From positions 1,364,001 through 1,428,000 of the forward strand of contig NZ_CP125652.1 of NCBI RefSeq assembly GCF_030053135.1: a stretch of DNA of 64,000 nt, in the 5' to 3' direction. Position 1 is the stretch's first letter. Each line of letters begins with the position of its first letter. The notes below the pieces were generated by a model. The model saw nothing but the letters and a program-made list of their open reading frames with translations, made no database searches and was not told the origin of the DNA. Made by a program: the position numbers and the translations under genes. Positions 1-64,000 of this stretch are shown here, one piece after another. The DNA is from Rhizobium sp. BT04 (GTDB lineage Bacteria > Pseudomonadota > Alphaproteobacteria > Rhizobiales > Rhizobiaceae).

Positions 1-24
1 TAGCTTTTCCCGGTGGAAAACGGA

Positions 25-1413
25 ATGAATATCTATTTCGCCGCCGTGTTTACCGATCTGGTCCGCCACTCAGCAGCCTGGGCCAGAATGCCTCGCGACA
101 ACATCACCCACGTCATCGCGGAGCACCGCTACTTGTCGCAGTCCCTCGCAAGCCAATATGGCCGAAGACACGAGAACTTCACCGGCGACGGACACCTCTA
201 TTTGTTCGAATCCGCTGACGTGGCAGTGCACTTCGGGCTGAAGCTCATTGCCTATTGGAAGCAGCGCCGTCGTTCGCTGGTGGCCGCGCCGAACGCACAG
301 GACATGCCGATGCGTGTGGGGTGCCATTTCGGCGAATGCTTTAGGATGGCGGACGAGGACGCGTGGATTGGACGTGCGATCAACATCGCAAAAAGGGTGG
401 AATCGAACGCTGAGGCGGATTCGCTGTTCGTCACGCAAACGATCCTCGAACTGATCGACCTCCCTGTTTATCAATTTGCCGAAGCTGGCTTTTTTGAACT
501 CCGAGGTGATTTCCTTCCGCAGAGGCAGCTTTACAGGGTGTCATCGATAGACAGCTTGGCACTTTCGGCGCGATCGGAAGAGGCGATGACGGCGGAGGAC
601 TGGTTCCTCAAGGGCGTAAGCGTTGCCAACCAATCGACTGCAGGCGTCGATGAGGAACTGCGGTGCTATGATCGAGCTGTCCAACTTCGAGCGTCATATC
701 CGGAGGCCCACAACAACCTGGGGGTTCTGCACAAAGCGATCGGCAATCCGGTTTTGGCTGATGAGCACTACAAGGAAGCGCTCCGCCACTGGCCTCAGTA
801 TCCCGAGGCACATTACAACTACGCGATCCTTTTGGAGGCTCGTGGCGAACACGCCGAAGCGGCTGTGCACTATCGCGAGGCTATTCGGTCGCGGCCGGAT
901 TACATCGACGCCTGGCTGCGGTATGCGGGCTTTTTGGAAGCGACAGGCAATCGGTTTGAAGCGGAGCGGCATTTTCAGGAAACCCTGCGCTTACGACCGG
1001 GCTTCGCTGAGGCCCACAACAATTATGGCGTCTTCCTTGAGCGGAAGGGTAATACGGCGTCGGCGCAGTCACATTATGCAGAGGCCTTGCGATTACAGCC
1101 CGACTACGCCGAAGCCCACTACAATCTCGCGTCGTCCCTCGAGTTGAGCGATCCAAGCCTGGCCGAGGATCACTATCGCGCGGCGATCTTCGCCGATCCA
1201 GATTACGCTGAGGCCCACAACAATCTGGCCGTTTTGCTTCACGAAGCCGGTGATCTGGATGCAGCCGAGGAGCACTATGCCAATGCCCTGAGGCTTCGAC
1301 CTGACGACCAACAGACGAACCACAATCTCGGCCTGCTTTCGCGAGCTAAGGGGGACAATGACCGGGCGGAAATGTTCTTCAAGCGCGCAAGAGAGGCCAA
1401 CGCTCGACAATGA
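25..1413 (+). CDS. Class III nucleotide cyclase-like protein with TPR repeats
   Basis: The N-terminal ~175 residues resemble a class III adenylate/guanylate cyclase catalytic domain. Metal-binding aspartates are visible at about D11 (FTDLVRHS) and D55 (FTGDGHLYLF), and the transition-state pair N120/R124 in AINIAKRVES. From about residue 190 to the C-terminus there are roughly seven TPR units with the repeated EAHNNLG/EAHYNYA pattern, suited to protein-protein contacts. The lysine that usually precedes the GDG loop is replaced (ENFTGDG), so substrate choice or activity is uncertain. No transmembrane segment is visible, so it is probably cytoplasmic. I prefer ATG 25; a GTG at 13 is in frame but has no ribosome-binding site. 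The gene stands alone. The domain call is solid; cAMP synthesis is inferred. Confidence 0.8.
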   Translation: MNIYFAAVFTDLVRHSAAWARMPRDNITHVIAEHRYLSQSLASQYGRRHENFTGDGHLYLFESADVAVHFGLKLIAYWKQRRRSLVAAPNAQDMPMRVGCHFGECFRMADEDAWIGRAINIAKRVESNAEADSLFVTQTILELIDLPVYQFAEAGFFELRGDFLPQRQLYRVSSIDSLALSARSEEAMTAEDWFLKGVSVANQSTAGVDEELRCYDRAVQLRASYPEAHNNLGVLHKAIGNPVLADEHYKEALRHWPQYPEAHYNYAILLEARGEHAEAAVHYREAIRSRPDYIDAWLRYAGFLEATGNRFEAERHFQETLRLRPGFAEAHNNYGVFLERKGNTASAQSHYAEALRLQPDYAEAHYNLASSLELSDPSLAEDHYRAAIFADPDYAEAHNNLAVLLHEAGDLDAAEEHYANALRLRPDDQQTNHNLGLLSRAKGDNDRAEMFFKRAREANARQ

Positions 1414-1537
1414 GCTCCTTGCCGCCATCCCGAAAAATCATTCCGGAAGTGTCAGGCATGTCTCCGAACATCTGGCAGGTATGTATCGGGGCCCTGCAAC
1501 AGGTGGGGAGATCACATGGCTTGGCTTTCCCGCCTCT

Positions 1538-2758
1538 CTACCCATCAATCTCCGCCGCAATCAGCTTGCCGAGCCGGCTGATGCCATCCTCGATCATCTC
1601 GTCGTTGGCGCAGGAGAAGCTGACGCGGAAGGTGTTGGCGCCGGAGCCGTCGGCGAAGAAGGCCTTGCCGGGCACGAAGGCCACCTTGGCGGTTTCGAGC
1701 GATCTGGCGAGCAGCTTGGCGCCGTCCATGCCCTCCGGCAGCGTGATCCAGATGAACATGCCGCCTTCCGGCTTCGTCCAGCTCGTGCCTTTGGGCATGT
1801 ATTTCCGAAGCGCTGCCAGCATGCAGTCACGCCGACGGCTATAGACGGCCTTGATCTTGGCCACCTGAGTATCAAAGCCGCGCTCGGCGACATCTGATAT
1901 CGCCATCTGGTTGATCGTCGAGGAATGCAGGTCGGCCGCCTGTTTCATCAGCACCAGCTTGCGGATAACGGGCGCATTGGCGACGATGAAGCCGACGCGA
2001 AGGCCGGGTGCCAGCGTCTTGGAAAAGCTGCCGCAATAGATCGTGCGCGTATCGTTGATATGGCCCTTTTCGGCAATCTCGAGCGCCAGAATCGGCGGGA
2101 TCGGATCGCCGTCGTAACGCAGCGCCTGGTAGGCCGCATCTTCGATGACGGCGATGTCGAGCTCTTCGGCGAGCGACAGCACCTTCCTGCGACCGGCAAG
2201 ATCAACCGTTTCGCCGGTCGGATTGGAGAAATCGGCGGAGAGATAGGCGAATTTCACCTTGCCGCCGGCAGCCGCCGCGGCGACACGGTAGGACTCCGGC
2301 GTCCGGTTGCCGTTCGGCGTCAGCTGGTCGTAGGCCGGTTCATAGGCGTTGAAGGCCTGCAGTGCGCCGAGATAGGTCGGCCATGTCACCAGCGCGGTGT
2401 CATCGGGCGACAGGAACAGCTTGCCGAGATAATCGAGCCCCTGCTGCGAGCCGGAAACGATGAAGACATTGTCGATTTCGCAAGGAATGCCGAGATCGGC
2501 CATCTGCCCGACCAGCCATTCGCGCAGCGGCTTGTGGCCTTCGCTGACGGAATATTGCAGCGCCGAATTGACGGCAGCGCCGGAGAAGATATCGGCATAG
2601 GCCCGCTGGAATTCCTCAGCCGGAAACAACGCCGGATCCGGAATCCCGCCGGCAAAGGAAATGATATCGGGCCGGTCGAGAAGCTTCAGCAGCTCGCGGA
2701 TTTCGGATGCGCGCATACGCGACGAGCGCGACGCAAACATGGCGTCCCAGTTCAGCAT
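1538..2758 (-). CDS. PLP-dependent fold-type I aminotransferase (2-aminoadipate aminotransferase/MocR-type catalytic family)
   Basis: A 406-residue aminotransferase. It has the class I/II architecture: N-terminal ISFAGGIPDPALFP, SGSQQGLDY near residue 102, SNPTGETV near 178, and the PLP-binding lysine at about K247 in YCGSFSKTLAPGLRVGF. The family includes LysN-type 2-aminoadipate, valine-pyruvate and aromatic aminotransferases. The substrate cannot be told from sequence; a 2-oxo acid/amino acid pair is certain in kind. No DNA-binding domain precedes it, unlike true MocR regulators. Its start (ATG 2758) lies about 76 bp from a TGTCA-TGG-TGACA palindrome that also precedes a LysE-type exporter at 36.9 kb, which suggests control by amino-acid availability. 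Confidence 0.88.
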   Translation of the reverse strand: MLNWDAMFASRSSRMRASEIRELLKLLDRPDIISFAGGIPDPALFPAEEFQRAYADIFSGAAVNSALQYSVSEGHKPLREWLVGQMADLGIPCEIDNVFIVSGSQQGLDYLGKLFLSPDDTALVTWPTYLGALQAFNAYEPAYDQLTPNGNRTPESYRVAAAAAGGKVKFAYLSADFSNPTGETVDLAGRRKVLSLAEELDIAVIEDAAYQALRYDGDPIPPILALEIAEKGHINDTRTIYCGSFSKTLAPGLRVGFIVANAPVIRKLVLMKQAADLHSSTINQMAISDVAERGFDTQVAKIKAVYSRRRDCMLAALRKYMPKGTSWTKPEGGMFIWITLPEGMDGAKLLARSLETAKVAFVPGKAFFADGSGANTFRVSFSCANDEMIEDGISRLGKLIAAEIDG

Positions 2759-2833
2759 GGGGTTTCCTCATATTTTTCTATTCCCCAGCAGACCATGCCA
2801 GGTAATTTATGTCAATAATACTGACCTATTTTC

Positions 2834-2848
2834 GTGTCATGGTGACAC
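2834..2848. promoter_or_regulatory. 15-bp perfect palindrome, candidate operator of the aminotransferase gene
   Basis: GTGTCA-TGG-TGACAC is a perfect 6+3+6 inverted repeat 76-90 bp upstream of the aminotransferase start on the minus strand. Just downstream on that strand is a TTGACA hexamer (2812-2817 region) that could be its -35 box. The same core recurs at 36996-37008. Binding by a specific regulator is inferred. Confidence 0.5.
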
Positions 2849-2998
2849 GCTCAACCCGAATTTGCTGCTCGACGTCGGCCACCTCAAACGATTATTCCTC
2901 TGATCAAAGCCGAAACCGGCTGATTCAGACCTTTCCAAAACCAGCCCGGCGGCAGTAGTGTCGCCGCCACTATTCAATGTACTATCAAGGTGCCAGCA

Positions 2999-4099
2999 AT
3001 GACCGTGACGTCGGCCTCTCCTGAAATCAAAATCGAACTCCATAAGTCTCCCGTCTCCGACGCCGACCGCATCCACGCTCTGGAGACGCCCGGCTTCGGC
3101 AAGGTCTTCACGGATCATATGGTCCTGGCACGATGGACTGCCGACAAGGGCTGGCACGATGCGAAGGTTACGCCGAGGCGCCCTCTGGAGCTCGATCCTG
3201 CGAGCGCCGTGCTGCACTATGCTCAGGAAATCTTCGAAGGCATGAAAGCCTACAAGGCGGACGATGGCCGGATTCTGCTCTTTCGGCCTGAAGAAAACGC
3301 CCGCCGCTTCGCGCAGTCGGCGACCCGCATGGCAATGCCTCCCGTGCCCGAAGAACTCTTCCTGAAGGCGGTCGAAGAACTGGTCCGCGTTGACAAGGCC
3401 TGGATTCCATCAGGCGACGCGAGCCTCTACCTTCGCCCCTTCATGTTCGCCAATGAAGCATTCCTCGGCGTTCGTCCGGCGCAGGAATATGTCTTCTGCA
3501 TCATCGCCTCTCCGGTCGGCGCCTACTTCAAAGGCGGCGCGAAGGCGGTCTCTCTATGGGTCGAGACCGAATACACCCGTGCAGCCGCCGGCGGCACCGG
3601 TGCTGCAAAATGCGGCGGAAACTACGCAGCCAGCCTCGTGGCGCAAGCGGAAGCGGCGAAGAAGGATTGCGATCAGGTCGTCTTCCTTGATGCAGCAGAG
3701 CATCGCTGGGTCGAGGAACTCGGCGGCATGAACGTCTTCTTCGTCATGAATGACGGATCGGTGGTGACCCCGCCTCTTGGCGGCACGATCCTGCCGGGCA
3801 TCACCCGGGCCTCGGTGATCACGCTCGCTGGAGAAAAGGGCTTGCGCGTCGAGCAGCGTCCCTACTCCTTCGCGGAATGGCAGGCCGACGCCGCCAGCGG
3901 CAAGCTCGTCGAAGCCTTCGCTTGCGGCACTGCCGCGGTCCTGGCGGGCATCGGCCTGGTGCGACATGCCGGTGGCGAGTTTCTGGTCGGAGACGGACAG
4001 ACCGGCAAATTGACCAGCGAACTGCGCCAGCAGCTCGTCAGTCTGCAGAAAGGCGTAACGAACGACGAGCGTGGCTGGACACGCCTTATCCCGGCCTGA
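2999..4099 (+). CDS. ilvE: Branched-chain amino acid aminotransferase
   Basis: A 366-residue fold-type IV PLP transaminase that interconverts Leu, Ile and Val with their 2-oxo acids using 2-oxoglutarate, the last step of branched-chain synthesis. Hallmarks: FEGMKAY near residue 80, YLRPFMFA near 144, the PLP lysine at about K204 in GAAKCGGNYAASL, and EELGGMNVFFV near 238. The length fits the long IlvE/BcaT group (about 360 aa) rather than the 300-residue E. coli type. ATG 2999 has AAGG 8 bp upstream; the GTG at 2990 is a less likely start. ilvC, ilvI and ilvH are elsewhere in this window, so the pathway is dispersed. D-amino-acid aminotransferase is excluded by length. Confidence 0.93.
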   Translation: MTVTSASPEIKIELHKSPVSDADRIHALETPGFGKVFTDHMVLARWTADKGWHDAKVTPRRPLELDPASAVLHYAQEIFEGMKAYKADDGRILLFRPEENARRFAQSATRMAMPPVPEELFLKAVEELVRVDKAWIPSGDASLYLRPFMFANEAFLGVRPAQEYVFCIIASPVGAYFKGGAKAVSLWVETEYTRAAAGGTGAAKCGGNYAASLVAQAEAAKKDCDQVVFLDAAEHRWVEELGGMNVFFVMNDGSVVTPPLGGTILPGITRASVITLAGEKGLRVEQRPYSFAEWQADAASGKLVEAFACGTAAVLAGIGLVRHAGGEFLVGDGQTGKLTSELRQQLVSLQKGVTNDERGWTRLIPA

Positions 4100-4119
4100 C
4101 CTCCGGACCTTCCACGTAA

Positions 4120-4389
4120 CCGGCGGCGTCCACACCGACATGGTGGGCGCCCCTCGACACGGTTCTCGCCCGCCGCGCCGCCGAAATATCCGCAGCCTTG
4201 AAGCTCGCCACCGCCGACGCGATCATCTATGCGACGGCCGAGCGCCACAAAGCCGATATCCTGACATGCGATGCCCATTTCATGGGCCTCGAGCGCGTCA
4301 TCCATATCGATAAAAAAGACTCACCTTCATGTGACCCAAGTGCTCGACGGTGGCGGTTAACGCTTCTATCACAGTGGAGGGAATGGTAA
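4120..4389 (+). pseudogene. Remnant of a PIN-domain (VapC-like) toxin gene
   Basis: Frame 1 from about 4141 reads as the C-terminal half of a PIN-domain ribonuclease: RRAAEISAALKLATADAI, then IYATAERHKADILTCDAHF and LERVIHID. The ATADA and LTCDAHF blocks carry acidic residues typical of the PIN active site. A stop at 4117-4119 closes the frame upstream, so the N-terminal half with its first catalytic aspartate is missing, and after about 4314 the reading frame runs into unrelated sequence. No antitoxin partner remains. It lies between ilvE and an intact parDE pair, suggesting a site that has acquired and lost toxin-antitoxin modules. Confidence 0.7.
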
Positions 4390-4441
4390 TCTGGCATCAG
4401 GAACAGCTGAAAGCCGGCATGGACACTCGGCAGCAAATTCA

Positions 4442-4693
4442 ATGGCGAAAATGACGATCTCGCTTCCGGATAATCTGGCGGATTACGTCGCGCGTCGTGT
4501 CGCAAGCGGCAGATACGAGAGTGCCAGCACATATCTGACGGAACTCATCCTGAAGGACCAGGACCATCGCAAGCTTGATGACGACGAAATACGTGAGATT
4601 CTGAGGCTGGCTGAGGAGAGCGGCATCAGCGACCGACGAATTGCCGACATCCTGTTGGAAACGAAGGCGAAACTGCGTGACCACCACCTATAG
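4442..4693 (+). CDS. parD: ParD-family antitoxin
   Basis: An 83-residue ribbon-helix-helix protein of the ParD/CC2985 type. MAKMTISLPDNLADYV is the DNA-binding strand, and the central ASGRYESASTYLTELI block is the family signature. The acidic C-terminal half would wrap around the ParE toxin. The toxin GTG start lies inside the end of this gene (17-bp overlap), so the two are translationally coupled. By family rule ParD represses its own operon. The ribosome-binding site is weak. Confidence 0.92.
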   Translation: MAKMTISLPDNLADYVARRVASGRYESASTYLTELILKDQDHRKLDDDEIREILRLAEESGISDRRIADILLETKAKLRDHHL

Positions 4694-5012
4694 GCTGACC
4701 CGAACCGCGGACGCCGTGCTGTCAGGCATTGACGAATATGCCAGCCTCCATTTCGGTGAGGCGCAGGCGGATGCCTATCTTCTCGATTGGGACAGGATTT
4801 TCGTGCTTCTTTCGCGCGTGCCCTCCATGGGAGACGAGTGCGACGAACTCGGCGCCGGTCTTCGCCGCCTCCTCCACATGCGCCATGTTGCGTTCTACCG
4901 CGAAATACCCGACGGCATCCTCGTCATCGACATCATCGGCGCCGACCGGCTTCCCGAAAGACATCTCCAATCCAACCGACGCCCCCGAACGGCCGACCCG
5001 CATGCCTCGTGA
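4677..5012 (+). CDS. parE: ParE/RelE-superfamily toxin
   Basis: A 111-residue toxin of the ParE branch of the RelE/ParE fold, which in characterised members poisons DNA gyrase. It starts at GTG 4677 (VTTTYRLTRTADAVL) inside parD. Conserved features are the N-terminal Tyr/Arg strand, the LRRLLHMRHVAFYR core and the terminal DILVIDIIG-like strand (GILVIDIIGADRLPERHL). After HL the protein continues about 14 residues longer than usual. Its last 11 bp overlap the start of the downstream methyltransferase gene. Gyrase as target is inferred from family only. Confidence 0.88.
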   Translation: MTTTYRLTRTADAVLSGIDEYASLHFGEAQADAYLLDWDRIFVLLSRVPSMGDECDELGAGLRRLLHMRHVAFYREIPDGILVIDIIGADRLPERHLQSNRRPRTADPHAS

Positions 5013-5589
5013 CACGACCTCAGCCTTTTACGCGGAAAACGCCGAGACATACGCCAACCGGGCGCGCAGCCTGCCAAAGCAACAGCTCGAAGCCTTCCTC
5101 GCCGGTCTTACGCCGGGTGCCGCAATCCTCGAACTTGGCTGCGGCGGCGGGCAGGACAGCGCCTACATGCTGTCGCAGGGTTTCGACGTGACGCCGACCG
5201 ATGGCTCGGCCGAGCTGGCAAGACAGGCGGAACGGCTGATCGGCAGGCCGGTCAGGGTCATGTTGTTCCAAGAGCTCGACGCCGACAGCGCCTTCGACGG
5301 CATCTGGGCGCATGCGAGCCTTCTCCACGTCCCGAGGCCTGAGCTGCCCGACGTCTTCGCCCGCATCCGCCGCGCCCTGCGCCCCGGCGGCCTCCTTCAC
5401 GCGAGCTTCAAGGCCGGGGAAGCAGAGGGCCATGACGGCTTCGGGCGTTACTACAACTATCCCTCCGCCGAATGGCTGTCTGAGCTTTTGACGAAAGGCG
5501 GCTGGCGGAATATCGCCATACGCCAATATGACGGCGGCGGATATGACCGCAAACCGACCCGCTGGCTCACCATCGGCGCGCAACGATAA
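5002..5589 (+). CDS. Class I SAM-dependent methyltransferase
   Basis: A 195-residue Rossmann-fold methyltransferase. Motif I (SAM-binding) is ILELGCGGGQDSAYM near residues 37-51, the acidic motif II is in FDVTPTDGS, and ALRPGGLLHASFK near residue 130 is the post-motif. It resembles small-molecule methyltransferases of the UbiE/Methyltransf_11 group; the substrate is unknown. The ATG at 5002 overlaps the parE stop by 11 bp with no clear Shine-Dalgarno, so it may be translated by coupling to the toxin-antitoxin operon. The reading frame is open further upstream, but that part is a shadow of parE. Confidence 0.85.
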   Translation: MPRDTTSAFYAENAETYANRARSLPKQQLEAFLAGLTPGAAILELGCGGGQDSAYMLSQGFDVTPTDGSAELARQAERLIGRPVRVMLFQELDADSAFDGIWAHASLLHVPRPELPDVFARIRRALRPGGLLHASFKAGEAEGHDGFGRYYNYPSAEWLSELLTKGGWRNIAIRQYDGGGYDRKPTRWLTIGAQR

Positions 5590-5614
5590 AGGCCGGAGCT
5601 TTCACCCCGGCCTT
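5589..5614. terminator. Convergent terminator between the methyltransferase gene and ilvC
   Basis: AAGGCCGG (5589-5596) pairs perfectly with CCGGCCTT (5607-5614) across a 10-nt loop, between two converging genes. The flanking T-runs are short, so its strength is uncertain. Confidence 0.65.
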
Positions 5615-5638
5615 CAATACGAACTGCCTGGAAACCGC

Positions 5639-6694
<1,056 letters not shown>

Positions 6695-6708
6695 TCATTA
6701 AGGCGAAA

Positions 6709-7365
6709 TCAGCCGAGAACCGGCATCTCCGCCAGAACCTTGTCCGTGCCGTAGAGCCGGAGGAAGGCGGTGACCGCCCTCTCCGCCTGGCGTGCGGTAT
6801 CCTTGAGGCCGGGTTCGCCGAGCAGCATGCGCACATGCAGATCGGAAACAACAAGGCCGTAAAGCGTGTGATAGGCCTCGTCGGCGTCGGAAAAACGCAG
6901 CAGTCCTGCCCTCTTTCCGGCATCGATCAACGCCATGGCGCGCCGGTCGATCTGGCGGCGGCCGCGCTCGAGCAGCAGCTTGCCGAGCTTCGAGCCGTCG
7001 CGGTTCGATTGGCCGATCGCCAGCCGGTTCAGCGCCAGCGAGACGTCGCCGGCCAGAACCTCCAGCAGGTCGCGCGCGAAAATGACGACATGGTCGTGCA
7101 GGCTCGCCGCCGTCAGGCGCTCGCCGTTGCGTTCGAAGGTCCGCACCTTGCTCGCCTGATAGGCAATCATCGCCGACAGCAGTCCGTCGCGATCGCCGAA
7201 CCACTTGTAAAGGCTTTCCTTCGAGCAATTGGCGGCGCGCGCCACACCCGAGGTCGTCAGCGCCTTCTCCCCTCCATCGACGAGCAACTGCAGCGCCTGC
7301 TCCAGAACGGCGTTCTGGCGCGGCGAAAATTCGCTCGGCTCTGCGGTATCGACGGACACGGTCAC
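6709..7365 (-). CDS. TetR-family transcriptional regulator
   Basis: A 218-residue TetR repressor. The N-terminal helix-turn-helix spans about residues 20-65 (ALTTSGVARAANCSKESLYKWFG), followed by an all-helical ligand domain with a TetR_C-like LERGRRQIDRRAMALIDAG segment. Its ligand is unknown. A perfect 14-bp palindrome sits 14-27 bp upstream of its start, probably its own operator. It is divergent from the small exported-protein gene at 7545 and upstream of ilvC on the same strand, either of which could be regulated. Confidence 0.9.
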   Translation of the reverse strand: MTVSVDTAEPSEFSPRQNAVLEQALQLLVDGGEKALTTSGVARAANCSKESLYKWFGDRDGLLSAMIAYQASKVRTFERNGERLTAASLHDHVVIFARDLLEVLAGDVSLALNRLAIGQSNRDGSKLGKLLLERGRRQIDRRAMALIDAGKRAGLLRFSDADEAYHTLYGLVVSDLHVRMLLGEPGLKDTARQAERAVTAFLRLYGTDKVLAEMPVLG

Positions 7366-7378
7366 GGCTCCCAGATAA

Positions 7379-7392
7379 GTACCGTACGGTAC
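7379..7392. promoter_or_regulatory. Candidate TetR operator
   Basis: GTACCGTACGGTAC is a perfect 14-bp palindrome just upstream of the tetR start (7365) in the tetR/7545 divergent region. TetR repressors commonly bind palindromes of about this size near their own start; binding is inferred. Confidence 0.6.
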
Positions 7393-7544
7393 GGTTCGTG
7401 AGGTTTATGCGATAAACCGGTCAGGCCGTCAAGAAGGTCCCGACATATTTTTATACGGGAAAGCGCAGTGAGACACCAGAATTGGATAGGCGCGCTCCGG
7501 GCGATTACATAATGTCGCGCCACGCCATTTGCCGGGAGCCTTCC

Positions 7545-7985
7545 ATGTCGCGCCTGCCTACCCTTCTCCTGCTCGGGGCAACACTCCTCGCCGCCTCCGG
7601 CTCCTTCGCGCGGGATAGCGACGTCTACAGCAGGATCGAGGAGCTGCACGGCGACGCCGCGGGTTTCGACCGGCCCCTGCGCCAGCTCGTTCAAGCGATG
7701 CGCTCCGGCGATGCCGGGGCCATCGCCGACCTTGCCGAGTATCCGCTGACCGTCAAGGCCAACGGCGAGACCTATGATGTGGAGAATGCGGAAGATTTCG
7801 TCGACAATTTCGACGATCTGGTGACGCCGGAAACGCGCCGCGCCGTCGGCCGCCAGCAATACCAGGATCCCTTCGTCAACAGCGACGGTATCATGCTCGC
7901 GAACGGCGCCGTCTGGATGGGCGCAATCTGCGAGGATAGCGCCTGCGAAGCGAGCCATTGGGCGATCACCGCGATCAACAACTGA
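7545..7985 (+). CDS. Hypothetical exported protein
   Basis: A 146-residue protein I do not recognise. It has a signal peptide (MSRLPTLLLLGATLLAASGSFA, cleavage near FA-RD) and a soluble acidic domain with two cysteines (GAICEDSACEAS) that could form a periplasmic disulfide. ATG 7545 has GGGAG about 7 bp upstream, which is better than the in-frame ATG at 7512. It is followed by a second exported protein gene after 22 bp, so the two are probably co-transcribed. It is divergent from the TetR gene, whose candidate operator lies in between. Confidence 0.75.
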   Translation: MSRLPTLLLLGATLLAASGSFARDSDVYSRIEELHGDAAGFDRPLRQLVQAMRSGDAGAIADLAEYPLTVKANGETYDVENAEDFVDNFDDLVTPETRRAVGRQQYQDPFVNSDGIMLANGAVWMGAICEDSACEASHWAITAINN

Positions 7986-8007
7986 ATTTGGCGACGAGGA
8001 AAAACCA

Positions 8008-8373
8008 ATGAAATATCAGATAGCCGTGGCGGTCGTGACCGCGGCCCTTGCCATCGTGGCAAATGCGCAGGCCGCCGAGACCCGTTGCGGCTGGATCGAG
8101 AATCCGACGCCCGCCAACTGGTGGCTGGAGGATGCGGAGAACACCTGGACGATCATGACCCAGGGCGACGATGCCGACGCGGTCGAAGGCATGGAACTGA
8201 TCCCCGACATCTCCGAGCACGATTACGTCAAAACCAACGGCAATTACGGCTATGCCTGTGCCTGCATGAGCGTGGAGACGGATGGGAACGAGCGCATCAC
8301 CAAAATCCTCTCCTTCCGCCAGCTAAAACTCGCCCAATGCCGTGCCGACAAGGCGCTGAAATTCCCCGGCTGA
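8008..8373 (+). CDS. Exported DUF4087-family protein
   Basis: A 121-residue protein with a signal peptide ending near AQA-AE, then the DUF4087 pattern: TRCGWIENPTPANWWLED at the N-terminus of the mature part, a W-T-I-M strand, and paired cysteines in GYACACMSVE and LAQCRAD. The function of the family is unknown; the cysteines suggest a disulfide-stabilised periplasmic fold. It is probably in one operon with the preceding exported protein. Confidence 0.82.
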   Translation: MKYQIAVAVVTAALAIVANAQAAETRCGWIENPTPANWWLEDAENTWTIMTQGDDADAVEGMELIPDISEHDYVKTNGNYGYACACMSVETDGNERITKILSFRQLKLAQCRADKALKFPG

Positions 8374-8401
8374 GTGTCCCGTCAAACGCGCGGCGCCCGG
8401 C

Positions 8402-9310
8402 TTATTCCACCGCCATGACCTCACGCGCCCCGTCGACATCGCGCGCCGGCGAGGCGCCGTAGAGGCGGCTGTATTCGCGGCTGAACTGCGACGGGCTTTG
8501 ATAACCGACACGGTGGCCGGCGGTGCCGGCATCGAGGCGCTCGACGAGCATCAGACGGCGTGCCTCGTGCAGGCGAAGCTGCTTCTGATATTGCACGGGC
8601 GTCATCGCCGTAACCGACTTGAAGTGATGATGGAAGGACGACACGCTCATGCTGACGCGGTCGGCAAGATCCTCGATCCGCAGCGGCCGCGCGAAGTTCT
8701 CCTTCAGCCATGCCACCGCGCGGGCGACCCTGTTGCTGTGGCTGTCTGCCGTGGCAATGTTGATCAGCCGCGCGCCATCCGGCCCGGTCAGCACCCGGTA
8801 GAGGATTTCCTGCTCGATTAGCGGCGCCATGGCAGGAATGTCGCCCGGACGATCGAGCAAGCGCAACAGACGGACGGCCGCATCCAGCAGCTCCGGCGGC
8901 GCGACGTTCACCGCCATCCCGCGCTGCCCATCGGTATGGGCGGCCGGGCGCGGAATATCGATGCGACTCAAAAGCTCCAGCAGCTTTTCGGAATCGATTG
9001 CCAGTCCCAGGCAAATGTGCGGCACTTCAGGGCTTGCCTCGGTGACTTGCCAGGCGACCGGCAAGTCGAGCGAGGTCAGCAGATAGTCCCCGGTGCCGTA
9101 GCTGATAAGTTCGGTGCCGAGGCGCAGGCTCTTGGCCCCCTGCAGCACAAAGGCAAAGCAGGGCCGGTAGCTGCTGTGCAGCGGATCGCTCGGCTTGGAC
9201 CGACGGCTGACGTGAAGATTGCCGATAGCAGTCGAGAACTCGCCGTCCCCAGGCGCAAAGCGCAGCGCGATGTCGACGATTTCCTGATAGGGGCTGAAAG
9301 GCAAGGTCAT
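8402..9310 (-). CDS. AraC-family transcriptional regulator (AraC_N type)
   Basis: A 302-residue regulator. The N-terminal ~190 residues match the AraC_N cupin-like domain (PCFAFVLQGAKSLRLG, YGTGDYLLTSLDLPV). The C-terminal ~100 residues carry two helix-turn-helix units (LRIEDLADRVSMSVSSFHHHF and GYQSPSQFSREYSRLYG). This subfamily includes YqhC-type regulators that control aldehyde/alcohol reductases, and an alcohol dehydrogenase is transcribed divergently. A 7+6+7 inverted repeat lies between them. Confidence 0.92.
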   Translation of the reverse strand: MTLPFSPYQEIVDIALRFAPGDGEFSTAIGNLHVSRRSKPSDPLHSSYRPCFAFVLQGAKSLRLGTELISYGTGDYLLTSLDLPVAWQVTEASPEVPHICLGLAIDSEKLLELLSRIDIPRPAAHTDGQRGMAVNVAPPELLDAAVRLLRLLDRPGDIPAMAPLIEQEILYRVLTGPDGARLINIATADSHSNRVARAVAWLKENFARPLRIEDLADRVSMSVSSFHHHFKSVTAMTPVQYQKQLRLHEARRLMLVERLDAGTAGHRVGYQSPSQFSREYSRLYGASPARDVDGAREVMAVE

Positions 9311-9401
9311 GCGGCAACTCTTTCTGTCAACTGGCTGACGCCGGTGATACCGCCTCTATCTAGAGTGCCTTCGCCATTTCGCAAACAGGCCGGCGCCTCA
9401 C

Positions 9402-9421
9402 TTTTGCAGGATCGTGCAAAA
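9402..9421. promoter_or_regulatory. Inverted repeat in the AraC/adh divergent region
   Basis: TTTTGCA-GGATCG-TGCAAAA is a perfect 7-bp inverted repeat with a 6-bp spacer, 92 bp from the AraC start and 95 bp from the dehydrogenase start. It is the most obvious candidate for the AraC-type regulator's binding site. Confidence 0.5.
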
Positions 9422-9515
9422 AGCTGAGAGGATCGCTCTAACCCACTCACGCAGTTCCGGGCAATAGTCCGCCATCCCGTTCAACCCCCTCCCGAAAACG
9501 AAAAGGAAGGTTCCT

Positions 9516-10562
9516 ATGCCTATTGCAAGAGGCTACGCCGCAACCGACGCTTCCAAGCCGCTGACCCCTTTCACCTTCGAACGCCGCAACCCGAACCCCG
9601 ATGATGTCGTCATCGACATCAAGTTCGCCGGCATCTGCCATTCCGACATCCACACCGTCCGCAACGAATGGAAGAACGCCGTCTATCCGATCGTGCCGGG
9701 CCATGAGATCGCCGGCATCGTCTCGGCCGTCGGTTCCGCCGTGACCAAGTTCAAGGTCGGCGACCGCGTCGGCGTCGGCTGCTTTGTCGATTCCTGCATC
9801 GGCTGCGCCGAGCGCGACCTCGATCGCGAACAGTACATGCCGGGGCTCAGCGGCACCTACAATGACTTCGAAGCCGACGGCAAGACACGCACTCAGGGCG
9901 GCTATTCCGACTCGATCGTCGTCAGGGAAGGCTATGTCATGTCCATCCCGGACAATCTTCCGCTCGACGCCTCCGCGCCGCTGCTCTGCGCCGGCATCAC
10001 GCTCTATTCGCCGCTGCGCCACTGGAATGCCGGCCCCGGCAAGAAAGTTGCGATCGTCGGCATGGGCGGCCTCGGCCACATGGGCGTCAAGCTTGGTTCC
10101 GCCATGGGCGCCGACATCACCGTTCTCTCCCAGAGCCTTTCCAAGAAGGAAGACGGGCTGAAGCTCGGCGCCAAGGAATATTACGCCACCAACGATCCGG
10201 AAACCTTCAAGAAGCTCGCCGGCACCTTCGACCTGATCATCTGCACCGTCAGCGCCGAGATCGACTGGAACGCCTATCTCGGCCTGCTGAAGGTGGATGG
10301 CTCCTTCGTGGTCGTCGGCGCGCCGGAGAACCCGATCCCGGTTCATGCCTTCTCGATTATCCCCGGCCGCAAGAGCATCTCCGGCTCGATGATCGGCTCG
10401 ATCAAGGAAACGCAGGAAATGCTGGATTTCTGCGGCAAGCACAACATTGTCTCCGAGATTGAGAAGATCAACATCCAGCAGGTCAACGAAGCCTATGAAC
10501 GCGTCCTGAAAAGCGACGTCCGCTACCGTTTCGTCATCGACATCGCCTCACTAGCAGCCTGA
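9516..10562 (+). CDS. Zinc-dependent NAD(P) alcohol/aldehyde dehydrogenase (YahK/CAD-like)
   Basis: A 348-residue medium-chain dehydrogenase. Catalytic zinc ligands are C41 (GICHSDIH), H63/E64 (PGHEIAG) and a cysteine in LLCAGITLY; the cofactor loop is [11 protein letters not shown]. It resembles YahK/cinnamyl-alcohol-type enzymes that usually reduce aldehydes with NADPH. The structural-zinc lobe keeps only C94 and C97 ([10 protein letters not shown]) and has Arg and Met where the third and fourth cysteines are expected, so this zinc is probably absent or differently bound. The RBS AAGGAAGG is strong. It is likely controlled by the divergent AraC-type gene, and a rho-independent terminator follows. 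Confidence 0.92.
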
Positions 10563-10572
10563 GCAACGACGG

Positions 10573-10598
10573 GCGGCTCCCTCGGGGGCCGCTTTTTT
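10573..10598 (+). terminator. Rho-independent terminator of the alcohol dehydrogenase gene
   Basis: GCGGCTCCC (10573-10581) pairs with GGGGGCCGC (10584-10592) with one G-T wobble, followed by six T, 11 bp after the dehydrogenase stop. Confidence 0.85.
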
Positions 10599-10614
10599 GA
10601 TACCGGCATTTTCC

Positions 10615-10799
10615 ATACGTCCTCATGCTGAGGTGCGCCGCCCGATAGAGCGGAGCCTCGAAGCATCCCCCGCGAACGCCGCTCCCGCCCGCCACGTCGG
10701 AGCGTCCGCCCCGTGCTTCGAGGCTCCGGCCTCCGGCCTGGATACGCCAACATGAGGCTCTCTTGAGCCTCAGGAGGCGCAGCCGTTTCGCAAGACACC
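10615..10799. repeat. Intergenic palindromic repeat element
   Basis: Between two converging genes there is a fold-back sequence: CCTCATGCTGAGG near 10622, GGAGCCTCGAAGCA near 10651, and CGTGCTTCGAGGCTCC near 10711, ending with CATGAGGCTC near 10751. A related CCTCATCCTGAGG occurs near 30595. This is the style of rhizobial REP/RPE-type elements; the exact family is not assigned. Confidence 0.6.
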
Positions 10800-12740
10800 T
10801 CAACCACTCCCCCGCAGGCGCAGCAGATATTCCGCATTGAACGGATCGGGGCCGGAGCGCCCACGCAAGCGCGGCGGGCCGGCGATCGGGGCGTAGTGAT
10901 CGAAGGAGGTTTCCATCGTCCCCGCCCCGCTCGTCAGGCCCGGCAATTGCTGCTGGGCGCCGCGGACCATCTGAGACGCCATGGTTCCTTCGAGCCGGGC
11001 GACTCCATCGGCAATCACCGAATCCGTCAGCGTAGCTGCGGATTTTGCAAGCAAGGTGACCACGCCACTCAAACCTTCCGCCGGCGTTTCGAGATGAAAG
11101 CGGTCGATCGGCTCACAGAGGACGGTCCCCGCAGCCGATAGCGCCGTTGCCAGCACCCATGGCGTCAGCTGCCGAAAATCGGCGGCGGTGCTTGCGGGTG
11201 AACTGTGGCGGGCCGCCGTCATCGCCACGTAGCAATCGATGACCTGCCAGCCGAAAATCCCCTGCTTCAGCGTTTCGAACACGGTTTCCTCGACCGCTCG
11301 ATAGAAGGCGACGGGCATCTGGCCGACATCCACTTCGAGCGCGAAGCTGTTGCCCGCTCCGTGAGGACGCGGTTCGACGCGCAGGCCGATGGTCGCGAGA
11401 AAGGGATTGGGCTCCTTGAAGAGAACCTGCAAGCCGGTTCCAGCTGCCACAAGCCTCTCTACCAGGATGACCGTGCTTTCCTCGAAGCCTGCCTCAAGGC
11501 CGAAATCGGTCAGCAGGGTCGATTGGATAACCTCCTTCTGCACCTCGCCGTAGAGCGACACGAAGACCTCGTCCGCATTCTCGTTGCGGCGCAGATTGAT
11601 CAGGGGATCCTGTTCGGCCATCTGGTTCAGCGCCAGCCAGAGCGCCGACTTGTCGGAAGGCCGCCGGGCAAGGACGCGGGTTTCGAGCGTCGGCGGCGCG
11701 AAGTGAGGCCGCTCGCCTGCGGGATCTCCGCCCACCGCGTCGCCGATACGGGCGCCGGCGAGGCCGCTGACGCACGCGATCTGCCCGGCGCGCAGGCTCT
11801 CGGCCCCATGACGGCGGCCGGCCTCGAAGATCTGGATCGCGGTTATTCTTTCCGGGCCCTTCGGCAGATCCAGATACTGCCGGAGCCGCACCGTGCCCGA
11901 TGTCAGGGAAAGATAGCATAGCTTTTCCCCGCCCCAGCCGCGCTCGATCTTGAAGATTTTTCCGGCAATCGGCCCGTCCGGGTCAAGCCGCCGTTCAGGC
12001 AATAGCGTCGCGATGGCCGCGGTCAGCTCAGGCACGCCGGCACCGGTCATGGCCGCTCCTGCGAAGACGGGATGTACCACGCCGCTTGCCATTTGATCGG
12101 CGAGGCAGCGTCGGAGCCTTCCCGCGGTGAGCCGATCAGGCGCGAGCACGTAGTCGTCGAGCAACGCCTCGTCGTTTTCCCCGAGCGCCTCACAGAGCGC
12201 CGAAAAAAGCGGCTCGCATTCCGGACGGAGCGCCTCCACCCGGACAAGCTTGCTGCCGGCATCGATGACGGACGACATGGCTATGGGACGAACCGGCAAT
12301 TGGGCGGCAAGCGCCGCCAGCACCTCCGGATACCGCGCCCCGGGACGATCGACCTTGTTGACGAAGAAGACGAAGGGAACGCCGAGCCGCCGCAGCGCCC
12401 GTACCAACACGCGCGTCTGGGCCTGCACGCCTTCGACCGCCGACACGACGACGACGGCGGCGTCCAGCAATCCCAGCACCCGCTCGACTTCGGCGATGAA
12501 ATCCGGATGGCCGGGCGTGTCGATGAGATTGACGATCCTGTCGCCGATGGCAAAGGACACCACCGCGGCCCTGATCGTGATGCCGCGTTGCCGTTCGAGT
12601 TCGAGCGTGTCCGTCTGTGTATTGCCGCTATCGACGCTGCCGAGCTTGTCGATGACGCCGGCGTTAAAAAGCAGTCTTTCGGTAAGGCTAGTCTTGCCTG
12701 CATCCACATGGGCGAGGATGCCCAGATTCAAAGTGCGCAT
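10800..12740 (-). CDS. Ribosomal-protection GTPase related to Tet(M)/Tet(O), EF-G-like
   Basis: A 646-residue translational GTPase. It has the EF-G G-motifs AHVDAGKTSLTERLL (G1), ERQRGITIRAAVVSF (G2), DTPGHPDF (G3) and FVNKVDRPGA (G4), then domains II, III, IV and V. The spacing GSVDSGNTQTDTLELERQRG, the start LNLGILAHVDAGKT and the total of about 640 residues match Tet(M)/Tet(O)/Otr(A) ribosome-protection proteins rather than EF-G (about 700). Such proteins release tetracycline from ribosomes; many chromosomal homologues in soil bacteria have untested activity. There is no mobile DNA around it and codon use looks native. An 8-bp inverted repeat just upstream could affect expression. Confidence 0.85.
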   Translation of the reverse strand: MRTLNLGILAHVDAGKTSLTERLLFNAGVIDKLGSVDSGNTQTDTLELERQRGITIRAAVVSFAIGDRIVNLIDTPGHPDFIAEVERVLGLLDAAVVVVSAVEGVQAQTRVLVRALRRLGVPFVFFVNKVDRPGARYPEVLAALAAQLPVRPIAMSSVIDAGSKLVRVEALRPECEPLFSALCEALGENDEALLDDYVLAPDRLTAGRLRRCLADQMASGVVHPVFAGAAMTGAGVPELTAAIATLLPERRLDPDGPIAGKIFKIERGWGGEKLCYLSLTSGTVRLRQYLDLPKGPERITAIQIFEAGRRHGAESLRAGQIACVSGLAGARIGDAVGGDPAGERPHFAPPTLETRVLARRPSDKSALWLALNQMAEQDPLINLRRNENADEVFVSLYGEVQKEVIQSTLLTDFGLEAGFEESTVILVERLVAAGTGLQVLFKEPNPFLATIGLRVEPRPHGAGNSFALEVDVGQMPVAFYRAVEETVFETLKQGIFGWQVIDCYVAMTAARHSSPASTAADFRQLTPWVLATALSAAGTVLCEPIDRFHLETPAEGLSGVVTLLAKSAATLTDSVIADGVARLEGTMASQMVRGAQQQLPGLTSGAGTMETSFDHYAPIAGPPRLRGRSGPDPFNAEYLLRLRGSG

Positions 12741-12749
12741 GAACCACCA

Positions 12750-12786
12750 ACTTCTCAGAATTTCGGATGTGATTTTCGTGAGAAGT
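12750..12786 (-). promoter_or_regulatory. Inverted repeat in the 5-prime region of the Tet(M)-like gene
   Basis: ACTTCTCA (12750-12757) and TGAGAAGT (12779-12786) form a perfect 8-bp inverted repeat ending 10 bp before the start codon. It could be an RNA hairpin that covers the ribosome-binding region or an operator. No leader ORF was recognised. Confidence 0.4.
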
Positions 12787-12950
12787 GAATCGGCGCATTG
12801 GAACCTCTATCCGTTGATACGGCTGGATGCGTAACCCGCGGTGGTGGTTGGGAGACGCGGGCGGGATGCTAAGGCGATGTGGGAAGAGGTGTCAAGCGTA
12901 GGCGTCCCTACTCCGAGCTCCGGTCGTCAGCGTGTGCGCCCCAGGGCACA

Positions 12951-13028
12951 ACGATCAGCCCTCATGGTGAGGAGGCCCGCAGGGCCGCCTCGAACCACGA
13001 GGGCGGGTGGTTGCGTGCGTGCTGCATA
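12951..13028 (+). repeat. Dispersed intergenic repeat, copy 1
   Basis: This 78-bp stretch, in a 363-bp gene-free interval (12741-13103), recurs in reverse complement at 30653-30735 with few mismatches. It contains an internal inverted repeat (GAGGCCCGCAGGGCCGCCTC). The rest of the interval shows nothing recognisable. Confidence 0.8.
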
Positions 13029-13103
13029 CCGGAGCCCCGGAGAGACATCGCATTCCCGGCACGCGCTTACAAGGCGGCAGGATCGCCGTGCGCACCGTAG
13101 CAT

Positions 13104-14369
13104 CTACCCCTCGTCCCGCATCGTCTCCCGCTGGGTGATCAGCCGGGCGCTATGCTGGCCGCTCAGATAGATCCACAGCCAGCTCCAGGCGACGGAGAAA
13201 CGGGAGCGAGTGCCGATGAGGAAGTAAATATGGGCAAGGCCCCAGATCCACCAGGCGATCCACCCCTTCAGCTTGATCCGGCCGAAATCGATGATCGCGG
13301 CACTCTGGCCGATCGTCGCGAGGCTCCCTTGGTGCCGGTAGCGGAAGGGTGCGGGCGCTGGCTTGCCGGACAGGCGGGCGTGGATGACCTTGGCGACGTA
13401 GCCGCCCTGTTGCTTGGCTGCCGGTGCGATGCCCGGCACCGGCTTGCCGTCCTCGCGCATGACCGATGCGGTGTCGCCGATGACGAAGACATCGGGCAGG
13501 CCGGGCGCGCTCAAATCCTTTTCGACGACGACGCGCCCTGCGCGGTCGGCCGGCACGCCAAGCCAGCGCGCCGCGTGCGAGGCAGTGACGCCGGCGGCCC
13601 AGACGATCGTCCGGCTGGCAACGAAGGTTTCGCCGATCTTCACGCCGTCCGCATTGCAGTCCGTCACCGGTTTGCCGAGATGGATTTCGACCCCGAGTTT
13701 CTCCAGCGCCTTCTGCGCATAAGCCGAAAGTTCCTCGGCGAAGGTCGGCAGCACGCGCGGGCCGGCCTCGGCCAGTACGACGCGGGTCTTGCGCGTGTCG
13801 ATGTTGCGGAATTCCTTGGGCAGCGTGAAATGCGCAAGCTCGGCGATGATGCCGGCAAGCTCAACGCCGGTCGGCCCGGCGCCGACGATGGTGAAGGTCA
13901 GGAGCGCATCGCGAACGGCGGGATCGCTCTCCATCTCCGCCCTTTCGAAGGCGAGCAGCACGCGCCGGCGGATCGTCGTCGCGTCCTCCAGCGTCTTCAG
14001 GCCCGGCGCCACCGGCTCCCATTCGTCATGTCCGAAATAGGCGTGCGTCGCCCCGGTCGCTAGCACCAGCGTATCGTAACCAAGAGTCATGCCGTTGCGT
14101 AAGGAAACCGTCTTCGCGCCGCTGTCGACGCCCGTGACCTCGCCGAGCAGCACCGTCACATCAGGCCGATCGGCATAGAGGCGGCGGATCGGCCAGGCGA
14201 TCTCCGAGGTGGAAAGAATGGTCGTCGCCACCTGATAGAGCAGCGGCTGGAAGAGATGATGATTGCGCCGGTCGACGAGCGTGATCTTCGCGCCTGCGCC
14301 CTTCAACCCGTTCACGAGCTGCAGCCCGCCGAAACCGCCGCCGACAACGACGACATGATGGTCGGTCAT
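13104..14369 (-). CDS. ndh: Type II NADH dehydrogenase (NDH-2)
   Basis: A 421-residue FAD protein that oxidises NADH and reduces quinone without proton pumping. It begins MTDHHVVVVGGGFGGLQLVN (FAD-binding GxGxxG), has a second nucleotide fold at FTIVGAGPTGVELAG near residue 165, and the C-terminal FVIGDTASV motif. The last ~60 residues include a hydrophobic amphipathic region (GWIAWWIWGLAHIYFLIG) typical of membrane association. ATG 14369 has AAAGGGG upstream; the frame extends 39 codons further but without NDH-like sequence. It stands alone. Confidence 0.93.
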   Translation of the reverse strand: MTDHHVVVVGGGFGGLQLVNGLKGAGAKITLVDRRNHHLFQPLLYQVATTILSTSEIAWPIRRLYADRPDVTVLLGEVTGVDSGAKTVSLRNGMTLGYDTLVLATGATHAYFGHDEWEPVAPGLKTLEDATTIRRRVLLAFERAEMESDPAVRDALLTFTIVGAGPTGVELAGIIAELAHFTLPKEFRNIDTRKTRVVLAEAGPRVLPTFAEELSAYAQKALEKLGVEIHLGKPVTDCNADGVKIGETFVASRTIVWAAGVTASHAARWLGVPADRAGRVVVEKDLSAPGLPDVFVIGDTASVMREDGKPVPGIAPAAKQQGGYVAKVIHARLSGKPAPAPFRYRHQGSLATIGQSAAIIDFGRIKLKGWIAWWIWGLAHIYFLIGTRSRFSVAWSWLWIYLSGQHSARLITQRETMRDEG

Positions 14370-14657
14370 GACATACCCCTTTGCGCCATTTTGCTCAAAG
14401 CCAATGTGGCCTTCGGCGCAATGGTTGCAACCGCCGTTTCGGCATGTCTCCCCTGCGCCGATCGCAGTCGAGGGCGCCGAGATCATCAGCTATTGCTGCA
14501 ATCCAGCGCAGCGAAGGGTGGGGAGCGGAAGTCAGGCAGAGTTATACCTGTCCCGACCGAGCCTCGGTCGGGATGTGACAGGCATGCCATTCGAAGGGTC
14601 GCACGACGGTCGCCGGCCGGCGATCAGTTCACAGCGACATATGCGTAACGTGCCAAA

Positions 14658-15203
14658 TCAATAGGGACCGACGCACTGGCGACGGGGTCCGTAATAGGGC
14701 TGGAACGTATTGTCGAACGCCCTGTACGACCGATAACGCGCATAGCACCACCTCTCGTGGCTGCTCCCCCCTCCATAATAGGCAGACGACGCATAGGCGC
14801 GATAGGGCCGGCCATAATAGCGGTAGGGCGAGCCATAATAGCGATACGGCGAACCATAATAGCCGTAGGGCGAGCCGTAGCCGTAGGGTGAACCGTAATA
14901 CGAGCCGTAATAGGGTTGTGCCAATGCGCCGCCAATGATGGTGCCGACGGCCAGACCGCCCAAGGCCCAGCCCCAACCAGATCCTCCGTGATGATGGCCG
15001 TAATGCCCGCCTCGGTAATGGCCGCCACCCCAGTGGCCGCCATGGCCGCCACCCCAGTGGCCGCCATGGCCACGCCATTGCACTTGCTCTATTGGCTGCG
15101 GTGCTTCGATCCTGGGTGGGTTGATGGCCGGAAACGCTTGAGCCGGCGTGATGCCGGGGGCACCTATGATCAAGCACAACGCGGCGACGGTTAGCTTTCT
15201 CAT
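14658..15203 (-). CDS. Exported Gly/Tyr/His-rich BA14K-family protein
   Basis: A 181-residue secreted or outer-surface protein: signal peptide ending near PAQA-FP, a His/Gly-rich stretch (GGHWGGGH repeats, about residues 45-75), one hydrophobic glycine-zipper-like segment (LGGLAVGTIIGGALA), and a long YGSPYGYYGSPYRYY-type repeat region. It ends with the BA14K signature: W-CYARYRSYRAFDNTF followed by YYGPRRQC. BA14K proteins were described as immunoreactive in Brucella; their function is unknown. The DNA is correspondingly repetitive. Solitary gene on the minus strand. Confidence 0.85.
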   Translation of the reverse strand: MRKLTVAALCLIIGAPGITPAQAFPAINPPRIEAPQPIEQVQWRGHGGHWGGGHGGHWGGGHYRGGHYGHHHGGSGWGWALGGLAVGTIIGGALAQPYYGSYYGSPYGYGSPYGYYGSPYRYYGSPYRYYGRPYRAYASSAYYGGGSSHERWCYARYRSYRAFDNTFQPYYGPRRQCVGPY

Positions 15204-15324
15204 GACTGTTCTCCTCCTCCAAGTGGGGGAAATATCTTACCCCCTCCTGAACCAAAGGTGAACGTAATATGTCGAAAAACGTTCCGTATAGAGACAAATT
15301 AATCCCTATCAATGGCGCTGAAAA

Positions 15325-15871
15325 TTATCGGCTCCTAGTGCAATCCGACCGTGCTGTTTCCAGGAGGCCGTAAACGTGTCGCGCATCCTCGATCCCCAGA
15401 AGCTGAGGTTCGTTGGCCAGACTTGGCGTCCAGCCGCTCATCCTCCTATTGGGCGGCTCGCCGAACTTGATCGTACCCCTGCCGCGGCTGCCTTCTTCAA
15501 GACTGATCGACGGCAGGAGTTCGAGCTGGTTGGTGGACAAATGTCGAAAGAGTCCGCTTCTGCGAATGATCACGCGTCTGTTGGTCAGCACATATTCCGT
15601 CCGCGCCCGCGCAGCGGCATCGACGAAAAAACGTCCGGCCATTATGTAAAGGCCTATGAGCACGAATGGAATACCCCATAATTTTTGTGAAAACCGGCGT
15701 TTCCGTGCTGATGGCGGTAATTTCCCAGAAGATCGCAAAGCCGCCCCAGAGAAGCGAGAACGGAACGAGGAGGAAATCCCGCGATGTCAAAAGAAATCCT
15801 TGTCCGGGACGCCCTGACCAAAGAAGCTTTTCCCCCGGCATGAAAAAGCTACGAATATCGCTATCGCTCAT
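15325..15871 (-). pseudogene. Frameshifted bacterial PH-domain membrane protein gene
   Basis: Two overlapping minus-strand frames together encode one protein. The upstream frame gives MSDSDIRSFFMPGEKLLWSG and hydrophobic FLLVPFSLLWGGFAIFW. The downstream frame continues LWGIPFVLIGLYIMAGRFF, then EYVLTNRRVIIRRSG and SISLEEGSRGRGTIKFG, the pattern of small bPH_2 proteins with two membrane helices. The break is at an A5 tract on the coding strand (plus T5, 15682-15686); removing one A restores a continuous frame. The start ATG 15871 has AAGGGG upstream. It may be a true mutation, a sequencing error or slippage; everything else looks intact. Confidence 0.75.
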
Positions 15872-15897
15872 ACTATCATGCCCCTTCAAATGACATT

Positions 15898-16362
15898 TTA
15901 CCGGGCGTAACCCACGGGTATCGCCATTCCATGTTTCAATTCTTCCATCGAGATCGACGCCGAGACGTCGAAGAGCTCGAGCTTGCGCACGATCCCTTTA
16001 TAGATCACGTCGTAATGCTCGACGCGCGGCAGCACGATCTTCAGGATGTAATCGTGGTTGCCAGTCAACCGGTGCGCCTCGACGATCTCGGGAATATCGC
16101 TGATGATCCTGCGGAAGCTTTCCGTCCATTCGTCGGAATGGTGCGCGGTCTTGACGAGAGCGAAGACCGTCGTCGGCACGCCCATTTTCTCCCGGTCGAG
16201 CACGAAGATGCGCCGGGCGATATGGCCGCTTTCTTCGAGCCGCTGAATGCGCCGTGAGCAGGCCGACACCGAAAGCGCCACGCGTTCCGCAAGGTCGGTC
16301 ACGGATATGCCTGCATCCTTCTGCAGCATGTCGAGAATGCGTCTGTCGCGATCATCAAGCAT
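15898..16362 (-). CDS. Lrp/AsnC-family transcriptional regulator
   Basis: A 154-residue feast/famine regulator: N-terminal winged HTH (LDDRDRRILDMLQKDAGISV, then DLAERVALSVSACSRRIQRL) and a C-terminal RAM/AsnC ligand domain (GNHDYILKIVLPRVEHYDV). ATG 16362 is the family-typical start; the frame is open much further upstream without similarity. It is divergent from an amino-acid racemase gene, with an 11-bp-arm palindrome between them, so it probably senses an amino acid and controls that gene and itself. Confidence 0.95.
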   Translation of the reverse strand: MLDDRDRRILDMLQKDAGISVTDLAERVALSVSACSRRIQRLEESGHIARRIFVLDREKMGVPTTVFALVKTAHHSDEWTESFRRIISDIPEIVEAHRLTGNHDYILKIVLPRVEHYDVIYKGIVRKLELFDVSASISMEELKHGMAIPVGYAR

Positions 16363-16390
16363 GTGTGAGAAATGAACCTTCCGCCCCTGA

Positions 16391-16418
16391 TTTGCGCGAT
16401 TACTCCAAATCGCGCAAA
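16391..16418. promoter_or_regulatory. Candidate Lrp/AsnC operator
   Basis: TTTGCGCGATT (16391-16401) and AATCGCGCAAA (16408-16418) are perfect 11-bp inverted arms with a 6-bp spacer, 29 bp upstream of the AsnC start and 100 bp upstream of the racemase start. Confidence 0.65.
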
Positions 16419-16518
16419 ATAATAGCACACGTTCGACGAACAGGACAAACAATGCAAACACGCCGCGCCGCCCTTGCGGCATGATTTTCGAAACTCGAAG
16501 CATGAGGAGCATGAAGAG

Positions 16519-17238
16519 ATGGAAACGATCGGTCTGATCGGCGGCATGAGTTTCGAAAGTTCGGCGGTCTATTACCGCCTCGTCAACGAGATGGTGCGCG
16601 TCCGCAAGGGCGGCCTCGCCTCGGCGGAGCTCATTCTGCATTCGGTCAATTTCGAGGAGATCGTCGCTCTTCAGAGGGCGGGTGATTGGGATGGGGCCGG
16701 GCGCCGCCTCCGCGACGTGGCCAAGCGCCTCGAGGCTGGCGGCGCCAGCTGCGTCCTGATCTGCACCAACACCATGCACCTGATCGCCGATGAGGTCGCA
16801 GCTGGGATTTCCGTGCCGCTGATCCATATCATCGACGAGACGGCGAAATCGCTGCATGCCGCCGGCAGCAAGCGCCCGCTGCTGCTTGCCACCCGCTACA
16901 CCATGGAGCACGGCTTCTACGCCGAACGCATGAAGAGCCTCGGTCTCGACATCATGGTGCCTGATGCAGCCGACCGCACCACCGTGCACGACATCATCTT
17001 CAACGAGCTCTGCGCCGGCAGAGTGCACAACAGCTCGCGCGAAAAGCTGATCGATATCATCGACCGCGCAGTGGATCGCGGCGCCGACAGCATCATCCTC
17101 GGCTGCACCGAGATCTGCATGATCCTCGATCCCGACCGCCTGCCGCTGCCGGGCTTCGATACGACTGCGATCCATGCGCGCGCGGCGGTCGATTTCGCGC
17201 TCGGCGCCGAAGAAGTGGCGAAAGAGGAAGCGGCCTGA
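16519..17238 (+). CDS. Aspartate/glutamate racemase-family protein
   Basis: A 239-residue PLP-independent amino-acid racemase (Asp_Glu_race). It starts METIGLIGGMSFESS. The two catalytic cysteines are visible in VLICTNTMHL (about residue 83) and ILGCTEICMIL (about residue 196). The family interconverts L- and D-aspartate or, as with YgeA, other amino acids; the substrate here is not known. A plausible RBS (GAGGAGCATGAAGAG) precedes ATG 16519. The divergent AsnC-type regulator suggests substrate-inducible expression. Confidence 0.9.
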   Translation: METIGLIGGMSFESSAVYYRLVNEMVRVRKGGLASAELILHSVNFEEIVALQRAGDWDGAGRRLRDVAKRLEAGGASCVLICTNTMHLIADEVAAGISVPLIHIIDETAKSLHAAGSKRPLLLATRYTMEHGFYAERMKSLGLDIMVPDAADRTTVHDIIFNELCAGRVHNSSREKLIDIIDRAVDRGADSIILGCTEICMILDPDRLPLPGFDTTAIHARAAVDFALGAEEVAKEEAA

Positions 17239-17340
17239 TACGCACCGACAATTTATTTGACTCAGTCCACTAAATACACGACATAGTCTCTATCTGAAGA
17301 TCCTTGTCGGCCTACTGACAAAGCGGCCAACTTCTCTTTC

Positions 17341-17413
17341 GTCATGCTCGGGCTTGTTCCGAGCATCTGCATCAGGCGCAGCAGATCCTCGGCACAAGGC
17401 CGAGGATGACGCG
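17341..17413. repeat. Intergenic palindromic element
   Basis: Two adjacent hairpins, GTCATGCTCGGGCTTGTTCC with GAGCATCTGC and then GCAGATCCTCGG with CCGAGGATGAC, form a compact fold-back in the 230-bp space before the MarR-GNAT gene. The outer ends GTCATGCTCGG and CCGAGGATGAC are near-complementary. The style is that of dispersed rhizobial repeats; no second copy was found in this window. Confidence 0.5.
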
Positions 17414-17469
17414 GAGCAAAGGGCGGGGTTTGTCAACAAACCGACAGGGATCTCCCCTTGGAGATCATC

Positions 17470-18387
17470 ATGTCCGACATCGCCCTCATCGAAACCGCCC
17501 GCGATTTCAACCGCTTCTATACGAACTTCCTCGGCCTTCTGAACAAGGCCTATCTCGACTCGCCCTTCACGCTGACCGATGCCCGCGTCCTCTTCGAGAT
17601 CGGCTCGCATCATGGCATCAGCGCCGTGAGCCTTTTCCGCGACCTTCATCTCGACCCGGCCTATCTCAGTCGCATCCTCAAGCGCTTTCGCGCCGAGGGA
17701 CTGATCGAGACCAGTCCCGATCCGGCCGATCTGCGCAGCAAGGTCATCATTGTCACCGACCAGGGACGAGAGAAATTCGAGGAACTCGGCCGGCGCGCCA
17801 ACGCGCAGATCGCCGCCCGTTTCGATGATCTGGCGGCCGGCGAGCCGGAGGCGGCGGTCCGCGCCATGGGCACGATCCGCGCCCTGCTCGACCCGGCGGC
17901 AAAGCCGGCGCCCGCCATCATCCGTGCCCACCGCGCCGGTGATATCGGCTGGATCGTTCAGAGCCAGGGCCGCTTCTATGCCGAGGAATATGGCTGGGAT
18001 CTGCGCTTCGAGGCACTGGTCGCCGAGGTCGCCGGAAAATTCCTCGCCAACTTCGATCCTGCCCTGGAATATTGCTGGATCGCCGAACGCCGCGGGGTCA
18101 ATATCGGCTCGGTCCTCATCACCAATGGCGGCGACGGCATCGCCAAGCTGCGGCTGCTTTATGTCGACAAATCAGCCCGCGGTCTCGGGCTCGGCAAGCT
18201 GCTGGTCGGCGAATGCATCCGCTTTTGCCGTCAGAAGGGCTATAGTGAGATCCAGCTCTGGACGAACGACATGCTGGAGACCGCCCGCGCCATCTACGTC
18301 AAAACAGGATTCCGCCTTGTCTCCGAGGGGAGACATCGAATGTTCGGTCCGGAGGCCAACGGTCAAAACTGGGCTCTTACCTTGTGA
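17470..18387 (+). CDS. MarR-type regulator fused to a GNAT acetyltransferase
   Basis: A 305-residue two-domain protein. Residues ~1-140 are a MarR winged-helix domain (LTDARVLFEIGSHHGISAV, DLRSKVIIVTDQG). Residues ~155-305 are a GNAT domain with the acetyl-CoA loop SARGLGLGKLLVGECI and the distal strand YVKTGFRLV. MarR-GNAT fusions are a known bacterial family; what is acetylated is not known. ATG 17470 has GGAG 8 bp upstream. A short GACTCAGTC palindrome near 17260 could be an operator, weakly supported. Confidence 0.92.
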   Translation: MSDIALIETARDFNRFYTNFLGLLNKAYLDSPFTLTDARVLFEIGSHHGISAVSLFRDLHLDPAYLSRILKRFRAEGLIETSPDPADLRSKVIIVTDQGREKFEELGRRANAQIAARFDDLAAGEPEAAVRAMGTIRALLDPAAKPAPAIIRAHRAGDIGWIVQSQGRFYAEEYGWDLRFEALVAEVAGKFLANFDPALEYCWIAERRGVNIGSVLITNGGDGIAKLRLLYVDKSARGLGLGKLLVGECIRFCRQKGYSEIQLWTNDMLETARAIYVKTGFRLVSEGRHRMFGPEANGQNWALTL

Positions 18388-18430
18388 GCTCACTCTCTGG
18401 TTTGCTGCGTCGCAAAATTTCGCTTGATTT

Positions 18431-18446
18431 GGAAACGATCATTTCC
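18431..18446. promoter_or_regulatory. Possible TetR autoregulatory palindrome
   Basis: GGAAACGATCATTTCC is an imperfect palindrome (arms GGAAACG and CATTTCC) 14-29 bp before the TetR start. Similar GGAAATG/CATTTCC arms occur after the same gene at 19093-19115. Confidence 0.35.
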
Positions 18447-18459
18447 TAATTAGGCGGAC

Positions 18460-19083
18460 ATGAATGCAACAACCCTCGACCGTCAAGAGAAGACCCGGGG
18501 CCGTGGCCGTCCGAGGGAATTCGATGCGGACGCCGCCCTCGACGCGGCCCTCCGCGTCTTTTCCGAGCGCGGCTACAACGCCGCCTCGATCAGCGAACTC
18601 ACCGAAGCTATGGGGCTTGCTGCCGGCAGCGTCTACAAGGCCTTCGGTGACAAGCGCGGCATTTTTCTTGCCGTCTTCGATCGCTACCGCGCGGTACGCC
18701 GCGGCTTGCTCGACGCCAGGCTCGCCGGCGTCGAGACCGGCCGAGACAAGCTCAATGCGCTGATCACCTTCTTTGCCTCCTCCTCGCACGGGCAGATCGG
18801 CCGGCAGGGCTGCCTCGTTGTCGGCAGCGCCGGCGATCTCGCGCTCTTCGACGAAGAGGCGGCCGCGCGCGTCGCTGCCGCCTTCACGGCCGACGAGACG
18901 CTTCTCGCCGACCTCATCCGCCTCGGCCAGTCCGACGGCTCGATTTCGGCGGATCTCGATGTGTCGGCGGTAGCGCTTGCCCTTCTCTGCCTGACCAAGG
19001 GCATGCGCGTCATCGGCAAGACGGGACGCAGCGGCGAGCAGATGGCGACGGCTGCCGAAGCCGCGATGAAGCTGGTGACATGA
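18460..19083 (+). CDS. TetR-family transcriptional regulator
   Basis: A 207-residue TetR repressor. After a basic tail, the helix-turn-helix spans about residues 30-65 (YNAASISELTEAMGLAAGSV, YKAFGDKRGIF). The C-terminal ligand domain resembles the TetR_C_16/YjdC-like type (GRQGCLVVGSAGDLALF). It lies 98 bp upstream of an MFS exporter gene on the same strand, a common repressor-efflux pairing, so it probably controls that transporter. Confidence 0.92.
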   Translation: MNATTLDRQEKTRGRGRPREFDADAALDAALRVFSERGYNAASISELTEAMGLAAGSVYKAFGDKRGIFLAVFDRYRAVRRGLLDARLAGVETGRDKLNALITFFASSSHGQIGRQGCLVVGSAGDLALFDEEAAARVAAAFTADETLLADLIRLGQSDGSISADLDVSAVALALLCLTKGMRVIGKTGRSGEQMATAAEAAMKLVT

Positions 19084-19092
19084 TATTCCCCC

Positions 19093-19115
19093 GGGGAAAT
19101 GCCGTGCATTTCCCC
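19093..19115. promoter_or_regulatory. Inverted repeat between tetR and the MFS gene
   Basis: GGGGAAATGC-CGT-GCATTTCCCC is a perfect 10-bp inverted repeat with a 3-bp spacer, starting 10 bp after the tetR stop and 67 bp before the MFS start. It could be an operator for the adjacent TetR, or an mRNA hairpin; there is no T-run, so it is not a classical terminator. Confidence 0.5.
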
Positions 19116-19181
19116 GCGGGAAACGGGTGGTCGGCGGCAGAACGATTTGTGACTAATTTTTCAATCATACCGGAGTTTCTG

Positions 19182-20405
19182 ATGAGCATTTCAGCCACCA
19201 CGCCGGACAAGGCCATTCCACGGGCGCTATCTCCCTGGCTCACCTTCCTTTTCGCCGCCGCCTGCGGGCTGGTGGCCGCCAATCTCTATTACGGCCAGCC
19301 TCTCGCCGGCTTGATCAGCGCCGATCTCGGCTTCACGCCCGCCGCAACCGGCCTGGTCGTCACGCTGACGCAGATCGGCTACGGCCTCGGCCTGCTGCTG
19401 ATCGTGCCGCTCGGCGACCTCACGGAGAGCCGCCGTCTGGTATTGCTGCTGATATCAGTCTCCGCCCTTGCCCTGATCGGCGCAGCGCTCTCTTCGACAC
19501 CCACGGCCTTCCTCGTCGCCTCGCTCTGCATTGGCCTCTCCTCGGTCGCAGTTCAGGTATTGGTTCCCTTCGCCGCCAACATGGCGCCCGATGCAACACG
19601 CGGCCAAGTCGTCGGCAATGTCATGAGCGGCCTGCTCTGCGGCATCATGCTCGCCCGCCCCTTCGCAAGCTTCGTCGCCGAGGCGTCCTCCTGGCATACG
19701 GTCTATTACATCACCGCAGCGCTGATGATCGTGCTCGCCGTCGTCCTGCGCGCCAACCTGCCGGTCCGCCGGCCGAAGACAAAGCTGCGCTACGGCGAGC
19801 TGCTCGCTTCCATGGGCCACCTGGCGCTGACCTCACGCGTGCTGCAGCGCCGGGCACTTTATCAGGCCGGCATGTTCGGTGCCTTCAGCCTGTTTTGGAC
19901 GACGACGCCGCTGCTGCTCGCAAGCCCGGCTTTCGGCCTGACGCAGAACGGCATCGCCCTCTTCGCGCTTGCCGGTGCCGCCGGCGCCGTCGCTTCGCCG
20001 ATCGCCGGCCGGCTCGCCGACCGCGGCATGACGAAGATCGCCTCGACGATTGCCATGCTGCTCGGCATGGCCTCCTTCCTGATCGGCCATTTCGCCGGCG
20101 ACGGCTCGCTCATCGCCCTGATCCTTCTGACGGTAGCGGCAATCATGCTCGATTTCGGGGTCACGACCAATCTCGTCTGCGGCCAGCGCGCCATCTATGG
20201 CCTGAACCCGGAACACCGCAGCCGGCTGAACGGCCTTTTCATGGCCACCTTCTTTGCCGGCGGCGCGCTCGGCTCGGCGCTCGGCGGCTGGGCCTATGCG
20301 ACCGGCGGCTGGACGATGGCGGCCTGGATCGGCTTCTGCTTCCCCGCGCTGGCCTTCCTCTTATTCCTGACGGAAGGACGCGGCAGACAGGAAGGTAAAA
20401 TCTGA
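19182..20405 (+). CDS. MFS efflux transporter
   Basis: A 407-residue major facilitator with about 12 hydrophobic segments, starting WLTFLFAAACGLVAANLYYG and ending WIGFCFPALAFLLFL. It has the DHA1-type TM1-2 region (YYGQPLAGLISADLGFTPAA) and a loop GDLTESRRLVLLL. Closest in style to YdhP/AraJ-like drug or sugar efflux proteins; the substrate is unknown. ATG 19182 has GGAG at proper spacing; the frame is open upstream through a palindrome but without similarity. Likely repressed by the upstream TetR. Confidence 0.9.
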   Translation: MSISATTPDKAIPRALSPWLTFLFAAACGLVAANLYYGQPLAGLISADLGFTPAATGLVVTLTQIGYGLGLLLIVPLGDLTESRRLVLLLISVSALALIGAALSSTPTAFLVASLCIGLSSVAVQVLVPFAANMAPDATRGQVVGNVMSGLLCGIMLARPFASFVAEASSWHTVYYITAALMIVLAVVLRANLPVRRPKTKLRYGELLASMGHLALTSRVLQRRALYQAGMFGAFSLFWTTTPLLLASPAFGLTQNGIALFALAGAAGAVASPIAGRLADRGMTKIASTIAMLLGMASFLIGHFAGDGSLIALILLTVAAIMLDFGVTTNLVCGQRAIYGLNPEHRSRLNGLFMATFFAGGALGSALGGWAYATGGWTMAAWIGFCFPALAFLLFLTEGRGRQEGKI

Positions 20406-20558
20406 GACCCGATACAAAAACCCCAATGCCGGTTTACAAATTCGCACATACGGTGAGCACGCGCGCACCCGCTCACCGCCGTCGTCCTCAGCGACAAAGG
20501 TTTACGGCGATCGGAAGAATTGTTCCGCGCGCTGTTTACGCGACCGACGGAATGACGG

Positions 20559-20975
20559 CTAGCTGTCGGCGGAATCGAAACGCGAACGGGCGGCGCGAAC
20601 CGCCTCATGGTTCGCTTCCGCCCAGTTCAGAAGCTGCGACAGCGGCTGGTAGAGCGAGCGGCCGAGATCGGTCATCGAATATTCGACGCTCGGCGGCTTG
20701 GTCGGGAAGACTTCGCGATTGACATAACCGTCCCTCTGGAGGTCGCGCAGCGTCTGCGTCAGCATGCGCTGCGAAATATCGGGAAGCATGCGCCGCAGCT
20801 CGCCAAAGCGGCGGGGCTCGGCCGCCAGCACTTCGAGCAGCAGTGTCGACCATTTGCCGCCGATCTGCTGCATCATGTCCCGGACTGGGCAATTGGAAAA
20901 ATCGAGATCGGCGAGATCGATCTCACGCCGCATCCCCGGCGTCCTGTTCTTCAGACTGACGACTGCGCCGCTCAT
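20559..20975 (-). CDS. HxlR-family transcriptional regulator
   Basis: A 138-residue winged-helix regulator with the HxlR hallmarks: CPVRDMMQQIGGKWSTLLL near residue 30, FGELRRMLPDISQRMLTQTL and YSMTDLGRSLYQPL. The N-terminal cysteine is the residue used for thiol/quinone sensing in HypR/QorR-type relatives. It is divergent from a quinone oxidoreductase-like gene, the classic HxlR-QorB pairing. GTAAC motifs (20993 and reversed near 21049) in the 123-bp gap could be its half-sites. Confidence 0.93.
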   Translation of the reverse strand: MSGAVVSLKNRTPGMRREIDLADLDFSNCPVRDMMQQIGGKWSTLLLEVLAAEPRRFGELRRMLPDISQRMLTQTLRDLQRDGYVNREVFPTKPPSVEYSMTDLGRSLYQPLSQLLNWAEANHEAVRAARSRFDSADS

Positions 20976-21098
20976 CTGCTGGTTCCCTTTTGGTAACGTA
21001 CAGCCAAAAAACTGCCTCCTTTACACCGTGAAGTCAATTCCTATTCTAGTGTTACTCTCTTTTTGAGACCACCATCAGAACGCAGAAGGAAACGACGT

Positions 21099-22007
21099 AT
21101 GAGCGAAACCATCCTGGTGACCGGCGCGGCCGGACAGCTCGGCCAGCGTGTCATCCATCACCTGATCGAGACCTATAATGTTGCCCCCGGCAACATCGTC
21201 GCGGCAACGCGCAGCCCGGAAAAGCTCGCCGAGCTCGCGAATAAGGGTGTCGTCACCCGCAAGGCCGATTTCGATGACGCGGCCGGGCTGGAGAAGGCTT
21301 TCGCCGGCGTCGACCGGTTGCTGATCATCAGCACCGATGCGCTCGATACTCCCGGCAAACGCCTCACCCAGCACAAGGCCGCCGTCGCTGCCGCCGCCAA
21401 GGCGGGCGTCAAGCACATCGCCTATACCTCGATGCCGGCGCCCGACGATTCGCTCGTCACCTTCGCACCCGACCATCTCGGCAGCGAAGACGCCATCAAG
21501 GCGAGCGGCATCGCCTATACGATCATCCGTGACGCCTGGTACCACGACAATTACCTGCACGGCATGCCGCACAATCTCCAGGGCGGCAAATGGTACAGCG
21601 CCACGGGCGACGGCAAGATCTCGACCATTTCGCGCGACGACTGCGCGCTGGCGATCGCAGCCGCCCTTGCCTCCGGCATCTCCGACAGCGCCACCTATAC
21701 GCTGACCGGCGCCGAGCTGCTGACCAACCGGCAGATCGCCGCCATCGTCTCGGATGTCGCCGGCAGGCCGCTCGACGTGGTCGACGTCAATGACGAGCAG
21801 CTCGGCCAGGGCATCCGCGGCGCCGGCCTCCCCGGCTTCGTCGCCGACATGCTGGTTTCGGCCGACGCCAACACCCGCGCCGGCAAATTCGACATCGTCA
21901 CCGAAGACTTCACCAAGCTGACCGGCAAACAGCCGCAGCCGCTGAAGGATTTCTTCGTGCAGCACAAGGCTGCTTTGACGGCTTCAGGCAATGCCGGAGG
22001 CCATTGA
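21099..22007 (+). CDS. NmrA-like NAD(P)H:quinone oxidoreductase (QOR2 type)
   Basis: A 302-residue atypical short-chain dehydrogenase. The N-terminal Rossmann loop is ILVTGAAGQLGQRVI; KHIAYTSMPAPDDSL near residue 110 and YTIIRDAWYHDNYLHGMPHN near 140 match E. coli YtfG (QOR2), which reduces quinones with NADPH. The usual YxxxK is not in place, as expected for NmrA-type proteins. ATG 21099 follows AAGGAA. Probably induced by quinone or thiol stress through the divergent HxlR gene. Confidence 0.9.
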   Translation: MSETILVTGAAGQLGQRVIHHLIETYNVAPGNIVAATRSPEKLAELANKGVVTRKADFDDAAGLEKAFAGVDRLLIISTDALDTPGKRLTQHKAAVAAAAKAGVKHIAYTSMPAPDDSLVTFAPDHLGSEDAIKASGIAYTIIRDAWYHDNYLHGMPHNLQGGKWYSATGDGKISTISRDDCALAIAAALASGISDSATYTLTGAELLTNRQIAAIVSDVAGRPLDVVDVNDEQLGQGIRGAGLPGFVADMLVSADANTRAGKFDIVTEDFTKLTGKQPQPLKDFFVQHKAALTASGNAGGH

Positions 22008-22044
22008 GCCTTTATGCCGCATCCCTGCGTTTGCCGCGGGGATG

Positions 22045-22290
22045 CAGCAAACTCCGATTCTGGATCCCTCATCACGTCAGATGAGTCACTCACGGCGCCG
22101 ACGCGCCGTGGCTGGATTCCTGTGACAGGCACAGGAATGAGGGAGGGTGAATTAAGCGCCTTCGCCAAGATTTCCCGTCTACATTGAGACAACGGTTGAT
22201 GGGATGCGCTACCTCTCCCACCCCCATTCTGTGCTCGTCCCAGGAATCCAGCGCGCCCAAGTCCTTTGGCGCGGGAGACTCTTCCTTCCA
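22045..22290. repeat. Dispersed intergenic repeat block (shared with 48105-48262)
   Basis: This 341-bp gene-free interval (22008-22348) holds sequences that recur at 48.1-48.25 kb: GGATTCCTGTGACAGGCACA with GGAATGAGG near 22112-22142, and CAGGAATCCAGCGCGCCCAA followed by GTCCTTTGG near 22239-22270. The two loci carry the same segments in different order or orientation, and each folds back on itself. It looks like a rhizobial palindromic repeat family. No gene was seen in the interval. Confidence 0.7.
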
Positions 22291-22348
22291 GCCGCGCTCT
22301 GTGACGTAATAACCCGCTTCCGGTCAAAGCCTTGAAGGCAACGCCCCC

Positions 22349-23101
22349 TCAAACCGCCTGCCCACACGCCCGGCGGAACCGCCGCACCGTTTCCGCCATG
22401 CCGTATTCCAGCGCATCGGCAGTCAGTCCGTGGCCGATCGAAACCTCGGCCAGTTCAGGAATGCGCTTCACCAATGCCGGCAGATTTTCGACCGTCAGAT
22501 CATGACCGGCATTGACGGCGAGGCCGATCGCAAGGGCCGCATCTGCCGTCCGTCCGAGCGCTTCAAGGATCGGGGCAGCCCGCTCCGGCGCGTCGTAACA
22601 GCCGCCATAGGGGCCGGTGTAGAGTTCGATCCGGTCGGCACCGACCGCCTTGGCGATCTCGACGGCTTCGGCGTTGCCATCGCCATCGGCAAACAGTGAG
22701 ACCCGGCATCCCATCCTCTTCAGCCGCGCGACGGCATCGGTCAGGAACGCGCGGTGCGTGCGAAAATCCCAGCCGTGATCGGAGGTCGCCTGCGCGGGAT
22801 CGTCAGGCACCAGCGTCACCTGCTCGGGCGCCGCCCCGGCGCAGAGTTCGAAGAATTCCTCTGTGGGATAGCCCTCGATATTGAACTCGGCCTTGGGGAA
22901 TTCATCGTCGATCAGATTGCGGATCACAGGCAGGTCGGAAAATCTTACGTGCCGCTGGTCGGGGCGTGGATGCACCGTCAATCCGCTTGCGCCGGAAGCA
23001 AGGGCCACTCGTCCGAGCGCTTCGACGCTCGGCCAAGGCAGATCGCGCCGGTTTCGTAGCATGGCGATGGCGTTGAGGTTCACGGAGAGCTTGGCGGGCA
23101 T
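22349..23101 (-). CDS. pdxJ: Pyridoxine 5-phosphate synthase
   Basis: A 250-residue TIM-barrel enzyme that condenses 1-deoxyxylulose 5-phosphate with 3-amino-2-oxopropyl phosphate to form pyridoxine 5-phosphate, the last ring-closing step of DXP-dependent vitamin B6 synthesis. Signatures: [30 protein letters not shown] near residue 50, [23 protein letters not shown] and the C-terminal [17 protein letters not shown]. The frame is open 69 codons further upstream, but similarity starts at ATG 23101. It lies alone, ending close to an intergenic repeat. Confidence 0.97.
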
Positions 23102-23541
23102 GGCTGATATCCATCGGTCACGGAAATAAGAGGCCCTGCTTTTAAGCCAAGTGCCGTGCGATGGCCAACGAGATTCGCAGATGGATGCGATGCAGATCGC
23201 TGATGGGCCAGGGCATTCACCCCGTGCGTACCGCAAATAGTAATTCCCGTCGCCTTTGAAGACGACCGGCAGATACCGCAGCGCAGCAGATGTTTTGCTG
23301 CAACACACCCGATAACCGGCGTAAAATATGCCGTCACGTTGCTATCCCATTTAAAAGAGATTATTTTTAGCACTTATAAAAAAGATCGTTCACGCATAAC
23401 GTGGACATTGTATCGCTTAAACGTAGGCCGCGTACTGCTTCTTCCCATGATAAGAATGCCTAGAGGAAAACCCCACTCGCCGCGCCCGGGAAGCAACTGG
23501 CAAATCCGCATGAGGTGCAACACGATGCCCTAGGAGGGTTC
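23102..23541. other. 440-bp gene-free interval between pdxJ and the MerR-LuxR gene
   Basis: The divergent promoter region of two genes. The middle (about 23335-23400) is unusually AT-rich for this DNA, and a small hairpin GCAGCA-GATGTTT-TGCTGC lies at about 23283-23302. No coding sequence or known RNA was recognised. Confidence 0.5.
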
Positions 23542-24234
23542 ATGCCAGACGGTTCCAAACGCCTGTTTGCTACCGCCGGTATTGCGTCGGAGGCCCGGTC
23601 CAAATACCGGTTTCTGCCTTCGGCCGCGCTGCCGCCGGATCTACCAGACGGTCCCGTGCCCATTGCCGATATGGCAAACGCATTCGGCGTTACGCACAGG
23701 ACACTGCATTTCTACGAAGAAAAACAGTTGATTTCGGCCAATCGGATCGGCCTGATGCGGGTCTACGGACAAGACGATGTGATGCGCATGGCGGTCATCA
23801 CCGTCTGCCGCGAGACGGGCATGCCGATTGCCGTCATCCAGGAACTGATGGACGAGCTTCGCAAGGCCGATTCGCAGGAAAGAGCCGAGGGGATGTTCCG
23901 CGAGGCCCTGCAGGTGCGCAAACGCGAGCTGACGGCCGAGATGTCGACGCTGCACCGCCAGCTCCAGCAGGTCGGCGACCTCCTGGATTTCGACGGCAGC
24001 ATCGAAGAGCCGCCGTTGAACGACAATCAGGACAGCGCCAGCCTGACCCCGCAGGAACGGCGTTGCCTGGAACTGATGGCGGAAGGCTATTCCACCCAGC
24101 GCATCGCCCGGGCCCTCGACCTGAAGCATGACGAGACTAGGGATCTCGAAGCCGGAATCATCTTGAAATTCCGCGCCAACAACCGCTTCCAGGCCATCGC
24201 CAAGGCGGTTCTGCTCGGCATCGTGCAGGCCTGA
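23542..24234 (+). CDS. Hybrid regulator: MerR-type N-terminus with LuxR-type C-terminal HTH
   Basis: A 230-residue protein with two DNA-binding-like domains. Residues ~38-107 are a MerR winged helix (VPIADMANAFGVTHRTLHFY, YGQDDVMRMAVI, TGMPIAVIQELM). Residues ~108-148 form a probable dimerisation coiled coil. Residues ~168-226 resemble a LuxR/GerE HTH (LTPQERRCLELMAEGYSTQR, then IARALDLK). The second HTH is less canonical (KHDETRDLEAGIILKFRANN in place of the usual VKTHL recognition helix), so it may not bind DNA. There are no conserved metal-binding cysteines. ATG 23542 has a near-perfect AGGAGGG. The targets are unknown. Confidence 0.8.
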   Translation: MPDGSKRLFATAGIASEARSKYRFLPSAALPPDLPDGPVPIADMANAFGVTHRTLHFYEEKQLISANRIGLMRVYGQDDVMRMAVITVCRETGMPIAVIQELMDELRKADSQERAEGMFREALQVRKRELTAEMSTLHRQLQQVGDLLDFDGSIEEPPLNDNQDSASLTPQERRCLELMAEGYSTQRIARALDLKHDETRDLEAGIILKFRANNRFQAIAKAVLLGIVQA

Positions 24235-24276
24235 ACAGACCTCCGACGGCCGCCACCGTCGCCTCCGCGCCAATCG

Positions 24277-25404
24277 TCAACGGACGATCGTCAGCGTCTC
24301 CGCCGCGCGTGTGATCGCGGTATAGAGCCAGCGCTCCCGCGTGTCGCGAAACGCCCAGCTCTCGTCAAACAGCACGACGTCGTTCCATTGCGAGCCCTGC
24401 GCCTTGTGAACGGTGAGCGCATAGCCGTAGTCGAATTCGTCGTAGCGTTTGCGGGTGTTCCAGGGGATCTCGCCTTCGACATCCTCGAAGGCCTGTTTCA
24501 GGAGCTTGATCTTGGCCGCGCCGCGGTCCATGTCGTCGTCCTCGGGACGGACCAGCAGATTGATGCCGGGCTTCGTCGTTTCCTTCGACGAGGTCATCAC
24601 CTGCCAGAGCGAGCCGTTGAGCAGGCCCTTGGCCGGGTCGTTACGCAGGCAGACGAGCTTGTCGCCGGTCTGCGGATAATCGGCATTGAAGCCTTTCAGC
24701 TCGCGCAGACGCTGATTGTAGCGGCGGCGCGTCCGGTTGGTGCCGACGAGCACTTGGTCGGCCTTCATCACCAGATCTTGCGTCACCTCGTTCTTCGAGA
24801 TCACCTTGGCCGTGCCGTAATCGCCATACATCACCTCATTGCCTTCGCGCACCTGCATGGCAAGCTTGATGATCGGATTGTCGCGCGCCTGGCGGTGAAT
24901 GTCGGTGAGCAGGTAATCCGGATCCTGATTGGTGAAGTAACCGCCGCCGCTGACAGGGGGCAGCTGGCCGGGATCGCCGAGCACCAGGATCGGCGTGCCG
25001 AAGCTCATCAGATCCTTGCCGAGCGCCTCGTCGACCATCGAGCATTCGTCGACGATGATCAGCGCCGCCTTTGCGACTGGGCTCTGCCGGTTGATCGAAA
25101 ACATCGGCGCGATCGACGTCTTGCCGGTTTCCTCGTCCTCCACCGCCTCCTCGCCGCGCGGCCGGTAGATCAGCGAGTGGATCGTCTTGGCATTGGAGGC
25201 GCCGCGTGAGCGCAGCACCTGCGCGGCCTTCCCGGTGAAGGCGGCAAACAGCACGTCGCCGTCGACATTCTCGGCAAAATGCTTGGCAAGCGTCGTCTTT
25301 CCCGTTCCGGCATAGCCGAACAGGCGAAAGAGCGGCGAGCGCCCTTCATTCAGCCATTTCGAAACAGCCTTGAGGGCTTCGTCTTGTTGCGGCGCAAATT
25401 GCAT
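24277..25404 (-). CDS. RecD-like SF1 ATP-dependent DNA helicase
   Basis: A 375-residue helicase: Walker A in LFGYAGTGKTTLAKHFAENV near residue 30, Walker B/DExx in ALIIVDECSMVDEAL near 113, motif III GDPGQLPPVSGGGYF, and the C-terminal UvrD_C_2 block YGYALTVHKAQGSQWNDVVL. It is much shorter than RecD2 (over 700 aa) and lacks the N-terminal extension, resembling the short AAA_30 helicases common in alphaproteobacteria and phages. There is no RecB/C partner. Role in DNA repair or recombination is inferred. Tail-to-tail with the MerR-LuxR gene. Confidence 0.9.
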   Translation of the reverse strand: MQFAPQQDEALKAVSKWLNEGRSPLFRLFGYAGTGKTTLAKHFAENVDGDVLFAAFTGKAAQVLRSRGASNAKTIHSLIYRPRGEEAVEDEETGKTSIAPMFSINRQSPVAKAALIIVDECSMVDEALGKDLMSFGTPILVLGDPGQLPPVSGGGYFTNQDPDYLLTDIHRQARDNPIIKLAMQVREGNEVMYGDYGTAKVISKNEVTQDLVMKADQVLVGTNRTRRRYNQRLRELKGFNADYPQTGDKLVCLRNDPAKGLLNGSLWQVMTSSKETTKPGINLLVRPEDDDMDRGAAKIKLLKQAFEDVEGEIPWNTRKRYDEFDYGYALTVHKAQGSQWNDVVLFDESWAFRDTRERWLYTAITRAAETLTIVR

Positions 25405-25508
25405 GATTGCACGACTTGGCAGGATTCGCGGGCGTTAGGCAAGGCGGAAACTGATGCGGCATCGCCGACGACGGCAAGATCCCGGGTGCGAACCGCTCGG
25501 CGGGGCAA

Positions 25509-26435
25509 TCATAGCTCCCACCGCCGGTCCATGCCGCTTGTGCCCATCGATGGGTCTTGTCCGATGGCATCGCTCAAGAAGTCCAGGACCGTTTTGACGC
25601 GCAACGGCATGTTGCGCCTCGAGGGATAGACGACGGTGATCGGCAGGCGGCTCGGCTGGAAATCCTCCATCACAGGGATCAGCCGGCCGGCGACGATATC
25701 AGGCACGGCAATGATGTGGGAGAGCACCGCCAGACCCGCACCGGCAAGCGCTGCCCTGTGAATGGCGACGGCGTTGCAGGCGGTCAGCCGCGGCGAGATC
25801 CTGACGGATATATCCTCCGAGCCGTTCGAGAAAGACCATGCATTGGCCTCGCCCGCCCTGTTGTAACAGAGGCATTCATGGTCCCTGATGTCCTTCGGCG
25901 TCCGCGGCGGTGCCTTGCGCGCGAGGTAGGCGGGCGATGCGACGAGGAAGGCGGTCGTCCAGCCGATCCGCCGGCAGACAAGGCTGCTGTCGGCGACCGG
26001 GCCGAGGCGCACTTCGAGGTCCAGGCGCTCCTCGATCATATCCGAGCTCTGCTCCCTGAACAGCAGTTCCACCGAGAGTTTCGGATGCAAGGCGAGAAGA
26101 TCACCGAGCCTTTCGCTGAGATAGAGGCCGAGCGGCGCCGGAACGCTGAGCCTGACTTTTCCGGAAGCCGTGGCTCCGTTCGATCCGGCGGCATCGCCGA
26201 GTTCCTCCACCGCTTCGAGTATCCGGAGCGCCATCGGCAGCATCCGTTCCCCCTCCGCCGTCAGCGACAGGCCGCTCGTGGTGCGATGCAGGAGGCGCGT
26301 GTTGAAATGGCCTTCGAGGGCGGCGACCTGCCGCGAGACCGCCGGCTGCGTCACCTCGAGATCGTGCGCCGCTGCCGAAAACGAACCCGTCTCCACGACG
26401 CGCAGGAAAGTCCGCAATGCCGAAACGATATCCAT
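25509..26435 (-). CDS. LysR-family transcriptional regulator
   Basis: A 308-residue LTTR: N-terminal winged HTH (MDIVSALRTFLRVVETGSFS, then HDLEVTQPAVSRQVAALE), helical linker, and periplasmic-binding-like effector domain (VRLSVPAPLGLYLSERL). It belongs to the large group near DsdA/CrgA-like regulators of oxidoreductases. ATG 26435 follows GAGGGG; a GTG 6 bp upstream is less likely. It is divergent from the AhpD-like gene, so both LysR and Rrf2 inputs may meet on that promoter. Effector unknown. Confidence 0.92.
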   Translation of the reverse strand: MDIVSALRTFLRVVETGSFSAAAHDLEVTQPAVSRQVAALEGHFNTRLLHRTTSGLSLTAEGERMLPMALRILEAVEELGDAAGSNGATASGKVRLSVPAPLGLYLSERLGDLLALHPKLSVELLFREQSSDMIEERLDLEVRLGPVADSSLVCRRIGWTTAFLVASPAYLARKAPPRTPKDIRDHECLCYNRAGEANAWSFSNGSEDISVRISPRLTACNAVAIHRAALAGAGLAVLSHIIAVPDIVAGRLIPVMEDFQPSRLPITVVYPSRRNMPLRVKTVLDFLSDAIGQDPSMGTSGMDRRWEL

Positions 26436-26510
26436 CCCCACCCCTCATACTTTTGCGCATAGGCTTTATGCAGCCAGACTAAGCTGGAAGGGCTTTACAG
26501 TCCAGCAATT

Positions 26511-26549
26511 AAGGATATTTTTTATCCATAAGGATATCAAATATCCTTA
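26511..26549. promoter_or_regulatory. Palindromic operator pair upstream of the AhpD-like gene (candidate Rrf2 site)
   Basis: TAAGGATAT-CAA-ATATCCTTA (26529-26549) is a perfect 9+3+9 inverted repeat 18 bp before the AhpD-like gene. A weaker neighbour, AAGGATA-TTTTT-TATCC, lies at 26511-26527. The same AAGGATAT-N3-ATATCC pattern is at 30523-30541 in front of the Rrf2 gene, which points to that regulator. Confidence 0.7.
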
Positions 26550-26566
26550 ATTAGAGGAGAGATGAC

Positions 26567-27046
26567 ATGAGCCAGAGATTGAACTACGCCCAGCAGTCCC
26601 CCGAGCTTTTCAAGAAGTTCATGGAATTCAGCATGGCGTTAAAGAGCAGCGTAATCGACGACAAGCTTCAGGCCCTCATCGAGATCCGCGCTTCGCAGAT
26701 CAACGGATGCGGCTTTTGCCTCGACATGCACGTGAAGCAGGCGAAGATCTTCGGCGAGAGCGAATTGCGGCTCCATCACGTCGCCATCTGGCGGGAATCG
26801 AACCTGTTCATCCCCCGCGAGCGTGCCGCCCTTGCCTGGACGGAAGCCCTGACAAAGCTGGCCGAAGGCGGCATTCCCGATGAGATCTACGAACGGGTTC
26901 GCGGCCAGCTTTCCGAAAAGGAAATCTCCGACCTGACCTTCGTCGTCATGGCGATCAACGCCTGGAACCGCGTCAATGTCGGCTTCAAGACTGTCCCCGG
27001 CTCAGCCGATAAGGCTTACGGCCTCGACAAAGCCGGCCTGAACTGA
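26567..27046 (+). CDS. AhpD-like/carboxymuconolactone decarboxylase-family protein
   Basis: A 159-residue all-helical CMD-fold protein. The redox motif CGFC followed by LDMHVKQ near residues 50-60 is the CxxC-x3-H type seen in AhpD-like peroxidase-associated proteins rather than true decarboxylases. Strong RBS GAGGAGA. It is the first gene of a run of four same-strand genes (AhpD-like, NmrA-like, cupin, MscS-cNMP) and has a double AAGGATAT palindrome in its promoter. A role in reactive-species or quinone detoxification is inferred. Confidence 0.92.
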   Translation: MSQRLNYAQQSPELFKKFMEFSMALKSSVIDDKLQALIEIRASQINGCGFCLDMHVKQAKIFGESELRLHHVAIWRESNLFIPRERAALAWTEALTKLAEGGIPDEIYERVRGQLSEKEISDLTFVVMAINAWNRVNVGFKTVPGSADKAYGLDKAGLN

Positions 27047-27114
27047 TCCTCGCAATTCATTGAGAAGATTCAACTTTGACGCCGCCGTACCCCGGCAGCG
27101 AACGGAGATCTGTT

Positions 27115-27870
27115 ATGAAAATCGTTGTCATCGGCGGAACCGGCCTCATCGGTTCGAAGACTGTCGAACGCCTGCGCAAGCGCGGCCATGAAGTGATTGC
27201 CGCCTCGCCCAACTCCGGCGTCAACACGATCACCGGAGAAGGGCTGGCAGAGGCGCTCGCAGGCGCCGAAGTCGTGCTCGACCTTGCCAATTCGCCGTCC
27301 TTCGAGGACAAGGCGGTGCTCGAATTCTTCGAGACTTCGGGCCGCAATCTTCTCGCCGCCGAAAAAGTTGCCGGCGTGAAGCACCATATCGCGCTCTCCG
27401 TCGTCGGCACCGAGCGCCTGCAGGAGAGCGGCTATTTCCGCGGCAAGCTCGCCCAGGAAAAGCTGATCAAGGCGTCGGGCATTCCCTATACGATCGTGCA
27501 TTCGACGCAGTTCATGGAATTCCTGAACGGTATCGCCCAATCCGGCACCGTCGGCCAGACGGTCATTCTGTCGCCGGCCTATGTGCAGCCGATCGCCTCC
27601 GACGACGTCGCCGACGCCATGGCTGAGGTGGCGCTCGCACCGCCTGCCAACGCGACGGTCGAGATATCAGGCCCGGAACGGGCTCGTCTCAGCGAACTCG
27701 TGGCCCGGTATCTGAAGGCCATGAAAGACCCGAGGACCGTCGAGGCCGATGTCGAGGCGAGATATTTCGGCGCAAGGCTGAACGACCGGTCGCTCGTCTC
27801 CGACGGCAACCCACGGCTCGGATCGATAACCTTCGAAGAGTGGTTCGCAAAGTCCGCCCAGCCGAAGTGA
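27115..27870 (+). CDS. NmrA-like NAD(P)-binding oxidoreductase
   Basis: A 251-residue atypical SDR with the Rossmann loop MKIVVIGGTGLIGSKTVERL. KHHIALSVVGTERLQESGYF near residue 90 and the lysine in KLAQEKLIKASGIPYTIVHS match NAD(P)-binding NmrA-like proteins. ATG 27115 follows GGAGATCTGTT. The reaction is not known. It sits 68 bp after the AhpD-like gene, so it is probably co-transcribed and part of the same stress response. Confidence 0.9.
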   Translation: MKIVVIGGTGLIGSKTVERLRKRGHEVIAASPNSGVNTITGEGLAEALAGAEVVLDLANSPSFEDKAVLEFFETSGRNLLAAEKVAGVKHHIALSVVGTERLQESGYFRGKLAQEKLIKASGIPYTIVHSTQFMEFLNGIAQSGTVGQTVILSPAYVQPIASDDVADAMAEVALAPPANATVEISGPERARLSELVARYLKAMKDPRTVEADVEARYFGARLNDRSLVSDGNPRLGSITFEEWFAKSAQPK

Positions 27871-27936
27871 CTGGCTTGCTCTCAGGACGCGGCGGCTTGA
27901 GCGCGTCCTCTCCACCCCAGCAACATGGAGATTCCC

Positions 27937-28353
27937 ATGATCAGAAAATCAGTCGTCGCCGCCGCTCTCGCCTTTCTGGCCGTCACCGGCGCCAGCGCCC
28001 ACGACAGCAGCAAGTCCGCCAAGGTAACGCTCGTCTATCAGCACGAGCTACCGAACGTGCCGGGCAAGAGCATCAAGGGCGTGCTGGTCGAATACGGACC
28101 CGGCGGCTTCTCCGAAGGCCACACCCATCCGGACTCCGCCTTCATCTACGCCACGGTGCTCGAAGGGTCGATCCGCAGCCAGGTCAATGACGGCCCGGTC
28201 AAGGTCTATAAGGCCGGGGAGAACTTCTCCGAAATGCCGGGCGACCGCCATGGCGTCAGCGCCAATGGCAGCGAGACTGAGCCCGCCCGTCTGCTCGCCG
28301 TTTTCGTCGTCGACACCGACCAGAAAGAGCTGACCTATCCGCTCCAGAACTGA
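27937..28353 (+). CDS. Exported cupin-domain protein
   Basis: A 138-residue single-domain cupin with a signal peptide (MIRKSVVAAALAFLAVTGAS, cleavage near SA-HD). The metal-binding cupin motif 1 is visible as GGFSEGHTHPDSAFIYATVLEG (only part quoted; G-H-T-H about residue 68) and motif 2 as PGDRHGVSANGS with a single histidine. Periplasmic location is inferred. The ATG at 27925 encodes the SD-like GGAGATTCCC, so 27937 is preferred. Third gene of the Rrf2-flanked cluster. Confidence 0.88.
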   Translation: MIRKSVVAAALAFLAVTGASAHDSSKSAKVTLVYQHELPNVPGKSIKGVLVEYGPGGFSEGHTHPDSAFIYATVLEGSIRSQVNDGPVKVYKAGENFSEMPGDRHGVSANGSETEPARLLAVFVVDTDQKELTYPLQN

Positions 28354-28450
28354 CAGTTCACTGCTGCCGTTCGCGCGAAGCTCCGATGCTTGCGCGGGCG
28401 GCCGAGATGCTGAATCATGTGCCGCCCGCCCCTTCCGGAGACAAAGAGAG

Positions 28451-29932
28451 ATGATCTACGACGTGTTCTTCGGCAAGCCTCTGATATCGCTCATAACAGT
28501 CGGCTTCGCCGGCATCATCGTCTGGCATCTGCTTTCCCGCCAGCGGCCGACGACGCGACTGGTGGTGCAGATCCTGTTCTTTGGTGTGATGACGCTGATC
28601 CTCGTCGGCAGCGGCATCGAACCCCACCGGTTTCAGGAATATCAATCGGAAGATCCGCAGGCCTTACTCGTCGTTCTCGCAAAATCGCTCTGGTGGGTTC
28701 ACCTGGCATGGGCCGTCATCGGTTTCATCAGGCTGTATCTGGTGCTGGAGGGCAGCCCGCGGGAGGCCCGCCTCCTCCAGGATCTCGTCATCGGCGTCGT
28801 CTATATCGGCATGGCGCTCTCGATCCTTGCCTTCGTCTTCGGCGTGCCGATCGGCACCCTCGTTGCGACCTCGGGCGTGGTCGCCATCATTCTCGGTCTC
28901 GCGCTCCAGAACACGCTCGCCGACGTCTTCTCCGGCATCGCGCTGACCCTCGGCCGGCCCTATGTCATCGGCGACTGGATCCTTCTCAGCGACGGTACGG
29001 AGGGACGGGTCGTCGAAAGCAACTGGCGCGCGGCGCACATCCTGACCAGCGCCAACAATATCGTCGTCCTGCCGAACAGTTTTCTGGCAAAGCTCGGCCT
29101 GACCAATATCAGCCGGCCGGACGAGAGCCATCTTTTGACCCTCACCATCCGCATCGCCCCGACGCGGATGCCGGCATCGGTCCGGCGCATCATGGTAACG
29201 GCGCTTGCAAGCTGCAATTCGATCGTGCGCGAGCCGCCGCCGGTCGTGGCGCTGAAGGGGCTCGATGCCACCGCGCTTGAGGTCGAGCTGCAGTTCCGGG
29301 TGAAGAGCCCCAGCCAGCGTGTGCCGGCGCGAAACGAGGTGCTGGATCTCGTCTATCGCCACTGCAAATCGGCCGGCCTGCTTATCGCCGTTCCGGCGTC
29401 CGCGACAATCCTGACGGCTGATCTGCCGTCCGAAGAGACCGCGCAACCGCCCAGCGTGACGCCGATTGCGCTGATCGAGGCCATTCCGATCTTTGCGACG
29501 CTGACATCAGATGAAAAGCGCAAGCTCGCCGAGACCACCGCTGTGCGAGAATTCCGCAAGGGCGATGTCATCGTGCGGGAGGGCGAAATGCTTCCCTCAC
29601 TGATGATGGTGCGGGCCGGCATCATCGCGGCGCGGCACGGCGAGGAAGAGCGCGGACGGCTGGCGCCGGGTGATTTTTTCGGAGAGACCGGCCTGCTGGC
29701 GGGCATGCAGGAAGTCTGCACCCTGGAGGCTCTGACCCCTGTGATCACCTATGAAATCAATCAGGAGGCCTTCGCGCCGCTGCTGAATGAGCGTCCGGCG
29801 CTGGCTGAAGAAATCGCCGAAGACCTCGCCGGTCGCGCCGAGCGCTTCCGCGACGGCGGCGCCCTGCCCCCGGAACACGGCCACAACGCGCGCGCCATTC
29901 TGAAAACCATCAGGACCATCTTCAGGGCCTAG
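28451..29932 (+). CDS. MscS-type channel with C-terminal cyclic-nucleotide-binding domain
   Basis: A 493-residue inner-membrane protein. Four hydrophobic segments lie at about 10-28, 37-55, 72-97 and 110-130, followed by the MscS pore helix (GVVAIILGLALQNTLADVFS, 142-161) and beta domain (GRPYVIGDWILL). Residues ~345-470 form a CNB domain (FRKGDVIVREGE; GDFFGETGLL at 408-416). The Arg-Ser/Thr-Ala normally following the GE-x-x-LL phosphate-binding loop is replaced by MQEVCTLEA, so cyclic nucleotide binding is doubtful. It resembles bCNG proteins. It ends the Rrf2-flanked cluster. Confidence 0.9.
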   Translation: MIYDVFFGKPLISLITVGFAGIIVWHLLSRQRPTTRLVVQILFFGVMTLILVGSGIEPHRFQEYQSEDPQALLVVLAKSLWWVHLAWAVIGFIRLYLVLEGSPREARLLQDLVIGVVYIGMALSILAFVFGVPIGTLVATSGVVAIILGLALQNTLADVFSGIALTLGRPYVIGDWILLSDGTEGRVVESNWRAAHILTSANNIVVLPNSFLAKLGLTNISRPDESHLLTLTIRIAPTRMPASVRRIMVTALASCNSIVREPPPVVALKGLDATALEVELQFRVKSPSQRVPARNEVLDLVYRHCKSAGLLIAVPASATILTADLPSEETAQPPSVTPIALIEAIPIFATLTSDEKRKLAETTAVREFRKGDVIVREGEMLPSLMMVRAGIIAARHGEEERGRLAPGDFFGETGLLAGMQEVCTLEALTPVITYEINQEAFAPLLNERPALAEEIAEDLAGRAERFRDGGALPPEHGHNARAILKTIRTIFRA

Positions 29933-29994
29933 ACCTTCCTAGCAAAAAGTGTGCAGCGGTTTGCGTCCGGAATTGCGCAAACCAAAAGGCGAAA

Positions 29995-30483
29995 TCAGCC
30001 GGCGCGCTTGAGGACCCATTGGAACGTACTTTGCCAAATGTCGGCCGGGACCTCCTCCGACAAGGTGCCGACGAGATCCGCAAGCTGGACGCGCCGCAGC
30101 GTATTCCGCCAAGCCTCGTCGGCTTCCCACATGACGCGCGCGACCGCGCAAGGCTTGCTGTCGCAATATCCGGCTGGCCGGCATGGATTGTTCTCACGAA
30201 TATTTGTGCAGGTGAAGCTGCGCGCCTTTCCCTCGACCGCCTCGACGATGTCGAGAAAATTGATCTCCGAAGCCCCCCTCGCAAGCCTGTAGCCGCCGCT
30301 CGGGCCAAGCGTGGTCTCGACGAGCGACGCTTGCGAAAGGCTCTGCAGCGCCTTGGAAAGATATTCCTTCGGCAGGCCATGAAGCTCTGCGAGCGCCTTG
30401 GTGGAGAGATACCTGCCCTCGGGCAGGCCCGCGAGAATGGCACAGCAGTGCAGCGCCCACTCGACCTGGCTTTTCAGGATCAT
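29995..30483 (-). CDS. Rrf2-family regulator with four cysteines
   Basis: A 162-residue Rrf2 protein: winged helix (MILKSQVEWALHCCAILAGL; YLSTKALAELHGLPKEYLSK; LGPSGGYRLAR) and C-terminal cysteines C92, C101, C107 and C112 (TCTNIRENNPCRPAGYCDSK, then PC). IscR and NsrR use three cysteines to hold an Fe-S cluster; here four could hold a cluster or serve as a thiol switch. An AAGGATAT-ATG-ATATCC palindrome lies 40 bp upstream of its own start, and the same motif precedes the AhpD-like gene, so autoregulation plus control of the four-gene cluster is likely. Confidence 0.92.
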   Translation of the reverse strand: MILKSQVEWALHCCAILAGLPEGRYLSTKALAELHGLPKEYLSKALQSLSQASLVETTLGPSGGYRLARGASEINFLDIVEAVEGKARSFTCTNIRENNPCRPAGYCDSKPCAVARVMWEADEAWRNTLRRVQLADLVGTLSEEVPADIWQSTFQWVLKRAG

Positions 30484-30522
30484 TCAGCAACTCACATGAT
30501 GGCTGGTTCTGGGAATGAAATT

Positions 30523-30541
30523 AAGGATATATGATATCCAC
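30523..30541. promoter_or_regulatory. Candidate Rrf2 autoregulatory site
   Basis: AAGGATAT-ATG-ATATCC (30523-30539), 40 bp upstream of the rrf2 start, shares both arms and spacer length with the perfect palindrome at 26529-26549. Confidence 0.65.
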
Positions 30542-30652
30542 AAATCGAGTGGATGTAAATGATTTGCAAAATTAGCGCTCGTCCTCTCTCCGGCCTCATC
30601 CTGAGGCGCCCCGAAGGACGGGGCTGGCCACTGGCGCTGGACCCGGCAAATC

Positions 30653-30735
30653 TGCATGCAGCAGGCACGCGCCCCGCCACCCGCTCTCGTGGTTCGAGAC
30701 GGCCCTGCGGGCCTCCTCGCCATGAGGGCTGATCG
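30653..30735 (-). repeat. Dispersed intergenic repeat, copy 2
   Basis: It is the reverse complement of the repeat at 12951-13028, including GGCCCTGCGGGCCTCCTCGC and the flanking GCATGCAGCAGGCACGC. Just before it, CCTCATCCTGAGGCGCC (30597 on) resembles the element at 10622. It fills the 320-bp gap between rrf2 and the COG4315 gene. Confidence 0.8.
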
Positions 30736-30784
30736 GTGTACTTGCCGCAACGCACCGTTGCCGCGACAAAACTTTCTCTGTGAC

Positions 30785-30811
30785 GGGAATAAAATCGCCT
30801 CCGCCCGTGTC
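30785..30811 (+). promoter_or_regulatory. Possible ECF-type promoter
   Basis: GGGAAT (30785-30790), 15 bp, then CGTGTC (30806-30811), 49 bp before the COG4315 gene. This resembles the GGAAC/CGTC pattern read by many ECF sigma factors, and an ECF gene is the next-but-one ORF, so autoregulation is plausible. Confidence 0.35.
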
Positions 30812-30859
30812 TCATCTCAGGTATCGCAGCATTGCGTGCCCAACCTGAGGAGAGACATC

Positions 30860-31240
30860 ATGACATCCGTGAAATTCCTGTCCGTCGTAGCGGCAGCCGC
30901 CCTCGCCGCGACCGCTGCTTTCGCCGCCCCTCCCGTCAAGGAAGTCGAATCCGCCAAGGGCAAGGTGCTTGCCGGCGAAAACGGCATGACCCTCTACACC
31001 TTCAAAAAGGATGCCAAGGGCGTTTCCAACTGCAACGACGATTGCGCCAAGAACTGGCCGCCGCTGATGGCGGCTTCCGATGCCAAGGCCGATGGTGCAT
31101 ATTCGATCATCGACCGTAAGGATGGCACGAAGCAATGGGCCAAGAACGGCATGCCGCTCTACTACTGGGTCAAGGACAAGAAGTCCGGCGACATCACCGG
31201 CGACGGCGTCGGCGGCAACTGGGATCTCGCCAAACCTTGA
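30860..31240 (+). CDS. Exported COG4315 (lipoprotein_15 repeat) protein
   Basis: A 126-residue secreted protein. The signal peptide runs MTSVKFLSVVAAAALAATAA with cleavage near FA-AP; there is no lipobox cysteine. The two repeats are GKVLAGENGMTLYTFKKDAK with NCNDDCAKNWPPL, and WAKNGMPLYYWVKDKKSGD, typical of this family of unknown function. The paired cysteines lie in NCNDDCAKNW. ATG 30860 follows GAGGAGA. It is 34 bp ahead of an ECF sigma gene, an arrangement suggesting that it is a member of that sigma factor's regulon. Confidence 0.88.
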   Translation: MTSVKFLSVVAAAALAATAAFAAPPVKEVESAKGKVLAGENGMTLYTFKKDAKGVSNCNDDCAKNWPPLMAASDAKADGAYSIIDRKDGTKQWAKNGMPLYYWVKDKKSGDITGDGVGGNWDLAKP

Positions 31241-31274
31241 TCGCAGGAGCCTTGATCACAAGAGAGCGGCTGGC

Positions 31275-31790
31275 GTGAAAACACCCGCACCCGAAAGTTT
31301 CGAGGGCCAGATCCTGGCCCTCCTGCCCGCGCTCAGGCGCTATTCGCGCAGCCTGACGCGTTCGGATGCCGATGGCGAGGACCTGCTCCAGGATTGCGTC
31401 GAAAAGGTGCTGGCGCGCCGCGGCCAATGGCGCGGCCTCAACCTCCGCGGCTGGGTCCTGACCATCATGACCAATCTCTACCGCAACGGCCGGCGCGGCA
31501 AGGCGCGCGACGGCCTCGTTGAACTCGTCGCCGCGGAGGATATCGCCGCACCCGAACCGCCGGCCGATCCGCTGGAGCGCGCGCGGCTCGACGACGCGCT
31601 GAACAGCCTCTCGGAGGAGCACCGCGCCGTGCTGATGCTCGTGGTCATTGAGGGATACACTTACGGCGAAGTTGCCGCAGCCCTCGATATCCCGATCGGC
31701 ACCGTCATGTCCCGCCTGTCGCGCGCCCGCCAGCGCGTCACGGAGCGGCTGAAGGCCGACAACGTCATTACGCTTCGGAGACCGAAATGA
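31275..31790 (+). CDS. ECF RNA polymerase sigma factor
   Basis: A 171-residue ECF sigma factor. Region 2 contains LLPALRRYSRSLTRSDADGE and DLLQDCVEKVLAR; region 4 contains LSEEHRAVLMLVVIEGYTYG followed by EVAAALDIPIGTVMSRLSRA. The GTG at 31275 gives the right length. Its stop overlaps the downstream start by 4 bp (ATGA), so it is tightly coupled to the anti-sigma gene. Signal and regulon are unknown; the COG4315 gene upstream is the best candidate target. Confidence 0.93.
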   Translation: MKTPAPESFEGQILALLPALRRYSRSLTRSDADGEDLLQDCVEKVLARRGQWRGLNLRGWVLTIMTNLYRNGRRGKARDGLVELVAAEDIAAPEPPADPLERARLDDALNSLSEEHRAVLMLVVIEGYTYGEVAAALDIPIGTVMSRLSRARQRVTERLKADNVITLRRPK

Positions 31791-32569
31791 ACGAAGCCAA
31801 CCCGATCGTCACCGAAGCCGATCTCCACGCCTATGCCGACGGCCAGCTGCCGGAATCGGCGCGTGCCCGCATCGAGGCTTATCTTGCCGACAATCCCGAC
31901 GAGGCGGAGATGGTCGCCGAATGGCAGGCGCAGAACACAAGCATCCGCTCCCTTTTTGCCGGTTACGAGAAGGCCAAGGAAACCGATGCCTTGCTCGTCG
32001 CGCCCCCGCGCGCGGTCTCGCCAACCGCAAAAGGCTGGGCGGTTGCCGCCGCGGCTCTCCTCGTCTTCGCGCTCGGCGCCGTCAGCGGCCATTATGGCAC
32101 CGCACTTCTGGAAGAGCCGGAGCTGCAGCTTGCCAGCTCCGAAACCCTGCCGAAGCAGGCCGAGACCGCCTTCACCGTCTATGCTGCCGAGGTCCGCCAC
32201 CCCGTCGAGGTCTTCGCCGATGAGGAGGCGCATCTTGCCACCTGGCTCGGCAAGCGACTGGCGATCGAAAACCTCAAGATCCCGAACCTGCAGCCGCTCG
32301 GCTTCAAGCTGGTCGGAGGCCGCCTGCTGCCGGTCGACGGCAGGCCGGGGGCGATGTTCATGTACGAAAACCAGTCCGGCGAGCGCCTGACCGTCATGGT
32401 CGGCCGCAATAGGGAAAACCGCACCACGAGCTTCCGCTTCGCCTCGTCGGGCAATCTCGAAACCTTTTACTGGATCGACGGCGAACTCGGCTACGCCGTC
32501 ACCGGCGAAATCTCGCGCGAGACGCTGCGAGGGGTGGCCGAGGAGTGCTATCGGCAATTCCCGTCGTGA
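31787..32569 (+). CDS. Membrane anti-sigma factor
   Basis: A 260-residue protein with a short N-terminal anti-sigma domain (VTEADLHAYADGQLPESARA, then RIEAYLADNPDEAEMV), one transmembrane segment at about residues 83-103 ([20 protein letters not shown]), and a periplasmic domain. The zinc-binding HxxxCxxC of ZAS anti-sigmas is absent. Translationally coupled to the ECF gene. The C-terminal domain would sense an envelope signal; nature unknown. Confidence 0.9.
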   Translation: MNEANPIVTEADLHAYADGQLPESARARIEAYLADNPDEAEMVAEWQAQNTSIRSLFAGYEKAKETDALLVAPPRAVSPTAKGWAVAAAALLVFALGAVSGHYGTALLEEPELQLASSETLPKQAETAFTVYAAEVRHPVEVFADEEAHLATWLGKRLAIENLKIPNLQPLGFKLVGGRLLPVDGRPGAMFMYENQSGERLTVMVGRNRENRTTSFRFASSGNLETFYWIDGELGYAVTGEISRETLRGVAEECYRQFPS

Positions 32570-32573
32570 GCGA

Positions 32574-32963
32574 TCAGCGCAGCGGATCGTTGCCAAGCTC
32601 GATCGGCTTGCCATGCGGCGTCGCCTCGGCGGCCCGCTGCCAGCTTTTCTGCAGGGCGAGGATGGCGGAGGCATCCGCCACGCCGCGACTGACGAGCAGA
32701 TCCGAAAGCGCCTCCACCCAGCAGTCGAAATAGTCGCTGCCGTCTTCGGCCCGGCCAGGCCTGTGCAACGCCGTCGAAAGCGCCGCAGCCCATTCGCTCC
32801 AGGTGAAGACACCCTTTTCGTGCAGATGCACTGTCATGGCGAAGGCTTCGGCAGCCCAGGGTTCCGGGAAGACGGGATCACCCGCCGGCGACTTCGGCAG
32901 GCCCGGTGATTGCGAGAGCTGCGAGGGGGTTTCACACAGGCTCAAGATAGCTCTCCCACGCAT
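32574..32963 (-). CDS. Nitrile hydratase accessory protein (P14K/activator type)
   Basis: A 129-residue protein of the nitrile hydratase accessory family, similar to the N-terminal half of the beta subunit: FPEPWAAEAFAMTVHLHEKG, VFTWSEWAAALSTAL, DYFDCWVEALSDLLVSRGVA. In cobalt-type systems such proteins carry the alpha subunit during metal insertion (self-subunit swapping). ATG 32963 overlaps nthB by 32 bp; TTG 32945 with GGGAG upstream is an equally good start. Last gene of the nthA-nthB-accessory operon. Confidence 0.88.
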   Translation of the reverse strand: MRGRAILSLCETPSQLSQSPGLPKSPAGDPVFPEPWAAEAFAMTVHLHEKGVFTWSEWAAALSTALHRPGRAEDGSDYFDCWVEALSDLLVSRGVADASAILALQKSWQRAAEATPHGKPIELGNDPLR

Positions 32964-33591
32964 CGATGGAGACCGTCAGCGACGGGTCCGCGCCCTCGCC
33001 CCAGATCTCGCCGCCGTCGAAGACAACGGTATAGAGCCATTGCGGGTTCTCGCCCTTGCCATGCGCATTATCGTCGGGAAAGACAAACGAACCCTGCACC
33101 GCCTCGACCTTGCCGGTCTTGGCGCGGGCATAACGCGGCAGCCGCGTATGGGTCACCGGATTGAAATTCTTGGTCTTCACGCGTTCGCCGACCGCGAAGA
33201 GCGCCGCGGTGTCAACAGGACGATCGCAAGGCCCACCCTTTGCCAGAGCGGCAGGCACCATGTCCGCCTTCAGCACCCGCTTCGGCACGGCGCCACCTTG
33301 CAGCTTCCGCCCGGACGAGAGTTCCTCGCGCGTCGCAAAACCATGCCGCTCGAGCAGCTTGTAGATGCCGCGGATCCAGATCTCGTAATAGCTGGCGGCG
33401 AGGTAATCGGCCGGCGGGATATTCTCACGCGCGTGGCGACTTTCATCGATCGTCCAGGCGCCGAAAGCGCCACAGGAAAGCGTGATGCCGAGCGCCCGCT
33501 TTTCCCATTCGGCATGGAAACAGGGCTCGTCCTTTTCGGGCGCGACAGGCCCGAAGCCCATCTGGCCGCCGAGATCATGCGGTCCGTTCAT
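32932..33591 (-). CDS. nthB: Nitrile hydratase beta subunit
   Basis: A 219-residue subunit starting [16 protein letters not shown], the standard beta-subunit start. It has [13 protein letters not shown] near residue 27, a [13 protein letters not shown] helix, [24 protein letters not shown] sequence (read here as [20 protein letters not shown]) and the C-terminal SH3-like barrel ending [20 protein letters not shown]. It pairs with the alpha subunit to hydrate nitriles to amides. It overlaps nthA by 4 bp. Confidence 0.95.
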
Positions 33592-34250
33592 GGCAGAGCC
33601 TCCGGGCTGCCGGCAGCTGAAATCTTCGAGCTGCCTGCGATCGCCGCGCCGATCATCGCATCGCGGCTGACGAGCCCGGCAAGTGCGGCTTCGTCCATCC
33701 CTTCTGTCCCCGCCGGCCGCTCGGGGATCACGAGATAACGCAGCTCCGCCGTCGAATCCCAGACGCGGATCTTCTTCTCCTCGGGCAGCGTCAGCCCGAA
33801 TTCGGCAAGCACGCCGCGCGGATCGATGACGGCGCGCGAACGATAGGCCGGCGCCTTGTACCAGACCGGCGGCAGCCCGAGCACCGACCAGGGATAACAG
33901 GAGCAGAGCGTGCAGACGATGAGATTGTGGGTCTCAGATGTATTGAAGACGGCGCGCATATGTTCGCCCTGCCGGCCGGTGTAACCGAGACTTGATATCG
34001 CCGCCGTCGCGTCGCGCTTCAGCCACTCGGCGAAATCGGCATCGCTCCAGGCCCTGGCAACGACATGCGCGCCGTTTCTCGGCCCCACCTTGGTCTCATA
34101 GGTCTCGACGATCACATCGATCGCCGCCGGATCAATCAAGCCCTTCTCCGTCAGCAACGTCTCCAGCGCCTTCACGCGCGCCTGCATGTCGGAATAGTGG
34201 TTGTCGTGATGGTGATGATGTTCGTCGTCGTGGTGGTCATGATCGTGCAA
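33588..34250 (-). CDS. nthA: Nitrile hydratase alpha subunit, cobalt type
   Basis: A 220-residue catalytic subunit. The metal claw is CTLCSC (C113, C116, C118) in [20 protein letters not shown]; Thr in the second position marks cobalt rather than iron enzymes. The N-terminus has ten histidines within the first 18 residues ([18 protein letters not shown]), which may help acquire cobalt. The start is probably TTG 34250, 8 bp after GGGAGG; an upstream GTG at 34292 has no RBS. No amidase or nitrilase gene is adjacent. Confidence 0.95.
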
Positions 34251-34576
34251 GGCAATGTCCTCCCGGTACGGCAGATAAGCGGCTCTCAACACTCTCTGAC
34301 GGAAAAGTAAGCGAGATCCGCGGCTCGCCGCACGGCACGCCCGTCATCGTTGCCCCTTCGCTTACGCTTCGTGCACTCACGGCTTCGCCGCTCGCCCCCT
34401 CATCTACCTTCCGGCATCTTCTCCCCGCTGGGGAGAAGCAGAATCGTGGCAAGGCCTCGCCCTTCTCAAAGCATCGCCCGTGGAAAGCAGCGCAAACTTC
34501 TCCCCTCTTTCTATCACACACAACGCGCCCGCCAAGCCCTCCTATCCCCTTCAAACTTTTCCGCTAATCTCCTGCC
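34251..34576. repeat. Gene-free interval with a palindromic repeat
   Basis: This 326-bp divergent region before nthA and the SDR gene contains a repeat-like block (about 34318-34445) including GCATCTTCTCCCCGCTGGGG followed by AGAAG, a small hairpin. Similar pieces (GGCACCTTCTCCCGGCAAGC) occur at 37940. No gene was recognised. Confidence 0.5.
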
Positions 34577-35851
34577 ATGAACATCCTGATTCTCGGCGCT
34601 ACCGGCTTCATAGGCTCCATCGTCGCGGCCCGGCTGGTGGCCGACGGCCACGCCGTGACCGGCCTCGGGCGCAATCCGGCGCGTGCACGGCTGAAGCAGC
34701 CTGCGATCGGCTGGCGCCAGGCCGATCTCTCCCGTATGACGAAACCTGAGGATTGGGACGATATCCTCAAGGACCAGCATGTCGTCGTCAATTGTGCCGG
34801 CGCCCTGCAGGACGGTCTATCGGACGATCTGGCGGCCACCCAGGCCCAGGCGATGCTGGCGCTTTACACCGCCGCCAAACGCTCATCGCAGCCTCTGATC
34901 GTGCAGATATCGGCAAGGACGGCGGGCCCGGCAGGTGACCTGCCCTTTCTCGCCACCAAGCGGCGGGCCGACGAAGCGCTGGCGGCAAGCGGCCTGCCTC
35001 ATCTCATCCTGCGCCCCGCCCTCGTTCTCGGCCGCAATGCCCATGGCGGCTCGTCGCTCTTGCGCGCACTTGCCGCCTTCCCGCTGGCGCTGCCGCTCGT
35101 CCATGCCGAAAGCCCGGTCGAAACACTTTCCGTGGACGACGTGGCGGAAGCCGTGTCGCGGGCGGTCGCAGGCGATCTCCGCGGGGATATCGTTCTTTCC
35201 GCCCACGAGGTGCTTACGCTCGCCGATCTCGTCCGTCTTCACCGGCAATGGCTGGGCCTGCCGACCGTCCGCGTCCTTTCTCTTGCCCCGTGGCTTGCAA
35301 AGCCCGTGACGCGGCTGGCCGATATGGCGGGCCTGCTCGGCTGGCGTTCGCCGCTACGCTCAACGGCGATGACCGTCATGCAGGAGGGCATACGAAGCGT
35401 CAGACGAGAAAGCGGGCTTGCCGCCACATCGGCGGCGGAAACGCTCGCAGCCAACCCCTCGGGCGTCCAGGATCTCTGGTTTGGCCGGCTCTATCTCCTG
35501 AAGCCGCTCGTCATATCGGGCCTCTCCGCCTTCTGGCTGCTCTCCGGCCTGATCCCGCTGCTGTCGCTGGAGAAGACATCCGCCCACTTCCTGCCGTTCA
35601 TGCCGGAGGCGGCGGCAACGACGACGACGCTTGCGACCTGCCTCATCGACATCGCGCTCGGCGCCGCCGTGCTTGTCCGTCCCCTGGCGAAACGCGCCCT
35701 TCTCGGCATGCTTGGCGTGTCGCTCGCCTATCTCGCCGGCGCCAGCCTGCTCGAACCCGTGCTCTGGCTCGATCCGCTCGGGCCCCTCGTCAAGGTGCTG
35801 CCGTCCATCCTGTTGACGCTCACCGCACTTGCCACCCAGGACGAACGCTGA
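34577..35851 (+). CDS. NAD-dependent SDR fused to a DoxX-like membrane domain
   Basis: A 424-residue protein. Residues 1-280 are an atypical SDR (MNILILGATGFIGSIVAARL; IVQISARTAGPAGDLPFLAT) without a clear YxxxK. Residues ~300-420 contain four hydrophobic helices of the DoxX-like type (PLVISGLSAFWLLSGLIPLL; LATCLIDIALGAAVLVRPLA). SDR-DoxX fusions are known in proteobacteria but their reaction is not. The stop overlaps the downstream start as TGATG, so the two proteins are coupled. Confidence 0.9.
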   Translation: MNILILGATGFIGSIVAARLVADGHAVTGLGRNPARARLKQPAIGWRQADLSRMTKPEDWDDILKDQHVVVNCAGALQDGLSDDLAATQAQAMLALYTAAKRSSQPLIVQISARTAGPAGDLPFLATKRRADEALAASGLPHLILRPALVLGRNAHGGSSLLRALAAFPLALPLVHAESPVETLSVDDVAEAVSRAVAGDLRGDIVLSAHEVLTLADLVRLHRQWLGLPTVRVLSLAPWLAKPVTRLADMAGLLGWRSPLRSTAMTVMQEGIRSVRRESGLAATSAAETLAANPSGVQDLWFGRLYLLKPLVISGLSAFWLLSGLIPLLSLEKTSAHFLPFMPEAAATTTTLATCLIDIALGAAVLVRPLAKRALLGMLGVSLAYLAGASLLEPVLWLDPLGPLVKVLPSILLTLTALATQDER

Positions 35852-36327
35852 TGCTTGAGGAATGGCTGCTGCTTGCCCATGTCATCGGCGCGACCGTGCT
35901 CTTCGGCACCGGCGCCGGCATTGCCTTCTTCATGGTGATGGCGCACCGCACGCGCGATCCCAGACTGATTGCCCATGTCGCCGGCACCGTCGTCATTGCC
36001 GATACGATCTTCACCGCGACGGCAGCCATTTTCCAGCCGGTGACTGGCACACTGCTCGCCCGCTCGATCGGATGGGATCTTTGGGAAGGCTGGATTGCGC
36101 TGTCGCTGCTGCTTTATGTCGTCACCGGCCTGTTCTGGCTGCCGGTCGTTTGGATCCAGATCCGGCTGCGTAATCTCGCTCGCGTCGCAACAATGGCGGG
36201 GAGCGCTCTGCCGCCCGTCTATTTCAGCCTCTACCGCATCTGGTTCGCCTGCGGCTTTCCAGCCTTTTTCGCTGTCGTCGGCATTCTCTGGCTGATGCTG
36301 ACGAAACCGGCGATCGCTCTATTTTAG
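35851..36327 (+). CDS. DUF2269-family membrane protein
   Basis: A 158-residue integral membrane protein with four to five hydrophobic segments (LLLAHVIGATVLFGTGAGIA; IALSLLLYVVTGLFWLPVVW; FACGFPAFFAVVGILWLML). Conserved histidines near the start (LAHVIGA; MAHRTRD) resemble haem-ligand-like positions in this family, whose function is unknown. It begins inside the SDR-DoxX stop (TGATG), suggesting a two-protein membrane complex. It overlaps the convergent lysE gene by 9 bp. Confidence 0.88.
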   Translation: MLEEWLLLAHVIGATVLFGTGAGIAFFMVMAHRTRDPRLIAHVAGTVVIADTIFTATAAIFQPVTGTLLARSIGWDLWEGWIALSLLLYVVTGLFWLPVVWIQIRLRNLARVATMAGSALPPVYFSLYRIWFACGFPAFFAVVGILWLMLTKPAIALF

Positions 36328-36912
36328 CATCGGCCAGAGACTCGCCACCAAAAGCACAGCCATGCTGATGTTGAACCGTTTCAGCCGCACCGGATCGGAA
36401 AGCCATTCCCGAAGCGCCGAGCCGAAGCCCGCCCAGGTCGAAACGCTCGGCACGTTGACGATCGCGAAAGCCAGCCCGACGATCAGCACGCTGATGAGAT
36501 AGAGTTCGGGATTGGTATAGGTCGCCATCGCCGTGACCGCCATCACCCAGGCTTTCGGATTGACCCACTGGAAAGCCGCCGCCGCGAGAAAGGACATCGG
36601 CGCTGCGCCGCTCTTGCCTTCGCTGAGAGAACGCGAGGAGGCAATCTTCCAGGCGATCCACACGAGATAGGCGCCGCCGGCGAATTTCAGCGCCGTGTAG
36701 ACCACGGGCACGGTGTGCAGCAGCGCGCCGAGCCCGAGGCCGACGGCGATGAGCAGCGTGAAGAAGCCGGCGCCGATGCCGAGCATATGCGGGATCGTCC
36801 TGCGGAAGCCGAAATTCACGCCCGAGGCGAAGAGCATCATATTGTTCGGCCCCGGCGTGATCGACGTCGTGAAGGCGAAGAGAAAGAGAGCTAAAAACGT
36901 ATCCGGCGGCAT
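36319..36912 (-). CDS. LysE-family amino acid exporter
   Basis: A 197-residue inner-membrane exporter with about six hydrophobic segments and the family start FTTSITPGPNNMMLFASGVN, followed by FGFRRTIPHMLGIGAGF; QWVNPKAWVMAV is also typical. The LysE/RhtB family exports amino acids; the substrate is unknown. A TGTCA-TGG-TGACA palindrome lies 84-96 bp upstream of its start, as in the aminotransferase gene at 2.8 kb, with a similar CTGACGTAAATAAA promoter-like box. A shared amino-acid-responsive regulator is inferred. Confidence 0.92.
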   Translation of the reverse strand: MPPDTFLALFLFAFTTSITPGPNNMMLFASGVNFGFRRTIPHMLGIGAGFFTLLIAVGLGLGALLHTVPVVYTALKFAGGAYLVWIAWKIASSRSLSEGKSGAAPMSFLAAAAFQWVNPKAWVMAVTAMATYTNPELYLISVLIVGLAFAIVNVPSVSTWAGFGSALREWLSDPVRLKRFNISMAVLLVASLWPMLK

Positions 36913-36995
36913 GCGACCTCCAAAGTCAGCATTTCCTTGGCCTGCTTTATTTACGTCAGCATAACTGCCCTAAAATCTTGATGCCATTACATTAT

Positions 36996-37008
36996 TGTCA
37001 TGGTGACA
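36996..37008. promoter_or_regulatory. Palindrome upstream of lysE, second copy of the 2834 motif
   Basis: TGTCA-TGG-TGACA, 84 bp upstream of the lysE start and 55 bp before the divergent aldo/keto reductase. It has the same core and spacer as 2834-2848. Confidence 0.5.
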
Positions 37009-37062
37009 GGACCACTTGAAAGATAAGAACGCCGCGCAATCTCCTGCAAAATGGAAAAAATC

Positions 37063-37911
37063 ATGCAAGATGATCCGATCCCTACAGTCAAATTCCCGAA
37101 CGGCGCGGAAGTGCCGGCACTCGGCCAGGGAACCTGGGCCATGGGCGAGGCTGCCGGCTATGCAAAGGCCGAGATCGAAAGCCTGAAGGCCGGCATCGAT
37201 CTCGGCATGACGCTAATCGACAGCGCCGAAATGTATGGCGACGGCGGCGCCGAGGAGATCGTCGGTCAGGCGATCAAAGGGCGGCGCGACGAGGTCTTCA
37301 TCGTCAGCAAGGTCTATCCCTGGAACGCCAGCCTGAAAGGCACGATCGAAGCTTGCGAAAACAGTCTCGAACGACTCGGTACCGACCGCATCGATCTCTA
37401 CCTATTGCACTGGCGCGGCAACTATCCGCTCGCCGAGACGGTCGAAGCTTTCGAGACGCTGAAGGCAGCGGGCAAAATCGGCGCCTGGGGCGTCTCCAAC
37501 TTCGATACCGACGACATGCAGGAACTGCTCCGCGTGCCTGACGGCGCCAATGTCGCCGCCAACCAGGTGCTCTACAATCTTTCCCGCCGCGGCGTCGAAT
37601 TCGATCTGTTGCCCTGGTGCCAGAGCCGCAACATTCCGATCATGGCCTATTCGCCGATCGAACAGGGCCGCATCCTGCACCATCCCGAGCTGATTCGCAT
37701 CGCCAAGGCCAATCAGGCGACACCCGCACAAGTGGCGCTCGCCTTCCTGCTGGAACGCGACAGCGTCTTCGTCATACCGAAGACATCAAATGTCGAGCGC
37801 GTTCGCGAAAACCGCGACTGCGTGTCGCTCGACATTACCGACGAGGACTGGAGGGCGCTCGACGCGGCCTTCCCACCGCCGACAGGCAAAAGGTCGCTGG
37901 AGATGCTGTGA
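37063..37911 (+). CDS. Aldo/keto reductase
   Basis: A 282-residue TIM-barrel NADPH reductase. The catalytic tetrad is visible: Asp/Tyr in [20 protein letters not shown], Lys in [11 protein letters not shown], and His in [32 protein letters not shown] and [14 protein letters not shown] form the cofactor side. It resembles YeaE-type methylglyoxal-reducing AKRs. ATG 37063 is chosen because the ATG at 37051 encodes a purine-rich run that could serve as RBS; either is possible. Substrate unknown. Confidence 0.9.
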
Positions 37912-37914
37912 TCA

Positions 37915-38110
37915 GACGCCATGCCCCTTCATCCGCCTGCCGGCACCTTCTCCCGGCAAGCGGGGCGAAGGGGACACGTGGCAACCCTCCTGATCCCTGT
38001 CGAACTCTTGTATGGCACGTCCCCTCGCCCGGTTTACGGGTGTCCGAAGGACGGGGGCGAGACGAGTGGCTCGACCCCGGTTGGGTTAGGGTGAGGGGCA
38101 GCTATCGGCA
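37915..38110. repeat. Intergenic palindromic repeat region
   Basis: Between two converging genes there are fold-back segments: GCCGGCACCTTCTCCCGGCA near 37938, and CCCCTCGCCC near 38021 complementary to GGGCGAG near 38056, ending with GTTAGGGTGAGGGGCAG. It is related in style to 34318-34445. No gene seen. Confidence 0.5.
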
Positions 38111-38133
38111 CCAACCAGACAGCAGCGGCAGAC

Positions 38134-38706
38134 TCACATCCCCTGCGCGCCACGGTTCATCGCCGCAATACCAGTGCGGCAGACCTCGATGAGGCCGAGC
38201 GGCTTCATGATCGCCACGAACTGGTCGATCTTCGAAGACTTGCCGGTGATCTCCAGGATGAAGTGGCCGACCGTCGCGTCCACCACCTTGGCATGAAAGG
38301 CGTCGGCAAGGCGCAGCGTCTCGGCGCGCATTTCGCCCTCGCCGATCACCTTGACCAGCGCCACTTCGCGCTCGATCGGACGGTCCTGGCCGAGTTCGCG
38401 GGCCCGCACCGTGAGATCGACGACGCGGTGCACAGGCACGATGCGCTCGAGCTGGGCCTTGATCTGCTCCAGCACGTGTGGCGTGCCGCGGGTGACGATG
38501 GTGATGCGGGAAAGATGCGCCTGGTGCTCGGTCTCGGAAACCGTCAGGCTCTCGATATTGTAGCCGCGCCCGGAAAACAGGCCGATGACCCGGGCAAGAA
38601 CGCCCGGCTCGTTGTCGACGAGAACCGAAAGCGTGTGGCTTTCGACCGCCGTCGTTTCCGGCGAGATGAAATAGGCGGAGCCCGTGGGCTGTAGATGTGC
38701 GTTCAT
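38134..38706 (-). CDS. ilvH: Acetolactate synthase small (regulatory) subunit
   Basis: A 190-residue regulatory subunit that binds valine and stimulates the catalytic IlvI. The N-terminal ACT domain reads SHTLSVLVDNEPGVLARVIG, then LFSGRGYNIESLTV; the C-terminal ACT-like domain spans VALVKVIGEGEMRAETLRLA to VGHFILEITG. A ~30-residue N-terminal extension is typical of alphaproteobacteria. It lies 83 bp downstream of ilvI on the same strand and is likely co-transcribed from the attenuator-controlled promoter. Confidence 0.97.
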   Translation of the reverse strand: MNAHLQPTGSAYFISPETTAVESHTLSVLVDNEPGVLARVIGLFSGRGYNIESLTVSETEHQAHLSRITIVTRGTPHVLEQIKAQLERIVPVHRVVDLTVRARELGQDRPIEREVALVKVIGEGEMRAETLRLADAFHAKVVDATVGHFILEITGKSSKIDQFVAIMKPLGLIEVCRTGIAAMNRGAQGM

Positions 38707-38789
38707 GGTCTTGAGTTTCCTCTTCCCTGCTGCATACCCCCCGAAAATCGGAAGCGATCTTCAGAAAGGATTATGCGCAAATTAAAATG

Positions 38790-40580
38790 TCAAACGAGCG
38801 CGCGGCCCTTGGCGTCAATCGCATTGGCGACAGCTTCATCAGTGGCCTCGTCAGGCAGCAGCATTTCGTTGTGAGCCTTGCCCGAGGGAATCATCGGGAA
38901 GCAGTTGGCGAGATTGGCGACGCGGCAATCGAAAATGACCGGCTTCTTGACCTCGATCATCTCGACGATGGCATCGTCGAGCTCGTCCGGCTTGTCGCAA
39001 CGCAGCCCGACCGCGCCATAGGCTTCCGCCAGCTTGACGAAATCCGGCATCGCCTCAGTATAGGAGTGCGACAGGCGGTTGCCGTGCAGCAACTGCTGCC
39101 ACTGGCGCACCATGCCCATGTACTGGTTGTTCATGATGAAGATCTTGATCGGCGCATCGTACTGGATCGCCGTCGACATTTCCTGGATGCACATCTGGAT
39201 CGAGGCGTCGCCGGCAATATCGATGACGAGACTATCGGGATGGGCAATCTGGACGCCGAGTGCTGCCGGCAGGCCGTAGCCCATCGTGCCGAGGCCGCCC
39301 GAGGTCATCCAGCGGTTCGGCTGTTCGAAGCCGAAGAACTGCGCCGCCCACATCTGGTGCTGCCCGACCTCGGTCGTGATGTAGGTGTCGCGGTCCTTGG
39401 TATGCGCAAACAGCCGTTCCAGCGCATATTGCGGCATGATGACGTCGCTGTTCTTCGTATAGGCGAAGGAGTTGCGCGCCCGCCAGCGGGCGATGTCGCT
39501 CCACCAATCCTCGAGGCGGTTTTTCTCCGGCTTCCTCGGCAGCGCCCGCCACAGGCGAACCATGTCTTCGAGGACATGGCCGACGTCGCCGCGGATGCCG
39601 ATATCGACACGGACGTTCTTGTTGATCGAAGACGGATCGATATCGATGTGGATCTTTTTCGAGTTCGGCGAAAAGGCGTTGAGACGGCCGGTGATGCGGT
39701 CGTCGAAGCGGGCGCCGATGCAGACCATGACGTCGCAGTCATGCATCGCCATGTTGGCCTCGTAGGAGCCGTGCATGCCGAGCATCTTCAGCCAGTTCTT
39801 GCCCGACGCCGGATAGGCGCCGAGGCCCATCAGCGTCGAAGTGATCGGGAAATCGGTGAGCTCGACCAGCTCGCGCAGCAGCTTGGAGGCCTCGGGGCCG
39901 GAATTGACGACACCGCCGCCGGAATAGATGACGGGACGGCGCGCGCTCGCCATCAGCTCGATCGCCGCATGGATCTGGTTGAGGTCGCCCTGGATCTTCG
40001 GCTGGTAGCTCTTCTGGACCGGATAGTCGGCGGGCGGCGTATAGGTGCCGGTCGCAAACTGCACGTCCTTCGGAATATCGACGACGACGGGACCCGGACG
40101 GCCGGACTGGGCGATGCGGAAGGCTTCGTGAATGACGGCGGCGAGTTCGTTGACATCCTTGACCAGCCAGTTGTGCTTGGTGCAGGGCCGGGTGATGCCG
40201 ACCGTATCGCATTCCTGGAAGGCGTCGGAGCCGATCAGCGAGGTCGGAACCTGGCCGGTCAGGCAGACGAGCGGGATCGAATCCATCAGCGCGTCCTGCA
40301 GCGGCGTGACCGCATTGGTGGCGCCCGGACCCGAGGTGACCAGCATGACGCCGACCTTGCCGGTGGAGCGGGCGTAGCCTTCGGCCGCATGGCCTGCCCC
40401 CTGCTCGTGACGGACGAGGATGTGCTTGATGTCGTCCTGCTGGAAGATCTCGTCATAGATCGGCAGGACCGCGCCGCCGGGATAGCCGAAGATATGTTCG
40501 ACGCCATTGTCCTTCAGCGCCTTGAGAACGATCTCCGCTCCTGTCATCCGATTGCCTGCCGCCTGATTGTCCGTGCTCAT
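38790..40580 (-). CDS. ilvI: Acetolactate synthase large (catalytic) subunit
   Basis: A 596-residue thiamine-diphosphate enzyme that makes 2-acetolactate or 2-aceto-2-hydroxybutyrate, the first common step of branched-chain synthesis. Signatures: HIFGYPGGAVLPIYDEIF, VRHEQGAGHAAEGYARSTG (catalytic Glu), and the ThDP motif GDASIQMCIQEMSTAIQYDA with IMNNQYMG. MSTDNQ at 40580 is the likely start; the frame extends 20 codons into the leader region. Upstream are a terminator and an 18-codon ilv leader peptide. Confidence 0.97.
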   Translation of the reverse strand: MSTDNQAAGNRMTGAEIVLKALKDNGVEHIFGYPGGAVLPIYDEIFQQDDIKHILVRHEQGAGHAAEGYARSTGKVGVMLVTSGPGATNAVTPLQDALMDSIPLVCLTGQVPTSLIGSDAFQECDTVGITRPCTKHNWLVKDVNELAAVIHEAFRIAQSGRPGPVVVDIPKDVQFATGTYTPPADYPVQKSYQPKIQGDLNQIHAAIELMASARRPVIYSGGGVVNSGPEASKLLRELVELTDFPITSTLMGLGAYPASGKNWLKMLGMHGSYEANMAMHDCDVMVCIGARFDDRITGRLNAFSPNSKKIHIDIDPSSINKNVRVDIGIRGDVGHVLEDMVRLWRALPRKPEKNRLEDWWSDIARWRARNSFAYTKNSDVIMPQYALERLFAHTKDRDTYITTEVGQHQMWAAQFFGFEQPNRWMTSGGLGTMGYGLPAALGVQIAHPDSLVIDIAGDASIQMCIQEMSTAIQYDAPIKIFIMNNQYMGMVRQWQQLLHGNRLSHSYTEAMPDFVKLAEAYGAVGLRCDKPDELDDAIVEMIEVKKPVIFDCRVANLANCFPMIPSGKAHNEMLLPDEATDEAVANAIDAKGRALV

Positions 40581-40640
40581 CTGTCTGTTCCGTTTGATGC
40601 TGGGATTGCGTTTGTGGCCGGAAGCCCTGTTTTCGGGCAT

Positions 40641-40663
40641 AAAAAAAGGCCCCGGAGGAGCCT
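40641..40663 (-). terminator. Attenuator terminator of ilvIH
   Basis: On the minus strand, AGGCTCC-TCC-GGGGCCT (one G-U pair) is followed by seven T (40641-40647). It lies after the leader peptide and about 60 bp before the ilvI start, as an attenuator terminator should. Confidence 0.8.
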
Positions 40664-40670
40664 GTCATCT

Positions 40671-40720
40671 AGCGCATGGGTGGCTATCGCCGGATGGTTA
40701 CACCATCCTGCCCATGCGCT
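40671..40720 (-). promoter_or_regulatory. ilvIH leader stem (10-bp perfect inverted repeat)
   Basis: AGCGCATGGG (minus 40720-40711) pairs perfectly with CCCATGCGCT (40680-40671), enclosing a second hairpin GGATGG/CCATCC that holds the leader stop codon. A ribosome stalled at the Leu-Ile-Val-Val codons would occupy the 5-prime arm, which fits an attenuation switch. The full set of alternative folds was not computed. Confidence 0.65.
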
Positions 40721-40754
40721 TTCCCACCACGATAAGAGCCGTTGCGATTTTCAT
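40698..40754 (-). CDS. ilv leader peptide (18 aa), attenuator of ilvIH
   Basis: A minus-strand mini-ORF reading MKIATALIVVGKRMGRMV then TAA. Codons 6-10 are Ala-Leu-Ile-Val-Val, the products of the pathway, as in enteric ilv leaders. It is too short for routine gene finding. No Shine-Dalgarno is present. Instead a -35/-10 pair (TTGACG-N17-TATCAC, 40791-40763) ends 8 bp before the ATG, so the transcript would begin at or next to the A of AUG, as known for the leaderless Sinorhizobium trp leader. It is followed by a 10-bp stem and a rho-independent terminator before ilvI. Confidence 0.85.
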   Translation of the reverse strand: MKIATALIVVGKRMGRMV

Positions 40755-40762
40755 GGTCGGAA

Positions 40763-40791
40763 GTGATAGACAGAAAATTTCGCAGCGTCAA
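40763..40791 (-). promoter_or_regulatory. Promoter of the ilvIH leader
   Basis: TTGACG (minus, 40791-40786), a 17-bp spacer, then TATCAC (40768-40763): near-consensus sigma-70 spacing. Transcription would start at about 40754-40757, that is at the leader AUG. Confidence 0.75.
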
Positions 40792-40903
40792 CGCATGCCG
40801 CAATAAAAAACTGCCCCAGCCTCGCGCACCCGAAAATCCATAGGATGAAGGATTTGTTAAAGGATCGACTTTATTCTTATACGCTACCGCATGGAGTAGC
40901 CCT

Positions 40904-42928
40904 TTGCTCAACAACGACTCGCGCACGTCTGGCAAGGCAGGCGAGCATGATCGCCGCGATGGCCATGCGCCGGGGAATCGCTTTCTCGGCCGCGTCGTTG
41001 CATGCAGCGGCTCCAGGGCGACGATTGCCGCCGTCGCCGAACAGGGCGGCACCGATCTCACCGAACTCTGGTCCGTCGGCCGGCTGATTTCGATCAGCGT
41101 CGGCCGCAATCGCGTCGTCGCCCTCGTCTATCAGATGAACACCGGCAGCCATGCCTGGGGCGAAGGCGAGGATAATACGTTCAGGATCGAGACCGAGCTT
41201 CTCGGCGAAGTCCGCGTCGATGAGGACGGCACCGAGGAATTCTCGACCGGCATCTCACGCTATCCCTATCTCGGCGCCATCGCCCACCGCATTCGCGCCG
41301 CCGACCTGATCCGCATCTACGATGCCGGAGAGGGCACGACAGCCGTAATCGGCAAGCTGACGCAGGACGAAAGCATCGATGCGGCGATCCATATCCCCTC
41401 GATGCTCTCCAAGCATTTCGCCGTCGTCGGTTCGACCGGCGTCGGCAAGTCGACGGCCGTGTCGCTGCTGCTGCACAAGGCGATCGCGGCGAACCCGAAG
41501 CTGCGCGTGCTGATCCTCGATCCGCACAACGAATTCGCCGCTGCCTTTCCCAAGCATGCCGTCACCATCGACACGGATACGCTCGACCTGCCCTTCTGGT
41601 TGATGCGGCTGGAGGAATTTGCCGAGGTCGTCTTCCGCGGCCGCCCACCGGTGCCCGAAGAACTCGACATGCTGCGTGATATCCTGCCGGAGGCCAAGCG
41701 CGCCTTCCGCGGCAGCGACAATTCGCTGGTGCGCCGCACGACGGAAAAGAGCTCGATCACTGCCGATACGCCGGTTCCCTACCGCATGGCCGATCTGCTG
41801 GCGCTGATCGACGAGCGCATCGGCCGCCTGGAAGGCCGCTCGGAAAAGCCCTTCCTGCGATCGCTGAAGATGCGCCTCATCGCCGCGATCAATGATCCGC
41901 GCTATCACTTCATGTTCTCCAACAACACGATCAGCGACACGATCACCGAAACCATCGCGCAGATCTTCCGCATCCCCGGCGACGGCAGGCCGATCTGCAC
42001 CTTCCAGCTTGCCGGCATTCCCTCCGAGGTCGTCAATTCGGTCGCCTCAGTGCTCTGCCGCATGGCCTTCGAAGTGGCGCTGTGGAGCGACGGCGCCATC
42101 CACATGCTGGTCGTCTGCGAGGAAGCTCACCGCTACATCCCCTCCGATCCGAGCCTCGGCTTCGTGCCGACACGCCAGGCAATCGCCCGCATCGCCAAGG
42201 AGGGCCGCAAATACGGCGTCTCGCTCGGCATCATCACGCAACGGCCGGGTGAGCTCGACCAGACGATCCTGTCGCAGTGTTCGACGCTGTTTGCCATGCG
42301 CCTTGCCAATGACCGCGACCAGGAAATCATCCGCTCGGCCATCCCGAATTCGTCGATCTCGACGACGAGCTTCATCTCCTCGATCGGCAACGGCGAGGCG
42401 ATCGCTTTCGGCGAGGCGATCAGCGTGCCGATGCGCATGCGCTTTTCCCGCGTCGACGAAAACCTGCTGCCGAAGGCGAGCAGCGCCAATAACAAACACA
42501 GCGAGGAAGATCCGGATACGGTCGACCTGCGCAAGATCGTCACCCGCATGCGGGCGGTAACCGTCGGACCAGACATCTCGAATTTCCAGCAGAGCTACGC
42601 GTCGTCCGTCACAAGCTCCGACGAGGCTGATGCCGCCGACGAGGATCTGGACGCCAAGCCCTACGCGCCGCCTGCACCGTCGTCCGCGTCGCTCGAATCC
42701 TACCGGCGCGAACTGCTGCCGCAGACACCGCGGCTGGATCCCGGCGTCTCCCCCTCGATCGATCCCCGGTTGGATGCGCTGCGCCGCGAGATGCGCCGCG
42801 AGGAACCGGTCTTTCCCCGACCGGCATCGCCGACGGACCAGCCTGCGATCACCCGCCGCGAGCCCGGCACGTCGCTGCGCGAAAGCATCCTGAAAAAACC
42901 GCTGAGCAGCCTCTATAACAAGGATTGA
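40904..42928 (+). CDS. HerA/DUF87-type ATPase
   Basis: A 674-residue FtsK/HerA-superfamily ATPase. The N-terminal ~130 residues form a HAS-barrel-like domain (RFLGRVVACSGSRATIAAVA). Walker A is GSTGVGKSTAVSLLL at 176-190, followed by VLILDPHNEFAAAF; Walker B is in MLVVCEEAHRYIPSDP; sensor/arginine regions follow (ITQRPGELDQTILSQCSTLF). The C-terminal ~120 residues are low-complexity and probably disordered. HerA works with nuclease NurA in archaeal end resection; no NurA, Sir2 or nuclease partner is adjacent here. TTG 40904 has GGAG upstream. Confidence 0.9.
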   Translation: MLNNDSRTSGKAGEHDRRDGHAPGNRFLGRVVACSGSRATIAAVAEQGGTDLTELWSVGRLISISVGRNRVVALVYQMNTGSHAWGEGEDNTFRIETELLGEVRVDEDGTEEFSTGISRYPYLGAIAHRIRAADLIRIYDAGEGTTAVIGKLTQDESIDAAIHIPSMLSKHFAVVGSTGVGKSTAVSLLLHKAIAANPKLRVLILDPHNEFAAAFPKHAVTIDTDTLDLPFWLMRLEEFAEVVFRGRPPVPEELDMLRDILPEAKRAFRGSDNSLVRRTTEKSSITADTPVPYRMADLLALIDERIGRLEGRSEKPFLRSLKMRLIAAINDPRYHFMFSNNTISDTITETIAQIFRIPGDGRPICTFQLAGIPSEVVNSVASVLCRMAFEVALWSDGAIHMLVVCEEAHRYIPSDPSLGFVPTRQAIARIAKEGRKYGVSLGIITQRPGELDQTILSQCSTLFAMRLANDRDQEIIRSAIPNSSISTTSFISSIGNGEAIAFGEAISVPMRMRFSRVDENLLPKASSANNKHSEEDPDTVDLRKIVTRMRAVTVGPDISNFQQSYASSVTSSDEADAADEDLDAKPYAPPAPSSASLESYRRELLPQTPRLDPGVSPSIDPRLDALRREMRREEPVFPRPASPTDQPAITRREPGTSLRESILKKPLSSLYNKD

Positions 42929-43839
42929 ACTTTCCACTCGCTCTCCAGCGCGATCAGAGGCTCGACGGCGTTGAGCACACGCCGCCGGTCCATCGGCCCG
43001 AGCGGCAACAACGGCCGCGGGAGTTCTGCCTGGGCAAGCGAAAGACGACCGACCAGGGCATAGACCACGCGAAGGCTTCCGAACTCCTTGAACGTTTTCC
43101 ACAGCGGCTGCAGGAGAGTATCGAGCCGTTGCGCCTCACCGCTGTCGCCGGCAATCGCAGCCTTAGTCAGAGCAAGGGTAACACGCGGAAACAAGCCGCC
43201 GATGACGCTGTACCAGGCGTCGGCGCCTGCAAGCAGCGCTTCGGCCGCACCCCAATCGCCGCTGTAACCGATCGCAAGGTCGGTCTTCTCACGCAATGCC
43301 GCAAGCTCACCCGCGAGATCGCCGTCAACAGGCAGAGGCATCTTCACCGCCTTGATCGTCTCGATGTCGGACAGGCGCTGCAGAAGCTCCCGGCTGAAGG
43401 TGAAGTGGGTCGTGCCGGGATTGTTATAGATGCAAAGTGGCAGCTTCGCCGCCTCGGTGACCGCGAGGAAATGTTCGTAGGCTTCCTCCTGGGTCAGCGG
43501 CGTATAGGAGACCGGTGCGAGCAGAAACGCATCGGCGCCAGCGGCCTCGGCGTCTCTCGCAAGGTTCTGGGCCTGGTCTGTCCTCAGAGCTCCGACGCCG
43601 ACGACGAGGGGAATACGACCGTGAACGCATTCGACCGCAGCCTCGATGGCTCGCCGCCGTTCCTCACGTGTGAGAAAGGCATAGATGCCGGTGCTGCCGA
43701 GAAGGCCTATCGACGCGACACCTGCATCGCACAGGCGTTCCAGCAGGCGGCCGAGAGCTTCCGTGTCGACCCGGCCATCGCTATCGGCGGGCGTGGGCGG
43801 AAAGGCCGAAAGACCATGAAACGGAGAAGCGACAGACAT
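42913..43839 (-). CDS. Dihydrodipicolinate synthase-family lyase/aldolase
   Basis: A 308-residue class I aldolase of the DapA/NAL family. The Schiff-base lysine is in ETIKAVKMPLPVDG, the catalytic tyrosine in LCIYNNPGTTHF, and the N-terminal loop is SIGLLGSTGIYAFLTREERR. The GLLGSTG sequence replaces GTTGE of true DapA, so the substrate is probably another 2-oxo acid or hydroxyproline-type compound. It overlaps the convergent HerA gene by 16 bp and is probably in one unit with the LysE exporter upstream (21-bp gap). Confidence 0.9.
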   Translation of the reverse strand: MSVASPFHGLSAFPPTPADSDGRVDTEALGRLLERLCDAGVASIGLLGSTGIYAFLTREERRRAIEAAVECVHGRIPLVVGVGALRTDQAQNLARDAEAAGADAFLLAPVSYTPLTQEEAYEHFLAVTEAAKLPLCIYNNPGTTHFTFSRELLQRLSDIETIKAVKMPLPVDGDLAGELAALREKTDLAIGYSGDWGAAEALLAGADAWYSVIGGLFPRVTLALTKAAIAGDSGEAQRLDTLLQPLWKTFKEFGSLRVVYALVGRLSLAQAELPRPLLPLGPMDRRRVLNAVEPLIALESEWKVQSLL

Positions 43840-43860
43840 GATGCGATCCTGAAAAATCGG

Positions 43861-44475
43861 TCAATGTGAGAACAGCAAGCGCGATCCGGCGCCAGCGAAG
43901 AAGACGGCGAGGCTTCCCTCGATCCACCGCCGCGCACGGGCGTAGCCGCGCACCATCGGGGCCGTCGAGAAGAGCACGGCATAGCCGGCAAATATCGAGA
44001 TCCCGAGAAGCACGCAGCCGCCGAACGCCGTGACCGCCATTTCGGGCGAAGCGCCGGGCTTGAGGCCGAGCGACATGATCGCGACCCAGGCCAGAACCGC
44101 CTTCGGGTTGCCGAGATGCATCAGAATACCGCGACGATAGAGCGCGCCGAGTTGCGCGGCAGGCCGGACGACCTCACCTGCCGGCCCGTCCGGGGCGGTT
44201 GCCGAGCGGGCCGCCCTCCAGGCGAGCCAGAGGAGGTAAAGCCCGCCTGCGACTTTGAGGAACAGCAGCGCATGGGCATAGCGGACCAGGAGTGTGGAAA
44301 TGCCGGTGACAGCGACCAGCCCCCAGCATGTCGACATCGTTATGACCCCGGCAGCAAGGACGAGCGCCGGTCGACGCCCTTGTCGCATCGCCACGTTCAT
44401 GATCGCCATATTGCTTGGTCCGGGACTGCCTGCAGCGATTGCGTAGGCGATATAGACGACAAGAAGATCCTGCAT
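43861..44475 (-). CDS. LysE/RhtB-family amino acid exporter
   Basis: A 204-residue exporter with about six membrane segments, starting MQDLLVVYIAYAIAAGSPGP. It has SNMAIMNVAMRQGRRPALVL and MHLGNPKAVLAWVAIMSLGL. The frame stays open upstream through a poly-serine run encoded by a hexanucleotide repeat, but similarity begins at ATG 44475. It is divergent from a MocR regulator, the usual activator type for such exporters, and precedes a DHDPS-family gene. Substrate unknown. Confidence 0.92.
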   Translation of the reverse strand: MQDLLVVYIAYAIAAGSPGPSNMAIMNVAMRQGRRPALVLAAGVITMSTCWGLVAVTGISTLLVRYAHALLFLKVAGGLYLLWLAWRAARSATAPDGPAGEVVRPAAQLGALYRRGILMHLGNPKAVLAWVAIMSLGLKPGASPEMAVTAFGGCVLLGISIFAGYAVLFSTAPMVRGYARARRWIEGSLAVFFAGAGSRLLFSH

Positions 44476-44517
44476 TTGCGTGTTTCCAAAAGTTTGCGCC
44501 CGCGCACGGCACGATCC

Positions 44518-44571
44518 CGAAGACGAAGACGAAGACGAAGACGAAGACGAAGACGAAGACGAAGACGAAGA
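44518..44571. repeat. Hexanucleotide tandem repeat, nine copies of CGAAGA
   Basis: Fifty-four bases are exactly nine units of CGAAGA, located between the lysE start (44475) and the mocR start (44668). Copy-number slippage would change the spacing of the divergent promoters in 6-bp steps without altering any protein. Confidence 0.95.
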
Positions 44572-44667
44572 ATGCGCCATCTGGAAGCCGCCGATCCACT
44601 TCCTTTTCCTCGAAAATTGGCCCATCATGAAGCGCCATTTTGAAGAATTTCAATAGACCATTTTGCG

Positions 44668-46176
44668 ATGTCCAAACGGCGCAGCATCATCGGGATACCA
44701 TCGCTGAACGCGATCGACCGAACGGCCAATGTCGGCCGCCAGCTTGCGCAGGCCCTGCGGAACGCAATCGCCTGCAGTGAGCTGAGGCCAGGCGAACGCC
44801 TTCCTTCGACGCGCAGCCTTGCGGCTTCGCTTAAGATCGCGCGCGGCACCGTTGTCGAGGTATTCGATCAGTTGACCGCTGAAGGCTATCTCGAAGCGCG
44901 GGTCGGAGCCGGAACCCGTGTTGCCGCCGATCTGATCGACGCAATGCCTGCGCCCCCGCCGGCGGCGGCAGTGCCGCCAAGCGCGGATGCTGTCGATCTG
45001 CCTTCCCAGGCCGCCCGGCTGATCGCCATCGCCCGTGCGCTCACCCCGCACCCGCCCATTCCCTTCGCCATCGCTGTCCCGGCTTGTGGCATTGCGCCCG
45101 ACGACAACTGGCGCCGTCTCGGCAACCGCGTGCGCGCGTCGCGACAGGCCGCACCTTCGGGTTACCACGACCCGATGGGTCTGCTCGAGCTCAGGCTTGC
45201 CATTGCCGATCACATCAGGCGCGCGCGGGCCGTTCATTGCGAGCCGGAACAGGTCATCGTCACATCAGGCACCCAGCAAGGCCTCTATATGGCGGGCCGG
45301 GTCCTTCTCTCGCGTGACGATCCGGTATGGGCCGAGGACCCGGCCTATCCCGGCCTGACCGCCGTGCTTGACGATCTCGGCGTCCGGACGCACCGCCTGC
45401 CGGTCGATGCACAGGGAATGAACGTGGAACGCGGCCTCGAGCTATGTCCGCAGGCGCGCGCCGCATTCGTCACCCCTTCGCATCAATATCCGATCGGCAT
45501 GCCGCTCAGCATGGCCAGGCGCAATGCCTTGATCGCCTGGGCAGACCAGAATCGCGCCTGGATCGTCGAGGACGATTACGACAGCGAACTGCGTTATGCC
45601 GGACACCCGTTTCCCTCGATGCAAGGGTTGTGTCCGTCACGCGTCGTCTATCTCGGCACCTTCAGCAAAGTGCTCTTTCCCTCCCTGCGCCTCGGCTACA
45701 TCATCGCCCCTCCGCCGCTCGCAGAAGCCTTTGCCGGCGCCCGCGCCATTCTCGACCGGCATTCGCCAATCACAGAACAGCACGTTCTGGCGGCCTATAT
45801 GCGGGAAGGTTATTTCGAAGCGCATATCCGGCGCATCCGCGGTCTCTACGCCGAACGCCGCGCTGTCCTGCTCTCAGCGCTCGAACGAGCCTTGCCGGAG
45901 AGCTGCCACGTTCAGCCGAGCGACCAGGGCATGCATATTCTTCTGTGGCTGCCCGAGGAGGTCGACGACCTGCAACTCGCAGCACGCGCCCTGTCGGCCG
46001 GCCTCGCCGTGCGGGCGATCTCCCCGATGTATGCCGCGCAGCCGGCGCGCCCGGGCCTGATGCTGGGTTTCGGCGGATTTCTGCCGGACCAGCTGCAGGC
46101 GGCGGTCGGCGAACTCGTCAAACTGCTGAGCTTGCAGATGTCTGGAGCGAAAGCCCGCGCCGGGCCTGATGCCTAA
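44668..46176 (+). CDS. MocR/GntR-family PLP-dependent regulator
   Basis: A 502-residue regulator: GntR winged HTH (LRNAIACSELRPGERLPSTR; SLKIARGTVVEVFDQL), a linker rich in Pro/Ala, then a fold-type I aminotransferase-like domain with VTSGTQQGLYMAGR and the PLP lysine in YLGTFSKVLFPSLRLGY. MocR proteins sense PLP or amino acids and usually activate a divergent gene, here the LysE-type exporter. Its stop codon overlaps the miaA stop by 4 bp (tail to tail). Confidence 0.94.
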   Translation: MSKRRSIIGIPSLNAIDRTANVGRQLAQALRNAIACSELRPGERLPSTRSLAASLKIARGTVVEVFDQLTAEGYLEARVGAGTRVAADLIDAMPAPPPAAAVPPSADAVDLPSQAARLIAIARALTPHPPIPFAIAVPACGIAPDDNWRRLGNRVRASRQAAPSGYHDPMGLLELRLAIADHIRRARAVHCEPEQVIVTSGTQQGLYMAGRVLLSRDDPVWAEDPAYPGLTAVLDDLGVRTHRLPVDAQGMNVERGLELCPQARAAFVTPSHQYPIGMPLSMARRNALIAWADQNRAWIVEDDYDSELRYAGHPFPSMQGLCPSRVVYLGTFSKVLFPSLRLGYIIAPPPLAEAFAGARAILDRHSPITEQHVLAAYMREGYFEAHIRRIRGLYAERRAVLLSALERALPESCHVQPSDQGMHILLWLPEEVDDLQLAARALSAGLAVRAISPMYAAQPARPGLMLGFGGFLPDQLQAAVGELVKLLSLQMSGAKARAGPDA

Positions 46177-47069
46177 ACCACCAGCCGTTCCCAGCTATCG
46201 TCCATCTGGTTGCGGAACCAGGTCATTTGCCGTTTGGCATATTGCCGCGTCGCCGCAGCGCCCTTCTCCAGCACCTCGTCGCGCTCCATCTCGCCCTTCA
46301 GCATGGCCGCGATCTGCGCCACGCCGATTGCCTTCATCACAGGCGCCTCGGCCGGCAGGTCGCGCGCCAGCAGCGCCCTCACCTCATCTTCCGCGCCTTG
46401 CTGCAGCATCTTTTCGAAACGCCCGTTGATGCGCTGATGGAGCACCGCCCGGTCCGGCAGCACGACGATCTTGCGAGCCTCGGCAGCATCGATCGCCACC
46501 GCTCCCGCCCGGCCCTGGAAGTCGGCGATCGACCGCCCCGTCGCCTTCACCACTTCAAGCGCCCGAACGATGCGCTGTCCGTCCTGGCGGTTGAGGCTTG
46601 CCGCCGTGGCGGGATCGGCTTCAGTCAGCTCCGCATAGAGCCCGTCCGCCCCCTCCTTGAGCAGCCGCGCCCTGAGTTCCTCCCGCAGCGCCTCCGGTAT
46701 CTCGGGCATATCGGAGAGGCCGCCGATCAGCGCTTTGAAATAGAGCCCCGTGCCGCCGACGACGACCGGCAGCCGCCCTTCAGCCTTGAGCATCGGCAAC
46801 AGCACCGAGACATCGCGCAGCCAGGCGCCGGTGGAATAGGCCGTACCCGCCGGCACGTGGCCGTAGAGGTGATGCGGCACGCCCTGCATCTCCTCTTCCG
46901 ACGGACGCGCTGTCAGTATCCGCAGCGTGTCGTAGACCTGCATGCTGTCGGCGTTGACGACCGCACCGCCATGGCGCTTGGCCAATTCGACGGCGAGCGC
47001 GGACTTGCCGCTGGCGGTCGGCCCGGTTATCAGGATCGCGTTCACTGTGCTCAGAAGGTTTTCCATCAT
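46173..47069 (-). CDS. miaA: tRNA dimethylallyltransferase
   Basis: A 298-residue enzyme that adds a dimethylallyl group to A37 of tRNAs reading UNN codons. The P-loop is LITGPTASGKSALAVELA; NADSMQVYDTLRILTARPS and PVVVGGTGLYFKALIGGLSD are diagnostic, as is AATRQYAKRQMTWFRNQ near the end. The start is ATG 47069 or the adjacent ATG 47066; both overlap the divergent serB ATG at 47068, leaving no intergenic promoter space. Confidence 0.97.
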   Translation of the reverse strand: MMENLLSTVNAILITGPTASGKSALAVELAKRHGGAVVNADSMQVYDTLRILTARPSEEEMQGVPHHLYGHVPAGTAYSTGAWLRDVSVLLPMLKAEGRLPVVVGGTGLYFKALIGGLSDMPEIPEALREELRARLLKEGADGLYAELTEADPATAASLNRQDGQRIVRALEVVKATGRSIADFQGRAGAVAIDAAEARKIVVLPDRAVLHQRINGRFEKMLQQGAEDEVRALLARDLPAEAPVMKAIGVAQIAAMLKGEMERDEVLEKGAAATRQYAKRQMTWFRNQMDDSWERLVV

Positions 47070-47958
47070 GGCCCTCGTTGCCACGCTTGTTGCCAATCCG
47101 TCAAATCCCGTGCTGTCACCCAAGATCGCCGAACAGGCGGCCGGGGCGGTCAAGGCTTCCGGCCTCTATTGGCTGGCCGACGGCATCGCCTGCGACATCG
47201 CGCTGCGCGACGGCACGGATGCGCAGGCGGCCGAGGCCAATATCCTTGCTGTCATAGCAAGCGCGCCGATCGACCTCGTCATCCAGGAGCAGGAGACCCG
47301 CCGCAAGAAGCTGCTGATCGCCGACATGGATTCGACGATGATCGGCCAGGAATGCATCGACGAATTGGCTGCCGAAGTCGGCCTGAAGGAGAAGGTCGCG
47401 ACCATCACCGCCCGCGCCATGAATGGCGAGATCGCCTTCGAGCCTGCCCTGCGTGAGCGTGTCGCCCTGCTGAAGGGGCTGCCGCTATCGGTCGTCGACG
47501 AAGTGATCGCCAAGCGCATCACACTGACTGCGGGCGGCCCGGAGCTGATCGCCACCATGAAGTCGAGAGGCCATTACACCGCCCTCGTCTCCGGCGGCTT
47601 CACCATCTTCACCAGCCGCATCGCCGCCACCCTCGGCTTTGATGAGAACCGCGCCAACACCCTGCTCGAAGACGGCGGCATTCTCTCTGGCTTCGTCGCC
47701 GAACCGATCCTCGGCAAGCAGGCGAAGGTCGATGCGCTGAACGAAATTTCGGCTCGCCTCGGCATTTCGCCGGAAGAAGCGATCGCCGTCGGCGACGGCG
47801 CCAACGACCTCGGCATGCTGCACCTCGCCGGCTCCGGCGTCGCCCTCCACGCCAAGCCCGCCGTCGCCGCCGAGGCTGAGATGCGCATCAACCACAGCGA
47901 CTTGACCGCCCTGCTCTATATCCAGGGCTACCGGAAGACGGATTTCGTGACGCCTTGA
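47068..47958 (+). CDS. serB: Phosphoserine phosphatase
   Basis: A 296-residue HAD-family phosphatase for the last step of serine synthesis. The catalytic DxDxT is in LLIADMDSTMIGQECIDELA near residue 93, motif II Ser in TALVSGGFTIFTSRIA, motif III Lys at ILGKQAKVDALN, and motif IV in AVGDGANDLGMLHLAGSG. The first ~80 residues form a degenerate ACT-like domain as in E. coli SerB. ATG 47068 overlaps the miaA start codon on the other strand. No clear RBS is visible. Confidence 0.96.
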   Translation: MALVATLVANPSNPVLSPKIAEQAAGAVKASGLYWLADGIACDIALRDGTDAQAAEANILAVIASAPIDLVIQEQETRRKKLLIADMDSTMIGQECIDELAAEVGLKEKVATITARAMNGEIAFEPALRERVALLKGLPLSVVDEVIAKRITLTAGGPELIATMKSRGHYTALVSGGFTIFTSRIAATLGFDENRANTLLEDGGILSGFVAEPILGKQAKVDALNEISARLGISPEEAIAVGDGANDLGMLHLAGSGVALHAKPAVAAEAEMRINHSDLTALLYIQGYRKTDFVTP

Positions 47959-48104
47959 CGGCGATACCGGCGACATTCCTGAAATCGGGGATGATCGCTG
48001 GTGGCTCGCGCGGAAGGGCAACCTCCGTAAACCCGGCAAATGGCCTGTCACCTCCGGACCGCTACGCCAAAGGCCTCGTTTCGAAAGGCCGCCCGGCACA
48101 CTCT

Positions 48105-48262
48105 CTCCGCCCTCATTCCTGTGCTCGTCACAGGAATCCACTCACCGCGCGTCCGCGCGGTGAGTGACTTATGTCAGGAGAGAAGAGTCTTCTGGGCCCA
48201 AGGACTTGGGCGCACTGGATTCCTGTGACATCCCTCGGGCAAAGCCCGAGGAAGGGAATGAG
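48105..48262. repeat. Dispersed intergenic repeat block (shared with 22045-22290)
   Basis: In the 350-bp interval 47959-48308, CTCATTCCTGTGCTCGTCAC followed by AGGAATCCACTCACCGCGCG (48112-48150) and GGCCCAAGGACTTGGGCGCA followed by CTGGATTCCTGTGAC (48195-48229) match segments at 22.1-22.3 kb. The block contains several inverted repeats (ACTCACCGCGC with GCGCGGTGAGT). The rest of the interval shows no gene. Confidence 0.75.
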
Positions 48263-48308
48263 GAGAGTTGGAGACTACGGCGGCTAATTCACTACCGCCG
48301 TAGCTCCC

Positions 48309-50015
48309 CTATTCCATCGGCACAGCCACAAATCGCAGATCGCCATTCGCCGATGCGATCATCAGTTGGGCGTTGCGGCGGCCTTCCTGTTTCAGCGCCT
48401 GCACCTTGGCGGCGACCGCATCCGGCGACTTCATGAACTCCTGCGCCACCTCGACGATCACGTCGCCGGGCTTCAGCCCCTTTTCGGCCGAGGCCGAGCC
48501 GGGCGTCACCTCTGTCACGACGACGCCGTCGACGCTCTCGGCGATGCCGAAAGCCTTGCGCGTCTCGGCGCTCAACAGCGACAGCGACAGCCCGAGCACG
48601 TTCTTCGGCGTGGCCGCATCCGGCGCCACCTGGCCCTTGTGCTGGTCGGGTGCATCAGGTGCGGGCTGGGCCTGATCGCCGCTGTCGGGCTGATCCATGT
48701 CGTTGTCCTCGCCGGGATCCGGCGTGATCACACCGTCATCCTGCGAACCATCGCCGGATGCAGCCGCCTGATCGCTGTCCTCCAGCCGGCCAAGCTTCAC
48801 CTTGACGGTCTGCTCCTTGCCGTCGCGCAGCACCACCACGTCGACTTCCTTACCGACCGTGCTTTCCGCCACGACGCGCGGCAGGTCGCGCATTTCGCTG
48901 ACGGTCTTGCCATCGAATTTGAGGATGACGTCGCCCGCCTTGATCGAGCCGTCGTCGACCGGTCCGCCCTTGATGACGCCGGCCACCAGCGCGCCCTTGG
49001 CGCTGTCGAGCCCGAGGCTGTCGGCGATATCGTCAGTCACCGGCTGGATACGCACGCCGAGCCAGCCGCGCCGCGTCTCGCCATATTCACGCAACTGGTC
49101 GACGACGCCGGAGGCAAGCTCCGAAGGCACCGAGAAACCAATGCCGATCGAGCCGCCGCTCGGCGAAATGATCGCCGTGTTGATGCCGATCACCTCACCC
49201 TTCATGTTGAAGAGCGGGCCGCCGGAATTGCCCTTGTTGATCGCCGCATCCGTCTGGATGAAGTTGTCGTAGGGGCCGGCATTGATGTTGCGGCCGCGCC
49301 CGGAAATGATGCCGACCGTCACCGAACCGCCGAAGCCGAACGGATTGCCGATCGCCATCACCCAGTCGCCAATGCGCATCGTGCTGGAATCGCCGAATTT
49401 CACGAATTTCAGCGGCGCCTTCGGCTCGACCTTCAGGACCGAAAGATCGGTTTTCGTATCCGTGCCGATCAGCTTCGCCTTGAGCTTCGAACCATTGGCG
49501 AAATTGATCTCGATGTCGTCGGCGCCTTCGATCACGTGGTTGTTGGTGACGATATAACCGGTGGGATCAATGACAAAGCCGGAGCCGAGCGAGCTGACAT
49601 TGTGGTTGCCGCCCTTGTTGCCCTGCTGCTTGTTGAAGAAATCGTTGAAGAATTCCTGGAACGGCGAGCCGTCGGGCGCGCGGGGCGCCGGGCCTGCGCC
49701 CTCGTCGTCCTTCACATTCTGCGAGGTCGAGATGTTGACCACGGCGTCGAGCAGTCCCTCGGCGAGATCGGCAACCGAAGCCGGACCGTTGTTGGGCGCG
49801 ACAGCCTGGATCGGCGCGGTCTGCTGTGGTGCGGCGGGTGTGGGCTGCGTGGGTGCGGGAGTAGCCGGAACAGGTGCAACAACCCCGGGAGCGGTCGTCT
49901 GAGGCGCGATTTGAGCAAAGGCTACCCCGTTCATGCCGGCATGCGCAAGAATTGCAGCGCTGGCCATAAGCGCGAGCGTTCGTCTGAAGGGCGAGCGATT
50001 CGTGGGGGCCATCAA
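48309..50015 (-). CDS. degP: DegP/HtrA-type periplasmic serine protease
   Basis: A 568-residue protease-chaperone. The signal peptide (to about residue 35, GVAFA-QI) is followed by a Pro/Ala/Gln-rich linker to ~75. The trypsin-like domain has catalytic His160 (TNNHVIEG), Asp190 (TKTDLSVL) and Ser264 (KGNSGGPLF). Two PDZ domains follow (about 310-400 and 475-560), separated by an acidic Asp/Gly/Gln-rich linker. It degrades misfolded envelope proteins. It is the last gene after hflK-hflC but is separated from them by a strong terminator, so it probably has its own promoter in 50016-50170. Confidence 0.96.
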   Translation of the reverse strand: MMAPTNRSPFRRTLALMASAAILAHAGMNGVAFAQIAPQTTAPGVVAPVPATPAPTQPTPAAPQQTAPIQAVAPNNGPASVADLAEGLLDAVVNISTSQNVKDDEGAGPAPRAPDGSPFQEFFNDFFNKQQGNKGGNHNVSSLGSGFVIDPTGYIVTNNHVIEGADDIEINFANGSKLKAKLIGTDTKTDLSVLKVEPKAPLKFVKFGDSSTMRIGDWVMAIGNPFGFGGSVTVGIISGRGRNINAGPYDNFIQTDAAINKGNSGGPLFNMKGEVIGINTAIISPSGGSIGIGFSVPSELASGVVDQLREYGETRRGWLGVRIQPVTDDIADSLGLDSAKGALVAGVIKGGPVDDGSIKAGDVILKFDGKTVSEMRDLPRVVAESTVGKEVDVVVLRDGKEQTVKVKLGRLEDSDQAAASGDGSQDDGVITPDPGEDNDMDQPDSGDQAQPAPDAPDQHKGQVAPDAATPKNVLGLSLSLLSAETRKAFGIAESVDGVVVTEVTPGSASAEKGLKPGDVIVEVAQEFMKSPDAVAAKVQALKQEGRRNAQLMIASANGDLRFVAVPME

Positions 50016-50144
50016 GCTTCCTCATAAGGGGTAAATGCGCACATTGAGCACCAGCATAAGGCGGAATGATGGAGGGCGAAATCACCTTTTCGCGAAATCC
50101 CCGTGCAATGTGACTTGGCCTCGCAAAAGCCGGATCATCTCAAT

Positions 50145-50180
50145 CATCCCACGAAAAAAGGGCATCCCGCGAAAAAAGGG
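50145..50180. repeat. 18-bp tandem duplication at the hflC terminator
   Basis: CATCCCACGAAAAAAGGG (50145-50162) is followed immediately by CATCCCGCGAAAAAAGGG (50163-50180), one mismatch. The second copy supplies the T-tract of the terminator on the minus strand, and the first gives a second T-tract downstream. Confidence 0.85.
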
Positions 50181-50200
50181 CCGGCACTCGGGCCGGCCCT
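50171..50200 (-). terminator. Rho-independent terminator of the thyA-folA-hflKC unit
   Basis: On the minus strand, GGGCCGGC (from 50199) pairs with GCCGGCCC (to 50178) around a 6-nt loop, followed by six T. It lies 36 bp after the hflC stop. Confidence 0.9.
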
Positions 50201-50235
50201 TCCATGATTGGGCATGCGATTGATATCCGTTACGG

Positions 50236-51192
50236 TCAGTTCGCCGGCTGGGCGGGGGCTGCGGGAACAGCCGCAGCCGGTGCGGCCGGATTTGCGGGCG
50301 ACGGCTGCAGGGTGCCGGCAGCATTGTCGAAATAGCGGAAGAATTCCGAATTCGGCGAAAGCACCAGTGTCGTGTCCTGCGACGAGAGAGCGGAGGAATA
50401 GGCCGCCATCGAGCGATAGAACTCGAAGAAGGCCGGATCCTTGCTGAAGACTTCGGCGAAGACGCGGTTGCGTTCCGCGTCGCCCTGGCCTCGAAGGATC
50501 TCCGCATCGCGTTGCGCCCCTGCGGTCAGCTCCACAACCTGACGGTCGGCGACGGCTCGACGCCGCTGGCCTTCCTCATTGCCCTCGGCACGGATGCGCT
50601 CGGCCTCGGCAAGGCGTTCCGAACGCATGGCATTATAGGTGTTTGGCGCAACCTCGGGCGAAAGGTCGGTGCGGCGGATGCGAACGTCATCGATATGCAG
50701 ACCGAGATTTTCGGCATCTGTGCGCAGATCGTCGCGAATCTCCAGCATCATCGCGACACGCTCTTCCGAAAGCGCCGCATTGTAGTCACGCAGGCCGTAG
50801 ACGCGGCGAAGCGATGAATCAAGCTGCGCTCTCAACCGCGCTTCCGCGGCCTCGCGGTCGCCCGATACCGTTTCGCGGAAGCGGCGAACATCCGAGATGT
50901 TGTAGATCACGAAAGCATCGACGTCGAAGGTCTGGCCGTCCTGGACCTGAACGCGGATATTGTCGAGATCGAGCCTCAGCGCCTGCTTTTCGACCAGTTG
51001 AACGCGGTCGGCATCCATGAAGCCGAAAGGCAGCTTGAAATAAATGCCGGGTTCGGTCTTGACCGTCTGGATCTGCCCGAAGCGGACGACGATGGCCTGC
51101 TCGCGTGCATTCACCACGAAGATGGACGAATAGAGCCCGACCAGCACGATGGCGAGGATGAGGAGAATGATGGGAAGTCTGTTCGACGTCAT
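50236..51192 (-). CDS. hflC: HflC, SPFH-domain regulator of FtsH
   Basis: A 318-residue membrane protein: one N-terminal transmembrane helix (LPIILLILAIVLVGLYSSIF) then a periplasmic SPFH/band-7 domain (REQAIVVRFGQIQTVKTEPG, VDAFVIYNISDVRRF) and a helical coiled region (ERLAEAERIRAEGNEEGQRR). With HflK it forms the cage around the protease FtsH. It starts 3 bp after the hflK stop. The C-terminal Ala/Pro tail is longer than in E. coli. Confidence 0.96.
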   Translation of the reverse strand: MTSNRLPIILLILAIVLVGLYSSIFVVNAREQAIVVRFGQIQTVKTEPGIYFKLPFGFMDADRVQLVEKQALRLDLDNIRVQVQDGQTFDVDAFVIYNISDVRRFRETVSGDREAAEARLRAQLDSSLRRVYGLRDYNAALSEERVAMMLEIRDDLRTDAENLGLHIDDVRIRRTDLSPEVAPNTYNAMRSERLAEAERIRAEGNEEGQRRRAVADRQVVELTAGAQRDAEILRGQGDAERNRVFAEVFSKDPAFFEFYRSMAAYSSALSSQDTTLVLSPNSEFFRYFDNAAGTLQPSPANPAAPAAAVPAAPAQPAN

Positions 51193-51195
51193 GGA

Positions 51196-52272
51196 TCAGC
51201 CTCCCTGCTGCGCGGGCTTGCCGAGCTCGTTGAGCGGCAGATAGGGCAACACGCCCTGCTTCTCGTCGATGATGACCTTCTTCGAGTTCTTCAGCACCTG
51301 CTCCATCGTTTCGAGGTACAACCGCTTGCGGGTCACCTCCGGCGCCTTGAAATATTCGTCATTGATCGCAGTGAAGCGCTGCGCTTCGCCTTCCGCTTCC
51401 TTCACGACACGGTCCTTGTAGGCGGCTGCATCTTCACGGATTCGCGCCGCATCGCCGCGCGCCTGACCGAGTTTCTGGTTGGTGTAGCGATTGGCCTCTT
51501 CAATCGTGCTGTCGCGGTCCCGGCCGGCACGCTGCACTTCTTCGAAGGCATCGGCGACTTCCCGCGGCGGCGCCACGTTCTGGATCGTCACGCCGGTGAC
51601 GGTCACACCTGCTCCATAGCGGTTCATCGTGTCCTGTAGGATGTTGAGCACATCAACTTCGATCGGCTGGCGATTGCTGCGGAAGGCGTCCTGCGCCGGA
51701 CGCCGCCCGACGATCTCGCGCATCGCGCTGTCGGAAACCTGCTGCAGGGTCTCTGCCGGATTTTCGACGTTGAAGAGATAGGCCTTCGGGTCACTGACCG
51801 TGTAGAAGACGGCGAACTGCACATTGATGACGCTCTTGTCGCTTGAAAGCATCAGGCCGTTCGAAGACGATGCCGAGGTCGCTCCGATATTCAGCTGTTG
51901 CACGGTCACCTTGACCGTCTCGACGCTTTCCATCGGCCAGAAATGGAAATGCAGGCCGGGCATCGAGATCTCTTCCTTCGGTTTGCCGAACCGCAGTTCG
52001 ACGCCCCGCTCATCCGGCTGCACCACGTAGACGCACTGGATCAGCCAGAAGACGGCGACAATCGCCGCGACGATCACCGCCACGCCGCCGTTAAAACCGC
52101 CGGGAACGATATTGCGCAGTTGGTCCTGTCCGCGCCGGATAATGTCTTCCAGGTCGGGCGGTCCGCCCTTGCCGCCGCGCGGGCGGTTCGGCCCCTGGCC
52201 CCATGGTCCCTGATTATTACCGCCGCCGCCGCCCCAAGGGCCGCCGCCGCCATTCTGATTGCTCCAGGGCAT
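51196..52272 (-). CDS. hflK: HflK, SPFH-domain regulator of FtsH
   Basis: A 358-residue partner of HflC. The N-terminal cytoplasmic Gly/Asn-rich stretch (MPWSNQNGGGGPWGGGGGNN) is followed by one transmembrane helix (GVAVIVAAIVAVFWLIQCVY) and the SPFH domain (QPDERGVELRFGKPKEEISM; VINVQFAVFYTVSDPKAYLF). ATG 52272 is preferred because GAGG lies 5 bp upstream; an extension to 52302 is not family-like. Co-transcribed with hflC; folA lies 149 bp upstream on the same strand. Confidence 0.96.
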   Translation of the reverse strand: MPWSNQNGGGGPWGGGGGNNQGPWGQGPNRPRGGKGGPPDLEDIIRRGQDQLRNIVPGGFNGGVAVIVAAIVAVFWLIQCVYVVQPDERGVELRFGKPKEEISMPGLHFHFWPMESVETVKVTVQQLNIGATSASSSNGLMLSSDKSVINVQFAVFYTVSDPKAYLFNVENPAETLQQVSDSAMREIVGRRPAQDAFRSNRQPIEVDVLNILQDTMNRYGAGVTVTGVTIQNVAPPREVADAFEEVQRAGRDRDSTIEEANRYTNQKLGQARGDAARIREDAAAYKDRVVKEAEGEAQRFTAINDEYFKAPEVTRKRLYLETMEQVLKNSKKVIIDEKQGVLPYLPLNELGKPAQQGG

Positions 52273-52421
52273 CAAAACCTCGTTGTTCGTTAAGTCTTCC
52301 ACACATCCGGAACCGTGGGGGCTGACCGGTGGATGCGTTGGTGACCGTTATAGGTATCGCCGCATCGGCTTTCAACGCAACGTGAGAAACTTGGTCAATT
52401 TAATTGGAAAATAGTTCATTT

Positions 52422-52940
52422 TCAGGCGTGTCGGCGTTCATAGACGACGAAGCGCGTGGGATAGGTGTCCTTCTCGCCGGCCGGAACCGCGATAGACTCC
52501 CCTGCCCGCCAGATGTCTGGATCGATCGCCGGGAACGAAGCGTCCCCATCGAGATCGGCCTCGACATGCGTGATGCACATCCGGTCGGCAAGGCCGATCG
52601 CCTGCGTATAGACCTGCCCGCCGCCGATAATGCAGATCTCGTCGACGCCGGTTTCGCGCGCTAGCCTTTCGGCCGCCGTCATCGCCTCGGGCAGCGAATG
52701 CGCCATCTGCACATCCGGGTGGTCTATCGTCGCTTGCCTGGAGATGACGACGTTCGGCCGCCCCGGCAGCGGCTTGCCAATCGAGTCGTAGGTCTTGCGG
52801 CCCATCACGACAGGCTTGCCCAATGTCAGCGCCTTGAAGCGCTTGAGATCGCTCGAAAGCCGCCAGGGCATGTCGCCGTCGCGGCCGATGATGCCGTTGC
52901 GGGCAACGGCGGCGATGATGGTCCTGCGGATGTTGGCCAT
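52422..52940 (-). CDS. folA: Dihydrofolate reductase
   Basis: A 172-residue NADPH-dependent enzyme that regenerates tetrahydrofolate. Hallmarks: AAVARNGIIGRDGDMPWRLS with the catalytic Asp of the substrate pocket, DLKRFKALTLGKPVVMGRKT, and EICIIGGGQVYTQAIGLADR. It follows thyA on the same strand with a 13-bp gap, matching function: thymidylate synthase turns the cofactor into dihydrofolate that this enzyme recycles. A frame extension to 52985 overlaps thyA and is not family-like. Confidence 0.97.
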   Translation of the reverse strand: MANIRRTIIAAVARNGIIGRDGDMPWRLSSDLKRFKALTLGKPVVMGRKTYDSIGKPLPGRPNVVISRQATIDHPDVQMAHSLPEAMTAAERLARETGVDEICIIGGGQVYTQAIGLADRMCITHVEADLDGDASFPAIDPDIWRAGESIAVPAGEKDTYPTRFVVYERRHA

Positions 52941-52953
52941 GAAATGTCCCGGA

Positions 52954-53748
52954 TCAGACGGCGATCGGCGCTTTGATACTGGCATCGGCCTCGTAGCCGA
53001 TCAGCTCGAAATCGTCGAAGGTGAAGCCGAAAATGTCCTTCACATCCGGGTTGATGCGCATGAAGGGCAGCGGCTTCGGCCGGCGTGCCAGCTGCAGCTT
53101 CGCCTGGTCGAAATGGTTGTGATAGAGGTGGGCATCGCCCAGCGTGTGGACGAAATCGCCAGGCTTCAGCCCGGTCACCTCCGCCACCATCATCGTCAGT
53201 AGCGCATAGGAAGCGATGTTGAACGGCACGCCGAGGAAGATGTCGGCCGAGCGCTGATAGAGTTGGCAGGAGAGCTTGCCGTCGGCCACGTAGAACTGGA
53301 ACAGGCAATGACAGGGCGGCAGCGCCATCTCGTCCACTTCGGCCGGATTCCAGGCCGAGACGATATGGCGGCGCGAATTCGGATTGTTGACGATGCCTTT
53401 GACGAGATTGGCGATCTGGTCGATATGGCCCCCGTCCGGTGCCGGCCAGGAACGCCACTGGGCGCCGTAGACCGGCCCGAGATCGCCGTTTTCATCGGCC
53501 CATTCGTCCCAGATCGAAACGCCGTTTTCCTTGAGATAGCGGATATTCGTCTCGCCCTTCAGGAACCACAAAAGCTCGTGAATGATCGAGCGCAGATGCA
53601 GCTTTTTCGTGGTCAGCACGGGAAAGCCTTCTTGGAGGTCGAAGCGCATCTGATAGCCGAAGACCGAGCGCGTGCCGGTGCCGGTGCGGTCGCCCCGGTC
53701 GGAGCCCTTTTCCATCACATGGGCGAGGAGATCGAGATATTGCTTCAT
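52954..53748 (-). CDS. thyA: Thymidylate synthase
   Basis: A 264-residue enzyme converting dUMP to dTMP with methylene-tetrahydrofolate. It has the exact E. coli length. The catalytic cysteine is in [14 protein letters not shown], the phosphate-binding arginines in [15 protein letters not shown] and [14 protein letters not shown], and the C-terminus ends APIAV as expected. First gene of a thyA-folA-hflK-hflC run on the minus strand, divergent from ssrA. Confidence 0.98.
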
Positions 53749-53897
53749 GTCGCGCTGATTCCGTTTCGGCTAATTTAAGCCTCCAGCCACAGGAAACCAA
53801 TCACCGGCAGGCATTTTCCCAATGTTTCTGATGGTGCGCATAACGCTTTTATGACGTTTGCCCTTTCCTTGGGCTGAGGAAACCACTATATCAGCCT

Positions 53898-54230
53898 TGC
53901 CGGCTTTCGGGCCGGCTATGGCGATAAATGAGCGGTGTAATAAACCTATTGGACCCGGGGGCGGTACCCGGCGCCTCCACCAAAAACCGGCGGCCTTAAA
54001 GGCCGGCTTTTGATGGGGGCGAAACAGGATCGACAAGGGTGTAAAGATCGTCTTTTTGCTCGGCATTGTACCGCCGTTATCGGGCTAAAATTGTAGTTGC
54101 AAACGACAACTATGCGGAAGCTCGTCTCGCTGCTTAATCGCGGTGTGACACTTCAATCAAAGTCCTAGTGGTTCGCACCTCTAGGCGGGGTCCGAAGGCA
54201 CCTGGCAACAGAAGCCTTCACCTTCTCCCT
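53898..54230 (+). ncRNA. ssrA: Transfer-messenger RNA, circularly permuted two-piece form
   Basis: tmRNA rescues stalled ribosomes. The acceptor piece comes first (about 53898-53982) with the T-arm (GGACCCGGGGGCGGTACCCG) and GCCTCC-A-CCA at its 3-prime end. A removed spacer with a hairpin (53985-54014) follows, then the coding piece starting GGGGGCGAAACAGGATCGAC at 54015. Acceptor-stem pairing GGGGGC/GCCTCC links the two pieces with one G-U. The tag frame at 54099-54137 encodes ANDNYAEARLAA-stop. This permuted layout is characteristic of alphaproteobacteria. The outer ends (53898 and 54230) are approximate. A TATATC at 53887 may be the -10 box. Confidence 0.93.
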
Positions 54231-54350
54231 GCCGCCGAAATCATGTATGCTGCTGAAAAACGTGACTCGGCTCCGGTCTTTCCCAAGGCGCCCGGACGTG
54301 GCATATAACCGTGTGAAAAGACTTCCGAACCGACGAAAGACAGGAAAAGC

Positions 54351-54866
54351 ATGGGGCAGGATCATATCCGCTACGACATTCTGGCACAGGATGCACTTCG
54401 CGGCGTCATCCGCAAGGTTTTGGCGGAAGTCGGAGCGACGGGCCGTCTGCCCGGCGATCATCACTTCTTCATCACCTTCCTCACGGGTGCTGCCGGCGTG
54501 CGCATCTCCCAGCATCTGAAGTCGAAATATCCCGAGCAGATGACCATCGTCATTCAGCATCAGTTCTGGGACCTGAAGATCACCGAAACGCATTTCGAGA
54601 TCGGCCTTTCCTTCTCGGACGTTCCGGAAAAGCTGGTGATCCCGTTCAATGCGATCCGCGGCTTCTACGATCCCTCGGTCAATTTCGAGCTCGAATTCGA
54701 CGTGCCGCTCGCCGATGGCGAAGAGCTGCCGTCCGGTGAAATCACCGCCTATCCTGTCGATGCGGCCGCAAAGCCCGATGACGCAGCGGGCGCAAAACCC
54801 GCCGACGGCGAAGAGAAGAAGCCGGGCTCGGTCGTCTCGCTCGACTCCTTCCGCAAGAAGCAGTGA
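54351..54866 (+). CDS. sspB: SspB, ClpXP adaptor for ssrA-tagged proteins
   Basis: A 171-residue protein of the alphaproteobacterial SspB family. The N-terminal folded domain (IRYDILAQDALRGVIRKVLA; LPGDHHFFITFLTGAAGVRI; MTIVIQHQFWDLKI) binds the ssrA tag. The acidic/Ala/Pro linker (about 125-160) leads to the C-terminal ClpX-binding tail SVVSLDSFRKKQ. It lies about 120 bp downstream of ssrA, so substrate tag and adaptor are neighbours. A good terminator follows. Confidence 0.95.
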   Translation: MGQDHIRYDILAQDALRGVIRKVLAEVGATGRLPGDHHFFITFLTGAAGVRISQHLKSKYPEQMTIVIQHQFWDLKITETHFEIGLSFSDVPEKLVIPFNAIRGFYDPSVNFELEFDVPLADGEELPSGEITAYPVDAAAKPDDAAGAKPADGEEKKPGSVVSLDSFRKKQ

Positions 54867-54871
54867 TTTGA

Positions 54872-54896
54872 AGGGGAGGGCAAGCCTCCCTTTTTC
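54872..54896 (+). terminator. Rho-independent terminator after sspB
   Basis: GGGAGG (54875-54880) and CCTCCC (54886-54891) with a 5-nt loop, followed by five T. Confidence 0.8.
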
Positions 54897-54917
54897 ATAG
54901 GGAATTCAGGCAACCGC

Positions 54918-55112
54918 ATGAGCGCCGAAATCATCAATCTGCGCCAGTTCCGCAAAAAGCAGGCCCGCTCCGAAAAGGAGAAGCAGGCCGAGCAGAACCG
55001 CATTTCCTTCGGCCGCACCAAGGCTGAAAAGCAGCTGACCCGCAGCCTGAACGACAAGGCCGACAAGGCTCATCGCGACGGCCGGATCGAGACGGATGAC
55101 GACGGCGCGTGA
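54918..55112 (+). CDS. DUF4169-family small basic protein
   Basis: A 64-residue protein with the DUF4169 start MSAEIINLRQFRKKQARSEK and a lysine/arginine-rich helical body containing RISFGRTKAEK. It is entirely helical and charged; function unknown. The same motif-like end RKKQ occurs at the SspB C-terminus just upstream (DSFRKKQ versus RQFRKKQ), probably chance. It sits between sspB and a ribbon-helix-helix gene, probably in one unit with the latter. Confidence 0.85.
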   Translation: MSAEIINLRQFRKKQARSEKEKQAEQNRISFGRTKAEKQLTRSLNDKADKAHRDGRIETDDDGA

Positions 55113-55141
55113 GGGTTTCGCCGACTGCTTGAAGAGCCGGA

Positions 55142-55438
55142 ATGGAGTCTGCGATCAACCACTTGCACGGTCGCCTTGAATCGATCTTTGAGTCCGATCG
55201 AAACGCGAAACAGTCCTTCATGATCCGCAAGCATTCGGCGACACTGCACGGCCATCGCACCAGTTTCTCGCTGGAGGATGAGTTCTGGGACGAGTTGAAG
55301 ACGATCGCCGCAGGCCGTTCGATGCCGCTTGCCACCCTGATTTCCGAAATCGACGACCACCGTCCTGCCGACAGCAACCTGTCCTCGGCTCTGCGGCTCC
55401 ATGTCCTCGCCTGGGTAAAGGCCGACGGCCGGTCTTGA
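55142..55438 (+). CDS. Ribbon-helix-helix (RHH_4) domain protein
   Basis: A 98-residue protein with an RHH_4-type core: ATLHGHRTSFSLEDEFWDEL, KTIAAGRSMPLATLISEIDD, SSALRLHVLAWVKAD. These proteins are common beside DUF4169 genes in rhizobia and are presumed DNA-binding, but targets are not known. ATG 55142 has GAGCCGGA upstream. It converges on the asmA-like gene, 12 bp away. Confidence 0.85.
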   Translation: MESAINHLHGRLESIFESDRNAKQSFMIRKHSATLHGHRTSFSLEDEFWDELKTIAAGRSMPLATLISEIDDHRPADSNLSSALRLHVLAWVKADGRS

Positions 55439-55450
55439 CAGCCGCCTGGC

Positions 55451-58400
55451 TTATTGCGCCTGAACACCCGGCAACTGGTCGAAGTTGAGTTGGCCCGGCT
55501 GGGCCTGCTCGGCGCGCCGCGCCGCCTCTGCTTCCGCGGCGGCTCTCGCTTGCGCTTCAGCCTTCGCCTTGGCTTCCGCCTCGGCCGCGGCCTTTTGTTC
55601 GGCCGCTGCCTGCGCCAATGCGCGCAGCCGCTCTTCCTCCGCCTGTCGTTGTCGCTCGATTTCGGCCGCCTTGACTCGCTCGGCGTCGTTGAACCGGTAG
55701 AGCGACACCTCGCGGCGCAGCCGCTGCTTTTCGAGCACGATCGCCTGCAGCCGCTCGACGCGCCGCCGCTCGCGCTCGAAGGCGCGCAGCGACAGATAGC
55801 TGGTGATATCGGTCACATCCATCGTCTTGCCGGGCGACGGCAGCATGCCGGAAAAATTCAGCCTGAGCGCCGGTTCGGCGCCGGAAAGCGCCTCCGTGCG
55901 GGGATTGAGCCCAACGCCCAGCGTGGCGCTGATCCGCTCCTCCGGCAGCACGATCTGCGCATCGGCGGTGATGCGGGCGAGATCGTTGGCGACGGTGACA
56001 TTCTGCACGCGCAGTGTCCCGTCGGTGATATTGAACGGGATGCCGAGCGGCGGCAGCTTCGCCTCGCCATTGCTGAGCAGTGTCTCGACGATCGGATGCA
56101 CCTTGCCGGCGTTGATCTGCTCCTGCATCGTATCGGTCGCGGCAAGCAGCGGCGCAAGGATGGCAAGGTTCAGCCCGCGTATGCTGGTATCGCCGAGCCT
56201 CAGTTCGCCAGAACCGTTAAGCGAGCTGGCGATTTCGCCGACCGTCTTGCCCGAAGCCTCCATCGAAAGCGACAGGCCGAACTTGCCGTTGGCAATCGGT
56301 GCGCCGTCACGCAGCCAGACGACGCCGGCAAGATCGGAATCGGCAAGCGCAAGCTTCGTCTGCAGGAAACCGGTGCCGTCGGCATTGGTGAACAGCAGAT
56401 TGCCGGAGAGCTTTCCGCCGTCCCAGTTGCCGGCCATATCGTTGAGCTGCAGCTCGTCGCCCTTATAGGCGACGTTGCTGGTGAAGTCGGACACCGCCGT
56501 TTCCGGCAGGCCGGGCCAGAACTGCTTGGCCGTCAGTTTCACGTTGACGTCAAGGTCCTTGAAGACCGGCAGCCCGAGGGGCGCCGTCGTCAGCGCGCCA
56601 TTGGCGGGATCGACGATCTGGCCGAACACCGCCTCGCCAAGCCAGCCGGCATCCGCCTTGGAGAGTGTCAGCTCGCCGCTGGCGGTCGTTTTCGCAGCCT
56701 TCCGGTCGAAGCTCAGTGCGCCTGAAAAGTCGTTGTCGGCGGCATGGCCCTTGAGATCGGAAAAGACGATCTTGTCGCTATCGACGCGGGCATTGACCTG
56801 CAGACCGAACGGCAGCCCGGTTCCCGTCTGCGGCAGGGCGATCCCGTTCATGATGAGATAGGGGTCGATATCGGCACTGTCGAGCGAAAGCGCGATCTTG
56901 CCGTTCATGAAAGTCTCCGGCCGGACATCGACCTTGCCATTGGCGGTGAACGAGGTCCGGTCGGTGGCAAAGGTCAACGCAGCATCGGCGGGATCGTTGT
57001 CCGATGCCTTTACCTTCAGCGTCAGGCGGCCGTTGGCGCCGACATCGACCGGCAGCGGGTCGAGCCCGGCCTGGCCGAACAGGATTGATGGCACGGCATT
57101 TTCGAGCGTCGCCTCGAGGCTCGTGGTACCGTTACCGGTCAGCGCCAGGAGGTCGGACATGCGGTAATCGAGATTGACGCGGCTGCCGTTCGACACGCCG
57201 GCAAGCGTCACCGTCAACGCATTGCCCTCGTCGCCGCCGAGCGTCAATGCGCCGCGCAGCGCCGTATTGCCGTACCAACCCGCATTGCGCACCAGCCGAT
57301 CGAGCACCGGATGATGCGGCAGATGCTCGCGCAGCATGGTGAAAAAGCCGCCGGGATCGGCCGATTTGAAGGTGATCTCACCCGCACCCTTGTAGTCGAG
57401 CAGCGAGCCTTCCGCCCTGCCCGTTGCCGTCAGTTCGGCGCCTGCGATATTCTTGATCGACAGCCGGTCGACGGCCAGCGCCCCATCGGCGATAGTGAAG
57501 GTGGTCTCGACATTCTCGGCCTCGACGCCGAAGGCCGTGAATTTGTCTGCCTTGAGCTGGGCGGCGATCTTGTGGTCGAGCACGTTGTCGCCGGCATCCT
57601 GCCCGGTCATAAGCCCGCTCAGCGCCTGCAGCGCGTCGAGATCGAGCGTATCGCCGTTCAGCGCCACCGACAGGGTCGGGGTCTGGCCGGAGATCGCCTG
57701 CCGCTCCAGCCGGCCCTTCAGCGTCGCCGGTCCGATGGCAATCTCGAGATTTTCGAAACGCTGCAATTCATGCGTCAGGCTGACATTGGCGGAAAAACCG
57801 GCCTGCCGCAATTGGCGGATGGCGGGATCGACCGAGCCGGCAAGCCAGGAGGCAAGCCCGGTCGGCTGGCTGGAGGCTACCACGATCTGGCCATTGAACG
57901 AGGGCTCGCCCTTGAGCAGGAGCTTACCCTTGCCTTCGACCTGGGTGCGTCCCGGCAGCGTACCGGTAGCACTGTCGATCATCCAGCCGGTACCGGCCGG
58001 CTCCAACTCCAGCTGGACGTCGCGCAGCGTCGTATCGCCGGCGACGATCGCCGGCAGCTTGACGCTCGCCTTGCCCGGCACCTGCGGGATCGGCACCTGT
58101 CCGATGACATCGATCAGTGAACTCAGCCGCTGGCGTGCCGAAACCGCCGGATCGCGCGTCGTCTTGCCGGCCGCGCCCTGATTGCCGAGGCGGTTGACGT
58201 CGATCTGCTGCCCGTCGGCAGTCAACAGGAATTCCGGCGCATTGCCGGTATCGAGCGTCGCTTCTCCCGTTATGACATAGGGATCGTCGGTCGGGCCGAT
58301 CTCCATCCGGTATTCGGGAATCCGGATGCGCTCGTTGGTGAGCTCGAAGCGGCCCTTGACGCGGGGCGGCTGCTCGTTCTTGTTGGCGGGCCTGGCGCTG

Positions 58401-59143
58401 TTGCGGGTCTCGATCGCGGCCGAAAGCTGGCCCTGATAGTTCGGCTTGCTGTCGACGAGCTTCAGCTCGCCGTCGAGATCGACGCTGACGGGGTGCTTGT
58501 CCGGCGAAAGCTTCGTGCGCATGCGCAGCACGCCCTTCTCGTCCGGCTGGCTGCTGGAGATCGAGAAGCTGCCATGCTCGCCGTCGAGCGCCGCATCGCC
58601 CTCGATGCGCCAGGGGCCGGCCAGCGACTTGGCCGACATTTCCGCATTGAGGCCAGTGATGCGGCGTGAGCGGCCCGACTGGTCGTCGATGAACTCGACT
58701 TCGCCGCCATTGACATGCACGTTTTCGAGAACGACGGTTTTCGCCGGTATTTCGGCGCGGCTGCCGCGCATCCAGTCGAGCGTGCCGTCCTTGAGCAATC
58801 TCAGGCGCACCTTCGGATTGACGACGCGCATGTCGAAGATCAGCGCCTCACCCGACAGGAAGGGCGCGAGCTCCGCATCCATGGAGAATTGCTCGACCTT
58901 GACGATCGGCGTGCCGTCCGCTTCCTGGCCGACGCGAACGTCATGCAGCGTCACCGACGGAAACGGCAGCAGGCGCGCATCCACCGTGCCGAAGACGGTG
59001 ACTTTCTTACCGATGATACGGCTCGCCTGATCCTCGAAATTCTTGCGGAAGTCCGTCCAGTCGATGAATAGCGGCGCAAGCAGTGCCATAAACAGCACTA
59101 CGACGATCACTCCCCCCAGAAAGACGAGGAACCGGCCTACCAA
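55451..59143 (-). CDS. Large AsmA-family protein
   Basis: A 1230-residue envelope protein. It has one N-terminal transmembrane helix (FLVFLGGVIVVVLFMALLAP) followed by the AsmA N-domain (TDFRKNFEDQASRIIGKKVT), a very long beta-rich region, and the AsmA_2 C-domain (about residues 930-1090). AsmA-like proteins are thought to bridge the periplasm and carry phospholipids between membranes. The last ~120 residues are an Ala/Glu/Arg-rich coiled coil (KAAEIERQRQAEEERLRALA), unusual for the family. Solitary gene. Confidence 0.9.
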   Translation of the reverse strand: MVGRFLVFLGGVIVVVLFMALLAPLFIDWTDFRKNFEDQASRIIGKKVTVFGTVDARLLPFPSVTLHDVRVGQEADGTPIVKVEQFSMDAELAPFLSGEALIFDMRVVNPKVRLRLLKDGTLDWMRGSRAEIPAKTVVLENVHVNGGEVEFIDDQSGRSRRITGLNAEMSAKSLAGPWRIEGDAALDGEHGSFSISSSQPDEKGVLRMRTKLSPDKHPVSVDLDGELKLVDSKPNYQGQLSAAIETRNSARPANKNEQPPRVKGRFELTNERIRIPEYRMEIGPTDDPYVITGEATLDTGNAPEFLLTADGQQIDVNRLGNQGAAGKTTRDPAVSARQRLSSLIDVIGQVPIPQVPGKASVKLPAIVAGDTTLRDVQLELEPAGTGWMIDSATGTLPGRTQVEGKGKLLLKGEPSFNGQIVVASSQPTGLASWLAGSVDPAIRQLRQAGFSANVSLTHELQRFENLEIAIGPATLKGRLERQAISGQTPTLSVALNGDTLDLDALQALSGLMTGQDAGDNVLDHKIAAQLKADKFTAFGVEAENVETTFTIADGALAVDRLSIKNIAGAELTATGRAEGSLLDYKGAGEITFKSADPGGFFTMLREHLPHHPVLDRLVRNAGWYGNTALRGALTLGGDEGNALTVTLAGVSNGSRVNLDYRMSDLLALTGNGTTSLEATLENAVPSILFGQAGLDPLPVDVGANGRLTLKVKASDNDPADAALTFATDRTSFTANGKVDVRPETFMNGKIALSLDSADIDPYLIMNGIALPQTGTGLPFGLQVNARVDSDKIVFSDLKGHAADNDFSGALSFDRKAAKTTASGELTLSKADAGWLGEAVFGQIVDPANGALTTAPLGLPVFKDLDVNVKLTAKQFWPGLPETAVSDFTSNVAYKGDELQLNDMAGNWDGGKLSGNLLFTNADGTGFLQTKLALADSDLAGVVWLRDGAPIANGKFGLSLSMEASGKTVGEIASSLNGSGELRLGDTSIRGLNLAILAPLLAATDTMQEQINAGKVHPIVETLLSNGEAKLPPLGIPFNITDGTLRVQNVTVANDLARITADAQIVLPEERISATLGVGLNPRTEALSGAEPALRLNFSGMLPSPGKTMDVTDITSYLSLRAFERERRRVERLQAIVLEKQRLRREVSLYRFNDAERVKAAEIERQRQAEEERLRALAQAAAEQKAAAEAEAKAKAEAQARAAAEAEAARRAEQAQPGQLNFDQLPGVQAQ

Positions 59144-59181
59144 TGCAAGGAGTCTCCATTCGGGATTCTGTTGCCGACACT

Positions 59182-59295
59182 AGAACATGATGCCGAAAAG
59201 TGTGCGGGGTTTTCGGACGACATCATGCTCTAACTCTTTAATTGAGAACAGGATTCGGATTTATGCCCGACCAGCCTAAATCCGAATCCTGTTCT
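59182..59295. repeat. Two intergenic palindromes, one with perfect 19-bp arms
   Basis: The first hairpin has AGAACATGATG (59182-59192) against CATCATGCTCT (59221-59231). The second has AGAACAGGATTCGGATTTA (59245-59263) and its exact complement (59277-59295) around a 13-nt loop. I recognise this style from many rhizobial intergenic regions. It may also terminate the oxidase transcript. Confidence 0.75.
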
Positions 59296-59346
59296 AGCGC
59301 TATTCATGCCGGGGGCAAGGCCCAACTTCATGAGAATATTCCGCTT

Positions 59347-60759
59347 TCAGCCACGGTGGAAAATCTTGCCGGGATTGAAGATATCGTCCGGATCGAGCGC
59401 CTGTTTCACCTGTCGCATCAAATCCACGGCGCCCCCGAGCTCCTGTTCCAGAAACGCCATCTTGCCTTGCCCGATCCCGTGTTCGCCGGTGCATGTCCCG
59501 TCCATGTCGAGCGCCCGCCGGTTGAGCCGCTGCACGAAGCTCTCGGCCATGGCGATGTCTTCGGCGCGTTTGTCGTCGAACAACAGCAGCACATGGAAGT
59601 TCCCGTCGCCGGCATGGCCGACGATCGGTCCCAGCAGCCCGTGCGCCTCGATATCCGCCTGCGTTTCGGAAACGCAATCGGCAAGCCTCGATATCGGAAC
59701 ACACACATCAGTCGAAAGTGCGGCAAGCCCGGGCGCCAGCGCCCTTGCGGCCCAATAGGCATCGTGGCGCGCCTTCCACAGCCTCGTCCGCTCCTCGGCA
59801 TTGGCGGTCCAGAGGAATTCGCCGCCGCCACATTCCGCCGCGATCTCGCCAAAGGCTGCCGATTGTAGCGGCACCGTCTCGTCGGTGCCGTGGAATTCGA
59901 CGAAGAGCGTTGGGCTTTCGGCGTAGGAAAGCTTGGAATAGGCATTGCAGGCCCGCATCTGCACCGTATCGAGCAGTTCGATGCGCGCCACCGGAATGCC
60001 CATCTGGATCGTCATGATGACGGCATCGCAAGCGGCCTTGATGCTAGGAAAGGCGCAGGCCCCGCCGGCGATCTTCTGCGGGATCGCCTGTAGGCGCAGC
60101 GTCACCGAGGTCAGAATGCCAAGTGTGCCCTCGGCGCCGACGAAGAGCCGGGTCAGATCGTAGCCGGCCGAGGATTTGCGGGCGCGCCGGGCCGTGCGGA
60201 TCTCCTCGCTGTTGGCGGTAACCACGGTGAGGCCAAGGACATTGTCCTTCATCGTCCCATAGCGCACGGCATTGGTCCCGGAGGCCCGCGTCGAGGCCAT
60301 GCCGCCGATCGAAGCATTGGCGCCGGGATCGATCGGGAAGAACAGGCCGGTATCGCGCAGATGGATGTTCAGCGCCTCGCGTGTGACACCCGGCTCAACG
60401 GTGCAGTCGAGATCTTCTGGATTGACCTCGAGCACCCGGTTCATGCGGCTGAAATCGATTGCGATGCCGCCGTTCGGCGCATTGACCTGGCCCTCCAGCG
60501 AGGTGCCGACACCGAAGCCGATCACCGGCACCTTGTGGGCAGCGCAGGCCTTGACCGCCGCCTTCACGTCCTCGGCGCTCTCGGCAAAGAGCACCCCGTC
60601 CGGCAGCTGCGGCGGGATATAGGTGGTCGTGTGGGCATGCTGTTCGCGGAAGGACTGGCCGGTCTGGAAGCACTCGCCGAAGCTCTGCTTGAGAATGCCG
60701 AGCACGGCAGTGATACCCGCCTCGTTGCGTGTGCCGGCCTTTGCGTCCTTCAGCGCCAT
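59347..60759 (-). CDS. FAD-linked oxidase, D-lactate/glycolate dehydrogenase type
   Basis: A 470-residue flavoprotein of the GlcD/Dld family. The FAD_binding_4 domain contains PVIGFGVGTSLEGQVNAPNG near residue 80 and FFPIDPGANASIGGMASTRA; the C-terminal FAD-oxidase domain has IVGHAGDGNFHVLLLFDDKR and GTCTGEHGIGQGKMAFLEQE near its end. It oxidises a 2-hydroxy acid and passes electrons to the respiratory chain. The glcE/glcF partners of glycolate oxidase are not adjacent, so D-lactate dehydrogenase (cytochrome) is more likely. MALKDAK at 60759 is the preferred start. Confidence 0.92.
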   Translation of the reverse strand: MALKDAKAGTRNEAGITAVLGILKQSFGECFQTGQSFREQHAHTTTYIPPQLPDGVLFAESAEDVKAAVKACAAHKVPVIGFGVGTSLEGQVNAPNGGIAIDFSRMNRVLEVNPEDLDCTVEPGVTREALNIHLRDTGLFFPIDPGANASIGGMASTRASGTNAVRYGTMKDNVLGLTVVTANSEEIRTARRARKSSAGYDLTRLFVGAEGTLGILTSVTLRLQAIPQKIAGGACAFPSIKAACDAVIMTIQMGIPVARIELLDTVQMRACNAYSKLSYAESPTLFVEFHGTDETVPLQSAAFGEIAAECGGGEFLWTANAEERTRLWKARHDAYWAARALAPGLAALSTDVCVPISRLADCVSETQADIEAHGLLGPIVGHAGDGNFHVLLLFDDKRAEDIAMAESFVQRLNRRALDMDGTCTGEHGIGQGKMAFLEQELGGAVDLMRQVKQALDPDDIFNPGKIFHRG

Positions 60760-60807
60760 CCCTTCGATCTCCCTGCCATTCCGCAGAAACCACATCATGT
60801 CCCGCAG

Positions 60808-60915
60808 GCTACAGCGCCGCGTATCCTTTCAGACGCGCAAAGGACGCTGTAGAACTTTAAAATTGCTGGATAATTTCATCCTTAAATCGATTCCGGTTTA
60901 AGGAATTATGCAGCA
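60808..60915. repeat. Intergenic palindromic repeat
   Basis: CTACAGCG (60809-60816) and CGCTGTAG (60845-60852) enclose TCCTTT/AAAGGA arms. A second inverted unit, CCTTAAATCGATTCCGGTTTAAGG (60880-60903; only the arms CCTTAAA and TTTAAGG are diagnostic), follows. Similar sequences are common between rhizobial genes. It lies upstream of the FAD oxidase. Confidence 0.65.
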
Positions 60916-61026
60916 GGCTGGGTATGCGGCAAGTCAAAGCGGCTGTCCAGTTAAGATTGGCAGAAGATTTCATTCCCCCTTTGTTGTAAACCGGTCGCTA
61001 TACACAGCTCCGCCGTCCCCGGCACC

Positions 61027-62061
61027 TCAGACGATCGGCGGGTTGAGCCGCGCAAAACCCTCCTGCCGCCGATAGGGGAAATAGGGATAGGGCGCCGTCA
61101 CAGTGCTGACGGCGTCGAGCCTCTCGATCTCATCCTTCGACAGGCTCCAGCCGACCGCGCCAAGATTCTGCCTGAGCTGCGCCTCGTTGCGGGCGCCGAT
61201 GATGACGCTCGATACCGTCGGCCGGCCGAGCAGCCAGTTGATGGCGATCTGCGGCACCGTCCGGCCGGTCTCGGTTGCGATGGCGTCCAGCACCTCGACA
61301 ATGTCAAACAGCTTCTCATCGTCGACAGGCGGACCGTATTGCGCCGTCTGGTGCAGCCGGCTTGCCTCCGGCAGCGGCTGGCCGCGGCGGATCTTGCCGG
61401 TCAGCCGTCCCCAGGCAAGCGGGCTCCAGACGAGGGCGCCGACACCCTGGTCGGCGCCGAGCGGCATCAGCTCCCACTCGTAATCGCGCCCCGCCAGCGA
61501 ATAATAGACCTGATGGGCGACGTAACGCGGATAGCCCCGGCGCTCGGCCGCGGCGAGCGACTTCATCAGCTCCCAGCCGGCGAAATTGGAAACGCCGACA
61601 TAGCGGATCTTGCCTGCCGTAACGAGCCCGGCGAGCGTCGACAGCACTTCTTCCACCGGCGTCGAGGCATCGAAAGCATGAAGTTGCAGGAGGTCGATAT
61701 AGTCGGTTCCGAGCCGGCGCAAGGCAGCCTCGATGGCGCGGATCAGCCGCGCCCGCGACGCTCCCCAATCCTGCGGCCCCTCGCCCATCGGCAGCGCCGT
61801 CTTCGTCGAGATCAGCACGGCATCGCGCCGGCCGCGGATCGCCTGGCCGAGCACCTCCTCGGAAGCGCCGCCCGAATAGACGTCGGCCGTATCGAACAGA
61901 TTGACGCCCGCTTCCAGGCAGATGTCGACCAGCCGCCGCGCCTCTTCGGCATCGGTATTGCCCCAGGCGCCGAATAGCGGGCCGCTGCCGCCGAATGTGC
62001 CGGCGCCGAAGCTTAAAACCGGCACCCTGAGGCCGGATGCACCGAGATTTCTGTATTCCAT
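61027..62061 (-). CDS. Aldo/keto reductase
   Basis: A 344-residue AKR of the longer YajO/Kv-beta-like group. The tetrad is visible in NLFDTADVYSGGASEEVLGQ (Asp, Tyr), VLISTKTALPMGEG (Lys) and YIDLLQLHAFD (His); the cofactor loop is VIIGARNEAQLRQNLGAVGW. It begins MEYRNLGASGLRVPVLSFGA. Divergent from a LysR gene (93-bp gap), which probably regulates it; two TTGCCTG copies in the gap could be part of the binding site. Substrate unknown. Confidence 0.93.
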   Translation of the reverse strand: MEYRNLGASGLRVPVLSFGAGTFGGSGPLFGAWGNTDAEEARRLVDICLEAGVNLFDTADVYSGGASEEVLGQAIRGRRDAVLISTKTALPMGEGPQDWGASRARLIRAIEAALRRLGTDYIDLLQLHAFDASTPVEEVLSTLAGLVTAGKIRYVGVSNFAGWELMKSLAAAERRGYPRYVAHQVYYSLAGRDYEWELMPLGADQGVGALVWSPLAWGRLTGKIRRGQPLPEASRLHQTAQYGPPVDDEKLFDIVEVLDAIATETGRTVPQIAINWLLGRPTVSSVIIGARNEAQLRQNLGAVGWSLSKDEIERLDAVSTVTAPYPYFPYRRQEGFARLNPPIV

Positions 62062-62154
62062 GGATTTGTCTCCTTCGGTTTCCCATCAGATAGACCTTGG
62101 TTGCCTGGTGATATAGATTGCCTGTCAGCACTTCATCTGTGACCTGAATTCATC

Positions 62155-63057
62155 ATGAGCCGTCAGGACATCAACCGCTCCGGCGAAATGGAAGTTTTCG
62201 TCAGCGTCGTCGAGCGCGGCGGCTTTTCGGCTGCCGCAAGCGCCCGGCGCATGACGCCGTCGGCGGTCAGCAAACTCGTCGCCCGGCTGGAGACGCGCCT
62301 CGGCGCCCGCCTCGTCAACCGCTCGACCCGCAGGTTGCAGCTGACGCCGGAAGGCTGCGCCTTCTATGAGCGCAGCATCGCCATCCTGGCCGATATCGCC
62401 GAGGCCGAACGCCACGCCTCGACCGGCGAAGAAGCCGCCGGCCGCATCCGCATCAACACCAGCGGCTCCTTCGGCAACCATGTGCTGGCGCCGCTCGTGC
62501 CGGCCTTCATGGCGCTTCATCCCGCCGTGACGCTGGATATTTCTCATACCGACAGGATCGTCGACCTGATGGAGGAGCGCGCCGACGTCGCGATCCGCAC
62601 CGGCCCGTTGAAGAGTTCCAGCCTGATCGCCCGCAAGCTCGGCGCCACCGGCAAGATCATCGTCGCGTCGCCGGATTATCTCAAGCGTCACGGCGAACCG
62701 CTGGCGGTGGCCGATCTACGCCGCCATTGCCGCATCGGCTTTTCCTATGCCCGGGCCGTCGAAGGCTGGCCGCTGCGCGAAGACTGCGAAACGGTGACGA
62801 TCCCGATCACCCCTGGCGTCCAGGTGGGAGACGGCGAAGCCATGCGGCATCTCGCACTATCCGGCGCCGGACTTGCCCGCCTCGCGGCCTTCACCGTGCG
62901 CGCCGACATCGATGCAGGCCGCCTCGTGCCGGTGCTCGAAGAGGCCAATCCCGGTGATCGCGAAGAATTCTACGCCCTCCATATGGGCCAGGGCGGCCCG
63001 CTGCCGGCGCGCGTGCGCGCCCTGCTCGATTTCCTCGTCAGCCACGTGCGTCTCTAA
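62155..63057 (+). CDS. LysR-family transcriptional regulator
   Basis: A 300-residue LTTR: HTH in MEVFVSVVERGGFSAAASAR and RMTPSAVSKLVARLETRLGA, then the effector domain (GRIRINTSGSFGNHVLAPLV; RADVAIRTGPLKSSSLIARK). It belongs to the subgroup that often regulates a divergent oxidoreductase, here the aldo/keto reductase. Effector unknown. Confidence 0.93.
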   Translation: MSRQDINRSGEMEVFVSVVERGGFSAAASARRMTPSAVSKLVARLETRLGARLVNRSTRRLQLTPEGCAFYERSIAILADIAEAERHASTGEEAAGRIRINTSGSFGNHVLAPLVPAFMALHPAVTLDISHTDRIVDLMEERADVAIRTGPLKSSSLIARKLGATGKIIVASPDYLKRHGEPLAVADLRRHCRIGFSYARAVEGWPLREDCETVTIPITPGVQVGDGEAMRHLALSGAGLARLAAFTVRADIDAGRLVPVLEEANPGDREEFYALHMGQGGPLPARVRALLDFLVSHVRL

Positions 63058-63267
63058 TAGATACAATGACTTAAAGCGACCGTTTGAATCAAATTCGCAT
63101 TCCCGGGCGCTACGACGTCAGATTTTGCAATTGACCCTGCGCCTCGCACCTACCTATACAAAACCCGCGCCGGCCGGCCCTTGCAGCCGGCCTCTCCTAG
63201 TCATGCCGGAGCTTCCTCCCATCTTCAGCCTCAGGGCTTGGCACCGGCCGGGAAAGATACGGGGATC

Positions 63268-64000
63268 ATGTCATTCAGCGACGCACGCCGCCTGCTGCGC
63301 GATGCCGGCCTGCCGAAATGGGCGCTGCTGCTGGCGCTTTCTATAGCGCTTGTTGTCTTCCTCGAACTTTTCGCTCTGCCCGCCTCGCTGCTGATCGGGC
63401 CGATGGCTGCGGCCATCCTGCTGGCGCTGACGGTCGGCAAGGGAAAGCTTCGCATTCCCAGCTGGCCGCTGCAGTTCGGCCAGGTCCTCGTCGGCCTGAT
63501 GATGGCGCGCACCATCACTCCCGACATTCTCGGCACCATGGCGAAGGACGCGCCGCTCTTCCTGCTGTTCATCTTCTCGGTCATCGCCGTCGCCACCGGC
63601 CTCGGCTGGCTGCTGACGCGCTGGCAGGTTCTGCCGGGAACGACCGCCGTTTGGGGCTCTTCGCCGGGCGGTGCTTCGGCCATGGTCATCATGTCGGAGG
63701 CCTATGGCGCCGATGCCCGCCTCGTCGCCTTCATGCAATATCTGCGCGTCGTCTTCGTCGCTGTCGGCGCCTCGGTGATCTCGCGCCTTTGGGTGGCCGC
63801 CGACGGCGCCGCGCCGCCGCCACTCATCCTCTTCCCCGAAGTAGACTGGCCGGCCTTTACGGCGACCATGGCCTTTGCGGCCATTTGTGCCTATGGCGTC
63901 CGGCGCCTGCGCGTCCAGGGCGGCACGATCATCGTGCCGCTCTTTCTCGGCGCCTTCCTGCAGGGCACGGGCCTCTTGAAGATCGAGCTGCCGATGTGGC
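63268..64000 (+). CDS. AbrB-family membrane protein, C-terminus beyond the window
   Basis: The first 244 residues of an integral membrane protein of the AbrB/COG3180 family, which is sometimes misannotated as ammonia monooxygenase or a transcriptional regulator. Hydrophobic segments include WALLLALSIALVVFLELFAL and LFLLFIFSVIAVATGLGWLL, and the family motif GTTAVWGSSPGGASAMVIMS is followed by FMQYLRVVFVAVG. The full length is usually about 350 residues. Transport function is suspected, not shown. ATG 63268 follows GGGGATC; there is no stop before the window edge. Confidence 0.88.
   Translation, partial: MSFSDARRLLRDAGLPKWALLLALSIALVVFLELFALPASLLIGPMAAAILLALTVGKGKLRIPSWPLQFGQVLVGLMMARTITPDILGTMAKDAPLFLLFIFSVIAVATGLGWLLTRWQVLPGTTAVWGSSPGGASAMVIMSEAYGADARLVAFMQYLRVVFVAVGASVISRLWVAADGAAPPPLILFPEVDWPAFTATMAFAAICAYGVRRLRVQGGTIIVPLFLGAFLQGTGLLKIELPMW

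Follow-up and report, generated by a model that had tools for sequence, protein, structure and literature searches.

The ilvIH operon of Rhizobium sp. BT04 is preceded by a short RNA leader which probably acts as a translation-sensing attenuator with a leaderless reading frame, and a duplicated cassette would place an ilvI paralogue (ilvI2) or an MFS transporter gene under the same sensor. The leader is located in a stretch of 64,000 nucleotides (the window), and its RNA belongs to a known family, Atu_C8 (RF02502), filed in Rfam as a sRNA of Rhizobiales. The Rfam covariance model matched it at full length (model positions 1-122 of 122; 40631..40752, minus strand) with 121.4 bits (gathering score 50), its first position falling on the G of the leader's AUG. 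The Rfam line for this family reads sRNA and gives no further function; its source is said to be an Agrobacterium sRNA paper of 2012. In our analysis, Atu_C8 holds a conserved leader ORF with control codons in front of ilvI, ilvI paralogues and an MFS gene.

A sequence-only reading of the window had proposed an 18-codon ORF, a 10-bp stem, a terminator and a promoter, and all these parts were confirmed on the minus strand, between ilvI and the divergent ORF 40904-42928 of the window's ORF listing. The -35 element TTGACG (40786..40791), read from the sequence, is separated by a 17-nt spacer from the -10 element TATCAC (40763..40768), which ends 8 nt 5′ of the ATG. The leader-peptide ORF MKIATALIVVGKRMGRMV, presumably leaderless, has 18 codons followed by TAA (40698..40754; ATG at 40754, TAA at 40700-40698) and contains the control codons Leu-Ile-Val-Val (CTT ATC GTG GTG, 40725..40736). 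The coding 5′ arm of stem P1 (40711..40720, K-R-M-G) pairs perfectly over 10 bp with a non-coding 3′ arm (40671..40680), and a 7-bp stop-codon hairpin (40692..40708) lies inside P1 with the stop at its loop. The intrinsic terminator, a GC stem with seven T, occupies 40641..40663 (hairpin 40663-40647, T run 40647-40641). On the same strand we found ilvI, the presumed regulated gene, which encodes the acetolactate synthase large subunit (38790..40580; NF006581, 1236.2 bits, cut-off 974), and ilvH, encoding the small subunit (38134..38706; NF008864, 221.9 bits, cut-off 119). The longest ORF of ilvI starts at 40640, immediately 3′ of the T run. In the protein read from 40580, however, profile positions 3-595 of 595 of NF006581 are aligned from residue 4 on, which makes 40580 the likelier start; the frame upstream of it is likewise open in several relatives of the same genus.

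Elsewhere, the window contains an alphaproteobacterial permuted tmRNA gene (53860-54228) with the tag ANDNYAEARLAA, and on the minus strand an ORF (43861-44628) with a run of about 18 Ser near the N-terminus, a simple repeat, in a protein that we take to be LysE-like.

Atu_C8 was present in 146 of the 151 genomes sampled across the bacterial family, so the leader is not a chance occurrence. The five genomes lacking it have listed sizes of 1.2 to 2.0 Mb. Across the order it was recovered from 100 of 199 sampled genomes, 28 of them above the Rfam cut-off; both samples were searched with stricter filters, at which weak matches are lost. None was found in 14 control genomes. In the 131 loci that we fetched, a selection leaning to better-scoring matches, the downstream gene was ilvI or an ilvI paralogue in 117 cases; the remaining 14 had an MFS gene instead. 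The 111 same-family loci comprise L032-L091, i.e. 60 mostly better-scoring loci out of the 146 matching genomes, from 51 other genera (nine genera twice), and a remainder mostly from the same genus. The 20 loci from other families are among the best matches of the order-wide search. Conservation of the ORF beyond this genome, named by the sequence-only reading as a check on its proposal, is evident in the same-family leaders from 51 genera, which keep it. One Sinorhizobium meliloti record of 3.72 Mb carrying ilvI, ilvN and the leader (L231, CP090106.1) is labelled pSymB and may be a mislabelled chromosome.

The position of the promoter is strikingly constant. TTGA[CT] begins 35-38 nt 5′ of the AUG in all 60 loci L032-L091, and control windows of equal width placed 50-109 nt upstream contained it in 0 to 2 of 60 (mean 0.7). 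In 110 of the 111 same-family loci the -35 element ends 29-32 nt from the AUG; for the single exception (L120), our script chose an extra upstream ATG. In the -10 element, T occupies position 1 in 51 of the 60 loci and A occupies position 2 in 52, and the sequence between promoter and AUG varies while the spacing stays fixed. Shine-Dalgarno-like 4-mers were found in just five of the 111 same-family loci, the window's leader not being among them. Because the spacing is fixed in 60/60 loci of 51 genera, transcription of the leader is very likely leaderless, and the leaderless geometry proposed by the sequence-only reading fits them all.

Outside the family the situation was less uniform. An ORF was found in 17 of the 20 other-family loci; of these 17 leaders, five show the same -35/AUG geometry (one of them the MFS copy of G309), 12 yielded no such -35 element and seven contain a Shine-Dalgarno-like 4-mer. 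Leaderlessness is therefore not universal in the order; the geometry appears near-universal in the sample of the family and mixed in the order.

At least four consecutive Ile/Leu/Val residues were present in 59/59 leaders (L032-L090), with the order of Leu-Ile and Ile-Leu varying and the residue class constant; the Leu-Ile-Val-Val stretch, the loss of which would have counted against a leader peptide of this kind, is thus conserved as a class. The codons chosen for these residues differ greatly from those of the seven ORFs of this window, a comparison set that is small and from one species, although the contrast is large: Val is encoded by GTA in 44 % of cases in leaders vs 2 % in window ORFs and by GTC in 1 % vs 65 %, Ile by ATT in 75 % vs 13 %, and Leu by CTG in 0 % vs 45 %. 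Such a preference for uncommon synonymous codons fits a translation-sensing leader and the needs of a sensor of tRNA charging.

The 115-nt RNA was predicted to fold with -48.5 kcal/mol, and none of 200 shuffled sequences was as good (-36.4 +/- 3.6). In an alignment of 66 leaders (67 listed, L090 omitted) the three helices were paired in 97.4 % of cells, compared to 93.7 % for shuffles and 37-50 % when the helices were slid by up to three columns. By element, 99.7 % of cells were paired in P1 (65 distinct sequences), 95.4 % in the stop-codon hairpin and 96.4 % in the terminator, which bears out the stem and the terminator of the earlier reading. Four of the seven pairs of the stop-codon hairpin have changes on both sides. 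P1 is nearly invariant within the family, but in other families both its arms consist of different letters and still pair (e.g. GCGCACCACC with GGUGGUGCGC). As this re-pairing occurs despite the coding function of the 5′ arm, P1 is a real RNA element.

In enteric attenuators, the stalled ribosome allows a second helix to capture the 5′ arm of the terminator. We measured the capacity for such a helix as the folding gain of the ribosome-free RNA once the terminator 5′ arm is added, using single-strand structure predictions. No competing antiterminator was found in 66 ilv leaders (mean gain -1.69 +/- 0.99 kcal/mol, best -4.0). The same calculation gave -10.5 kcal/mol for E. coli trpL, -8.4 for leuL and -6.8 or -10.9 for ivbL, and for trpL from the same genome as the window -12.6 and -12.4 at two of three stall positions, with -4.2 at the remaining one. 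When the start of the free RNA was shifted over ten positions, the mean gains were -0.1 to -1.8 with a single best of -6.4, and taking the best of four stall positions on 60 loci gave a mean of -2.35 with a single extreme value of -16.7. Pairing to the terminator arm was weaker than in shuffles (-6.7 vs -8.5). An antiterminator selected by eye, CCGGCGAUAGCC with GGCUCCUCCGG, was rejected, as its AGCC varies and shuffled sequences pair more strongly. Since the gain is small and the arm pairing stays below that of shuffles, P1 and the terminator can, according to these predictions, coexist in the ilv leader, and secondary structure alone would allow the terminator to form whether the cell is starved or fed or the leader is left untranslated. 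Attenuation of ilvIH in the enteric manner, as put forward by the sequence-only reading, is not supported in that form: the run of codons for the end product (59/59 leaders) and the intrinsic terminator are there, but a mutually exclusive antiterminator was not found by a calculation that recovers it in positive controls.

Three other explanations of the leader at ilvI have to be weighed. In a variant of the main one, the leader would be a classical four-segment attenuator with an antiterminator that we missed because it depends on a bulged helix, a pseudoknot, a tertiary contact or help from a protein. In several leaders of other families, a weak, bulged helix does recur between the 3′ arm of P1 and the 5′ arm of the terminator, down to -7.3 as the best of four stall positions. 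In the same-family leaders just a short remnant of it is left, with a small gain, the terminator arm pairs less well than in shuffles, and our method did detect strong antiterminators in four controls, if not at every stall position, so we consider this variant rather unlikely. We give somewhat less credit to the idea that the locus is a constitutively terminated sRNA and peptide gene, in which a fixed share of transcripts reads through and the RNA or peptide acts in trans like rnTrpL/peTrpL. The failure to find an antiterminator and the filing of Atu_C8 as sRNA in Rfam would agree with it, as would S. meliloti trpL, the transcription of which is reported to be largely tryptophan-independent, with trans-acting RNA and peptide (PMC7298713). 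However, the uncommon Ile/Leu/Val codon run in every one of the 59 leaders finds its simplest explanation in a role for translation speed, and ilvI or its paralogue is downstream in 117/131 loci. Finally, the transcript could begin further upstream and the ORF be translated from a normal leader, which seems very improbable given the promoter spacing fixed over a variable intervening sequence in 51 genera, the scarcity of Shine-Dalgarno-like 4-mers (5/111) and the first position of the Rfam model, which is the G of the AUG. An attenuator that senses translation from a 5′ AUG remains our preferred explanation.

Several known systems resemble the Atu_C8 leader. Enteric ilv operons are controlled by leader-peptide attenuation, and enteric ivbL and leuL share with the leader a peptide rich in branched-chain residues and a terminator before a biosynthetic gene. 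Unlike them, the ilvI leader showed no antiterminator in the same calculation, has no Shine-Dalgarno and is 18 codons long vs 32 and 28. The trpL of its own genome, in contrast, has a strong classical antiterminator by calculation. This trp leader (L227, MIKSLNIAVWWWAR, C6:1706920-1707034, minus strand) has no Shine-Dalgarno and a -10-like TAACAAT near the ATG. The trp attenuator of S. meliloti is reported to be leaderless, with its RNA (rnTrpL) and peptide (peTrpL) acting in trans (PMC7298713, PMC10117765). The common features with Atu_C8 are a leaderless ORF at the 5′ end of the RNA, a terminated RNA known as a sRNA and a biosynthesis gene downstream. There, peTrpL is reportedly tied to efflux-pump control in trans (smeAB, multidrug efflux), whereas the link between Atu_C8 and the MFS gene is in cis. 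For Caulobacter ilvL, a leader ORF and attenuation were proposed for ilvIH (PMC4117421); it is alike in having a leader ORF before an alphaproteobacterial acetolactate synthase operon. Our literature search, with most subscription papers outside it, found no report of leaderless ilvI leaders in rhizobia, nor of Atu_C8 as a leaderless branched-chain leader, of the absence of its antiterminator or of its reuse before an MFS gene.

A second Atu_C8 copy is present in this genome, 168 kb away, with its own TTGACG promoter and a leaderless ORF MKIAMVLAVVIGRMGRVV before an ilvI paralogue. Neither the Rfam family nor these further copies, in this genome and before MFS genes of relatives, figure in the sequence-only reading. 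Two copies were found in 27 of 37 genomes of the genus, and the promoter travels with the second copies. Nine of these 27 second copies (this genome included) precede an ilvI paralogue and 18 precede one family of MFS transporters; none of the 37 genomes has copies before both. This mutual exclusion, counted in one genus, may follow its phylogeny. Thirteen second copies that seemed to be orphans with no gene behind them, and thus pure trans RNAs, turned out to have the same MFS gene behind each. A single syntenic origin was rejected too, as the genes on either side of the second copies are not the same from clade to clade. The leader tree resolves little, with good support for 15 of its 56 inner branches.

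We also considered ilvI2 as a dead gene and rejected this, because its reading frames remain open and six pairs gave dN/dS values of 0.17-0.38, compared to 0.00-0.11 for ilvI in the same pairs; ilvI2 thus appears to be relaxed, not dead. The leader-bearing paralogues examined were L145 (this genome), L125, L146, L147, L151 and L208-L211. The first motif is changed from GG to GA in 9/9 and the FDDR motif is altered in 7/9, and a lid segment with a conserved QW is shortened in five of the eight sequences covering it. We assume, from plant numbering, that the changed positions line the inhibitor site and the lid of acetolactate synthase. One leader-bearing ilvI homologue (L217, G122:C22) aligned only at residues 5-195 and 350-556, and so looks as though it lacks an internal segment of about 155 residues; the same genome has also a full ilvI with leader.

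The association with the MFS gene is tight. In the genus, the MFS orthologues with at least 57 % identity number 18, and they are the very 18 that adjoin a copy; MFS proteins at 47 % identity or less in three genomes (L219-L221) had no leader in the upstream DNA. Genome G309, from another family, likewise has the leader in front of an MFS gene, which shares 49 % identity with the reference. In G012:C5 (L144, L223) the MFS gene that follows the leader was scored with one in-frame TAG. Scanning a second collection with the MFS protein gave 56 loci, 47 of which have the leader upstream; the query was a 450-aa frame whose first 35 residues, and with them one or more of its six search peptides, fall in the leader-spacer region, whereas searches with the proper 415-aa protein are free of this bias. 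All but one of the 48 rhizobial loci in this collection carry the leader, the other being L184, where the contig begins within the gene; the nhmmer leader profile was built from leaders including the MFS copies of this genus. The eight other loci with no Atu_C8 leader upstream are non-rhizobial (two Planobispora, Streptomyces, Nocardiopsis, Glycomyces, Actinoplanes, Rhodobacteraceae and an Acidobacteriaceae MAG). On seven loci the Rfam model agreed, being positive for L152, L172, L195 and L148 (G309) and negative for L196, L199 and L202. Carriers of the leader before the MFS gene include Rhizobium tropici, R. leucaenae, R. lusitanum, R. freirei, R. mongolense, R. aethiopicum, R. sullae, R. rhizogenes, Mesorhizobium norvegicum, M. 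caraganae and Phyllobacterium pellucidum. Plasmid pRetIE4771d of R. etli IE4771 also has a copy, which is unannotated and precedes a gene with the annotation MFS transporter. The tree groups its five Mesorhizobium MFS leaders with leaders of this genus in one clade (support 98/96), and it is a guess that leader and gene moved together. Ten of the 13 aligned MFS leaders (L154, L161, L171, L174, L175, L180, L182, L187, L191 and L198) contain, 3′ of the terminator, a stretch with CGTCAG that could pair with CTGACGGGG in the terminator loop and 3′ arm; it is missing in L148 and L189 and reads CGTCAA in L195.

The best NCBIfam match of the transporter is the Bcr/CflA efflux family (TIGR00710, cut-off 200.9), with 176-184 bits for four of the five proteins and 216.7 for that of G309. 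Export of branched-chain amino acids would make little sense behind a leader opened by starvation, and export of a cause of the starvation, or of a by-product, would fit better. The nine neighbour proteins scanned at six actinobacterial MFS relatives do not point to branched-chain synthesis, so these relatives lend no support to export of a poison. For the second copies it is conceivable, if in our judgement doubtful, that the leader is a convenient promoter-terminator block with no sensing before the MFS gene. That second copies bring their own promoter speaks for this, but the aligned MFS copies keep control codons, stem and terminator (e.g. MKIAMVLVVVIGRMGRMV), and the leader is retained in 18/18 congeneric MFS orthologues.

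For the translation-sensing attenuator that we favour, we propose the following order of events. Judging from the fixed geometry, the RNA of the ilvIH 5′ leader would start at the AUG or within a nucleotide or two of it, and a 70S ribosome would start on this 5′ AUG with no Shine-Dalgarno. The speed of the ribosome over the Leu-Ile-Val-Val codons would report the charging of branched-chain tRNAs and set the readthrough of the terminator into ilvIH. Otherwise transcription would stop in the T run and release a compact Atu_C8 RNA of about 114 nt, which could also be a mini-mRNA for the peptide. For the step from stalled ribosome to readthrough, a competing antiterminator found no support. The cassette, promoter included, has been duplicated to a place before the ilvI paralogue or the MFS gene in this genus, and is found before the MFS gene in Mesorhizobium and Phyllobacterium; the duplicate would presumably put either gene under the same sensor.

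If this is right, a catalogued sRNA family gains a defined job, and a leaderless attenuator with a non-textbook switch would exist beside a textbook trp attenuator in the same genome. The reuse of a whole biosynthetic leader in cis before a transporter would be the fixed-wiring counterpart of the reported link that the trp peptide makes to efflux in trans. A bolder reading, which we hold as tentative and on balance unlikely, is that of a portable starvation sensor, leaderless and with no textbook antiterminator, that works by non-2:3 readthrough, was copied as a unit with its promoter, may have passed from one rhizobium to another, and has two alternative outputs, a diverged second acetolactate synthase or an MFS exporter. 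Were it true, any poison that reduces the charging of Leu-, Ile- or Val-tRNA, such as inhibitors of acetolactate synthase or of Leu/Ile/Val-tRNA synthetases, would switch on a replacement target or efflux.
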